DNA of 36,930 bases from an uncultured Verrucomicrobiales bacterium (GTDB lineage Bacteria; Verrucomicrobiota; Verrucomicrobiia; Limisphaerales; UBA1100): contig CAJWVY010000013.1 in NCBI GenBank assembly GCA_913048135.1, positions 1 through 36,930 of the forward strand. The letters are read 5' to 3'. Of the stretch, positions 1 to 36,930 are shown piece after piece; position 1 is the first letter of the stretch, and the number at the start of each line of letters is the position of its first letter. The position numbers and the translations under genes are program-made. The notes under the pieces are model-generated. The model worked only from the letters and a program-made list of their open reading frames with translations. It ran no database searches and was not told the DNA's origin.

Positions 1-871
1 GATCCAGAACATTGCCGATGTAACGGTCCATGCGGGTGATCATCGCAGCGTGCGCGGCGCGCGGCGTGAAGTGCGGCGTGTAGCCGTAGCCCTGATCGCG
101 GGTGAAGGGCGGGTCATTCCATTTCTGCGCGAGGTAAGGCTTTAGTTCCTCATCGGGCACATGCAATGCCACGTGCGGAATGACGGTGGGGTAGTAGAGG
201 AAAAACGGTTTGTCCTTGTTCTGGCGGATGAACGCGAGCGCCTGTTCGTTGATGCGGTCGGGCGCGTAGTCCTGTCCCTTGAACACATCGTAGCTGCGCG
301 GATCCTTGGGATCGGCGTCCTTGGGCAGTGAGGCGTGTCCAGGCACAGGCGGTACGTTTTTGAGTGGCACACGTTTTTGGTCGCTCCAGAGATAGTCCGG
401 ATAATAACTGTGCGCATGTCGTTGGCAGTTGTAGCCGTAAAAACGATCGAAACCCTGCTCGATGGGATCGCCGTGCGAATGCGGCCCGCCGAGGCCCCAT
501 TTACCAAACGCGCCGGTCACATAACCCTGCGCTTGCAGCAGCTCGCCCATCGTTACCTCTTCGGGTGGTATGGGGTGTTGCCCCTCGGGTTTGAATTCCT
601 TGTTGTTGCGCACAAAGGCGTGGCCGGGATGTTTGCCGGTCATCAACACACACCGCGACGGTGCGCACACGGCGTTGCCGGAATAGTTCGCCGTAAACCG
701 CATGCCTTCGCGCGCAAGCTGGTCGAGGTGTGGCGTCTTGATTTTCTTTTGTCCGTAGGAGCCCAGCTCCGTCCAGCCGAGGTCATCGGCCATGATGAAA
801 ATGATGTTGGGCTTATCCGCCAGCAACGAGGGCACGAGAATAAACAGGCACAGAAAAAATAGACGTTTCAT
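1..871 (-). CDS. Sulfatase (arylsulfatase family), C-terminus beyond window
   Basis: This is a secreted formylglycine-dependent sulfatase of the alkaline phosphatase superfamily, expected to remove sulfate esters from polysaccharides or small molecules in the periplasm. About 290 residues are visible. There is a signal peptide (MKRLFFLCLFILVPSLLA), then metal-binding Asp29-Asp30 in IIFIMADDLGW, and the sulfatase signature CAPSR at residues 69-73, whose Cys69 would be converted to formylglycine. FGKWGLGG and the FLYYPTVIPH segment also match the fold. The ATG at 871 is chosen because the signal peptide follows directly. It lies about 57 bases downstream of the glycosidase gene in the same direction, so it is probably co-transcribed. 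The substrate cannot be told from sequence. The gene is intact as far as seen and runs off the left edge. Confidence 0.93.
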   Translation of the reverse strand, partial: MKRLFFLCLFILVPSLLADKPNIIFIMADDLGWTELGSYGQKKIKTPHLDQLAREGMRFTANYSGNAVCAPSRCVLMTGKHPGHAFVRNNKEFKPEGQHPIPPEEVTMGELLQAQGYVTGAFGKWGLGGPHSHGDPIEQGFDRFYGYNCQRHAHSYYPDYLWSDQKRVPLKNVPPVPGHASLPKDADPKDPRSYDVFKGQDYAPDRINEQALAFIRQNKDKPFFLYYPTVIPHVALHVPDEELKPYLAQKWNDPPFTRDQGYGYTPHFTPRAAHAAMITRMDRYIGNVLD

Positions 872-928
872 GGTGTGGGCCCAGTTTGCCAGAATGGCGG
901 CCGTTTGCAATCGGAATGGCAGCGCGCA

Positions 929-2137
929 CTACGGCTTCACACGGTTCCACAGTGCCAGCAACGTTTTCCGGGCTTCTACTGTGCGGTTGGAAAACAGCTG
1001 CTGGGCGATGGCATCGTAGTGGGGATCGAGTTCCTTGATCTTCGGATCGTGCTTGCGGAGCTGGTACAACATCACCGGCAGACGAAGATCGGCCGGGATG
1101 AAATGGAAGGCTGGATCAATTTTCGCTCGCCGGCCTTGGAGCGATTCGAGGTAGCGATAGCCAAACTCTTGCGTTGGCTCGATGATGGTGCCCTCGCCGA
1201 AATCATTCCACGTGGCGATCTGGATTATGCGCGCCTTGCCGTGCCATGCCCGGTCCAGCGTCTGCTCAAAGGTTTGGCCGTTTTGATCGTCGAGATATCC
1301 GTAGCTGTCATGCAGGCCGGCTTCCCGGTAGATGTCATGAAACTTCGGGAACACCGCCGCGATGATGGATTCTCCTTTGGCCGCTCGTCGGTCGAGATCG
1401 TTGAGGTATTGATTCCAATCGGCCGGAGCCAGCCGTTTGCCGCCATGCACAGGCGGCCAGCCAAAGGCATTGGAGCCGGGAAGTTGCGCCGTGAGATGCG
1501 GCAGGGCATAGGTGGCGGGTGCCGGCTTCAGTCCGGCCGTCAGCTGCGGCCATTGGGCGGTGGTAAAATGTTGCGGGCCGAAGACCAGCAACAACGGCCG
1601 GCCGCCGTCTTTCACGTACGCCGGATCCCGAAACCAATTCGTTTGCAGCCAACGCATCACGGCCTGCCCGTGCGGTACGACCTGCGCGGGTGGGAGGATC
1701 TTGTCGGCGACCATGTGCTTCACGGTTTGGTCCTCGTAACACACGGCGAATTTCAGGCCGGCGCGCTTGAGGTGCTTGATGAAATGCTGCGAGTTGCGAT
1801 GGATGAGCGCGTAATCGTTGTGCTTACGTATGCCGTACCAGTCGAGAATCGCGCCGTCGATGCCGGCGAATTTCATCAATAGCGCATGACACTCAAGGGC
1901 ATGCGGATCGTTCGAATCGTATGCGCCAATCAGCGGCCGATAATGCGAGGCCAGTTCGCGCCGGCCCTGGACGACTTTGTCCGGCTGAAACTTGTTCATC
2001 GTCCAGTGCCAGCCCCACTGGCCGCTTACTGCCTTGGATTCGTACCACGGCATGTAATGCGCGAGCACTAGTTTACGCTCAGCGGCTGTGCCGGGGAGGG
2101 AAAACCACAGCAGCGCGATGAACCCCAACCAGCGCAT
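929..2137 (-). CDS. GH99/GH71-like glycoside hydrolase
   Basis: A 402-residue exported protein resembling glycoside hydrolase family 99 (endo-alpha-mannosidase type) and family 71. Evidence: signal peptide (MRWLGFIALLWFSLPGTAA), then LAHYMPWYESK near residue 25, typical of the first barrel strand, GAILDWYG near residue 95, and WNDFGEGTIIEPT near residue 315, the conserved acidic segment of this clan. The likely role is endo-cleavage of mannose-rich or alpha-glucan-type glycans. Its ATG shares one base with the stop of the upstream phosphoesterase gene (TAATG at 2135-2139), so the two are translationally coupled. The phosphoesterase upstream and sulfatase downstream suggest joint processing of a decorated polysaccharide. 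The clan assignment is good; the exact family and substrate are inference. Confidence 0.82.
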   Translation of the reverse strand: MRWLGFIALLWFSLPGTAAERKLVLAHYMPWYESKAVSGQWGWHWTMNKFQPDKVVQGRRELASHYRPLIGAYDSNDPHALECHALLMKFAGIDGAILDWYGIRKHNDYALIHRNSQHFIKHLKRAGLKFAVCYEDQTVKHMVADKILPPAQVVPHGQAVMRWLQTNWFRDPAYVKDGGRPLLLVFGPQHFTTAQWPQLTAGLKPAPATYALPHLTAQLPGSNAFGWPPVHGGKRLAPADWNQYLNDLDRRAAKGESIIAAVFPKFHDIYREAGLHDSYGYLDDQNGQTFEQTLDRAWHGKARIIQIATWNDFGEGTIIEPTQEFGYRYLESLQGRRAKIDPAFHFIPADLRLPVMLYQLRKHDPKIKELDPHYDAIAQQLFSNRTVEARKTLLALWNRVKP

Positions 2138-3663
2138 TATTCCACCCGCAGAATGCGTTTGGCGGTGTATTCACGGCCGTACATATCGCGCGTGACGGCC
2201 TCGAGGAGGTGGGCGCCCTTGGGAAGCTTGGCGGGCAGGGGGCCTTTCCAGAGATGATACGAATCACGCGCGGGGTTCAGCTCGGGTGACACCTTGGCGA
2301 GTTTTTCCGCGGCGTGCAATTGCACGTAATATGGATCTGGCTCGATCGTCTTTTTCAGCGGCGTCCATTTGCCGCCGTTCACGCGCAGTTTCACAGTGGA
2401 TTTCTCCGAACCGGCAAACACATTCACATACACGGACGTCTTGGCCACATCAGCGGCGGCGAGCGCCACGGGCGCGTGGATGCGTAGCTGGTGGTTGGCG
2501 GGGAACCGCGAGGCCTTGAAGTCGAAGGTGGCCTTGGCGCCGTCGAAGGTGATGATCGAATAGCCGTTGGGCGCGCCGTCGCGCATGGTCGTGTGCGGAA
2601 TACCGCGTTCGTCCTTGGCCCCTTTCCACCACGTGCCGCTCACGGTGACGTTGACGATGTGATGATGCGGTTTCGCTCCCATCCAGCCGTCGCCACGGTC
2701 AATAAACTGGTGCGCCTGCCAGTGTGTGTGGCCGGAAATGCTCAATGTGTACGGGCGCTTTTCGATCAAGCGATACAGCGCTTGCCGATCGCCCGTGCCG
2801 GTGAGGGGGATATGCATCATCAGCATAACCAGCCGATCTTTCGGCACACGCGCAAGGGAGGCTTTCACGAAGGCGAGCTGCCGCTTGCCAAACGCGCCGC
2901 GGTAGGCCGATCGCTTGCGCGCCTCGTCGTGGTACCAGTCAACGTTGTCCAGCACGATAAAGTGCACTTTGCCATAGTCGTACGAATAATACGCCGGGCC
3001 GTAAATGCGCTCAAAGGTCTCGTCGGAATGTTCGTCCAGCTTAGCCTCGAAGTTTAAATCGTGATTGCCGATCACGTTGTACCAAGGGATGCCGATTAAC
3101 GCCACGGTGCGGTTGAGGCTGCTGAATAGTGACAGATTATCATTCATGATATCGCCCAAGGTCACGCCGAACTTCGCGTCCGTGCCCACCAGTTCCGCGA
3201 CCACGTCATTGGCGATGTAATCAATCTGCGTCTGCGACGTCGGTTGCGGGTCGCCAAAGAACACCGCGCGAAATTGGTCCGGCTCCGCCTGTTTGCGTAG
3301 CGGAAAATCAATCGACTTCGGTAACGGTCCCGTCGGTTTGCTCCCGGGGAAACGGGATGGCGGGGAGCCTTTCGGTTTATGGATGTAATGAAACTGCGGC
3401 AGCTTGTGCGCGTTTAGCGGCGTCATCCAGCCGCTGGGCTTGAGCACAAACAGAATCGTGTCGTCAGTCACCGGTAATTGCCAGCGCCCGTCCGCATCCG
3501 TCTCCACAATCGCCTCGCCATTGGACACGCCCACGCCCGCGAGTCCCTTCTCGTCTGGGTCGCGCTGGCCATTTCCGTTGGCGTCGTTGAACACAGTCCC
3601 TGAAGCCATTTCCACCGCCCAAGCAATGCTAGCGGTACATAATAGAGTGATGATCGTTTTCAT
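2137..3663 (-). CDS. Calcineurin-like metallophosphoesterase, exported
   Basis: A 508-residue exported metallophosphoesterase. After a signal peptide (MKTIITLLCTASIAWA) comes a small beta-rich N-terminal domain (about 20-120) with SGTVFNDANGNGQRDPDEKG, an SdrD-B/MetallophosN-like segment with Ca-binding-type Asp/Asn. The catalytic domain shows the family motifs in order: GDPQ (137-140), GDIMND (from 170), GNHD (199-202), MMHIPL and SGHTHWQAH. A C-terminal beta domain follows from about residue 370, as in calcineurin-like proteins with their own C-terminal domain. The frame is open for 95 codons further upstream, but that stretch lies inside the PQQ gene and has no family character. The ATG at 3663 has a strong Shine-Dalgarno (GGGAGAA) and starts 2 bases past the PQQ stop. 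The substrate (phosphodiester or phosphomonoester) is unknown. Confidence 0.9.
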   Translation of the reverse strand: MKTIITLLCTASIAWAVEMASGTVFNDANGNGQRDPDEKGLAGVGVSNGEAIVETDADGRWQLPVTDDTILFVLKPSGWMTPLNAHKLPQFHYIHKPKGSPPSRFPGSKPTGPLPKSIDFPLRKQAEPDQFRAVFFGDPQPTSQTQIDYIANDVVAELVGTDAKFGVTLGDIMNDNLSLFSSLNRTVALIGIPWYNVIGNHDLNFEAKLDEHSDETFERIYGPAYYSYDYGKVHFIVLDNVDWYHDEARKRSAYRGAFGKRQLAFVKASLARVPKDRLVMLMMHIPLTGTGDRQALYRLIEKRPYTLSISGHTHWQAHQFIDRGDGWMGAKPHHHIVNVTVSGTWWKGAKDERGIPHTTMRDGAPNGYSIITFDGAKATFDFKASRFPANHQLRIHAPVALAAADVAKTSVYVNVFAGSEKSTVKLRVNGGKWTPLKKTIEPDPYYVQLHAAEKLAKVSPELNPARDSYHLWKGPLPAKLPKGAHLLEAVTRDMYGREYTAKRILRVE

Positions 3664-3665
3664 TT

Positions 3666-4916
3666 TTAATTTCTCCCAATGCAATATAGCCACTCCTGCC
3701 GGCCGCCGCGCTTGGCGGTGACTCGGAGGTAGAGGCGGCTGCCGCTGATAACCGGGGAGGCGTACATTTCCTCGCCAAGTTGATTGGTGGCCAGCAACTT
3801 GAACTCTTTCGGGTCCGTGCTGAACACGTAGCTTTTGCCCGCGAGATTGGTGGCGTAAATGCGGTTGCCGGCGAGAACAGGGGAGGCGAAAAAGGCGCCG
3901 CCGAGCCGTTCCTTCCAGCGTTCCTTGCCGGTAGCCGAATCCCAGCACACCGCAAAACCGGCATCCATCGTGGCGTAGAGTTGATCGCCCTTCACCAGCA
4001 TGGAAGGCACATACACACGCGCGGTATTTTGCCAGGCCACCTCGCCGGAGCCATCAGCCTCCACGGCCATGGTGTGATTCTTCGGCCAGCCGCCGCTGAT
4101 GAATACGCGTTTGCCGTCGGTCACCGTGGTAGTTACGCACTCCTGCGTGCTGCCCTTGATCTCCCAATGCTTCTTGCCCGTGAGAGGGTCGAGGCTGGTG
4201 ATGAGTTCAGCACCGGCAAACACCATCTGCAATTTGTCATGCGCAGTGACCATCACCGGCGTGGTGTAGTTCGGATACTTCGGTCGTTGAATGCGCCATA
4301 GCTCCTTGCCGGTCTGCTTGTTGAACCCGACCACCGCGCCGCCGATCTGTTTGCTGTCCGCCTTGGCCACCACCACGTTTTGATAAATCATCGGCGACGT
4401 GCCGTAGCCTTGGTGGATCACATAATCGCTCACCGGTTGTTGCCAGAGCACCTTGCCGTCCATGCCCAGCGTCGTGAGAAAGACCTGCTTGTCATTCGGG
4501 AACGTCACGTACAACTGCTCCCCGTCGCATACCACCGATGAGGAGGCATGTGACGCGTGTTTGTTGCCACCCTTCAAAAACTTGCCCGTGTGCACCGGCG
4601 TCCGCCAAATCAATTTCCCCGTCGCTTTCGCAAGGCAGAGCACCGATTGCACCTGCGAATCCGCCTCCGCCGTGGCGAGATAAATATGGTCGCCCACAAT
4701 CGTCGGCGTACTGTGCCCGCGCCCCGGCAGCGCTGTTTTCCATGCAACATTTTCCGTGATGCTCCATTTTAAGGGCAAGCCCTCGACCGCCTGCGCATGG
4801 CCATCGCCCTGCAATCCCCGCCATGCCGGCCAGTCGGTGGATTGAAACTTAATGGGTTCAGCGAAACTGATGACGGCTGTGCCAAGGGCGATGAGGAGCA
4901 TTGAACACCAATTCAT
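3666..4916 (-). CDS. PQQ-like beta-propeller repeat protein
   Basis: A 416-residue exported beta-propeller of the PQQ-enzyme-repeat (PQQ_2) type. The signal peptide is at the N-terminus (ATG 4916; ATG 4901 is an alternative start six codons in), followed by WPAWRGLQGDGHA, the usual opening of these verrucomicrobial/planctomycetal proteins. Repeated blades carry TGKLIWRTP, TGKELWRIQ, TGKKHWEIKG and TGKERWKERLGG. No methanol-dehydrogenase catalytic residues were recognised, so a binding or assembly role is as likely as enzymatic activity. It is the first gene of a tightly packed minus-strand run with the phosphoesterase, glycosidase and sulfatase, divergent from the dehydrogenase pair on plus. 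The long open frame continuing upstream to 6308 is only the antisense of that neighbour. Confidence 0.9.
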   Translation of the reverse strand: MNWCSMLLIALGTAVISFAEPIKFQSTDWPAWRGLQGDGHAQAVEGLPLKWSITENVAWKTALPGRGHSTPTIVGDHIYLATAEADSQVQSVLCLAKATGKLIWRTPVHTGKFLKGGNKHASHASSSVVCDGEQLYVTFPNDKQVFLTTLGMDGKVLWQQPVSDYVIHQGYGTSPMIYQNVVVAKADSKQIGGAVVGFNKQTGKELWRIQRPKYPNYTTPVMVTAHDKLQMVFAGAELITSLDPLTGKKHWEIKGSTQECVTTTVTDGKRVFISGGWPKNHTMAVEADGSGEVAWQNTARVYVPSMLVKGDQLYATMDAGFAVCWDSATGKERWKERLGGAFFASPVLAGNRIYATNLAGKSYVFSTDPKEFKLLATNQLGEEMYASPVISGSRLYLRVTAKRGGRQEWLYCIGRN

Positions 4917-4943
4917 GTCGCTAGCCTTGCCGGAAACTGGACT

Positions 4944-4967
4944 ACGGGCAAGGTGGAACTTGCCCGT
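4944..4967. repeat. 9-bp perfect palindrome in divergent intergenic region
   Basis: ACGGGCAAG (4944-4952) and CTTGCCCGT (4959-4967) are exact reverse complements around a 6-base loop. It lies between the two divergently transcribed genes and resembles the GC-rich REP-like hairpins often seen between genes of GC-rich bacteria. It has no T-run, so it is not a classical terminator. Its position also argues against using the GTG at 4953 as a start for the plus-strand gene. Confidence 0.6.
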
Positions 4968-4994
4968 CCTTGGAGCATCGGTCATGCTTCGGAT

Positions 4995-6941
4995 ATGCAA
5001 ATTCGTTTGGCGGTGGCCGCGGTATTGTGGAGTGGAGTGACGGTTCTGTTGGCGGCGGTAAAGCCGAGCCAACCGGTGGTTGAGAAACCGTTTCCGCCGG
5101 TTGAGGCGGCGCGGACGATGCAGGTGCCGAAGGGATTCAACGTGACGCTCTTTGCGGGCGAGCCAGCTATCACGCAGCCGATTGGGTTTTGCCTCGATGA
5201 CCGCGGGCGGTTGTGGGTGGCGGAGGCGAAGAATTATCCGGATAAGAAGGCGGGTCTGAACGATCGCATTATCATTCTCGAGGATACCGACGGCGACGGT
5301 CGGCATGACAAGCGGATCGTATTTTACGACAAACTCGAGTATGTGAGCGGCATCGAGGTCGGTTTCGGCGGGGTGTGGGTGATGTCGTTGCCGAATTTTT
5401 ATTTTATCCCGGATGAAGATTACGATGGGGTGCCAGACGGGAAACCCAAGGTGTTGCTCGATGGCTTCGGCACACACGCCAACGCGCACAATATCGCCAA
5501 TGGTTTTGCGTGGGGGCCGGACGGTTGGTTGTACGCTACGCACGGGCGCTCGAATTGGTCGCTGGTGGGCAAGCCGGGCACGCCGGAGGCTGAGCGCCGG
5601 CGTATTGATGGCGGCGTGTGGCGGTATCATCCGGTGCAGCATCGTTGGGAGATTTTTGCTGATGGCACGACCAATCCGTGGGGTATTGACTGGAATGATT
5701 ACGGCCAGGCGTTTGTCTGCAACTGCGTGAACCCGCATCTCTTTCACGTGATCCAGGGTGCATACTATGAGCCGAGTCGTAATCGGCCCACTGGCCGGTT
5801 TGCCTATGAGCGCATTGCGACCATTGCCGATCATTTGCATTTCACGAACACCAAGACCATCCGCGCGGGCATCGGCACTCCCGAGGAGGATAAGGCCGGC
5901 GGTGGGCACGCGCACTGCGGCACGATGGTGTATCTCGGCGATAATTGGCCGGCGAAATATCGCGGGCAGGTGTTCATGAACAACATTCATGGTCGGCGCG
6001 TGAACATGGATGTGCTCACGCGCAAGGGCAGCGGGTACACCGCCTCGCACGCGCCGGATGTCATGCGCGCGGCCGATCCGTGGTTCGTGGGCGTGAGTCT
6101 GGCGTACGGTCCGGATGGCGGCGTGTATGTCAGCGATTTTTCGGACACCGGCGAATGCCATCACACGCGCAATACGCGCAAGCACACGGGGCGCATTTAC
6201 AAGATTACATACGGCAAACCCAAGCCGTGGCGCGGGGACATCGGCAAGCTCAAGACCGAGGAGCTTGCCGCGCTGCAGTTGCACGACAACGACTGGTTCG
6301 TGCGTCATGCCCGCCGCGTGTTACATGAGCGGTTGGATTACACACAAAAAATCTGGAGCCCCACCTCGTCGGAGCCGGAGAAAAACCACGCCGCTTGGCG
6401 GTCGTTCCGTGAGGGGCGCTTCGCCGAGACGGATACAGTTTTGAAACAACAACTCGCCGAACACAAAAGCGTGCCCAAGCGGCTGCGCGCGTTGTGGGCC
6501 TTGTACGTGTCCGACGGCGTGGAGGCGGATGATCTGATGGCGTTGTTCAAGGACCGCAACGAGCACGTGCGCGCTTGGGCGATTCAGTTGCTCATGAATG
6601 ATTTTCGCATGGCCAAGGGCGCTGTGGCGTCGCTCACTGAAATGGCGGAGAACGATAAATCGCCGCTGGTTCGCCTCTACCTCGCTAGTGCTGCCCAGCG
6701 CGTGCCGGTGAATTTGCGCGCGCCACTGCTTAAGGCGCTGCTCGCGCATGGCGAGGATGTGGATGACCCGAATCTACCGCTCATGTACTGGTACGCCACC
6801 GAACCGGTTGTGGCGGCGGATCCCAAGACCGGCGTGCAACTCCTCGCCGCCTGCAAGCTCCCCAAAGTCCGCCAATTCATCACTCGGCGGATGGCGACTG
6901 GACGTGAGGCGTCCGATACGGAATTATCCCCTCGCCGATGA
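4995..6941 (+). CDS. PVC-type membrane-bound dehydrogenase domain protein (propeller + HEAT), lacking the haem domain
   Basis: A 648-residue exported protein matching the Planctomycetes/Verrucomicrobia membrane-bound dehydrogenase family (TIGR02604 type), a soluble-glucose-dehydrogenase-like propeller. After the signal peptide (MQIRLAVAAVLWSGVTVLLA) come VPKGFNVTLFAGEP, RLWVAEAKNYP, IILEDTDGDGRHDK, NGFAWGPDGWLYATHG, TTNPWGIDWNDYGQ and AYGPDGGVYVSDFSDTGECHH, then an alpha-helical HEAT-like tail from about residue 420. Members normally continue into a CxxCH haem domain; here that part is in the next gene, which overlaps by 4 bases (ATGA at 6938-6941), so this is a split version. The ATG at 4995 is chosen because the signal peptide begins there; a GTG at 4953 lies in a hairpin. 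The electron donor/substrate is unknown. Confidence 0.88.
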   Translation: MQIRLAVAAVLWSGVTVLLAAVKPSQPVVEKPFPPVEAARTMQVPKGFNVTLFAGEPAITQPIGFCLDDRGRLWVAEAKNYPDKKAGLNDRIIILEDTDGDGRHDKRIVFYDKLEYVSGIEVGFGGVWVMSLPNFYFIPDEDYDGVPDGKPKVLLDGFGTHANAHNIANGFAWGPDGWLYATHGRSNWSLVGKPGTPEAERRRIDGGVWRYHPVQHRWEIFADGTTNPWGIDWNDYGQAFVCNCVNPHLFHVIQGAYYEPSRNRPTGRFAYERIATIADHLHFTNTKTIRAGIGTPEEDKAGGGHAHCGTMVYLGDNWPAKYRGQVFMNNIHGRRVNMDVLTRKGSGYTASHAPDVMRAADPWFVGVSLAYGPDGGVYVSDFSDTGECHHTRNTRKHTGRIYKITYGKPKPWRGDIGKLKTEELAALQLHDNDWFVRHARRVLHERLDYTQKIWSPTSSEPEKNHAAWRSFREGRFAETDTVLKQQLAEHKSVPKRLRALWALYVSDGVEADDLMALFKDRNEHVRAWAIQLLMNDFRMAKGAVASLTEMAENDKSPLVRLYLASAAQRVPVNLRAPLLKALLAHGEDVDDPNLPLMYWYATEPVVAADPKTGVQLLAACKLPKVRQFITRRMATGREASDTELSPRR

Positions 6942-8134
6942 AACAACTGTTCATTTTACTATTGGCCGGACTGCTCTGGCTGCCCGTCACGTCCCACTCC
7001 CAGGATGCGGAGGCGTTGGGGGCGTTGGTGGGAGTGTTGAAGGATGTGGATGATCCGGCGTTTCAATTGGACATCCTGAAAGGCATCGCCGAGGCGCTCA
7101 AAGGGCAGCGCAATATGAAGCCGCCCAAGGGTTGGGCGGAGGTGGCCCCGAAGCTGGCCAAGAGCCCGAAGGCCGAGGTGCGGCAATTGGCGCAGCAGTT
7201 GTCGCTGACCTTTGGCAGCAAAGACGCGCTGGCGTCCTTGCGCAAGGTGTTGCAGGACACGAAGGTCAAGTCGGCGGATCGTCGCAAGGCGTTGGCGTCC
7301 TTGATCGATGCACGGGATACACAGTTGCCCGTGGTGCTGCGGACGTTGCTCTCCGAACCGGCCATGCGGCGCGATGCGTTGCGCGGCTTGGGCGCGGTGG
7401 AGGACTCCGCCACGCCCGGCGCGATTCTGAAAATTTATACCACGCTGGATACCGCCGGTCGGCGCGATGCCTTGACCACGCTGGCCTCGCGCGTGAGTTA
7501 CGCCAAGGAGTTGATGGCGGCCGTGACGGCCGGCACGGTGAAGGCCAATGAACTGCCGGCCGATACCGTGCGGCAATTGCGCGCGCTCGGGCAAAAGGAG
7601 ATCAACGCGCAGCTCGACAAGGTTTGGGGCGTGAGCCGGTCGACGCCGGAGGCAAAGCTCAAGGAGATCGAGAAATATAAGAAGCTGCTCTCCACGCGTA
7701 TCAGTGTGCCGGATAATCTTTCGAACGGTCGCGCGTTGTATCAACGTACCTGCGCCCAATGCCACAAGCTCTACGGCGAAGGCGGCGAGATCGGCCCGGA
7801 CATCACCGGCTCTAATCGTAACAACCTCGATTATCTGCTGCAGAACATTATTGATCCGAATGCGGATATCCCGAACGATTATCGGACAACTATCGTACGC
7901 CTGAAAGACAAGCGTGTGTTGGTGGGCGTGATCCGCCAGAGCGAAGGGCAGTCCGTGACGCTGGCGACGGTGGCCGGTTCGGTGACAGTGGCCAAGTCGG
8001 ATGTGGCGGCCATTGAGCCGCAGAATTTTTCCATGATGCCCGAAGGCTTAGTACTGGCCTTCAAGGAAGGCGAACTGCGCGACCTCGTGGCCTACCTCCG
8101 CGGCACCAGCCAAGTGCCGTTGCCGAAGGAGTGA
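6938..8134 (+). CDS. HEAT-repeat cytochrome c-like haem-binding protein (TIGR02603 type)
   Basis: A 398-residue exported protein that completes the split dehydrogenase. It has a signal peptide (MKQLFILLLAGLLWLPVTSHS), about 200 residues of helical HEAT-like repeats rich in Ala/Leu, and a C-terminal haem-binding domain. The haem c attachment motif is CAQCH at residues 272-276, with the family features GEIGPDITGSNR, NIIDPNADIP and SMMPEGL (likely axial Met) before the final helix DLVAYLRG. Its ATG overlaps the stop of the propeller gene by 4 bases, so they should be made together and probably act as a periplasmic electron-transfer pair. A fused equivalent (propeller, HEAT and haem in one chain) lies just downstream on the other strand. 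Confidence 0.88.
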   Translation: MKQLFILLLAGLLWLPVTSHSQDAEALGALVGVLKDVDDPAFQLDILKGIAEALKGQRNMKPPKGWAEVAPKLAKSPKAEVRQLAQQLSLTFGSKDALASLRKVLQDTKVKSADRRKALASLIDARDTQLPVVLRTLLSEPAMRRDALRGLGAVEDSATPGAILKIYTTLDTAGRRDALTTLASRVSYAKELMAAVTAGTVKANELPADTVRQLRALGQKEINAQLDKVWGVSRSTPEAKLKEIEKYKKLLSTRISVPDNLSNGRALYQRTCAQCHKLYGEGGEIGPDITGSNRNNLDYLLQNIIDPNADIPNDYRTTIVRLKDKRVLVGVIRQSEGQSVTLATVAGSVTVAKSDVAAIEPQNFSMMPEGLVLAFKEGELRDLVAYLRGTSQVPLPKE

Positions 8135-8341
8135 GGCTGCCGGGCCGATGTTTTTGGTGGGCGGCACGATCAAAGCGGGCCTACACGCCGCGCATCCGAG
8201 TCTCACCGATCTGGATCAGGGCGATCTCAAGCACCTACCGATTTCCGCAGTATCTACACCACGCTCCTCGAAGACTGGCTCTGCTGGGATGCCAAAGCCG
8301 CCGTGGGCGGGGAGTTTAAGAAACTTCCTTTGTTCGCCTGA
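8133..8341 (+). pseudogene. DUF1501 C-terminal remnant with frameshift
   Basis: Reading plus strand from 8133 gives EAAGPMFLVGGTIKAG and then HPSLTDLDQGDLKH, the conserved C-terminal part of DUF1501 proteins. After 8234 the homologous reading moves to another frame: TDFRSIYTTLLEDWLCWD, then AVGGEFKKLPLFA and a stop at 8339-8341, again classic DUF1501 ending. One base has been lost near 8235-8236. Everything N-terminal (about 350-400 residues) is absent; the homology begins exactly at the stop codon of the cytochrome gene (8132-8134). It is therefore a decayed end of a deleted gene, fixed between two convergent genes. Confidence 0.8.
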
Positions 8342-10996
8342 TTAGTTCGATTTCAGCGTCTGGAGATAGGCCAGCAGGTCGGCGAGTTGTTCGGGAGTGA
8401 GGCCGGCGGCGAGGCCGGGGGGCATGGAGGAGTATTCGATCTTTTCGCGCTTGGCGATTTGGGCGGTGGGGATGTCAACGGCCACACCGACGGCGGTACG
8501 GATGCTGATGGTGTCGTTGCTCTCAAGAGTCACAAAGCCGACGTGTGTTTTCTTGTCCTTGGTGGTGAAGGCGTAGGTGTCAAAGCCCTGCGCGACGACG
8601 GCGTTCGGTGTGAGGATGGACTGCAATAGCTCGGTAGGTTTGTAGCGTTTCCCGATGTCGACTAGGTGCGGGCCCTTGGGTGTTTGGCCGTCGGCAGTGG
8701 TGTGGCAGGCGATACAGGCTTGGGTGGTAAAAAACTTTTTGCCGCGCTCAGCATTACCTTTGGCTTTGAGCGCGCGGTCGATGGATTTCTCCACGCCGAG
8801 GGTGGCGACCCAGGTTTTGGGATCCCCGGTGGGCGCGGCGACCTTGAAAGGTGCATTGGCGTTGTTGTTGTCAGCTACGGCGGTGCCGGCGGGGAGATCT
8901 TTCAGCGATATTTTGTGGCTGGCCAATTGCGCTTTCACATTCTCGACGGTGGCCTTGGGCGCCTTGGCGAGGGCGGTCTTGAGGCCGGCCTCAATGGCGT
9001 CGCTACCGCTCCATTTTTCGCGGGCGTAGTAGGGGCCGGTGGTGTCTGGGCGGGTGCCCCACCAACCTTCGGAGTAGCCGCCTTCGCGATGGTACAGGCG
9101 CACGAGGGTGGCGAGGATGGCGGGATCGGGATTCTTGGAGGCGCGGGCGTTAAGGGTGGCGACGACTTTGTCGTCATGAACGTATTTCAACACACTGAGC
9201 GCGGCGGCGCCGTGGGTGCCATCGAGTGCGCCAAGCAGGGTGTCGACCGGCTTCAACGCCACCAGCGTCCGCGTGGCGAGGTGCGGGATGACGGCGCCGG
9301 GGTTGGGCTCGTTGTGGGCGGGGGCTTGATCGGTTTTGTCGCGCTTGGGCGCGGCGGCGTGCGGAAGGATGGCGGCGCCGGCGCTGGTGTCTCCGAGACG
9401 GCCAAGGCTGATCAGGGCCTGCGCGCGGATGCGGGCGTTTTTGCTGTCCAGCGCATTGACGAATACCTCCTTCTTCAAGCCCTTCAATTCGCTGGCGCGA
9501 TCGGTGAGGGCGCGCAGGGCAAACTCGGCGATGTCCGCATGGCCGGCGAGTTTTAGAAGATCGCCGTGCGCTTTGGCGCCGTTGAGTTGCTTGAGGGTGA
9601 AGATGGCGGCCACGCGGCCGGCGAGGGGCACGGCCTTGTCCGCTGCGAGGGCGTTGAGCTTGGCGGTGCGAGCGGCGTTGGAGCCGCGGCGCAATAGCTC
9701 GAATTGCGCGTGCAGGTTTTGCTGTTGGCTGGGGCCAATGAGTAGGTCGAACAGGGCGGCATCGTCGATCTTGGTGACGTTCGGGAAAGGTTCCGGTTTG
9801 AAATCCTCAGGCACCACCTGCACCACGAAGCCAACATTCGGTCCGCTGTAGGCGAACTTACCGCCGTGCCAACTGGCTACGTACATGCGGCCGCTGGCGT
9901 CCACGTCGATATCGGTCGGGCGCGGGATGGTAAGGAAGGTTTCCTGATGTGCGTCAAAGGTGGGGCCGTTAGCGGGCGGGTTATGCAGGAACACCGCACT
10001 GCGGCCCCAGTCGCAGGTGTAGGCACCGTGGCTGAAGGGTTTGGGCCAGCGGGTGTCATGATAAAACATGCCGCCACAGCCGGAGCCGCCGCCGTAGTCC
10101 TTGAGGGTCGGGAAGATTTCGTCAGAAAAATTCTTGTACCATGAAGGGTACCCGTACTCAGCGCTTTGCATGATGTGGCTGAAGCGCACGTTCCAGCCGC
10201 CGCCGTCGTTGGTGTTGTCGCGCGTGAAAATGTTCAGGTACGGATCGACGCAGGCGTCCAAAATATTGCGCAGACCCCAACAGTAGATTTCCATGTCCGT
10301 GCCGTCCGGTCGCACGCGTACGATACCACCGCCGCGCCGGCTTAATACACGGCCATCTGCCCCCACAGCCTTAGTGAAACCGAAATCCCCCACGGCGATG
10401 TAGATCCAGCCGTCGATACCCATACGGATGCCGTTGGTCGTATGGTCTGCTCCTCGCTTGGAAACGTAATCGGTGCTGATGCCCTCGATCAGGCGCTTCT
10501 CCTTGTCAGCCACGCCGTCGCCGTTGGTGTCCTCGTACAAGGTGAGGAAGGGCGGATGCAGTACCCAGAGTTTGCCGTTGTCGTAAATCAATCCGCGCGG
10601 ATGATCCATCTTGGCGAAGGTGTTCACCTCGTCCGCTTTGCCATCACCGTCGGTATCAATGCAGCGTACTACGCGACCACGGCCTTTTTCTTTACCAAGA
10701 CTTCCTTGCTCATCGATGCCAATAAACACTTCGCCGGTAGGGGCGGCTGTAAGGCAGACGGGGTAATTAACTTCCGGAGGTGCAGCAAAGAGATTCACCT
10801 CAAACCCTTCAGGTGCCTTCACCCCGTTCATACCATTTATGGAGTCGTTACTGCCATTCTCGGCAGCCTTCATCACCTTGCGCGGTAATTCGGGCAGGGG
10901 GCCGGTATGCGCCTCAAATTCCCACAAGCTGCCCCACACGTCAGTGCTCGATCCGTGGAAGGTGATTTTGAAAAACTTTGCGCCCTTCGCATCCAC
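8342..10996 (-). CDS. Discoidin-PVC dehydrogenase-HEAT-cytochrome c fusion protein; true start probably upstream via ThuA
   Basis: From the GTG at 10996 this is 884 residues: end of an F5/8 type C (discoidin) domain, the PVC membrane-bound dehydrogenase propeller (about 57-420; APEGFEVNLFAAPPEV, RCIDTDGDGKADEV, NGIRMGIDGWIYIAVGDFG), HEAT repeats (about 430-720) and a haem domain with CIACH at 761-765 and SSMPPGL as likely axial Met. The GTG lies in the middle of the discoidin domain. In-frame sequence upstream encodes its front half (NAVDGNPRTRW, then GTGQWLKIEFKEA, ILWEKNNAAYRYTVEASADG) up to the A11 tract at 11322-11332, and contains no ATG, GTG, TTG or CTG. So this gene has no natural start of its own. 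It reads as the continuation of the ThuA gene in the -1 frame; the fused product would be about 1277 residues, a known PVC architecture. Confidence 0.85.
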   Translation of the reverse strand: MDAKGAKFFKITFHGSSTDVWGSLWEFEAHTGPLPELPRKVMKAAENGSNDSINGMNGVKAPEGFEVNLFAAPPEVNYPVCLTAAPTGEVFIGIDEQGSLGKEKGRGRVVRCIDTDGDGKADEVNTFAKMDHPRGLIYDNGKLWVLHPPFLTLYEDTNGDGVADKEKRLIEGISTDYVSKRGADHTTNGIRMGIDGWIYIAVGDFGFTKAVGADGRVLSRRGGGIVRVRPDGTDMEIYCWGLRNILDACVDPYLNIFTRDNTNDGGGWNVRFSHIMQSAEYGYPSWYKNFSDEIFPTLKDYGGGSGCGGMFYHDTRWPKPFSHGAYTCDWGRSAVFLHNPPANGPTFDAHQETFLTIPRPTDIDVDASGRMYVASWHGGKFAYSGPNVGFVVQVVPEDFKPEPFPNVTKIDDAALFDLLIGPSQQQNLHAQFELLRRGSNAARTAKLNALAADKAVPLAGRVAAIFTLKQLNGAKAHGDLLKLAGHADIAEFALRALTDRASELKGLKKEVFVNALDSKNARIRAQALISLGRLGDTSAGAAILPHAAAPKRDKTDQAPAHNEPNPGAVIPHLATRTLVALKPVDTLLGALDGTHGAAALSVLKYVHDDKVVATLNARASKNPDPAILATLVRLYHREGGYSEGWWGTRPDTTGPYYAREKWSGSDAIEAGLKTALAKAPKATVENVKAQLASHKISLKDLPAGTAVADNNNANAPFKVAAPTGDPKTWVATLGVEKSIDRALKAKGNAERGKKFFTTQACIACHTTADGQTPKGPHLVDIGKRYKPTELLQSILTPNAVVAQGFDTYAFTTKDKKTHVGFVTLESNDTISIRTAVGVAVDIPTAQIAKREKIEYSSMPPGLAAGLTPEQLADLLAYLQTLKSN

Positions 10997-11310
10997 CTTG
11001 TGGGGTGTGATCTGTTTGACGTCCTTGTTCTTCGACTGATCGACAACCTGCTTCCAGTTCTTGCCATCGGCAGAAGCCTCGACGGTGTAACGATAGGCGG
11101 CGTTGTTTTTCTCCCAGAGGATGCGGATATTTTGAATGTCCGCCGCTTCCTTGAACTCAATCTTTAGCCATTGACCGGTGCCCCCCCCTGCGGCGCACCA
11201 ACGTGTGCGTGGGTTTCCATCGACGGCGTTTTTCGCGAAATTATTTTTATTCGTCTCCTCAGAACTTGCCTTGGCACTAGCTCCCGTGGCGGCATTCTTG
11301 GGAACTGAAG

Positions 11311-12174
11311 CTACCGCGTTATTTTTTTTTTTACGCTCGCCGTAGCCGGTTTGGCATTTAGCGTGAAGGATTCATTCTCTGGTTCTGCGATCGACCAAGA
11401 TTCATTCTTGGTAGCCCAAAGAATACCGCGGGCAATGAAATTTAAATAACGTTTGTCTGCTACGGTTACATTAACATGGCCAAGTGAGGTACTGAAAACA
11501 CGTGTGCCATGATATTCATTAGCCCACGCCACCACGGCCTTAGCGTTACCTTGCGTGCCACGGGCAATCACCTTGGTATTCGGGAACACCTGAATATTGT
11601 TATAGAGCTCCTCATTTTGAGTGGTCCAGTTTTTTAATCCCTCAGTGATGAATGGCACACCATTCTCAAACGTGACATCAATCGGCTTTTTGGGTCCGTG
11701 ACCACTTGATTGTAGGCCAATGTACTCGAACCACTTTGCGTTGTCGTCGGTCATTTTCACCGGCGCGCGAAAGTTTCCAAACCGGTATGAGTGCATGGCG
11801 CAGTGCAGATTTACTCCCGGTATGCCTTTTTTATGTGGGGCGAGCACTCCGGCAATTACTTTGGGGTCGCTGATGCCCGCTGAGCATTCGTCATGAATTA
11901 TAAGGTCGTAACCCTTTCCGTAATCAGGGTTACCATATATGGCGATGGGTGGTTTGGTGCTTTTGTCCGGGGAATGAGCATGGTCGATCTTAATATTGAT
12001 CCGGCGCTCTAATCCCTGCTTGAGAATATCTTTTTGAGTTGCGTAATCATGGCAGCAACCACCAGTGATCAGCAGCGCCCGGATGGGCTTGGGTAAAGGT
12101 TTCTTTTTGTCCTCAGCATAAATTTCTCCAGTCAATAGGCCGGCCAAGGTGAGGGTCAGAATAATCGCTCGCAT
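11311..12174 (-). CDS. ThuA domain protein (probable N-terminal part of a larger fusion)
   Basis: A 287-residue exported ThuA (trehalose-utilisation-like, class I glutamine amidotransferase fold) protein. The signal peptide is MRAIILTLTLAGLLTGEIYA. Family motifs are ALLITGGCCHDYATQKDIL, YDLIIHDECSAGISD, GVNLHCAMHSYR, FITEGLKNWTTQNEELYNN and VFSTSLGHVNVT. ThuA domains in this phylum are thought to act in sugar metabolism, but the reaction is not established. It stops right after an A11 tract (SVKKKITR then TAG). One base the other way, the reading frame runs on into the discoidin/dehydrogenase protein. GC is lower here (24 of 60 in the row from 11401) than in the genes on either side (37 of 60 from 12601). 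Confidence 0.88.
   Translation of the reverse strand: MRAIILTLTLAGLLTGEIYAEDKKKPLPKPIRALLITGGCCHDYATQKDILKQGLERRINIKIDHAHSPDKSTKPPIAIYGNPDYGKGYDLIIHDECSAGISDPKVIAGVLAPHKKGIPGVNLHCAMHSYRFGNFRAPVKMTDDNAKWFEYIGLQSSGHGPKKPIDVTFENGVPFITEGLKNWTTQNEELYNNIQVFPNTKVIARGTQGNAKAVVAWANEYHGTRVFSTSLGHVNVTVADKRYLNFIARGILWATKNESWSIAEPENESFTLNAKPATASVKKKITR
11322..11332 (-). other. A11 homopolymer at frame junction (slippage site or indel)
   Basis: On the coding (minus) strand eleven consecutive A follow GTA in the ThuA frame and end 9 bases before its stop. A -1 ribosomal shift on A AAA AAA, or transcripts carrying one extra A, would join ThuA to the open discoidin/dehydrogenase frame. A one-base homopolymer error in the assembly would look identical. 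Confidence 0.75.
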
Positions 12175-12219
12175 GAATTCGTGGGTTCCGCGGAACGCTA
12201 CCTTCAGCGGCTACTGGAA

Positions 12220-13629
12220 TCAATCTTTGCCCGCCACTTTTTCCAGCATTTCCAACAATGCTTTTTGGATCTTCACGGAAGCAAGGAGTTCCAGCGTGCA
12301 GGTGCCCATCCAGGTTTCGTAGCCGCCGAGGGTGTGTTGGCGGGGGGTGGGGAGGTAGCCATTGTGGCCGTTGGCCAGCTCGATGGTGAAGGTGGCCTGC
12401 GGCAACGGGCTCTTGGCCTTGAGGGTGAGGCCGATTTCGCAGAGCACTTCGCAGGGAATACTGGTGATGCCCACTTCGCCGAGCCGCAGGGCCTGCAGGA
12501 TGATTTCCTCTTCGCGCGGGCCATTGGCCAGGGCGAGGGTGCGGTGAGCATAGGCGTTGGCAAGGCCGGAGACGGGCTTGGGCGCATTGCCGGCGAGGAC
12601 GGCCTTGGCGTAGGCGATTTGTTTGGCGGTGGGTTGGCGGTTCTTGAGCGTGAGCAGGGTTTGCTCCATGGCAAGAGTGATGTCCTTGCGGAAGGTCACC
12701 TGCTTGTGCGCGGCGAGTACGCGATCGGCGACGAGTTGGGCGACCTCGTTCATGCGTTGCATGGGTTTCTGGCGCGGGCGCGGGACGCGGAAACTGATGT
12801 TGTTGATATCGCCGCTGGTGCCGTTGGACATCATGGCGACATAACCTTTGTCTGCGCCGAGGGCTTTCTCGATCAGTCCGGCGAACACGCCAAAGTAATC
12901 GGCGGACACACCGCCAGCCGGCAGGCCGCCGACGTAGTGCAGCGAGTAATTGGCCAGCAAGGCAATCGGCCGGCCATCTTTCGTGCCGCGTAGGGAAATG
13001 AAATGTACCTCTGGATCAGTCGGCCCGGCCGGACGATCGATGAGGTTGCGCGGTGGGTTCATGCGTACGATGTCGTCCGGGCTGCCGAAGGGGTTCACCG
13101 CAATGCCGCCAGGCTTCATGTGCCAGCGTCGGTTGAAAATTTCCTCGGGCACGAGCGCCACGCCGTGCGCCATCTCGGCTGGGACAAGGTTCTTCTCAGC
13201 CTGCGTAATGGCTTCGGCAATGCCTTCGACCAGTTGTTTGAAGTAGGCGCGATGGGCGGCGTCATCGCGGTTGGTGCGGCGATCCTTGCCCGGCGGCGCG
13301 GTGTGCGTGTGGGTGGCGGCCACGAGAATGCGGTCGGCGCGAAGTCGGGTGCGTTCGGCCGCCAGTGCCTTGGCGCGATCGAGGTAATTGCGGCCGATCA
13401 GGCAGTTGTCTACGATCACAATGGCCAGCCGCGTTTGGCCGTCATCACACACAATCGCGCGAGCGAAAAGAGGATCATGCGCCTTGTCCGCGAGCCGTTC
13501 GCTGAAGGAGCCAACCAACTGCACGGGCCAGACCTTGGGCGTGATATCCACCTTTGCCGAGCCGGCACGAAACTCCGCCCACCCAGTGGTGGCAAGCAGC
13601 AACAGGGTGGCGAGCAGTTGGAGTTTCAT
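12220..13629 (-). CDS. Neutral/alkaline ceramidase-like hydrolase
   Basis: A 469-residue exported protein of the neutral/alkaline non-lysosomal ceramidase N-terminal family. After the signal peptide (MKLQLLATLLLLATTGWA) come FRAGSAKVDITP, the domain opening, VAATHTHTAPP (zinc-ligand histidines), LANYSLHYVGG, and MMSNGTSGDINN, corresponding to the conserved active-site region of ceramidases. The C-terminal third contains GITSIPCEVLCEIGL and ANGHNGYLPT, also family features. True ceramidases cleave N-acyl sphingosines; the many verrucomicrobial homologues near sulfatases are shorter and probably act on other amide or ester substrates, so the specific activity is uncertain. Its ATG directly follows the stop of the upstream sulfatase gene (TAAATG), implying one transcript; the ThuA gene follows after 45 bases. 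Confidence 0.87.
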   Translation of the reverse strand: MKLQLLATLLLLATTGWAEFRAGSAKVDITPKVWPVQLVGSFSERLADKAHDPLFARAIVCDDGQTRLAIVIVDNCLIGRNYLDRAKALAAERTRLRADRILVAATHTHTAPPGKDRRTNRDDAAHRAYFKQLVEGIAEAITQAEKNLVPAEMAHGVALVPEEIFNRRWHMKPGGIAVNPFGSPDDIVRMNPPRNLIDRPAGPTDPEVHFISLRGTKDGRPIALLANYSLHYVGGLPAGGVSADYFGVFAGLIEKALGADKGYVAMMSNGTSGDINNISFRVPRPRQKPMQRMNEVAQLVADRVLAAHKQVTFRKDITLAMEQTLLTLKNRQPTAKQIAYAKAVLAGNAPKPVSGLANAYAHRTLALANGPREEEIILQALRLGEVGITSIPCEVLCEIGLTLKAKSPLPQATFTIELANGHNGYLPTPRQHTLGGYETWMGTCTLELLASVKIQKALLEMLEKVAGKD

Positions 13630-15084
13630 TTATCGGCCTTCGCGTTTGCCGGGATCGAAGTTGGCGTTCTTGGTGGGCATGCGGGCGCCGGTTTCCTTGC
13701 GCCAGGCGGCGAGTTTGGCGGCGAGGGCTTTCACCTTGTCAGGATGTTTCGTGGCAAGGTTGGTTTTCTCGCCGATATCGTCAGCCAAATTGAACAGCTC
13801 CAGCCGCCCGTCCTCGTACCATTCGATGAGCTTCCAGTCGCCCTCGCGCACGGCGGCCGTGGGAGCGTTGCCCTGATTGCCATAGTGCGGGTAATGCCAG
13901 TAGAGCGCGCCACGGTCTTGGGGTTTGCCGCGCAGGGCGGTGGTGAAACTCACGCCGTCAATGGGCAGGGGCAGCTGCGGCTTGAGACCGGCCATTTCCA
14001 TGATGGTCGGGAAAAAGTCGGTGCTGGTGACGGGAGTGTCGTTCACGCTGCCGGGCTTGGTGACACCGGGCCAGCGGACCATCATTGGTTCGCGGATGCC
14101 GCCTTCGTACATCCAGCCTTTGCCGCCGCGCAGGGGGAGGTTGCTGGTGGGATGCCCTTCGCTGGTGGAGAGGCCGCCGTTGTCGCTCATGAAAAACACA
14201 ACGGTGTTGTCCTCCAACCCGTGTTCCTTGAGGCCGTCGAGCACCTTGCCAACGGCGAGATCCATCGCCTCCACCATGCCGCCGTACACGGCGTGTTCCT
14301 GCACGAGGCGCACCTGCCGGTTGTGTTCCTTGCCCCACTTGGCCTCGAGACCGCGCTCTTTCTTACGCGCGAGATATTTGTCGCGCAGATCGGTGCGCGA
14401 GATCAGCGGAGTGTGCACGGAATAAAACGAAAGATAAGCGAGGAACGGCTTATTCTTATTGGTAGCCATGAATTTCACCGTTTCGCTGGCAAGCCGATCG
14501 GGCAAATGTTCGCCGTCGGGGCCGTCTTCCAAGCGCGGATTGCCGTAGGGTGAAAAGTATTTTTTGCCGCCATAAGGTCCACCACGATGATGGCCGCCCT
14601 GGTTGATATCGAAACCCTGATTCTCAGGCCAGAACCCTTCGTTGCCCAAGTGCCATTTGCCGGCGAAGAAGGTGGCGTAGCCGTTTTCCTTGAGTGCCTC
14701 GGCGAGAGTGAACTCCTTGAGCTCCAGCTGGCGCGTGTAGGTTGCGGGCAGGAGGCGGGTGTTGCGCCGCCACGCCTTGCCGGCGGCCGCGCCAATGTAA
14801 TCCGTCACGCCCGTGCGCGTGGGGTAACGGCCGGTCATGATACTCGCACGCGTGGGGCTGCAGACGGGGCAGGCGGCGTAGGCGCTGGTGAACTTCATGC
14901 CCGAAGCCGCGAGCCGATCGCAATTGGGCGTGTCGTAAAACGAGCTGCCAAAGGATTTCAAGTCGCTCCATCCGAGATCATCGACGAGAAAAAATACGAA
15001 GTTGAGCGGCTTGGTTTTTTGATCAGCCTGAGCCACAGCAGGGCACAGGAATGCCAGTAACAGAAGAACGCGAAACACTTTCAT
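13630..15084 (-). CDS. Sulfatase (arylsulfatase A-like), full length
   Basis: A 484-residue exported sulfatase. The ATG at 15084 begins a clean signal peptide (MKVFRVLLLLAFLCPAVAQA); an earlier in-frame start at 15141 would add 19 residues without signal character. The metal-binding Asp pair is at 35-36 (FFLVDDLGWSD), the formylglycine signature CSPTR at 75-79, then TGRYPTRTG, FFAGKWHLGNEG, and FFMSDNGGLST with the C-terminal metal-binding Asp-Asn. Near the end LYWHYPHYGNQG and GDWKLIEWYEDG are typical of arylsulfatase A-like enzymes acting on glycan sulfate esters. It leads the minus-strand run sulfatase - ceramidase-like - ThuA - dehydrogenase. Upstream DNA turns AT-rich at once, marking the left limit of the low-GC block. 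Confidence 0.94.
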   Translation of the reverse strand: MKVFRVLLLLAFLCPAVAQADQKTKPLNFVFFLVDDLGWSDLKSFGSSFYDTPNCDRLAASGMKFTSAYAACPVCSPTRASIMTGRYPTRTGVTDYIGAAAGKAWRRNTRLLPATYTRQLELKEFTLAEALKENGYATFFAGKWHLGNEGFWPENQGFDINQGGHHRGGPYGGKKYFSPYGNPRLEDGPDGEHLPDRLASETVKFMATNKNKPFLAYLSFYSVHTPLISRTDLRDKYLARKKERGLEAKWGKEHNRQVRLVQEHAVYGGMVEAMDLAVGKVLDGLKEHGLEDNTVVFFMSDNGGLSTSEGHPTSNLPLRGGKGWMYEGGIREPMMVRWPGVTKPGSVNDTPVTSTDFFPTIMEMAGLKPQLPLPIDGVSFTTALRGKPQDRGALYWHYPHYGNQGNAPTAAVREGDWKLIEWYEDGRLELFNLADDIGEKTNLATKHPDKVKALAAKLAAWRKETGARMPTKNANFDPGKREGR

Positions 15085-15216
15085 GGATGCGCATGAATTT
15101 GGATTTTTATTCGTTATAATCAAGAATGGAATGGATTTCATTTCACATAAATGACGCTATTTAAACATGATTGTCACTTGACGTTTTTAAAATATCCGAT
15201 GCAGTGTGCGGCCGTT

Positions 15217-15375
15217 ATGAAAAAGCTTATTATTACATCAGTCCTAGTTGTTTCTTTTGGTTCATTTTTGACCACTGGTTGTAGTCCTGATGCTCCGATT
15301 GATGAAGAAGCGGCCAACGCACCTTTGGAAGGAGCTGATGATGATGACGAAGATGAAGATGAGGGAGAGGAGTAA
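15217..15375 (+). CDS. Tiny acidic lipoprotein
   Basis: A 52-residue protein starting at ATG 15217 (MKKLIITSVLVVSFGSFLTTGC): a Lys-charged N-terminus, hydrophobic stretch and Cys giving a plausible though imperfect lipobox. The mature part is about 30 residues and ends in an Asp/Glu run (DDDDEDEDEGEE). An in-frame ATG at 15151 would add residues without signal features. Such a peptide could be a calcium- or cation-binding surface lipoprotein, but no family is recognised. It has its own intrinsic terminator 27 bases later, so it is monocistronic. Confidence 0.65.
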   Translation: MKKLIITSVLVVSFGSFLTTGCSPDAPIDEEAANAPLEGADDDDEDEDEGEE

Positions 15376-15401
15376 CCCATAGAACCCCCGTTTTTGATCG
15401 A

Positions 15402-15428
15402 CCCCGCCTCCAAAAGGCGGGGTTTTTT
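15402..15428 (+). terminator. Rho-independent terminator
   Basis: CCCCGCCT (15402-15409) pairs with AGGCGGGG (15415-15422) around a 5-base loop and is followed by six T. It ends the small lipoprotein transcript. Confidence 0.93.
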
Positions 15429-15610
15429 CGTCATGTTAATGTCACGTTTATAACTGAAATAGTTACCCTAAATACATCAGTCTGTAACAAGGTTTGCTTA
15501 ATTTTATTTCGTGCAAGTGCGTGTAAGACCCTTATCCCAAACGGAAACACAAAATAGAACTGACAACATCAACACACACTGAACACAGCTGAATCAGAAA
15601 GTTATAAACC

Positions 15611-16552
15611 ATGAAAACTCAAATAACCAACCGAGGCTTTACCCTCATTGAACTACTCGTAGTGATCGCCATAATTGGCATACTTGCTAGTATGCTCCTA
15701 CCCACCTTGGCAAAGGCTAAGAACAAAGCCAACAAGATGAAATGCCAAAACAACGCATCTCAAGTCGCCAAGACTTTTATATCTTGGTCAGGTGATAACA
15801 GTGCCTTTCCTTGGCATGACGCCTCCATGGTGAGTAATACAGATGCCCGCCACAAAGGTTGGAAAGGGTATAAAGAAGTTTTTAGCCCGGAAACTATTTG
15901 GGCAGGAAATGGTATTGCTGATTCCCTCCCCCCCAAAATGCTAGCTTCCCCATCTGACCCAGTTGCCAACACTTGGGCATCACGTCCACAGTTTACGGAT
16001 ATCGATGGAGATAAGTTCACTAACCCTCTTTCTTTCACCGATGTACCTTACCATTCTAGCGGTTATCGTAATGTGAAATATTCTAAATGGTGCCAAAGCT
16101 ATGCGATTGGTATCGGGGCTGACCACTTGGTCCCAGAAACCGTTCTGGCAATGGGAAGAAACTGGAACAAAGGTGATCAAATGCGGGATGTCTGGAAAGC
16201 TTTTGGAGGCTTGGGCGCACAATACGAAAAGAAGAAAAAAGAAGTACAAATGCCCCGAGGAACCATGATCACCAAAGACATGAAGAGTGAGCAAGATTAC
16301 CCAGGAGCGATCAATGGGAACACTTTTACGATTCAGTCTAATCTCGCGGGTCCTGGTCACCCTGAGTATAGTATGAACGGATACGGAGCAGGTGAGACGG
16401 TCATGGCCAACTCTGATGGCTCATCAAAACTCATTACTGGTGATGCAGAAGCTAATGCACAATTGCAGGCTCATGTTGATGCAACACCCCAAATGACGGC
16501 TCATTCGCTCAACATCCCAATGTTCCTTCGTCCGAAGAAGGATGTTGATTAA
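15611..16552 (+). CDS. Pseudopilin-like protein with prepilin cleavage/methylation motif
   Basis: A 313-residue protein with a type IV prepilin/type II secretion pseudopilin leader: [19 protein letters not shown], with cleavage expected after Gly and the conserved Glu at +5. The leader is followed by [19 protein letters not shown], a segment typical of the very large verrucomicrobial family of pseudopilin-like proteins. The rest (residues 50-313) is a secreted globular domain with several Trp; no enzymatic motif is visible. The start is fixed by the leader. Verrucomicrobia encode dozens of these proteins; some may form periplasmic or surface fibres, but the function is largely unknown. It is bounded by terminators on both sides (15402 and 16579) and so is transcribed alone. 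Confidence 0.9.
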
Positions 16553-16578
16553 TATCAAAAAAGAAATCTGCTAATCTA

Positions 16579-16612
16579 CTCCCCGCAGCTTTTTTGCTGC
16601 GGGGAGTTTTTT
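16579..16612 (+). terminator. Rho-independent terminator
   Basis: CTCCCCGCAGC (16579-16589) pairs perfectly with GCTGCGGGGAG (16596-16606) over a 6-base loop, followed by six T. It ends the pseudopilin transcript 26 bases after its stop. Confidence 0.96.
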
Positions 16613-16636
16613 GGATTAATCTAAAGAAAGAAAATC

Positions 16637-18688
16637 ATGAAACAAAAATCTAATTGGCTTTTTACGGGTGGGATTATGGCTGTACTTTTGACCATAATGG
16701 CTTGTTCAAAAAAAGAGGCTCAGACTCAAAAGCCACAAGTCCAACAAACAGTTTTACCAGCTAACCATGCAGATGTTTTTACCGGCAAATCTCCGTTGAT
16801 TTTAAATGAATATAATGGGGTATCTGATTCAGAACTTCTCGAGGGTGAGGGTGAGGATACTTATTTTGGGCAGGTTGAGGGAAACGGTGGAGATTGGATT
16901 GAGTTGGTTGTAACCAAGAATCATTTTGATGCAAGAGGCTTCGTACTTAAATGGGAGGAAGAGTCAGAATCCGGCCAATTGGTTTTTTCTCAAGATACAT
17001 TTTGGGCTGATCTCCCGGCCGGCTGTATTATTACCATTACCGTCAAAAACAAGACTAATGGGGGGGTAGACACTGATTTAACTTTGAATCCGGAAATTGG
17101 AGACTGGTGGGCCAATATTTGCCTGACTGATGAGGCCTATATTTCAGGAGATCTTGAGGTAACCCACAAAAACTGGAACCTGACTATTCTCGATGCGGAA
17201 GGACAGACGGTTTTTGGACCTGTTGGGGAAAATGCTCCGGGTTACACTGGAAGTGGAGTGAACAGTCAGGAAGCGTTTAAGCTGCAGGAAGATCCAACCG
17301 TATCAGTAAACGGTGAAAGCTCCTATGATGACACTGAATCAACCACCTTCGGTAGCCCGAACACCTGGGCAGGCGAGGAGATGGTACAGGATTTTGAGCT
17401 ACTCCGAACCGGGAAAAAAACTGATACTGAATCCTCAGATGAAAAGCCTCTGCAGGACGGAGGCTTGGAGCGAAGTAGCCGGTTTTTCTTTGAAAAATTA
17501 AAAACTTTTGATGTGCCTGGTCTAAACGCTGAGATTCCTCAGTATTGCGCATCGGAAAAGCTGTTGATGACCACGAATCCAATGTGGAAGACATTGGATT
17601 TATTCGAAGTGGATTCACTGTTGCCTCCGCAAATACGGGCCTTGGATTTTGATGAGGATGAACCTGAAGCCCAGGGTTTATGGACAGTGAGTGAACCGAC
17701 TAGTGTGGCGGTTCACCCCAATCAACCGATTGCTTTTGTAAGTGTACTGGGTGAATCCATTACCAAACCAGGGCGATTGATTGCCTTCGACTTAAGGAAA
17801 CCAACTAGAGGTGGGTTTGTGCTCGATTTTCAAGTGGGTATTCATCCCGATTCCGTGGCTGTTTCTCCTGACGGAAAATGGGCGGTTGTCGCCTGTGAAG
17901 CTGAAGGGCATCCGGATACGGTGGGCTCGGTGTGGGTATTGGATATCGCAGGTATCACTGCAGAGGCTCGCTCCTATAAGGAGACGTTTAAACCTAAGGC
18001 CTATGTTTTTGATAACCTGCGTAAGGTTCTGGATTCTCCCAATGGTGAGATTGAGCCTGAGTACGTAACTTTTGATCCGCTTAATCGTTTTGTGGCCGTA
18101 AGCTGTCAGGATAACGATGCGGTTGTTTTCATAAGCCTTAACGGAGAGCCAAAACTAGAGGGTCAGGTTTTTCTTCCTTGGGGCTCCGAGCCGGACGGTA
18201 TCAGCATCATAAATGATGTCCCTAATGATGCAGGTAAAAATGGGTGTTTATTAGCGGTGGCAGAAGAAGGTAAATTTGATCGATATGGGAACATGCGAGG
18301 TCAAATGATCAGCCATATATGGTTTGATCCCAATGATATGACTGGCGTATTTCAGGTAATGAATCGTATTGATATCCGCCCTTTGATTGATCTGGATTCA
18401 TTGAATGACCGGCGTGATCCGGAAAACATCATGCTTACTCGCTTTAAGGATAGAATTATTTCTCTAACTTTGGTCGAGCGTGGGGATCGATTGATTGCAT
18501 TGGATGTGACTCACCCAAAGAAGCCTGAATTAATTGGTATTGTTCGTGCGGGAGACCGGCCTGAGGGAGTTACTTTGGTGCGAACAGAACAAGGTTTGCT
18601 TTTTATTACGGGAGATGAGGGCGATGATGAACCCTACGATGGCCCTGGTCCGGGTGAGATCACTTTTGCGCTACTATCCGAGAAATAA
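16637..18688 (+). CDS. Lamin-tail-like + beta-propeller lipoprotein (choice-of-anchor/YVTN type)
   Basis: A 683-residue predicted lipoprotein: the N-terminus MKQKSNWLFTGGIMAVLL runs into TIMAC as lipobox. Residues about 50-215 look like a lamin-tail-type beta sandwich (SPLILNEYNGVSDSE, GGDWIELVVTKNHFDARG, NWNLTILDAEGQTVFGPVG). From about 330 to the end is a beta-propeller with EPTSVAVHPNQPIAFVSVLG, HPDSVAVSPDGKWAVVACE, EPEYVTFDPLNRFVAVSCQD and AGDRPEGVTLVRTEQGLLF, the pattern of choice-of-anchor-I/YVTN-like proteins, some annotated as alkaline phosphatase- or esterase-like. No catalytic residues are evident, so an extracellular binding role is possible. Shine-Dalgarno AAAGAAAG precedes the ATG. 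It ends 9 bases from the convergent membrane-protein gene, with no clear terminator between. Confidence 0.82.
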   Translation: MKQKSNWLFTGGIMAVLLTIMACSKKEAQTQKPQVQQTVLPANHADVFTGKSPLILNEYNGVSDSELLEGEGEDTYFGQVEGNGGDWIELVVTKNHFDARGFVLKWEEESESGQLVFSQDTFWADLPAGCIITITVKNKTNGGVDTDLTLNPEIGDWWANICLTDEAYISGDLEVTHKNWNLTILDAEGQTVFGPVGENAPGYTGSGVNSQEAFKLQEDPTVSVNGESSYDDTESTTFGSPNTWAGEEMVQDFELLRTGKKTDTESSDEKPLQDGGLERSSRFFFEKLKTFDVPGLNAEIPQYCASEKLLMTTNPMWKTLDLFEVDSLLPPQIRALDFDEDEPEAQGLWTVSEPTSVAVHPNQPIAFVSVLGESITKPGRLIAFDLRKPTRGGFVLDFQVGIHPDSVAVSPDGKWAVVACEAEGHPDTVGSVWVLDIAGITAEARSYKETFKPKAYVFDNLRKVLDSPNGEIEPEYVTFDPLNRFVAVSCQDNDAVVFISLNGEPKLEGQVFLPWGSEPDGISIINDVPNDAGKNGCLLAVAEEGKFDRYGNMRGQMISHIWFDPNDMTGVFQVMNRIDIRPLIDLDSLNDRRDPENIMLTRFKDRIISLTLVERGDRLIALDVTHPKKPELIGIVRAGDRPEGVTLVRTEQGLLFITGDEGDDEPYDGPGPGEITFALLSEK

Positions 18689-18697
18689 GTCAATTCT

Positions 18698-19786
18698 CTA
18701 AGCTGTCGGGGGCATGATCCAAAGAGGCGGTCGACCAACATTACAATGAACTGATCGTGCAGTGAGATTCAATGTTGCCCAACTCAGAAAAAGATTAGTC
18801 CGGGATAGAGGCCCCCACTGGAAAGAAGTTCTTTGGTCTAACGTTTCTAATCTCAGTTCAGAGCTAGGTATGGGATAAAAGATTTTTTGAACAAAAGAAT
18901 TCTTATGCCCATCTTCATCTATAACTTCTGGAAATTTTTCTATATATGCGGCTAGAGATTCAGGGTCTTCTTGATGTGCCGCTTGATCTGCAGCAAAAAC
19001 TGTGGAATGACTCAGTGAGGGAAGAACAAGCAGTGATGTAAAACTCCATAAAGTCATCCAAGAACTAAAATAGAGGATAGTGAGTGCGACACTATTGGAA
19101 TCAAAAATGTTTAGCCAGTCACCTATGGCTACGCCTACCAGATTCCAGGCGACCACGATTAAAAACGCTCTAAACGGGAGGCCCTTGGAAGCCATATAAT
19201 TACGCCGTATGATTTCTAAACCTAACGATTTACTCGCCTTCCAATTTTCAGGGATCACATGTTTATGTTTGCCTAAACCCGGTATAATTCCTCCGGTGAA
19301 TGTGGGTTCAGGACAATCAACCATAAACGTTTTACCCTGAAAATCAGTTGGGTCATCGATCTTTTGAGAACTACCATTCACCCAATTTAAGCAAATTAAT
19401 TGAGTGAAACTCAGCAAGAGGATTCCCAGCAAGCACGCTATACAATAACCTGTCCCTAAATAGTTGGCTAAAATAATTAAAGCAGACAGGAGTGTCCAAA
19501 AGGTTGTCTGTAGAGCAACACCCTTAACCCACTGCTTTTTGAATTCCGGATTCGTTTCCACCCGACTGCCTAAGTAGCCGGCACCAATCCAGTCAAAGAC
19601 ACCTTGGACTGCGAGATATCCGCCTAATGCAATGATCCAAATCCAAACAGGTTGAATCTGCGTAGCCGATGACTCAAGTGTGGCTCGGAAACTGAGAATT
19701 GTTGCGGCAATTATGACCCAGAAACCAACGTTAAGAATCCCCAGTCTTAGCCGTTGCGCTCTCGTGGGGGGAGTCACAGATTTCAT
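18698..19786 (-). CDS. Polytopic membrane protein, last gene of the photostress operon
   Basis: A 362-residue protein of unrecognised function with about six transmembrane segments (near 14-32, 45-73, 90-111, 114-135, 205-225, 231-257) and soluble stretches at 136-200 and 258-362. PEPTFTGGIIPGLGKHK and VIPENWKASKSLG between segments 4 and 5, and SHSTVFAADQAA after segment 6, recall membrane-embedded M48-type metallopeptidases. However, the HExxH zinc motif is missing, so at best this is an inactive relative. Its ATG overlaps the stop of the Cys-rich mini-gene by 4 bases (19783-19786), tying it to the operon that carries the photolyases. A role in the envelope response to photo-oxidative damage is inferred only from that position. 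Confidence 0.7.
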   Translation of the reverse strand: MKSVTPPTRAQRLRLGILNVGFWVIIAATILSFRATLESSATQIQPVWIWIIALGGYLAVQGVFDWIGAGYLGSRVETNPEFKKQWVKGVALQTTFWTLLSALIILANYLGTGYCIACLLGILLLSFTQLICLNWVNGSSQKIDDPTDFQGKTFMVDCPEPTFTGGIIPGLGKHKHVIPENWKASKSLGLEIIRRNYMASKGLPFRAFLIVVAWNLVGVAIGDWLNIFDSNSVALTILYFSSWMTLWSFTSLLVLPSLSHSTVFAADQAAHQEDPESLAAYIEKFPEVIDEDGHKNSFVQKIFYPIPSSELRLETLDQRTSFQWGPLSRTNLFLSWATLNLTARSVHCNVGRPPLWIMPPTA

Positions 19787-19998
19787 GATTTGCTCTGGAT
19801 GAAAGTATCGGCCAGTGTTTTGCTTGCTGCCGCTATTTGTTCTAGTTGATCCAAGCCTTGAATGGCTTCTACCGTGTCAACTAGTTGAACTTTCCGAAAA
19901 CACCCGGCGCAAAATGCTAGATGTGATTCACCGCAACCTTCCAATGCGTCCCATTTTTTAGGGCAATCCTCACTTTTGCAATTCGCAATGACATTCAT
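19783..19998 (-). CDS. Cys-rich mini-protein (zinc-ribbon-like)
   Basis: A 71-residue cytoplasmic protein with five Cys at 7, 12, 22, 30 and 33. The arrangement CPKKWDALE, then FCAGCFRKVQL, recalls small bacterial proteins of the CPxxWxxL ... FCxxCxxxV pattern that are likely to bind zinc through the CxxC knuckle. No function is known. It overlaps both neighbours by 4 bases (SOUL upstream, membrane protein downstream), so it is certainly part of the operon and translationally coupled. It could be a metal- or redox-sensing accessory; that is speculation. Confidence 0.72.
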   Translation of the reverse strand: MNVIANCKSEDCPKKWDALEGCGESHLAFCAGCFRKVQLVDTVEAIQGLDQLEQIAAASKTLADTFIQSKS

Positions 19999-20573
19999 TT
20001 TTTTATTTCAGTTACGGGTATCAGCAATTCATTTCTCCTAAGAAAGCCCGGTGTCCATGGAGGATCATAGAAAGCTTCGATAGGATCCCCAGTGGCAACG
20101 AGGTTATTTTCTTTAATCCACTCCCTAAGTTTAGAATCAATTTTCACAGGTGTTATTCGGTGTCGGCCGGAATAACGATAGGCCGCGAGTAACATCTCGG
20201 GTTGAGTTACATTTTTTACAGTCTCGAGATTCGGTAATGGCACATCTTCTTTATCGAATTTGTCTGGAAGGACAAAAGCCATGGTAGATTCCCCATTTTT
20301 TCTGGTAGTGAAAACGGGAGTCGTCATGGCTATTTTTTGTTGTTTGTCGTTTCCACCGTCAATATATCGAAAAAGACGCATGAAACCGTTGTCTTGGTCG
20401 CTGGACATAGTGGTTTCGACCAGTTGAAGTTCCGAATAATGGCGCAATTCAACGCTACCCTCTTTCTTTAAAACTTTATGGGAAGCTTCTTCGTAACCCG
20501 CCCTAGTAAACTTAGTCGCCGCACAGGCTGAAGCCATGCTGATGCAAGTGAGTATGATTAATTTTTGTATCAT
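19995..20573 (-). CDS. SOUL family haem-binding lipoprotein
   Basis: A 192-residue protein of the SOUL/HBP haem-binding family. From ATG 20573 the N-terminus MIQKLIILTCISMASAC is a lipoprotein signal. The SOUL fold follows: YEEASHKVLKKEGSVELRHY, GFMRLFRYIDGGNDKQQKIA, MTTPVFT (the most conserved family motif), AFVLPDKFDKEDVPLP and AFYDPPWTPGFLRRNEL. Family members bind haem or other tetrapyrroles, which are photosensitisers, and this fits its place next to photolyases and glutathione peroxidase. A TTG further upstream (20597) would start inside the glutathione peroxidase stop region and is less likely. It overlaps the next gene by 4 bases. Confidence 0.9.
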   Translation of the reverse strand: MIQKLIILTCISMASACAATKFTRAGYEEASHKVLKKEGSVELRHYSELQLVETTMSSDQDNGFMRLFRYIDGGNDKQQKIAMTTPVFTTRKNGESTMAFVLPDKFDKEDVPLPNLETVKNVTQPEMLLAAYRYSGRHRITPVKIDSKLREWIKENNLVATGDPIEAFYDPPWTPGFLRRNELLIPVTEIKK

Positions 20574-20580
20574 TTTGAAT

Positions 20581-21075
20581 CTACAGGAGTTTTTCAATGG
20601 CCGAGGTTAATTGGTCCGATTCAGGATCTACAAAAGTGTGAAATCTGTCCACGATATCGCCGTCACGATTGATCAAGAATTTCGTGAAATTCCATTTCAC
20701 GAGTCCACCATGTTCTGAATGACTGGTTAACCAGCGATATAGCGGGTGAATGTTTCGTCCCCATACACTAATCTTAGAATACATTGGAAACGAAATGTTG
20801 AATCGAGTTTTGGCGAATTGATGTATTTCCTCATCGCATCCGGGTTCTTGAAACAGAAAATCATTGGATGGAAAACCGCAGATTGTAAGTCCCATAGGAC
20901 CATACTTTTGCTGCAAATTTTCCAAACCTTCATACTGAGGGGTGAAACCACAGCGTGAGGCTAAGTTTACAATAAGGAGTATCTTTCCTTTGTAATCACC
21001 CAGAGTGGAGTCAGTTCCGTCAATGGTGGTCAGGGGTATATCGTAAATTGGTGAGGTGTTGCTAACGGTGTTCAT
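20581..21075 (-). CDS. Glutathione peroxidase family (thiol peroxidase)
   Basis: A 164-residue cytosolic peroxidase reducing H2O2 or lipid hydroperoxides. The catalytic set is intact: peroxidatic Cys42 in NLASRCGFTPQY, Gln76 in FLFQEPG, and Trp128-Asn129 in VKWNFTKFL. It is a Cys, not selenocysteine, enzyme. The usual resolving Cys at the FC position after the QEPG segment is replaced (HQFAKTRF); Cys80 just after QEPG might substitute. Length is normal. It overlaps the photolyase gene by 4 bases (21072-21075), so a peroxide-scavenging function is produced together with light-dependent DNA repair. Confidence 0.94.
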   Translation of the reverse strand: MNTVSNTSPIYDIPLTTIDGTDSTLGDYKGKILLIVNLASRCGFTPQYEGLENLQQKYGPMGLTICGFPSNDFLFQEPGCDEEIHQFAKTRFNISFPMYSKISVWGRNIHPLYRWLTSHSEHGGLVKWNFTKFLINRDGDIVDRFHTFVDPESDQLTSAIEKLL

Positions 21076-22469
21076 GCTTTAGTTTTCTCATATGCTTTCA
21101 GCGCTCTATCTCTGGCATCTGAATGGTCAACAATTGGGTTAGGGTAATTCTGACCTCTATCAACTTTAGAAGGTTCAAAAATATCGGGAGCAGACATGTG
21201 GCGTAATTCAGGGACCCACTTGCGTATGTAATCCCCCTCAGGATCAAATTTAATTGCCTGGGTCGTTGGGTTAAAAATTCTGAAGTAAGGAGCTGCATCC
21301 GCTCCTGAACCAGCTGTCCATTGCCATCCCTGGGTGTTGGAGGCAAGATCGGCATCCACTAAGGTGTCCCAAAACCAATCCGCCCCGTGACGCCAATGTA
21401 TCAAGAGGTGTTTCACGAGGAAAGATGCTACCACCATTCTTACTCTGTTATGCATCCAGCCGGTGGCCCATAACTCCCTCATACCTGCGTCCACAAGCGG
21501 GTAGCCGGTTTGTCCCTTTTGCCATGAGCGCAATTGAGGTGAATTCTCTTTCCACGGAAATCGATTAAATTGCGGCCTTAAGGGCTCACGCACAGTGTGG
21601 GGGAAATGATACAGGAGATGGTAGCCAAATTCGCGCCACCCAATTTCGGATAAATAATGAGACTCCTTCCAGTGGGCATGGCCGGATTGCTCAAGGGAAT
21701 GCTTAATTTGCCGCGGGCTTATTTCACCAAATCTTAGATGTGGAGATAATCTGGAAGTCCCCTTGGTGTTGGGAAAGTTACGAATCTTAGCGTAATCATT
21801 AAATGAATCATTAATGAATAGTTCTAAGGCTGAAGCAGCCCCTCGTTCCCCCGGGGTCCAAACCTCATTCATGCTGTGTCCCCAATCTTGCTCAGGCTCC
21901 AAGTTCAGTTCAGAGAGTTCGGTGGTCCTTAAAGATACCTTGGGGGGTTCAACTTTTTGGGGGGCTGGAAGAGGAGTACTAGCATTTAATTTTTTGAGGC
22001 AATGTTTCCAGAACGGCGTAAATACCTTAAACGGTAAACCACTTTTATTTTCAATCTCCTCTGGTTCCGCTAGGAGACTCGCTTTAAAAGTTTTTACTGT
22101 TAGCCCTGCTTGCCGAAGTTGACACGCAATCTCGTCATCCCTCCTTCGGATCATCGGTTCATAGCGCCGATTCCAATAGACTCCTTTTGCTCCGGTATCC
22201 TTCGCCAGTTTTTCTAGATTTTTGATGGATTCGCCCGTTCTTAAAACGAGCGTGGTGCCTAGTTTTTCTAAACTTTCTGTTAGGCTTTTTATTGATTGAT
22301 GTAGCCACCAGCGTGTTGCAGCCCCGGGACTCATATCCTCTTCTTCTGGAGACCAGATAAATACGGGTATGATTCTACCTTCTTTGGCTGCTTCAAACAA
22401 AGCAGGATTGTCTTCGATCCGTAGGTCAGATCGGAACCAGACAATAATTGTTTGTTCGTTGGTGTTCAT
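21072..22469 (-). CDS. phrB: Deoxyribodipyrimidine photolyase, class I CPD type
   Basis: A 465-residue photolyase, close to the usual 470. N-terminal antenna-binding alpha/beta domain: IVWFRSDLRIEDNPAL, GRIIPVFIWSPEEE, GVYWNRRYEP. C-terminal FAD-binding helical domain: TSRLSPHLRFGEISPRQI, YLSEIGWREFGYHLL, PLVDAGMRELWATGWMHNR, VASFLVKHLLIHWRHGADWF, DADLASNTQGWQWTAGSG, PYFRIFNP. It repairs cyclobutane pyrimidine dimers using blue light and FADH-. It overlaps the iron-sulfur photolyase upstream and the peroxidase downstream by 4 bases each, so the order in the transcript is 6-4-type enzyme, CPD enzyme, peroxidase. Confidence 0.95.
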   Translation of the reverse strand: MNTNEQTIIVWFRSDLRIEDNPALFEAAKEGRIIPVFIWSPEEEDMSPGAATRWWLHQSIKSLTESLEKLGTTLVLRTGESIKNLEKLAKDTGAKGVYWNRRYEPMIRRRDDEIACQLRQAGLTVKTFKASLLAEPEEIENKSGLPFKVFTPFWKHCLKKLNASTPLPAPQKVEPPKVSLRTTELSELNLEPEQDWGHSMNEVWTPGERGAASALELFINDSFNDYAKIRNFPNTKGTSRLSPHLRFGEISPRQIKHSLEQSGHAHWKESHYLSEIGWREFGYHLLYHFPHTVREPLRPQFNRFPWKENSPQLRSWQKGQTGYPLVDAGMRELWATGWMHNRVRMVVASFLVKHLLIHWRHGADWFWDTLVDADLASNTQGWQWTAGSGADAAPYFRIFNPTTQAIKFDPEGDYIRKWVPELRHMSAPDIFEPSKVDRGQNYPNPIVDHSDARDRALKAYEKTKA

Positions 22470-24022
22470 GCAGCCAGAGAAACGGTTCCATGCTGCCGTA
22501 TTAGGGCGGCTTGTTCCTTGATTAATTGTAGTTGAAGCGGCTCAATACGTTCAAGATTTCTCAACTGTAAACTCATCCGGGGATTAGTTCTTAATTGTTC
22601 ATGATGTTTATCTAAAAAGTCCCAATATAAAGTTGTGAAGGGGCATGCTTCCTTGCCTGTAGATTTTGACGGATCATACCTGCAACTCTTACAATAGTTG
22701 CTCATCCTGTTTATATATTTTCCCGTAGCTACATAAGGCTTTGAACCCATTACACCCCCGTCCGCGAACTGGGACATTCCAATCACATTCGGCATTTCCA
22801 CCCATTCAACAGCATCTACATACATAGATAGAAACCACTCATGAACTTGCTTCGGATTAACACCGAGCATCAATGTATAGAGGCCGGTAACCATTAAGCG
22901 TTGAATGTGGTGGTTATAGCCCGTGCTCAGCGTTTGTTGGATACAATCATTTAGACAGGACATCTCTGTATCACCTGTCCAAAAGAAATTCGGTAAATCC
23001 TCTTGGGCATTGAGTGAATTAGAGTTCACATATTCAGGCATCCGGTGATGATGAATTAATCGAACGAATTCGCGCCAACCGAGAATTTGGCGAATAAACC
23101 CTTCAACGGACGATAGCGAAGCGTGATCTGAATGATAGGCTTTCTCAGCAGCGGTTAACACTTCCCTAGGAGAAATTAACTTTAGGTTTAAGCAAACAGA
23201 TAGGCGGGAATGGTATAACCAGGATTGACCAGACCACATGGCATCTTGGAATTTACCAAAGTTAGGCAGCCTTTTTTGGACAAAATCATCTAATGCTTTG
23301 AGGGCTTGGCTTCTGGTGACGGGCCAATTGAAATTTTCGATAGATCCGGGATTTTCAGGAAATGCATTCTCTACCTCCTTCATCACCTCCTTTGTTATCG
23401 AATCGCTCTTAAAAAAAATAGGATCAACAAGGTCTTGAGGGCCATGTTTTTTGAAGGAACCTCGGTTCTGCTCGTCATAGTTCCACTTCCCTCCAACTGG
23501 CAAATTGCCCTCCATGAGGTAACCAGTCTCTTTTCGGAGTCTTCGGTAAAAAAACTCCATCCTCTGTTTTTTATCATTTGCCCCGAAACTCTTGAAATCA
23601 TCTGGATCACAAATGAAGTGATTGTCCCTCAATATTTCGTAATTTTGGTTATGTTCATCCAGGATATTAGACAAGCTTCTCTCTACCCTAAAATCACCCG
23701 GTTTGGTCAGAACCACTTTTTTAATTTGGTGATCTGATATGGTTTTTTCGAGTGCCGATGCCAGTGACTGCTGTCTCTCACTTAAAGGATGGTATAATAC
23801 ACGGCGGCCGATGCCTTGTTGCTCGGCACAAAAGTGCCGCATCGCACTTAAAAATAAGACACTTCTGGCTTTATGAGATGGAACGTGGAGATTTTCAGTG
23901 TGAACTTCGGCCATCCATATTACGTCAACGGAATCGTCAAATTCATCCAAGGCAAGTGCCTGGTGATTCAATTGATCGCCTAGTACAACGACTAGTTTCC
24001 TAATGACTCTTGGATGATTCAT
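22466..24022 (-). CDS. Iron-sulfur bacterial cryptochrome/(6-4) photolyase (FeS-BCP, CryPro)
   Basis: A 518-residue member of the deoxyribodipyrimidine photolyase-related family: LVVVLGDQLNHQALAL at the start, GKWNYDEQNR, FGKFQDAMWSGQSWLYHSRL, EGFIRQILGWREFVR, HIQRLMVTGLYTLMLGV, VIGMSQFADGGVMGSKPY. Four Cys expected to bind a 4Fe-4S cluster are at 356, 444, 447 and 460. The spacing 88/3/13 equals that of the four cluster ligands I recall for Agrobacterium PhrB (350, 438, 441, 454). The likely activity is FAD- and light-dependent repair of (6-4) photoproducts, or photosensing. ATG 24022 is preferred to the TTG at 24049. It overlaps the SRPBCC gene by 23 bases. Confidence 0.93.
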   Translation of the reverse strand: MNHPRVIRKLVVVLGDQLNHQALALDEFDDSVDVIWMAEVHTENLHVPSHKARSVLFLSAMRHFCAEQQGIGRRVLYHPLSERQQSLASALEKTISDHQIKKVVLTKPGDFRVERSLSNILDEHNQNYEILRDNHFICDPDDFKSFGANDKKQRMEFFYRRLRKETGYLMEGNLPVGGKWNYDEQNRGSFKKHGPQDLVDPIFFKSDSITKEVMKEVENAFPENPGSIENFNWPVTRSQALKALDDFVQKRLPNFGKFQDAMWSGQSWLYHSRLSVCLNLKLISPREVLTAAEKAYHSDHASLSSVEGFIRQILGWREFVRLIHHHRMPEYVNSNSLNAQEDLPNFFWTGDTEMSCLNDCIQQTLSTGYNHHIQRLMVTGLYTLMLGVNPKQVHEWFLSMYVDAVEWVEMPNVIGMSQFADGGVMGSKPYVATGKYINRMSNYCKSCRYDPSKSTGKEACPFTTLYWDFLDKHHEQLRTNPRMSLQLRNLERIEPLQLQLIKEQAALIRQHGTVSLAA

Positions 24023-24497
24023 TAAAAAGCTCCGGATGCACTTCTCCAAATTCGTTAATTAAGATCTGGTGGCGATACGTGAAAACCTGACGAAGTTTAC
24101 TCACCACAAACGGCGAAAATGCGGAGTGGACCAATTTTCCTCCAGGCATCATAAATTCAATTTCATCGCGCATTAAGCACCCGCGTGAGTCACTTTTAAG
24201 GAACAAGTGTCTATGTTTCCATATCTTGAAGGGGCCATCAATTTGTCGGTCACTAAATTCGCGCCCCGGCTTTACATTTTCTAATTCCGCGGTCCAATCC
24301 ACATACAGGCAGCAACCTAGCAGGGGAATCCTCAGGTGGGCTTGATTACCATCCCCAAGTTTCGCGGCTCTGACCACATCAATGGCATCTTCCTCGGGGG
24401 TTAGACGTTGTAGTGCGAAAGGCTCGTCGTGCCACCCATATACCTTCTCGGGCGAAGCGTTCAAGTGGGTTTGGTGGATGTATTTTGTCGTATACAT
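24000..24497 (-). CDS. SRPBCC (START-like) ligand-binding protein
   Basis: A 165-residue SRPBCC-superfamily protein of the cyclase/dehydrase-like type: YIHQTHLNASPEKVYGWHDE, FALQRLTPEEDAI, then LRIPLLGCCLYVDWTAELEN, FSDRQIDGPFKIWKHRHLF, CLMRDEIEFMMPGGKL and a C-terminal helix LRQVFTYRHQIL. These proteins have a deep hydrophobic pocket for lipids or polyketides. Relatives beside photolyase genes are common in light-inducible clusters, but the ligand is unknown. It overlaps the cryptochrome start by 23 bases and lies 10 bases after the mini-gene at 24508. Confidence 0.87.
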   Translation of the reverse strand: MYTTKYIHQTHLNASPEKVYGWHDEPFALQRLTPEEDAIDVVRAAKLGDGNQAHLRIPLLGCCLYVDWTAELENVKPGREFSDRQIDGPFKIWKHRHLFLKSDSRGCLMRDEIEFMMPGGKLVHSAFSPFVVSKLRQVFTYRHQILINEFGEVHPELFNESSKSH

Positions 24498-24507
24498 TTC
24501 AATCTAG

Positions 24508-24666
24508 TTAGAATTTTGCCTGATGACCATGAATATGGTGTTCGCTCACCTCATCCGCTTCGTCCCCTTGGTTCAGATCCTGTAACAACTCAACAAGATT
24601 ATGGCAAAGGGCGGAAGTCACCAGAAATCCGAACATTAAAATTCCGAGTAATATTGGATCTTCCAT
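24508..24666 (-). CDS. Small single-span membrane peptide (52 aa)
   Basis: Reading minus from ATG 24666 gives a 52-residue peptide with one hydrophobic segment (LLGILMFGFLVTSALC) and a polar tail rich in Asp/Glu/His (EADEVSEHHIHGHQAKF) ending in TAA. A very good Shine-Dalgarno (GAGAGGAG) lies 11-18 bases before the start, inside the end of the preceding gene, and the start is 2 bases after that gene's stop. Spacing is therefore what one expects of a real operon member. The His-rich tail could bind metal. No family is recognised. Confidence 0.7.
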   Translation of the reverse strand: MEDPILLGILMFGFLVTSALCHNLVELLQDLNQGDEADEVSEHHIHGHQAKF

Positions 24667-24668
24667 AT

Positions 24669-24857
24669 TTATTTCTCCTCTCTAATTTGATTTTTCTCAA
24701 TTTGACACAGCTTATGCACGGCCCATAGCCCAAGGATACTTGGCACCCATATCCCTACATATGCACCGTATTCGCGGTTTACAGTGAACCAGAGTAATAT
24801 GCTTACAAACATACTGCTCATCGCACAAGTCAGGTAGATGATGTCTGTTTTCTTCAT
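24669..24857 (-). CDS. Small membrane protein with two spans (62 aa)
   Basis: A 62-residue protein with two predicted transmembrane helices (IIYLTCAMSSMFVSILLWFTV and YVGIWVPSILGLWAVHKL, split by NREYGA) and a charged C-terminus (EKNQIREEK). It sits 13 bases after the sigma-factor gene and 2 bases before the next mini-gene. No family is recognised. The context suggests an inner-membrane accessory of the stress operon. Confidence 0.72.
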   Translation of the reverse strand: MKKTDIIYLTCAMSSMFVSILLWFTVNREYGAYVGIWVPSILGLWAVHKLCQIEKNQIREEK

Positions 24858-24870
24858 GGGTCAAAGTTTC

Positions 24871-25749
24871 CTAAGCAGCCATCGGAAGTGCCGCATCTTT
24901 CAAAGTTAAGGCACTGCGCAATTTATTAAGGGCAGTTTTTTGAATCTGGCGTATTCTCTCTCGAGTCAATCCGTAATCTTTGGCGATTTCCCCAAGGGAA
25001 CGATTTTTCCCGGTACCGATTCCATAACGTTGCCTTACAATGTCGCATTCTCTTTCATCGAGTATATGCATTGCTTTTTCAATGTAGGCAAAATCATGGT
25101 CGCAAGTTGCGGCGACATCAGGAGCAGGGGAGTTTTCATCGGCTAATCTTTCATGAAGAGAACGCACTTCCTCGTTCTCATCTTCATCCAGTGAGAACGA
25201 AGCCTTCTGGGATCTTTTCATCAATTGGATTTTCTCAAGTGTCATACCAGTAGCCTCAGCGAGTTCTTCGTCCATGGGTGGGCGCTTCAATCGGCGGTTG
25301 AGCTCAATTTCAGCTCTCCGCATTTTTTGAATGTGATCCACCAGATATACAGGCAGTCTTACTGTTCGTCCCTGATTGGCGAGTGCACGACGTATGAATT
25401 GTCTTACCCAAATGGCGCAAAGCGTTGAAAACCGGCAGCCATATTCAGGATCAAATTTTTCGGCGGCTCTGATTAGTCCAAGATTCCCTTCGGATACCAG
25501 ATCCATGTACTCGAGGCCCAAATTCTGGTATTCCTTGGCAATCTTAAGAACGAGGCGAAGGTTGGCTTTCACAAGTTGGTTGACGGCTTCTTTATCCCCA
25601 GCTTGGACACGTTTTCCCAATTCTATTTCCTGATCGTGAGAAATACGGTCCCATTCGGACATTTCACGCAGGTACCGGGTTAAATTCGTTACCTCATTCG
25701 ATCTTGGTTCGTATGTTGTGCTTACTTCAAATTTTTCTGTGTTTTTCAT
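24871..25749 (-). CDS. Group-2 sigma-70 factor (RpoD/SigA-like, non-primary)
   Basis: A 292-residue sigma factor with regions 1.2 to 4.2 but without the long 1.1 region of primary RpoD. Region 1.2/2: YLREMSEWDRISHDQEIELG, KANLRLVLKIAKEYQNLGLE, DLVSEGNLGLIRAAEKFDP. Region 2.3-2.4: RFSTLCAIWVRQFIRRALAN then GRTVRLPVYL. Region 3: LKRPPMDEELAEATGMTLEK. Region 4: ERECDIVRQRYGIGTGKNRS and LGEIAKDYGLTRERIRQIQ. The start at ATG 25749 is preferred; 14 further in-frame codons upstream cover a hairpin. The near-consensus 2.4 and 4.2 regions imply recognition of promoters close to TTGACA/TATAAT. Placement inside the photolyase operon implies a dedicated stress sigma, perhaps with positive feedback on the promoter at 27327-27354. 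Confidence 0.93.
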   Translation of the reverse strand: MKNTEKFEVSTTYEPRSNEVTNLTRYLREMSEWDRISHDQEIELGKRVQAGDKEAVNQLVKANLRLVLKIAKEYQNLGLEYMDLVSEGNLGLIRAAEKFDPEYGCRFSTLCAIWVRQFIRRALANQGRTVRLPVYLVDHIQKMRRAEIELNRRLKRPPMDEELAEATGMTLEKIQLMKRSQKASFSLDEDENEEVRSLHERLADENSPAPDVAATCDHDFAYIEKAMHILDERECDIVRQRYGIGTGKNRSLGEIAKDYGLTRERIRQIQKTALNKLRSALTLKDAALPMAA

Positions 25750-25769
25750 GATCAAGTGCTCTTCTGCAT

Positions 25770-25798
25770 GAGGGGGATGGATTAATTCCATCCCCCTC
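25770..25798 (-). promoter_or_regulatory. Perfect 12-bp hairpin between FAS1 and sigma genes
   Basis: GAGGGGGATGGA (25770-25781) and TCCATCCCCCTC (25787-25798) are exact complements with a 5-base loop. It lies 18 bases after the FAS1 stop and 20 bases before the sigma ATG. No T-run follows on either strand, so it looks like an mRNA stabiliser, processing site or partial attenuator that would set FAS1 output above sigma-factor output. Confidence 0.75.
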
Positions 25799-25816
25799 GT
25801 TATGGGTTTGTTGAGC

Positions 25817-26761
25817 TTACTTAGTACTCGTCTTCTGCGCCCTGTCTTTTGGGAGAAGGACTTTATCTATAACGTGAATTACGCCATTTGCAGCGTTGAT
25901 ATCAGCTTTGATGACGTTCGATTTGTTGATGAACACTTGCCCATCTTTCAGCTTGAGTTTCACCTTCTCATTGGCAACTGTTTCAACCTTGCCGGGCTTT
26001 ATGTCCTTGCTCTCAACTTTTCCGGCAACTACATGGTATGTAAGTATTTTGATCAGTTTGTCTTTGTTTTCAGGCTTTAAAAGACTCTCAACCGTTCCTT
26101 TCGGTAACTCCGAGAAGGCCTTGTCGGTCGGTGCAAATACTGTAAATGGCCCCTTACCTTTGAGTGTGTCTACCAAGCCTGCCGCCTTCAGTGCAGCTGC
26201 GAGGGTTTTGAAGTTCCCTGCCGCGACAGCAGTATCAACGATGTCGGCAGATTTACTCTTGCTGGATGTGGAGGTGAATTCTGTCTTTGGTTTCGGAGGT
26301 AGCATGACACGGTCGATCACGTGCACTACTCCGTTGTCAAACTTCACGTCTGCTTCCCGCACCCGTGTATGATTGTTATTCAGCAAGACGTAATGTCCCC
26401 ACTTCTTGACTGCGAGGTGGGCGCCATTCACAGTTTCTAATTCACCGCTTCGGAGACTGCAGGAAGTACGAGCTTCTCCCAAAACGTGGAAAGTAAGAAT
26501 GGACTTCAGTTGCTGCTTGTTCTCGGGCTTGAGCAGGTTTTCCACGGTACCCTTTGGCAATCTCGCGAACGCGTGATCGTTAGGAGCGAAAACAGTGTAA
26601 TTCCCTTTGCTTTCAAGAGTCTTGGAGAGGCCCGCAGCCTTGACGGCTGCAACCAGAGTCTTGAATTGTCCGCAATCTTCGAGGGCAGACATTATATCTT
26701 TGGCTTGGGCTGTTGCGGCTGTTAAGCCAGTCAGTGCAATGATTGTCAGTAGATTTTTCAT
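25817..26761 (-). CDS. Exported protein with two fasciclin (FAS1) domains
   Basis: A 314-residue exported protein. The signal peptide [20 protein letters not shown] is followed by FAS1 domain 1 (about 22-155; [34 protein letters not shown]), a Ser/Lys-rich linker, and FAS1 domain 2 (about 170-308; [44 protein letters not shown]). Domain 1 has diverged and contains a Cys and a WGHY segment, while domain 2 is nearly identical in pattern to the separate FAS1 gene upstream, suggesting duplication. FAS1 domains mediate adhesion and ligand binding; bacterial ones are periplasmic or surface-bound. Shine-Dalgarno AAGAAAGGAAAA precedes the ATG; 27 bases separate it from the preceding FAS1 gene. Confidence 0.93.
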
Positions 26762-26788
26762 TTCTATTTTCCTTTCTTGGGGGTGGAG

Positions 26789-27265
26789 TTATTTAGATTT
26801 AGGAATGATTACCGTATCGATCACGTGAATCACACCGTTGTCGGCCATTACATCCGTGGCTACCACTTTGGCTTTGTCTACATGGACTCCCTTTTTGGAT
26901 ACCTTCATCTTGAAAGAAGAGCCTGAGGCAGTCTTTACCATGCCGGATTTCACATCCTTTGCCATCACCTTGCCTGGGACTACGTGATAGGTGAGGATGG
27001 ATACCAACTTCTGCTTATTCTCTGGCTTAAGTAGGCTTTCGAGAGTTCCCTCGGGCAGTTTGGCAAAAGCTTCGTCAGTAGGGGCAAAAACCGTAAAAGG
27101 GCCATCGCTCTTTAGGGTCTCAACCAAACCAGCTGCTTTCACAGCGGCTACTAGGGTTTTGAAGGATTTATTCGAAGCAGCAACATCCACAATGTCACCC
27201 GCTTGAAGTTGAGTGGCCATCATTAGAGTGACAGCCGCGGCGAGAAGGGTTTTAAGGTTTTTCAT
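26789..27265 (-). CDS. Exported single-domain fasciclin (FAS1) protein
   Basis: A 158-residue protein: signal peptide [20 protein letters not shown], then one complete FAS1 domain with [20 protein letters not shown] (H1 box), [11 protein letters not shown] (YH motif) and [14 protein letters not shown] (H2 box). It resembles mycobacterial MPB70-like and cyanobacterial/proteobacterial secreted fasciclins. It is the first gene after the promoter at 27327-27354 and leads the photolyase/sigma operon, so it should be the most abundant product. Why an adhesion-type domain belongs to a light/oxidative stress operon is unclear. Confidence 0.94.
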
Positions 27266-27326
27266 TTACTATCTCTGGATTAGGTTTTGTTTATGTTTTA
27301 GTGCTACAATAGCTGCAGCGCCCATA

Positions 27327-27354
27327 AATCTACTCCTAAAAAGAGATGTGTCAA
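27327..27354 (-). promoter_or_regulatory. Sigma-70-type promoter of FAS1-sigma-photolyase operon
   Basis: On the minus strand a perfect -35 TTGACA (27354-27349) is followed after 16 bases by TAGATT (27332-27327; 4 of 6 to TATAAT). It lies in the 151-base gap between the MerR gene and the first FAS1 gene and would give a leader of about 55 bases. The rest of this gap holds no gene. Confidence 0.65.
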
Positions 27355-27416
27355 CCTTTTGTGAAGAAAAAAACTCTACAAATTATAAACAGGATATTTC
27401 CCTGGAATTCGCGGTT

Positions 27417-28391
27417 TTATTGCGATTTGAATGTCAGATTCTCGTGCTCAACAAGTTTATCCATTGCTTTTTCGAGGCAAGCTCGCGATTCGGCGGCAAC
27501 ATTGTGCAGGTATTGATGAACTTCAGCGTCCTTAGTGTTGCGGTTTTCGCAGTCCTTCATGTAGGCCTCAAAATTATTTAGGCTAAATAAAATGTGTGAA
27601 AGATGTTGGGGGCATTCACATTTAATTGCGTTAGGTTGGTTCACAATTTCCCATAATTGTGAATCACTGTATCGTCTTTGCTGCACCTTCCCTCCACCTT
27701 CTTCATCGATTTGTGGTCGGTCGGCGGATCCCACAAGATGATTGGCTGCTAGAGTAAGTTCCTGAACATTGATAGGAGCTCGCAGTGGCAAGGTGGTATC
27801 AGTTGTCAAATTCCTAATGACTTTTTTGGGGCCAAAAGCATAGACCACGCAGGCTCCGATTGCTTCAGATTGCTTAATCGCCTGGTGAATTAAATCTAAG
27901 CTGTCTGGCTGAAGACTGGCGATTTGAAAGATAAGCAAATCAGGTTCGCATGCTTTGACATCCTTAGATAAGGCATTTTCAGGATTGAACTGACCCACTA
28001 ATTCCAGAGGGGCAGCATGAGAAGCTACTTCTGTGCTGCTTAGTTGGGGGATTCCATATCCCAATACGGCAACTTTAATGGGTGCTTGGCTAGATTGATT
28101 TCCTTTTGGCCCGCGCTTTGCCTCTAGTTCATTAAGACGTTTTTCCAACTCGTCCACACTCAAGCTGGCAATCATTCCAATGCTATCTCCTTGCTCGGTG
28201 AGTTCTTTTAATAAGATGAGTTTGGTGAGATCGTTCTCGGTATAAAGGCGCTGCTTTCCCTCTGTCCGAACCGGTTCTACGGCGTCATAGCGGGTCTGCC
28301 ACATCCGGATTGTAACGGGAGTAATCCCCGTTAAACGGGCAATTGCACCGATTTTGTATAGCTGTGATTTCTCCGGATTCACCATAATCAT
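27417..28391 (-). CDS. MerR-family transcriptional regulator, likely controller of the photostress operon
   Basis: A 324-residue regulator. The N-terminal MerR winged helix (YKIGAIARLTGITPVTIRMW, RTEGKQRLYTENDLTKLILL) is like that of light-responsive LitR/CarH proteins. The middle (about 105-205) is a Rossmann-like domain (IKVAVLGYGIPQL, CEPDLLIFQIASL, GACVVYAFGPKKVIR) without the DxHxxG cobalamin motif, so B12-based photosensing is not supported. The C-terminal domain begins with KCECPQHLSHILFSLNNFEA and has Cys and His (YMKDCENRN, EVHQYL), a pattern I recognise from proteobacterial MerR-type regulators; metal or redox sensing is possible. Starts ATG 28391 or 28385. It lies directly upstream of, and co-directional with, the operon it probably controls. 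Confidence 0.87.
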   Translation of the reverse strand: MIMVNPEKSQLYKIGAIARLTGITPVTIRMWQTRYDAVEPVRTEGKQRLYTENDLTKLILLKELTEQGDSIGMIASLSVDELEKRLNELEAKRGPKGNQSSQAPIKVAVLGYGIPQLSSTEVASHAAPLELVGQFNPENALSKDVKACEPDLLIFQIASLQPDSLDLIHQAIKQSEAIGACVVYAFGPKKVIRNLTTDTTLPLRAPINVQELTLAANHLVGSADRPQIDEEGGGKVQQRRYSDSQLWEIVNQPNAIKCECPQHLSHILFSLNNFEAYMKDCENRNTKDAEVHQYLHNVAAESRACLEKAMDKLVEHENLTFKSQ

Positions 28392-28396
28392 AAACA

Positions 28397-28425
28397 ATTC
28401 TTACACATAGCGCTGTGTGTGCCAA
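28397..28425 (-). promoter_or_regulatory. MerR-gene promoter with operator dyad filling the spacer
   Basis: On minus: -35 TTGGCA (28425-28420), 17-base spacer, -10 AAGAAT (28402-28397). The spacer coincides with an imperfect palindrome ACACATAGCGCTGTGTGT (28403-28420, 8 of 9 pairs), centred as MerR proteins require. The -10 ends five bases before ATG 28391, so transcripts would be leaderless or almost so. It is a likely autoregulatory site. Confidence 0.6.
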
Positions 28426-28488
28426 CCGAACTGGTAATCAGTTAGCTTTTTTTTACGATTTCACCCACGAAAACTTTTTCGCAGGTAG

Positions 28489-28519
28489 ATCCCAAATGTT
28501 AAAAAACAGGATTTGGGAT
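28489..28519 (-). terminator. Hairpin just after the RidA-family stop
   Basis: ATCCCAAAT (28489-28497) and ATTTGGGAT (28511-28519) pair perfectly over a 13-base loop whose minus-strand sequence has six T. It sits 1 base from the stop codon. The absence of a following U-run makes termination uncertain. Confidence 0.4.
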
Positions 28520-28520
28520 T

Positions 28521-28961
28521 CTAGCTGATGATTTCGAAGATTGCCTCCACCTCTACGGCGGCGCCGGTGGGTAGGGCGGCGAAGCCGAGGGCGCTGCGGG
28601 CATGGTAGCCGTCGCCGTCCTTGCCGTAAATTTCGTGGAGTAGATCGCTCGCGCCGTTGATGACGAGGTGTTGATCCGTGAAATCCGGCGCGGAGTACAC
28701 GCAGCCGAGCAGTTTGATGACCTTCAGTCCGTTGATCGTGCCGTGCGCGTTGTGGACGGAGTTCAGTATTTTTTCCGCGCAATCTTTCGCTGCAGCGTAG
28801 CCGTCGTCGACGGACAAGCCGTTACCGAGCACGCCAGTAGCTGTGCTGGTGTGGCCGCTGGTGAAGAGTAGGTTCCCGCTGCGGATGCAGAGATTCAAAT
28901 AACCGGGCTCCAATTGAGTGAACGCTACGCCCAGTTCCTTTGCCTTTTCTTCGGGAGTCAT
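28521..28961 (-). CDS. RidA (YjgF/YER057c/UK114) family protein
   Basis: A 146-residue cytosolic protein of the Rid superfamily, in the longer LPSP_1-like subgroup: LGVAFTQLEPGYLNLCIRSG, LLFTSGHTSTATGVLG, GYAAAKDCAEKILNSV, LLGCVYSAPDFTDQHLVING, and ARSALGFAALPTGAAVEVEA. The Arg in ARSALGF corresponds to the substrate-carboxylate-binding Arg of RidA enamine/imine deaminases, so deaminase activity is plausible. It is GC-rich, and the DNA becomes AT-rich directly after its stop, marking the right limit of the low-GC block. No clear Shine-Dalgarno is seen before ATG 28961. Confidence 0.92.
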   Translation of the reverse strand: MTPEEKAKELGVAFTQLEPGYLNLCIRSGNLLFTSGHTSTATGVLGNGLSVDDGYAAAKDCAEKILNSVHNAHGTINGLKVIKLLGCVYSAPDFTDQHLVINGASDLLHEIYGKDGDGYHARSALGFAALPTGAAVEVEAIFEIIS

Positions 28962-29004
28962 GCGGAGAGCCTGCCGTGCCGTGTACTACGGCGCAATACT
29001 GAAT

Positions 29005-29172
29005 TCAATCACGCGACTTATGATGCATGACATGCATCTGCTGTTCCTTATCCGCGTTAAACTCCGGCGGTAACACCCGCAGGGCAGCCGGCACTGTCTG
29101 CATCACGGCCAAAAGAATAAGAATCAGGCAAACTATGTCGGTCAGTTTGGTCAGTTCGCTGGTAGGGCGCAA
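29005..29172 (-). CDS. Possible small membrane peptide (55 aa), TTG start
   Basis: Directly after the TAG of the PQQ gene a TTG opens a 55-codon frame ending in TGA. It has a hydrophilic start (RPTSELTKL), one hydrophobic span (DIVCLILILLAVMQTVPAAL) and a His/Lys-rich tail (QQMHVMHHKSRD). The composition looks like a real single-span peptide and explains most of the 211-base gap before the RidA gene. However, the start codon is weak and no Shine-Dalgarno is obvious. No family is recognised. Confidence 0.38.
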   Translation of the reverse strand: MRPTSELTKLTDIVCLILILLAVMQTVPAALRVLPPEFNADKEQQMHVMHHKSRD

Positions 29173-30513
29173 CTATTTCGCCAAGCTGTAGCAGCGGATT
29201 TCGCGGTCGTTGCGTAGGTACACACTACGATTGGCAAAGGCGGGGTGCGACCAGACGAGGGTGCGTTGGCCCACGCGATGGGTCGGTTCAATGAGCTTCG
29301 CACGGCTGATCTCCTCGTAACCCTTGGGGCTGAGTCGTGCGATGATTAGCTCGCCAAAATCGTTCGCGAGAAAATATCGGTTACCTTGCCGGACAGTAAA
29401 CACATTGGCCCAACTCGCCGGCCGTTCGCCGGCGGCTGGTGCGAAGGTGCTCCAGACGCGTTCTCCATCGGCCAGACGCGCGCAGATGAAGTTGCCGCCG
29501 TTGCCGCAGGCGTAGAGATGGCCATCGGCCAAAAAGGCGGTGTTATGTACGCCCCCCGCGCCGCGCCGTGTGTTGCCGCGCCAGGCGATTTGGGCGGATT
29601 GGCCGTCCGCCGCCACCTCGATGCAGGCGGAGACGCGGTTGAAACTCATGACGAACAACCGGTTGCCCGCGGCTACTGGCTGGCCGATGGACATACCGAA
29701 GGTTGGTCGCAATGGCACGCTCCAGTACACCTTGCCGGTTTGTGGGTTCAGCGCCTCCACCGCGTCGCTGTGCCAGATGATCAACTGCCGTAGACCGCCG
29801 AAGGTGTGGATGACCGGCGGACAATACCCCGGTTGCCGGCTCGTGAGCGCGCGCCACAGTTCCTTGCCTGTGCGTTTGTCGAACGCCACGCACGTGGTGC
29901 CCGCGCCGCCCACCACACAGATCAACCGGTCGCCATCCACCAACGGATGCGCCGCCGTACCCCATTCGGGGATTTTCAGATTGTACGCTTTCTTGAAATC
30001 CTTTTGCCACACGATCGCGCCATCCTTGGCCGCGAAACAAAACAGATGTCCTTCCGCCCCGAGCGCGTACACACGGTCGCCATCCACCGTGGGCGTGGCT
30101 CGCGGGCCGATGGCGTAGGTGGCCACGGTGGTGTACGGGCAATCCCATTGTTGCGTCCAGAGCACGCGGCCGGTTGCCTCGTCGAGGCACAGCAGGCGTT
30201 CCTGACCTGGTAATAATTTGCGCAGAAAATTTTCATTCCGCGGCGGTTGTCCCTCATGCAACACCTTGGCCTTGGCCGGATCAATCAGCTCAGCAATGCG
30301 GTCCATGACAAACACGCGTCCTTGCGCTACCGCTGGCCCGGAATATCCGCCGCCCAACGGCGCGCGCCATCGCAGCTTCGGACCCTCCTTGGGGAAAGCA
30401 TCGAGAATCCCGTCCTCCCGCCACACAGCATCCCGCCCGGGCCCCAACCACTGCGGCCAATCGGCAGCCGAAAGTGTCCCGCTCAATATCAGAATAAATA
30501 AAAGCACCCGCAC
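29173..30513 (-). CDS. PQQ-like beta-propeller repeat protein (second)
   Basis: A 446-residue exported propeller. The signal peptide MRVLLFILILSGTLSAA leads into DWPQWLGPGRDAVWREDGIL, the standard opening of verrucomicrobial PQQ-repeat proteins. Blades carry TGRVLWTQQW, DGAIVWQKDF, TGKELWRALTSRQPGY, TGKVYWSVPLR and GERVWSTFAP. No active-site residues of quinoprotein dehydrogenases were recognised. Compared with the first PQQ protein in the window it is of a different subgroup. It lies 78 bases downstream of the DUF1501 gene on the same strand and could be co-transcribed with it. Confidence 0.9.
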   Translation of the reverse strand: MRVLLFILILSGTLSAADWPQWLGPGRDAVWREDGILDAFPKEGPKLRWRAPLGGGYSGPAVAQGRVFVMDRIAELIDPAKAKVLHEGQPPRNENFLRKLLPGQERLLCLDEATGRVLWTQQWDCPYTTVATYAIGPRATPTVDGDRVYALGAEGHLFCFAAKDGAIVWQKDFKKAYNLKIPEWGTAAHPLVDGDRLICVVGGAGTTCVAFDKRTGKELWRALTSRQPGYCPPVIHTFGGLRQLIIWHSDAVEALNPQTGKVYWSVPLRPTFGMSIGQPVAAGNRLFVMSFNRVSACIEVAADGQSAQIAWRGNTRRGAGGVHNTAFLADGHLYACGNGGNFICARLADGERVWSTFAPAAGERPASWANVFTVRQGNRYFLANDFGELIIARLSPKGYEEISRAKLIEPTHRVGQRTLVWSHPAFANRSVYLRNDREIRCYSLAK

Positions 30514-30591
30514 ATCCCCAGTGTGCCCGGCACAAGGGGTAGGCCAAGCTTCATTTTAATTCAGCGAACGGGATGTCTCTTCTGAGCTTCC

Positions 30592-31935
30592 CTAGAACAA
30601 CGGCAGGGGATTTCCGTCGCAGAGCTGGAAGGGGCGGTCGAGTTGATCGTGCAGTTCGGTGCGCGGATCAATGCCCATGGCGCGAAAGGCGGTGGCGTGG
30701 ATGTCCGCGGGGGAACAGGCACCGGCCGCGGGCTCAGTGCCCTTCTTATTGCTGGCACCATATACCTGACCACCCTGGATGCCTCCGCCGGCGTAGGCCA
30801 GCGAGTAGACATTCGGATAATGATCGCGGCCGCCGTTGCCGTTCACCTTGGGCGTACGGCCGAAGTCGGTGAGGAATACCACCAGGGTTTCCTCCAACAT
30901 GCCGCGCATCTCCAGGTCGGTGAGCAGGGCGGATACGGATCGATCAAAGACAGGCAGGAGCCGGTCTTTCATTTTTGGAAAATGATTGCGGTGCGTATCC
31001 CAGTTGTCCCCACTACCGCCAGCAAGGTCGCTGGCGGAGAGGAGGGTTTGCACGACGGGCACACCGGCCTCGACCAGACGTCGGGCAAGCAGGAGGGATT
31101 GGCCGCCCATGTGGTCGCCGTACATATGGCGGATCTTGGGATCCTCCTTCTCCAGATCGTAGGCATCGCGCACCGGCGACCCGAGCAGCATATCGGCGGC
31201 CATGCGGGAATAATGATCGAGTTGCTCGTAGGCCTTCTCTTCACTGCGCGCGTTGTCCAATTGGGTGAGCAAGGTTCGGCGGTCGGCGATGCGGTTCTTG
31301 TCTAGGTTCAACTTCAGGTTGAGCTCGCGGTCGGTGTAGCGGTTAACGCCGCGCCACGGTTCGCCTGCCGGCGTGCGCACGAGGATGGGATCGTACTGGG
31401 AGCCGAGCCAACCACCGTGTTCGCCAGATTGCTGGCCGCCGTTGTCGAACATCGAGTACGGCATGCGGATGGCCCTAGGGGTGCCGGCGGCCGGGTTGTG
31501 GAAATAGGACATCATCGATGCCAGCGACGGCCAGTTCTTGTTGCTCTTGGGCTTGGCCCCCACGGGGTTGTGGCCGGTCATGTTCACGTACATGGCCGAG
31601 CCGTGGCCACCGTGCTTGTGATGCACAGAGCGCACAATGGCGAGCTTGTCCGAGTGCTTGGCCAGCATCGGGAGGTGTTCGCAGAAATGAATGCCGGGCG
31701 TGGCGGTCTTGATGTGCTTGAATTCCCCGCGGATTTCCGCGGGCGCTTCAGGCTTGGGGTCGAACGATTCGTAATGGCTCATGCCACCCCACGTGTAGAC
31801 GATGATGCACGACTTGGCTTTGCGCTGCGGTGCGGTCGTGCTGGCGGTGGCCTTAAAATACGTGGGCAAGGTCAGCCCAGCCAATCCCACGCTTGTGCGC
31901 AGGAAATCTCTTCGACTATGGTTCAGGCTCAGCAT
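30592..31935 (-). CDS. DUF1501 protein (full length), Tat-exported
   Basis: A 447-residue protein of the DUF1501 family (alkaline phosphatase/sulfatase-like fold), abundant in Planctomycetes and Verrucomicrobia. The Tat signal is SRRDFLRTSVGLAGLTLP. Family landmarks: IIVYTWGGMSHYESFDPKPE, FCEHLPMLAKHSDKLAIVRS, HKHGGHGSAMYVNMTGHNP, GDNWDTHRNHF, VVFLTDFGRTPKVNGNGGRD, YAGGGIQGGQVYGASNKKG, and the terminal DIHATAFRAMGIDP. Biochemical function is unknown; it usually sits next to DUF1549/DUF1553 cytochrome genes, which are absent here. It gives the reference against which the two truncated copies in this window can be judged. Confidence 0.92.
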   Translation of the reverse strand: MLSLNHSRRDFLRTSVGLAGLTLPTYFKATASTTAPQRKAKSCIIVYTWGGMSHYESFDPKPEAPAEIRGEFKHIKTATPGIHFCEHLPMLAKHSDKLAIVRSVHHKHGGHGSAMYVNMTGHNPVGAKPKSNKNWPSLASMMSYFHNPAAGTPRAIRMPYSMFDNGGQQSGEHGGWLGSQYDPILVRTPAGEPWRGVNRYTDRELNLKLNLDKNRIADRRTLLTQLDNARSEEKAYEQLDHYSRMAADMLLGSPVRDAYDLEKEDPKIRHMYGDHMGGQSLLLARRLVEAGVPVVQTLLSASDLAGGSGDNWDTHRNHFPKMKDRLLPVFDRSVSALLTDLEMRGMLEETLVVFLTDFGRTPKVNGNGGRDHYPNVYSLAYAGGGIQGGQVYGASNKKGTEPAAGACSPADIHATAFRAMGIDPRTELHDQLDRPFQLCDGNPLPLF

Positions 31936-31942
31936 CGAGTCT

Positions 31943-31961
31943 GGGACGTTCCGATCGTCCC
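31943..31961. repeat. GC-rich palindrome upstream of DUF1501 gene
   Basis: GGGACG (31943-31948) and CGTCCC (31956-31961) flank a 7-base loop, 7 bases before the DUF1501 start. Similar CGGGA/TCCCG sequence occurs at 36321-36333. It could be a REP-like element or an operator. Confidence 0.45.
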
Positions 31962-32008
31962 GACAATTTACTGACTCAAAGCGGAATTTTCAAGATTAGA
32001 GAACTGGA

Positions 32009-32866
32009 TCATTTCGGAATCACTGCCAGGGCCATCTTGGTGCCAGCGACAAAATAACCGAGGGGTTTGTCTTTATTATCAGTCACCAACCAGACGGCGT
32101 CGGAATAGGTGTTTTGCTTGCGCTCGGCGCCCTTGGAAATTTCGCCGTAAAGCTTTTTGCCGCCACCATAATCGACCCAGTAGAGTTTCACATCCTGATT
32201 ACTCTTGTTCTGGAACGTGATGATGAGAAAGGAGCCGGGCTTGCTTTTTGCCGGCGGTTTCTCCGGGCCGCCGACGGCCAGCCATTTGAGGTTTTCCTCC
32301 GGTTTGGGCTCTTCTTTTTTTACGATCACAATCTTGCTGAGATCGACGCCTTTCACGATTTTCAGGTTGGGCAGGGCTTTGTTGAGCTTGGTTACGCCGT
32401 CGTCGGTCACCTCGGTTTGCCAGACGTATAGTTGCTTGAGATTCTTGAGGCTGCTCAACTGGTCCAGTGCCTTATCGGTGATCTTAGTGCCATACAAGTT
32501 GAGATACTCAAGGTTCTCCAAACCGGTCAGGTGACTGACCCCCGCATCGTCTACGGCCGTGCGTTCCAGGTGCAGGCGCTTGAGCTTGGACAGGCCCTTG
32601 AGGTGCTTGAGGCCTTCACTGGTGATTTTCGTGTTGCGCAGGTTCAGGGCTACCACGGTTTTCAGAGCCGCCACGGCGGATAGGTCGTCATCTTCGAGGT
32701 CTCGACCGCGCAGGTGAAATTCCACCTCCCACGCGTCCTGTTCCCCAGGCCAGGGCAGGACGAGGCCGCCACTTTTTTCGATTGCTGAAATCACCGATTT
32801 ATCCGCGGCCAATCCCGCCGACAGGCTGACGCCTAGGAGAAGTCCAATGATCAATGCTTTTTCCAT
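32009..32866 (-). CDS. Leucine-rich-repeat protein with C-terminal VHL beta-like domain
   Basis: A 285-residue exported protein. Signal peptide MEKALIIGLLLGVSLSAGLA; residues about 55-175 are five or so LRRs of the 23-24-residue bacterial type (LNLRNTKITSEGLKHLKGLS, LHLERTAVDDAGVSHLTGLE, LNLYGTKITDKALDQLSSLK, LYVWQTEVTDDGVTKL). After a Lys/Pro linker comes a beta-sandwich (about 210-285): ITFQNKSNQDVKLYWVDYGG, KLYGEISKGAERKQNTYSDA, VWLVTDNKDKPLGYF. This matches the von Hippel-Lindau beta-domain pattern (FxNxS...VxLxW...Y..I..G....NTY...W...D), known from Planctomycetes and Verrucomicrobia. Likely a protein-protein or hydroxyproline-type recognition module in the periplasm. It follows the sialidase gene by 19 bases. 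Confidence 0.85.
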   Translation of the reverse strand: MEKALIIGLLLGVSLSAGLAADKSVISAIEKSGGLVLPWPGEQDAWEVEFHLRGRDLEDDDLSAVAALKTVVALNLRNTKITSEGLKHLKGLSKLKRLHLERTAVDDAGVSHLTGLENLEYLNLYGTKITDKALDQLSSLKNLKQLYVWQTEVTDDGVTKLNKALPNLKIVKGVDLSKIVIVKKEEPKPEENLKWLAVGGPEKPPAKSKPGSFLIITFQNKSNQDVKLYWVDYGGGKKLYGEISKGAERKQNTYSDAVWLVTDNKDKPLGYFVAGTKMALAVIPK

Positions 32867-32885
32867 GGAATGATTTTGTCGAGGG

Positions 32886-34037
32886 TTAGTTTAAATTCTT
32901 GGGGACGGATCCGTTGCCGGTCAGTTTGCCGCCATCTAGAATCCACGCGAGGTTGAACCGTGCCACGGCCGAGCCGCCTTTGGGGCCGCCTTCGAAATGA
33001 TGAAAAATCATACCTTCGGTGATGGTGCCTGGTCGACCGGAAGTCATTGAGGAATAGGCGTGACGGCCTTGGTACACCAGCTTCTTGATCGGCCAAGTCT
33101 TGCCGCCATCGAAGCTGGCCCACACAGTGCCGTGGTCACGACCGGAAGGGCTGTCGCAGTTGCTGTAGATCAGGATGTCATGCCCTTTCACGGCCAAGCG
33201 CGTGAGGCCGGCCATGCAGCCGTAGTTGGTGTTCTGTGGACCGTCGGGCAGCACTTCGCAGAAGGTAAGGTTTTTCCAGGTATGGCCGCCGTCCGTGCTG
33301 GTGGCGGTCCAGCGCCGGCGCGGGTTGGCGCCTTCCTCGGCCCAGTGCCGGCGGGAGTTGTAATAGAGTGTACCGTCGCTCAGCTCGGCGAGCATCGCCT
33401 CGCCGGTGCCCTTGGCAGGGAAGGGCTCACTGGTCTGCCACGTCTTGCCACCGTCATCACTGTAAATGGCATTGGTGTAATGCTCGGGCCATTTGCTGCG
33501 ATGGTTTTGGCCAGCGTACCAGCGGGAAGGGCGGATCAGGCGTCCCTTGTGTTTGCCGTGGCGCAAGGTGATGCCGTGTTCGTTCATGTGCATGGACGGC
33601 GCATTGCCTTTCGAGTCGGGCTTGATCTTGGTGGGAATCTTCTCCCACGACTTGCCGTCATCGCTGCTCACGTACACGTGGATCGGGGCGGGCGGATGGC
33701 GATCTTCTACAAATGCGATGATGTCGCCATTGGCTTCGTTCACGGTGACGCCGCCCGGTTGGAAGCCGGGCTTGGCGATGACAATTTCCGGTCCCCACGT
33801 CTTGCCGCCATCCTCGCTGCGCTTGGCTCGCACATGGCTGGTGCCCCAGGTGGCGATGACCGTGCCTTTCATGGAAACCACAATGTTGCCGAACCGTTCG
33901 CCCTTGAAGACCTGTTGCAGGTCCATGTGTGGGTTTTCCAAATGCGGCTTCAATGGACCTTCCACTTCAGCGGCCGTGGCAATGCTTTGGCCCCACACCA
34001 TCACGGCAGTCATCAACATGAGAAATAGTTTTTGCAT
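32886..34037 (-). CDS. Sialidase-like BNR beta-propeller protein
   Basis: A 383-residue exported six-blade propeller of the sialidase/neuraminidase superfamily. The ATG at 34037 begins the signal peptide MQKLFLMLMTAVMVWGQSIA. Asp-boxes are clear: SEDGGKTWG, SSDDGKSWE, SDDGGKTWQ, STDGGHTWK, SFDGGKTW. Also GNAPSMHMNEHGITLRHGKH and RLIRPSRWYAGQ fit the exo-sialidase blade with an active-site Arg, and EGMIFHHFEGG the C-terminal region. It may act on sialic-acid-like or other acidic sugars; many verrucomicrobial members are of unproven activity. It is divergent from the lipoprotein gene on plus, and upstream of the LRR-VHL gene on the same transcript. Confidence 0.9.
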   Translation of the reverse strand: MQKLFLMLMTAVMVWGQSIATAAEVEGPLKPHLENPHMDLQQVFKGERFGNIVVSMKGTVIATWGTSHVRAKRSEDGGKTWGPEIVIAKPGFQPGGVTVNEANGDIIAFVEDRHPPAPIHVYVSSDDGKSWEKIPTKIKPDSKGNAPSMHMNEHGITLRHGKHKGRLIRPSRWYAGQNHRSKWPEHYTNAIYSDDGGKTWQTSEPFPAKGTGEAMLAELSDGTLYYNSRRHWAEEGANPRRRWTATSTDGGHTWKNLTFCEVLPDGPQNTNYGCMAGLTRLAVKGHDILIYSNCDSPSGRDHGTVWASFDGGKTWPIKKLVYQGRHAYSSMTSGRPGTITEGMIFHHFEGGPKGGSAVARFNLAWILDGGKLTGNGSVPKNLN

Positions 34038-34063
34038 ACGGCCCAAGAGTGCCATCACAGCAT

Positions 34064-34076
34064 CCGTTGTCAACGG
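34064..34076. promoter_or_regulatory. Palindrome in divergent promoter region
   Basis: CCGTTGTCAACGG is a perfect 6-bp inverted repeat around one T, in the 98-base gap between two divergent genes. It is a possible operator for a dimeric regulator. Nothing else is recognised in this gap. Confidence 0.4.
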
Positions 34077-34135
34077 GTTCGATCAGAGTTATTCACTGGT
34101 CAAGGCTCGAACGGTTTTCTAGGATCGCTCATTGC

Positions 34136-35002
34136 ATGCGCTGGTGTTGGTTCATATTGATCTGTCTGTTGGGGTTATCAGGGGCGACGGGCTGTCTGAC
34201 GGCCGGAGGAGCGGTTGTGCGCGGTCTGGATCCCGAAGCGAATGAGCGGGTGGTGCCATTGACTGCGGAGGAAATTGTCGAGCGATATCGTGCGACCGAG
34301 CGGTCGCGGGCCAGTGCCACGGAGTCGGGGGTGGTGTTCACTTACCAGAGGGATATTCGGATTACCGATTTCGATTTGGAAGGCGAAGTGGAACGCCTGC
34401 AGACCCGGCGGTTTAAGTCGTTCACCGATAACCGCGTGCCCGTGCTGGTGTTGCGCGACGGCAAGGAGCCAACGCCTGAACAAGTGGCCAAGGAACATCG
34501 CAACATCAGCAAAACGAAGCTGAAGTTTTTAGGCGCCCAAGCTAAGGCCGGAACGGCGGGCGAGAAAAAGGATGAAGGTGATGCGCGGTTGATCGTGCGC
34601 CAGATCGAAAAGTACGGGGAACAGTTTGAGCCGCATCTGCTGGGCACGGAATCGGTGGAGGGGCGACCGGCGTATGTGCTGCAGTTTTTTGTGAAACCGG
34701 GCAAGACGTTCAAGGACCCGATTGTGAACCTCGTGCTGCATCACCTGATTATCAAAGTGTGGATCGATCGGGAGGAATTTCAGCTGTCTAAACTGGAGGC
34801 CGAGCTGGCCAATCCGCTGTACGCTATCGGCGGGCTGGCCGCCAAGCTGGAACGGTTTAAGGTGGTGGCCGTACAGAAACGGCTGACATCCCGGGTCTGG
34901 ACGGACGGCGAAGTGCGTGCCGAGGCGGCTGGGCGCGTGTTGTTTGATCCTTTTACCGTGCGCTTCGAGAGCGCGTCCTCCGCCTTCGAGCCGCTCAAGT
35001 GA
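34136..35002 (+). CDS. Lipoprotein, LolA/LppX-like outer-membrane lipoprotein-sorting fold (tentative)
   Basis: A 288-residue predicted lipoprotein: ATG 34136 gives MRWCWFILICLLGLSGATGC, with Cys20 as the lipidation site. The mature part is rich in beta strands with a helix near EEIVERYRATERSRA; VFTYQRDIRITDFDLEGEVE, EPHLLGTESVEGRPAYVLQF and VWIDREEFQLSKLEAEL resemble outer-membrane lipoprotein-sorting-like proteins (LolA/LppX fold) that bind acyl chains. An upstream in-frame start (34049) would destroy the signal. Its end overlaps the convergent oxidoreductase gene by 8 bases. The family call is by pattern only. Confidence 0.72.
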   Translation: MRWCWFILICLLGLSGATGCLTAGGAVVRGLDPEANERVVPLTAEEIVERYRATERSRASATESGVVFTYQRDIRITDFDLEGEVERLQTRRFKSFTDNRVPVLVLRDGKEPTPEQVAKEHRNISKTKLKFLGAQAKAGTAGEKKDEGDARLIVRQIEKYGEQFEPHLLGTESVEGRPAYVLQFFVKPGKTFKDPIVNLVLHHLIIKVWIDREEFQLSKLEAELANPLYAIGGLAAKLERFKVVAVQKRLTSRVWTDGEVRAEAAGRVLFDPFTVRFESASSAFEPLK

Positions 35003-36278
35003 GCTTCCACGGTGCGCGCATCGGCTTCATCAGATGAAGGTTGGCGCGCGGTTGATTGGGAAACGTTTCTTTCTTCGGATCAAACTGCAACGTGCCGCCG
35101 GTCTCCGCAGCAATGGCGCCTAGGTAACAGGCCGAGGCGGAACGATGACCTGTCTCGGCGGTGGCCGCGGTGGGTTTGCGGGAGTACACGCAATCGATGA
35201 AGTTGCGGTAATGATCGTCGGACCCGTACAGGCGCGTGTCGGAGTCTTTCAGTGGCTGATCCTTCAACGTCGCCGGATGTGTCTGGAGACGGTGGCCTTC
35301 ACTGAAGAGCCAGCCTTCTGTGCCGATGAATTTGATGCCCCACTTGGCGCGATCCGTCTCCGCCTTCATCGTCATTCGCACGCCATTGGCATAGCGGTAG
35401 ACGATGTGAAATCCCTCAGGCGCATTGTACACGCCCTTGGGCCGGCGCGTTTGGCTTCGTACGATAACCTCCACCGGCCCGGAGGCATCCATGTCATTGG
35501 CCCATTGCACTACATCGATGAAGTGTGCGCCCCAGTCGGTGATGTAGCCGGGGGCATACTCGTTGACCCAACGGAAATTAAAATGCACACGCGCGGCGGT
35601 GTAGGGCGCTTTCGCGGCGGGGCCCTGCCACATCTCGTAATCGAGCGTCGGCGGCACGGGTTGCACCGGCTCCAGACCGGTGTAGCCGCCGCGAATGGCA
35701 AACTTGCCGGGGACCCCCACCTCCACGGTTTTCAATTCGCCGAGGTACCCGTTGCGGATTAGTTCACACGCGCGGCGTGTGCCGGCCATTGATCGGCGTT
35801 GTGTGCCGCACTGCAGCACGCGTTTCTCGCGCTGGACGACATCCGCCAAAATTCGTCCTTCCTCGATGCTGGCGGTCAACGGTTTCTCACAGTAAATATC
35901 CTTGCCCGCACGCGCAGCGGCTACGGCGATGTAGCCGTGCCAATGATCGGGTGTGGCCACCATCACCGCGTCCACATCCTTGCGCCGCAGCACATCGCGG
36001 AAATCCCCATAAGTTGACGCGGCCGGCAGCTTGGCCAGTCCCCGCGCCCGCTCGCGGTGGGATTGGTCCACATCACACACGGTCACAATCTGCACGCGCT
36101 CGTCCTTGGCGAGTCCCCGTTGATTGGTTAGCCCGCGATTGGCCACGCCAATGGTCGCCAACTGCACCCGCTCATTGGCGGCCACATGCTTGCCGAGGCC
36201 CAGAGCGCTCGCAGGAATAATCATCGGCGCGCCCAGCCCGAGGCCGGTGCGTTTGAGAAATTGACGGCGGGTGTTCAT
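34995..36278 (-). CDS. Gfo/Idh/MocA family oxidoreductase, Tat-exported
   Basis: A 427-residue NAD(P)-dependent oxidoreductase. Tat signal RRQFLKRTGLGLG at the start (ATG 36278), Rossmann fold from about 37 (VQLATIGVANRGLTNQ), VTVCDVDQSHRERA, ATPDHWHGYIAVAAARAGKD, and the family motif EKPL at 131-134; the C-terminal alpha/beta domain carries NFRWVNEYAPGYITDWGAHF (conserved His region) and EGFHIVYRYANGVRM. Periplasmic members are very numerous in Verrucomicrobia and Planctomycetes and are thought to oxidise sugars or inositol-like compounds, or to cleave glycosides with NAD as cofactor. The 61-base gap upstream contains two adjacent palindromes (36311-36333). Confidence 0.92.
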   Translation of the reverse strand: MNTRRQFLKRTGLGLGAPMIIPASALGLGKHVAANERVQLATIGVANRGLTNQRGLAKDERVQIVTVCDVDQSHRERARGLAKLPAASTYGDFRDVLRRKDVDAVMVATPDHWHGYIAVAAARAGKDIYCEKPLTASIEEGRILADVVQREKRVLQCGTQRRSMAGTRRACELIRNGYLGELKTVEVGVPGKFAIRGGYTGLEPVQPVPPTLDYEMWQGPAAKAPYTAARVHFNFRWVNEYAPGYITDWGAHFIDVVQWANDMDASGPVEVIVRSQTRRPKGVYNAPEGFHIVYRYANGVRMTMKAETDRAKWGIKFIGTEGWLFSEGHRLQTHPATLKDQPLKDSDTRLYGSDDHYRNFIDCVYSRKPTAATAETGHRSASACYLGAIAAETGGTLQFDPKKETFPNQPRANLHLMKPMRAPWKLT

Positions 36279-36310
36279 AAGCGAACTGGAACGGTACGCG
36301 GGCACCGGCT

Positions 36311-36333
36311 CTTGCGCAAGCGGGACGATCCCG
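36311..36333. repeat. Two adjacent palindromes between Gfo gene and truncated DUF1501
   Basis: CTTGCGCAAG (36311-36320) is a perfect palindrome, directly followed by CGGGA-CGA-TCCCG (36321-36333) and then GTTTTCTT on plus. They may act as a plus-strand terminator or REP-like element. Confidence 0.45.
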
Positions 36334-36339
36334 GTTTTC

Positions 36340-36747
36340 TTACGCCACGATATCTTTGATCACTTTGCCGTGGACGTCGGTGAGGCTTTCTTCGCGGCCT
36401 TGGTGGAAGTAGGTGAGGTGTTCGTGGTCGAGGCCCATGAGGTGGAGCATGGTGGCGTGGATGTCGTGGACGTGTGTGGGGTTGACGGCGGCTTCGAAGC
36501 CGAACTCATCGGTCTCGCCGTAGCTCATGCCGCCTTTCACGCCGCCGCCGGCCATCCACATGCAAAAGCCGTAGGGGTTGTGGTTTCGGCCCGGCGCATT
36601 TTTGCCTTCACTGAAGGGCATGCGGCCAAATTCCCCGCCCCAAACGACTAGCGTGGAATCGAGTAGGCCGCGTTGTTCGAGGTCGCTGAGCAGGGCGGCG
36701 ATGGCGAGAGGCTTGTACATGCTTTCTCCATTGATAATCATTTTCAA
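36340..36747 (-). CDS. DUF1501 protein, 5'-truncated (C-terminal third only)
   Basis: From ATG 36747 this is 135 residues; recognisable DUF1501 sequence begins at about residue 12: [95 protein letters not shown], and the usual ending [14 protein letters not shown]. Family members are about 450 residues, so the N-terminal two thirds with the Tat signal are missing. The frame stays open upstream for some codons but shows no DUF1501 similarity, and the 183 bases to the window edge hold nothing I recognise. Most likely a gene broken by deletion or recombination; a short functional protein is less likely. Confidence 0.75.
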
Positions 36748-36930
36748 TGGAGATGTTATCGCAAATGCTCGGGCAAAGGGGGAGCGTCGCCGTGCTACGT
36801 TGAGAGTGCGTGCGTGTGAGGCGGCACCGCGGCGAGTCCTGTGCGGACGCCGGGCTCAATAGCGCCGAGCACCGGCTGAACCATCTCAACTGCGAGCACG
36901 CGCAGCTTTGTGGTCGAGGCGCCAAGGAAC

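Follow-up and report, generated by a model that had tools for sequence, protein, structure and literature searches.

Class III LitRs, known mainly from Burkholderia, are described in passages of PMC9758184 as having C-termini unlike known domains, and the same passages report a light-dependent change in the absorbance spectrum of a class III protein. According to the cited part of PMC6739363, class III LitR requires a chromophore other than B12, which is characterised there only as different from B12. Class II LitRs retain a four-helix bundle, work with a short LOV partner and bind TGTACA-N12-TGTACA (PMC9758184), while the direct-repeat consensus of CarH is nAnnTnnACAn (PMC8156234). We analysed a 36,930-nucleotide stretch of contig CAJWVY010000013.1 from a marine member of the Verrucomicrobiales (the whole stretch is referred to as the window), in which a MerR-family regulator heads an array of genes on one strand. 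An initial annotation of the regulator had been made from the sequence, and we report how its claims compare with the results below.

Gene array

The regulator gene is genuine, and its orthologues inside the genus shared 75-89% identity. Alternative in-frame starts were TTG at 28397, ATG at 28385 and GTG at 28382. In window coordinates the array comprised:

27417-28391, minus: MerR-family regulator gene, an ORF of 324 aa counted from the ATG at 28391
27327-27354, minus: promoter-like TTGACA/16/TAGATT before the first fasciclin gene, conserved in orthologous loci L037 and L038
26789-27265, minus: fasciclin-domain protein 1 (Pfam E 4e-42)
25817-26761, minus: two-fasciclin-domain protein (Pfam E 6e-79)
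24871-25791, minus: RpoS/RpoD-like sigma-70 factor (profile matches), found in the identical 6/9 genus genomes that have the regulator
24669-24857 and 24508-24666, minus: two small ORFs of 62 and 52 aa (ORF list)
24000-24497, minus: protein of 165 aa with no match in Pfam or NCBIfam, conserved in L037-L040
22466-24049, minus: DPRP-type (PhrB-like) photolyase (Pfam DPRP E 4e-67)
21072-22469, minus: DNA photolyase/cryptochrome (Pfam E 3e-86 and 3e-51)
20581-21075, minus: glutathione peroxidase (Pfam E 1e-33)
19995-20597, minus: SOUL haem-binding-type protein (Pfam E 3e-38)

Both small ORFs follow the sigma factor gene and precede the gene of the 165-aa protein, and the 62-aa product resembles a membrane protein. 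Synteny of this photoprotection array held in L038-L040 over the sequence compared. G+C content was 43-46% between window positions 16000 and 28000 versus about 57-62% for most other parts of the window. Together with the occurrence in 6/9 genus genomes and the observation that ridA does not flank the array in L039 and L040, the low G+C points to a block that is mobile or was inherited differently. A viral-contig scan was negative.

Domain architecture of the regulator

28167-28358, minus: MerR HTH, residues 12-75 (Pfam MerR_1 E 1.5e-14)
27717-28085, minus: middle domain resembling a receiver (pseudo-receiver), residues 103-225 approximately (profile and fold)
27438-27686, minus: C-terminal Cys/His helical domain, residues 236-318 (alignment and AlphaFold2 model)
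27603-27620, minus: CECPQH motif, residues 258-263 (family alignment)

HTH. The resemblance to LitR/CarH claimed by the initial annotation was borne out. Besides the MerR_1 match, the top PDB profile match of the HTH was the CarH HTH (E 8e-16 with the family profile), and a single-sequence PDB search placed CarH (3whp/5c8d) among the nearest solved relatives (E 2e-5, over the HTH only). The lack of a DxHxxG motif in the middle domain was likewise confirmed, as a motif check found neither [DE]xHxxG nor Wx9EH in the regulator and a search for B12-binding Pfam domains gave no match to the protein. Wx9EH occurred in 0/42 sequences of the family alignment. By contrast, 11/11 LitR-type homologues (L008-L018) from the order's other families carried the class I-like Wx9EH, while the genus has the Cys/His type.

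Middle domain. A cobalamin domain was considered here and rejected: the motifs are absent, the CarH fold match consists of the HTH plus a flavodoxin-like core that is common to receivers, and the sequence profile leads to receivers. The profile matched the Spo0A receiver (E 2e-4), and the fold comparison aligned 111 residues with the KdpE receiver (Z 12.0, rmsd 2.7 Å). The fold is that of a CheY/Spo0A-like receiver in which the phospho-Asp and the conserved Lys are both substituted, the former by Gln156 (Glu in 24/42 relatives) and the latter by Ala205, so the usual phosphorylation of this domain is unlikely. Forms from Myxococcota that lack the HTH start with a receiver-like ILDD, which supports a receiver origin of the middle domain. 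These comparisons support a regulator that is LitR/CarH-like yet not of the cobalamin type. The initial annotation had called it a light or oxidant sensor other than cobalamin; the second half of that description is upheld by the missing class I motifs, the receiver-like middle domain and relatives in photoprotection loci, while trigger and cofactor are not readable from sequence.

C-terminal domain. A CECPxH start followed by further Cys and His residues had been noted before, and the alignment agreed: CECPQH spans residues 258-263, and the invariant positions among 42 aligned relatives were C258, E259, C260, P261, H263, F274, Y277, C281, H292, L295 and E307. Since relatives were gathered by a CECPxH scan (265 loci, one genome per species), the invariance of CECPxH itself is partly built in; that of C281, H292, Y277 and E307 is free of this selection bias, and unbiased protein searches likewise returned CECPxH in full-length relatives. 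The AlphaFold2 model predicted three helices with pLDDT 90. Searches of this domain against Pfam, NCBIfam and PDB gave zero matches, Foldseek returned nothing below E 2, and VIA reached Z <= 8.1, within the chance range for helical hairpins, although a missing fold match does not prove a new fold. Judged from helix boundaries in the model, C258, C260 and H263 are expected opposite E307, at one end of a hairpin, with C281 and H292 near the opposite end; this placement would mean two sites, or a dimer that joins them. The Cys/His domain, the sole part of the protein with strictly conserved potential ligands, is the best candidate for the sensor.

Relatives and their loci

The architecture was widespread in Proteobacteria and Verrucomicrobiota, often with photolyase, fasciclin, sigma-70 or FAD-oxidase genes as neighbours, and the C-terminal domain was conserved across Verrucomicrobiota, Burkholderiales, Gammaproteobacteria and Myxococcota. 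Full-length relatives included Methylomagnum, Caballeronia and Burkholderia proteins, with those of B. anthina/arboris and Caballeronia at about 30% identity over 94-98% of the length. The B. anthina locus contained CFA-synthase-family, GTP cyclohydrolase, sigma-70, FAD oxidoreductase, photolyase and fasciclin genes, and in Caballeronia the regulator is followed by folE. Loci kept from beyond the genus numbered 76; 26 of them had a photolyase within the examined flank and 50 had at least one typical partner gene, leaving about a third with none of the tested partner genes. Among other Verrucomicrobiota, the neighbour of the regulator was a fasciclin gene in L125 and a sigma factor in L124; in L126 an amine oxidase gene and lipid-modification-like genes, annotated by eye, lay beside it.

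The Cys/His domain occurred in three arrangements: behind an HTH and pseudo-receiver, in HTH-less proteins of Myxococcota and certain Verrucomicrobiota, and alone, in proteins of ~110 aa. Six proteins joined a receiver-like domain to the Cys/His domain (L050, L052, L055, L057, L060, L100), two of them verrucomicrobial and the other four in Myxococcota or deltaproteobacterial records; the 1.5 kb upstream of these six contained no MerR HTH. The stand-alone versions, from other Verrucomicrobiota, had CACPAQ in place of CECPxH and retained the later Cys, His and Glu. They were located at:

L032, 1501-1734, minus: match to a stand-alone domain protein
L033, 1501-1740, minus: match to a stand-alone domain protein
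L036, 1426-1800, plus: stand-alone domain protein

Promoters and predicted operators

28420-28425, minus: -35-like TTGGCA, kept in L037-L040
28397-28402, minus: -10-like AAGAAT after a 17-bp spacer and 5 bases ahead of the ATG, kept in L037 and L038
28403-28420, no strand: palindrome with 8/9 pairs, without conservation in orthologues
28387-28408, minus: predicted operator ATGTGTAAGAA TTGTTTATGAT across the -10 and start codon (12.9 bits, genus-free matrix)
27371-27392, minus: predicted operator CTGTTTATAAT TTGTAGAGTTT upstream of the fasciclin-gene promoter (12.1 bits)
27348-27369, plus: predicted operator GTGTCAACCTT TTGTGAAGAAA overlapping the -35 of the fasciclin-gene promoter (11.8 bits)
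27276-27297, plus: weaker repeat near the fasciclin start codon (9.0 bits)

Regulator promoter. The -10 does end five bases before the ATG, as first described (AAGAAT at 28402-28397, ATG at 28391), and the -35/-10/ATG spacing was identical in L037 and L038. L039 and L040 had TTGGCA-17-TATATG at this position, with in-frame ATGs downstream. A scanner found 3 promoter-like pairs in the region versus 2.3 in shuffles, so the pair is not significant by itself; its conservation in L037 and L038 is the better evidence. A leaderless regulator mRNA is plausible because the ATG lies so close behind the -10 and because no Shine-Dalgarno-like stretch could be read ahead of it.

Palindrome. A palindrome of 8 of 9 pairs had been said to fill the promoter spacer exactly. 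The pair count was right, but the dyad measures 18 bp and includes the last base of the -35. About 1 such dyad is expected by chance per 10 kb (8 in the whole window, and about 0.0025 for any single 25-bp stretch), and by hand count 6/9 pairs were retained in L038, 4/9 in L037 and 3/9 in L039. We rejected the palindrome as the main operator, as the dyad is real but decays in the closest orthologues. Of the proposed autoregulation through the palindrome, the autoregulation is supported by the predicted direct repeat at 28387-28408, and the route through the unconserved palindrome is not.

Direct repeats. Expectation-maximisation on the regions upstream of 73 non-genus relatives found an 11-bp direct repeat in two tandem copies, TTG(A/T)nT(A/C)GnnTT (printed TTGAaTaGntT). 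Log-odds were 431 at a period of 11, versus 100-198 at periods of 8-10, 12 and 13 and 43-58 in shuffled sequence. On the opposite strand the CarH consensus reads nTGTnnAnnTn, the same pattern as this repeat. The regulator-promoter site was the top match on the minus strand of the window, with the same offset in L037-L040. The site at 27371-27392 ranked second on that strand and was kept in the genus with up to 18.8 bits (L039), and the one at 27348-27369 was conserved within the genus at 11.7-12.9 bits. Counterparts of the weaker repeat at 27276-27297 scored 16.6-18.1 bits in the four orthologues L037-L040. The fasciclin promoter of L039 had scores of 18.8 and 18.1 bits. The predicted site positions were retained in L037-L040, and the window's own repeats, at 12-13 bits, were below those of many relatives. 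Of the 6 sites of at least 11.8 bits in the window, 3 fell within the regulator and fasciclin promoter regions.

The second set of sites, in front of the fasciclin gene, was absent from the initial annotation. Because the better-conserved predicted operators precede this gene (27266-27416), the whole fasciclin-led array is the likely target of the regulator. Two stronger matches, at 20554-20575 (plus, 15.2 bits) and 21803-21824 (plus, 14.6 bits), lie outside any tested promoter, within array genes or at their edges; the one at 20554-20575 is near the start of the SOUL gene. Away from the regulator promoter, the other lineages had 13 sites of at least 14 bits across 118 kb of intergenic sequence, against 6 across 981 kb of coding sequence, counts that are as expected if the regulon is small. 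Strong intergenic 11-bp direct repeats away from the regulator promoter were seen in L044, L054, L062, L093, L095, L103 and L112, whose neighbouring genes are candidate regulon members.

Proposed mechanism and alternatives

Starting from the observed architecture, residue conservation, locus content and conserved predicted operator, we infer repression, a light or oxidant trigger, a cofactor, a relay and sigma amplification. The regulator is probably a non-cobalamin repressor of the LitR/CarH group that controls the fasciclin-led array and its own gene and is released by light or a photo-oxidant through its Cys/His domain. In dark or unstressed cells the repressor would sit on tandem 11-bp direct repeats. 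The pair of repeats spanning its own -10 and start codon would provide autoregulation, and the paired repeats around the fasciclin-gene promoter would bring the fasciclins, sigma factor, photolyases, glutathione peroxidase and SOUL protein under its control. Light, or a photo-oxidant made by light, may alter the state of a cofactor or metal at C258-x-C260-P-x-H263, C281, H292 and E307, and the receiver-like middle domain would relay this signal to the HTH assembly without the usual phosphorylation. Loss of binding would derepress the array, with possible amplification of the response by the sigma factor once it is induced. We also suggest, tentatively, that the CxCPxH/Cys/His/Glu domain is a new modular photo- or redox-sensing domain whose metal or Fe-S-type cofactor is the class III LitR chromophore.

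A variant of this repressor mechanism with a different trigger is a possibility to which we give less weight: the Cys/His domain would be a redox or metal sensor and no photoreceptor, in which singlet oxygen, peroxide or NO reacts with bound Fe, Zn or an Fe-S cluster, so that light would act only indirectly. The invariance of the Cys, His and Glu residues is compatible with such chemistry, as are the glutathione peroxidase and fasciclins among the neighbours, and a Vibrio cholerae MerR-like regulator beside phr has been proposed to respond to light-made ROS (PMC5241685). The absorbance changes of class III LitR on illumination, reported in passages of PMC9758184, argue for direct light sensing, if the presumed identity of that class with the regulator's family holds.

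It is unlikely that a separate photoreceptor partner is required, as in the pairing of class II LitR with a short LOV protein, with the pseudo-receiver as the docking surface. Receiver folds are common docking domains, and the class II LitR PmlR2 is inactivated on binding illuminated PmSB-LOV (PMC9758184). However, Pfam searches identified no LOV or BLUF gene among the cluster proteins and no BLUF in the genome, where the only four PAS_9 matches, which may or may not be LOV, were on other contigs; a partner would also leave the Cys/His domain without a role. Very unlikely, in our judgement, is classical MerR activation, in which the protein would bind the 28403-28420 palindrome inside the spacer and untwist the promoter. 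The 8/9 pairs between -35 and -10 would suit it, but the dyad decays in the genus orthologues while the direct repeat stays in place. MerR activators usually have spacers of 19-20 bp, against the 17 bp found here.

Comparison with known systems

The regulator is a probable class III LitR, judged by its Burkholderia relatives and the descriptions in later papers; we file it there because its locus setting matches LitR and because of the accounts in PMC9758184 and PMC6739363. Like the class III LitR of B. multivorans, as described there, it combined a LitR/CarH-type MerR HTH with no B12-binding domain and a C-terminus without similarity to known domains, and its Burkholderia relatives sit in photoprotection loci. 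It differs in coming from another phylum, and the identity of about 30% is to other Burkholderia relatives; its locus also has the RpoS/RpoD-like sigma factor, glutathione peroxidase and SOUL genes. The regulator adds a member to a known but poorly understood kind of LitR, with the sensor domain as the unsolved part, and extends the class III type to marine Verrucomicrobiota. The cross-phylum alignment yielded C258, C260, H263, C281, H292 and E307 as invariant candidate ligands, to which the receiver-like relay domain and the predicted CarH-type operator add, narrowing the question of the chromophore.

Class II LitRs (PplR, PmlR2) share with the regulator a non-B12, LitR-type character and proximity to photolyase genes, whereas no four-helix bundle, TGTACA-N12-TGTACA site or short LOV partner was seen at the regulator locus, with no adjacent short-LOV gene among the cluster proteins. 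Vibrio cholerae VCA0056 is also a MerR-type regulator, and its blue-light stress operon includes a photolyase (PMC5241685); the Vibrio LitRs form class IV (PMC9758184), and VCA0056 is set apart from the regulator by description. With CarH and class I LitR the regulator has in common the HTH and the predicted 11-bp direct-repeat operator. In place of their four-helix and Rossmann cobalamin domain, with its Wx9EH and [DE]xHxxG motifs, it has a pseudo-receiver and a Cys/His domain, and the comparison suggests that the operator logic of CarH outlived a complete change of sensor.
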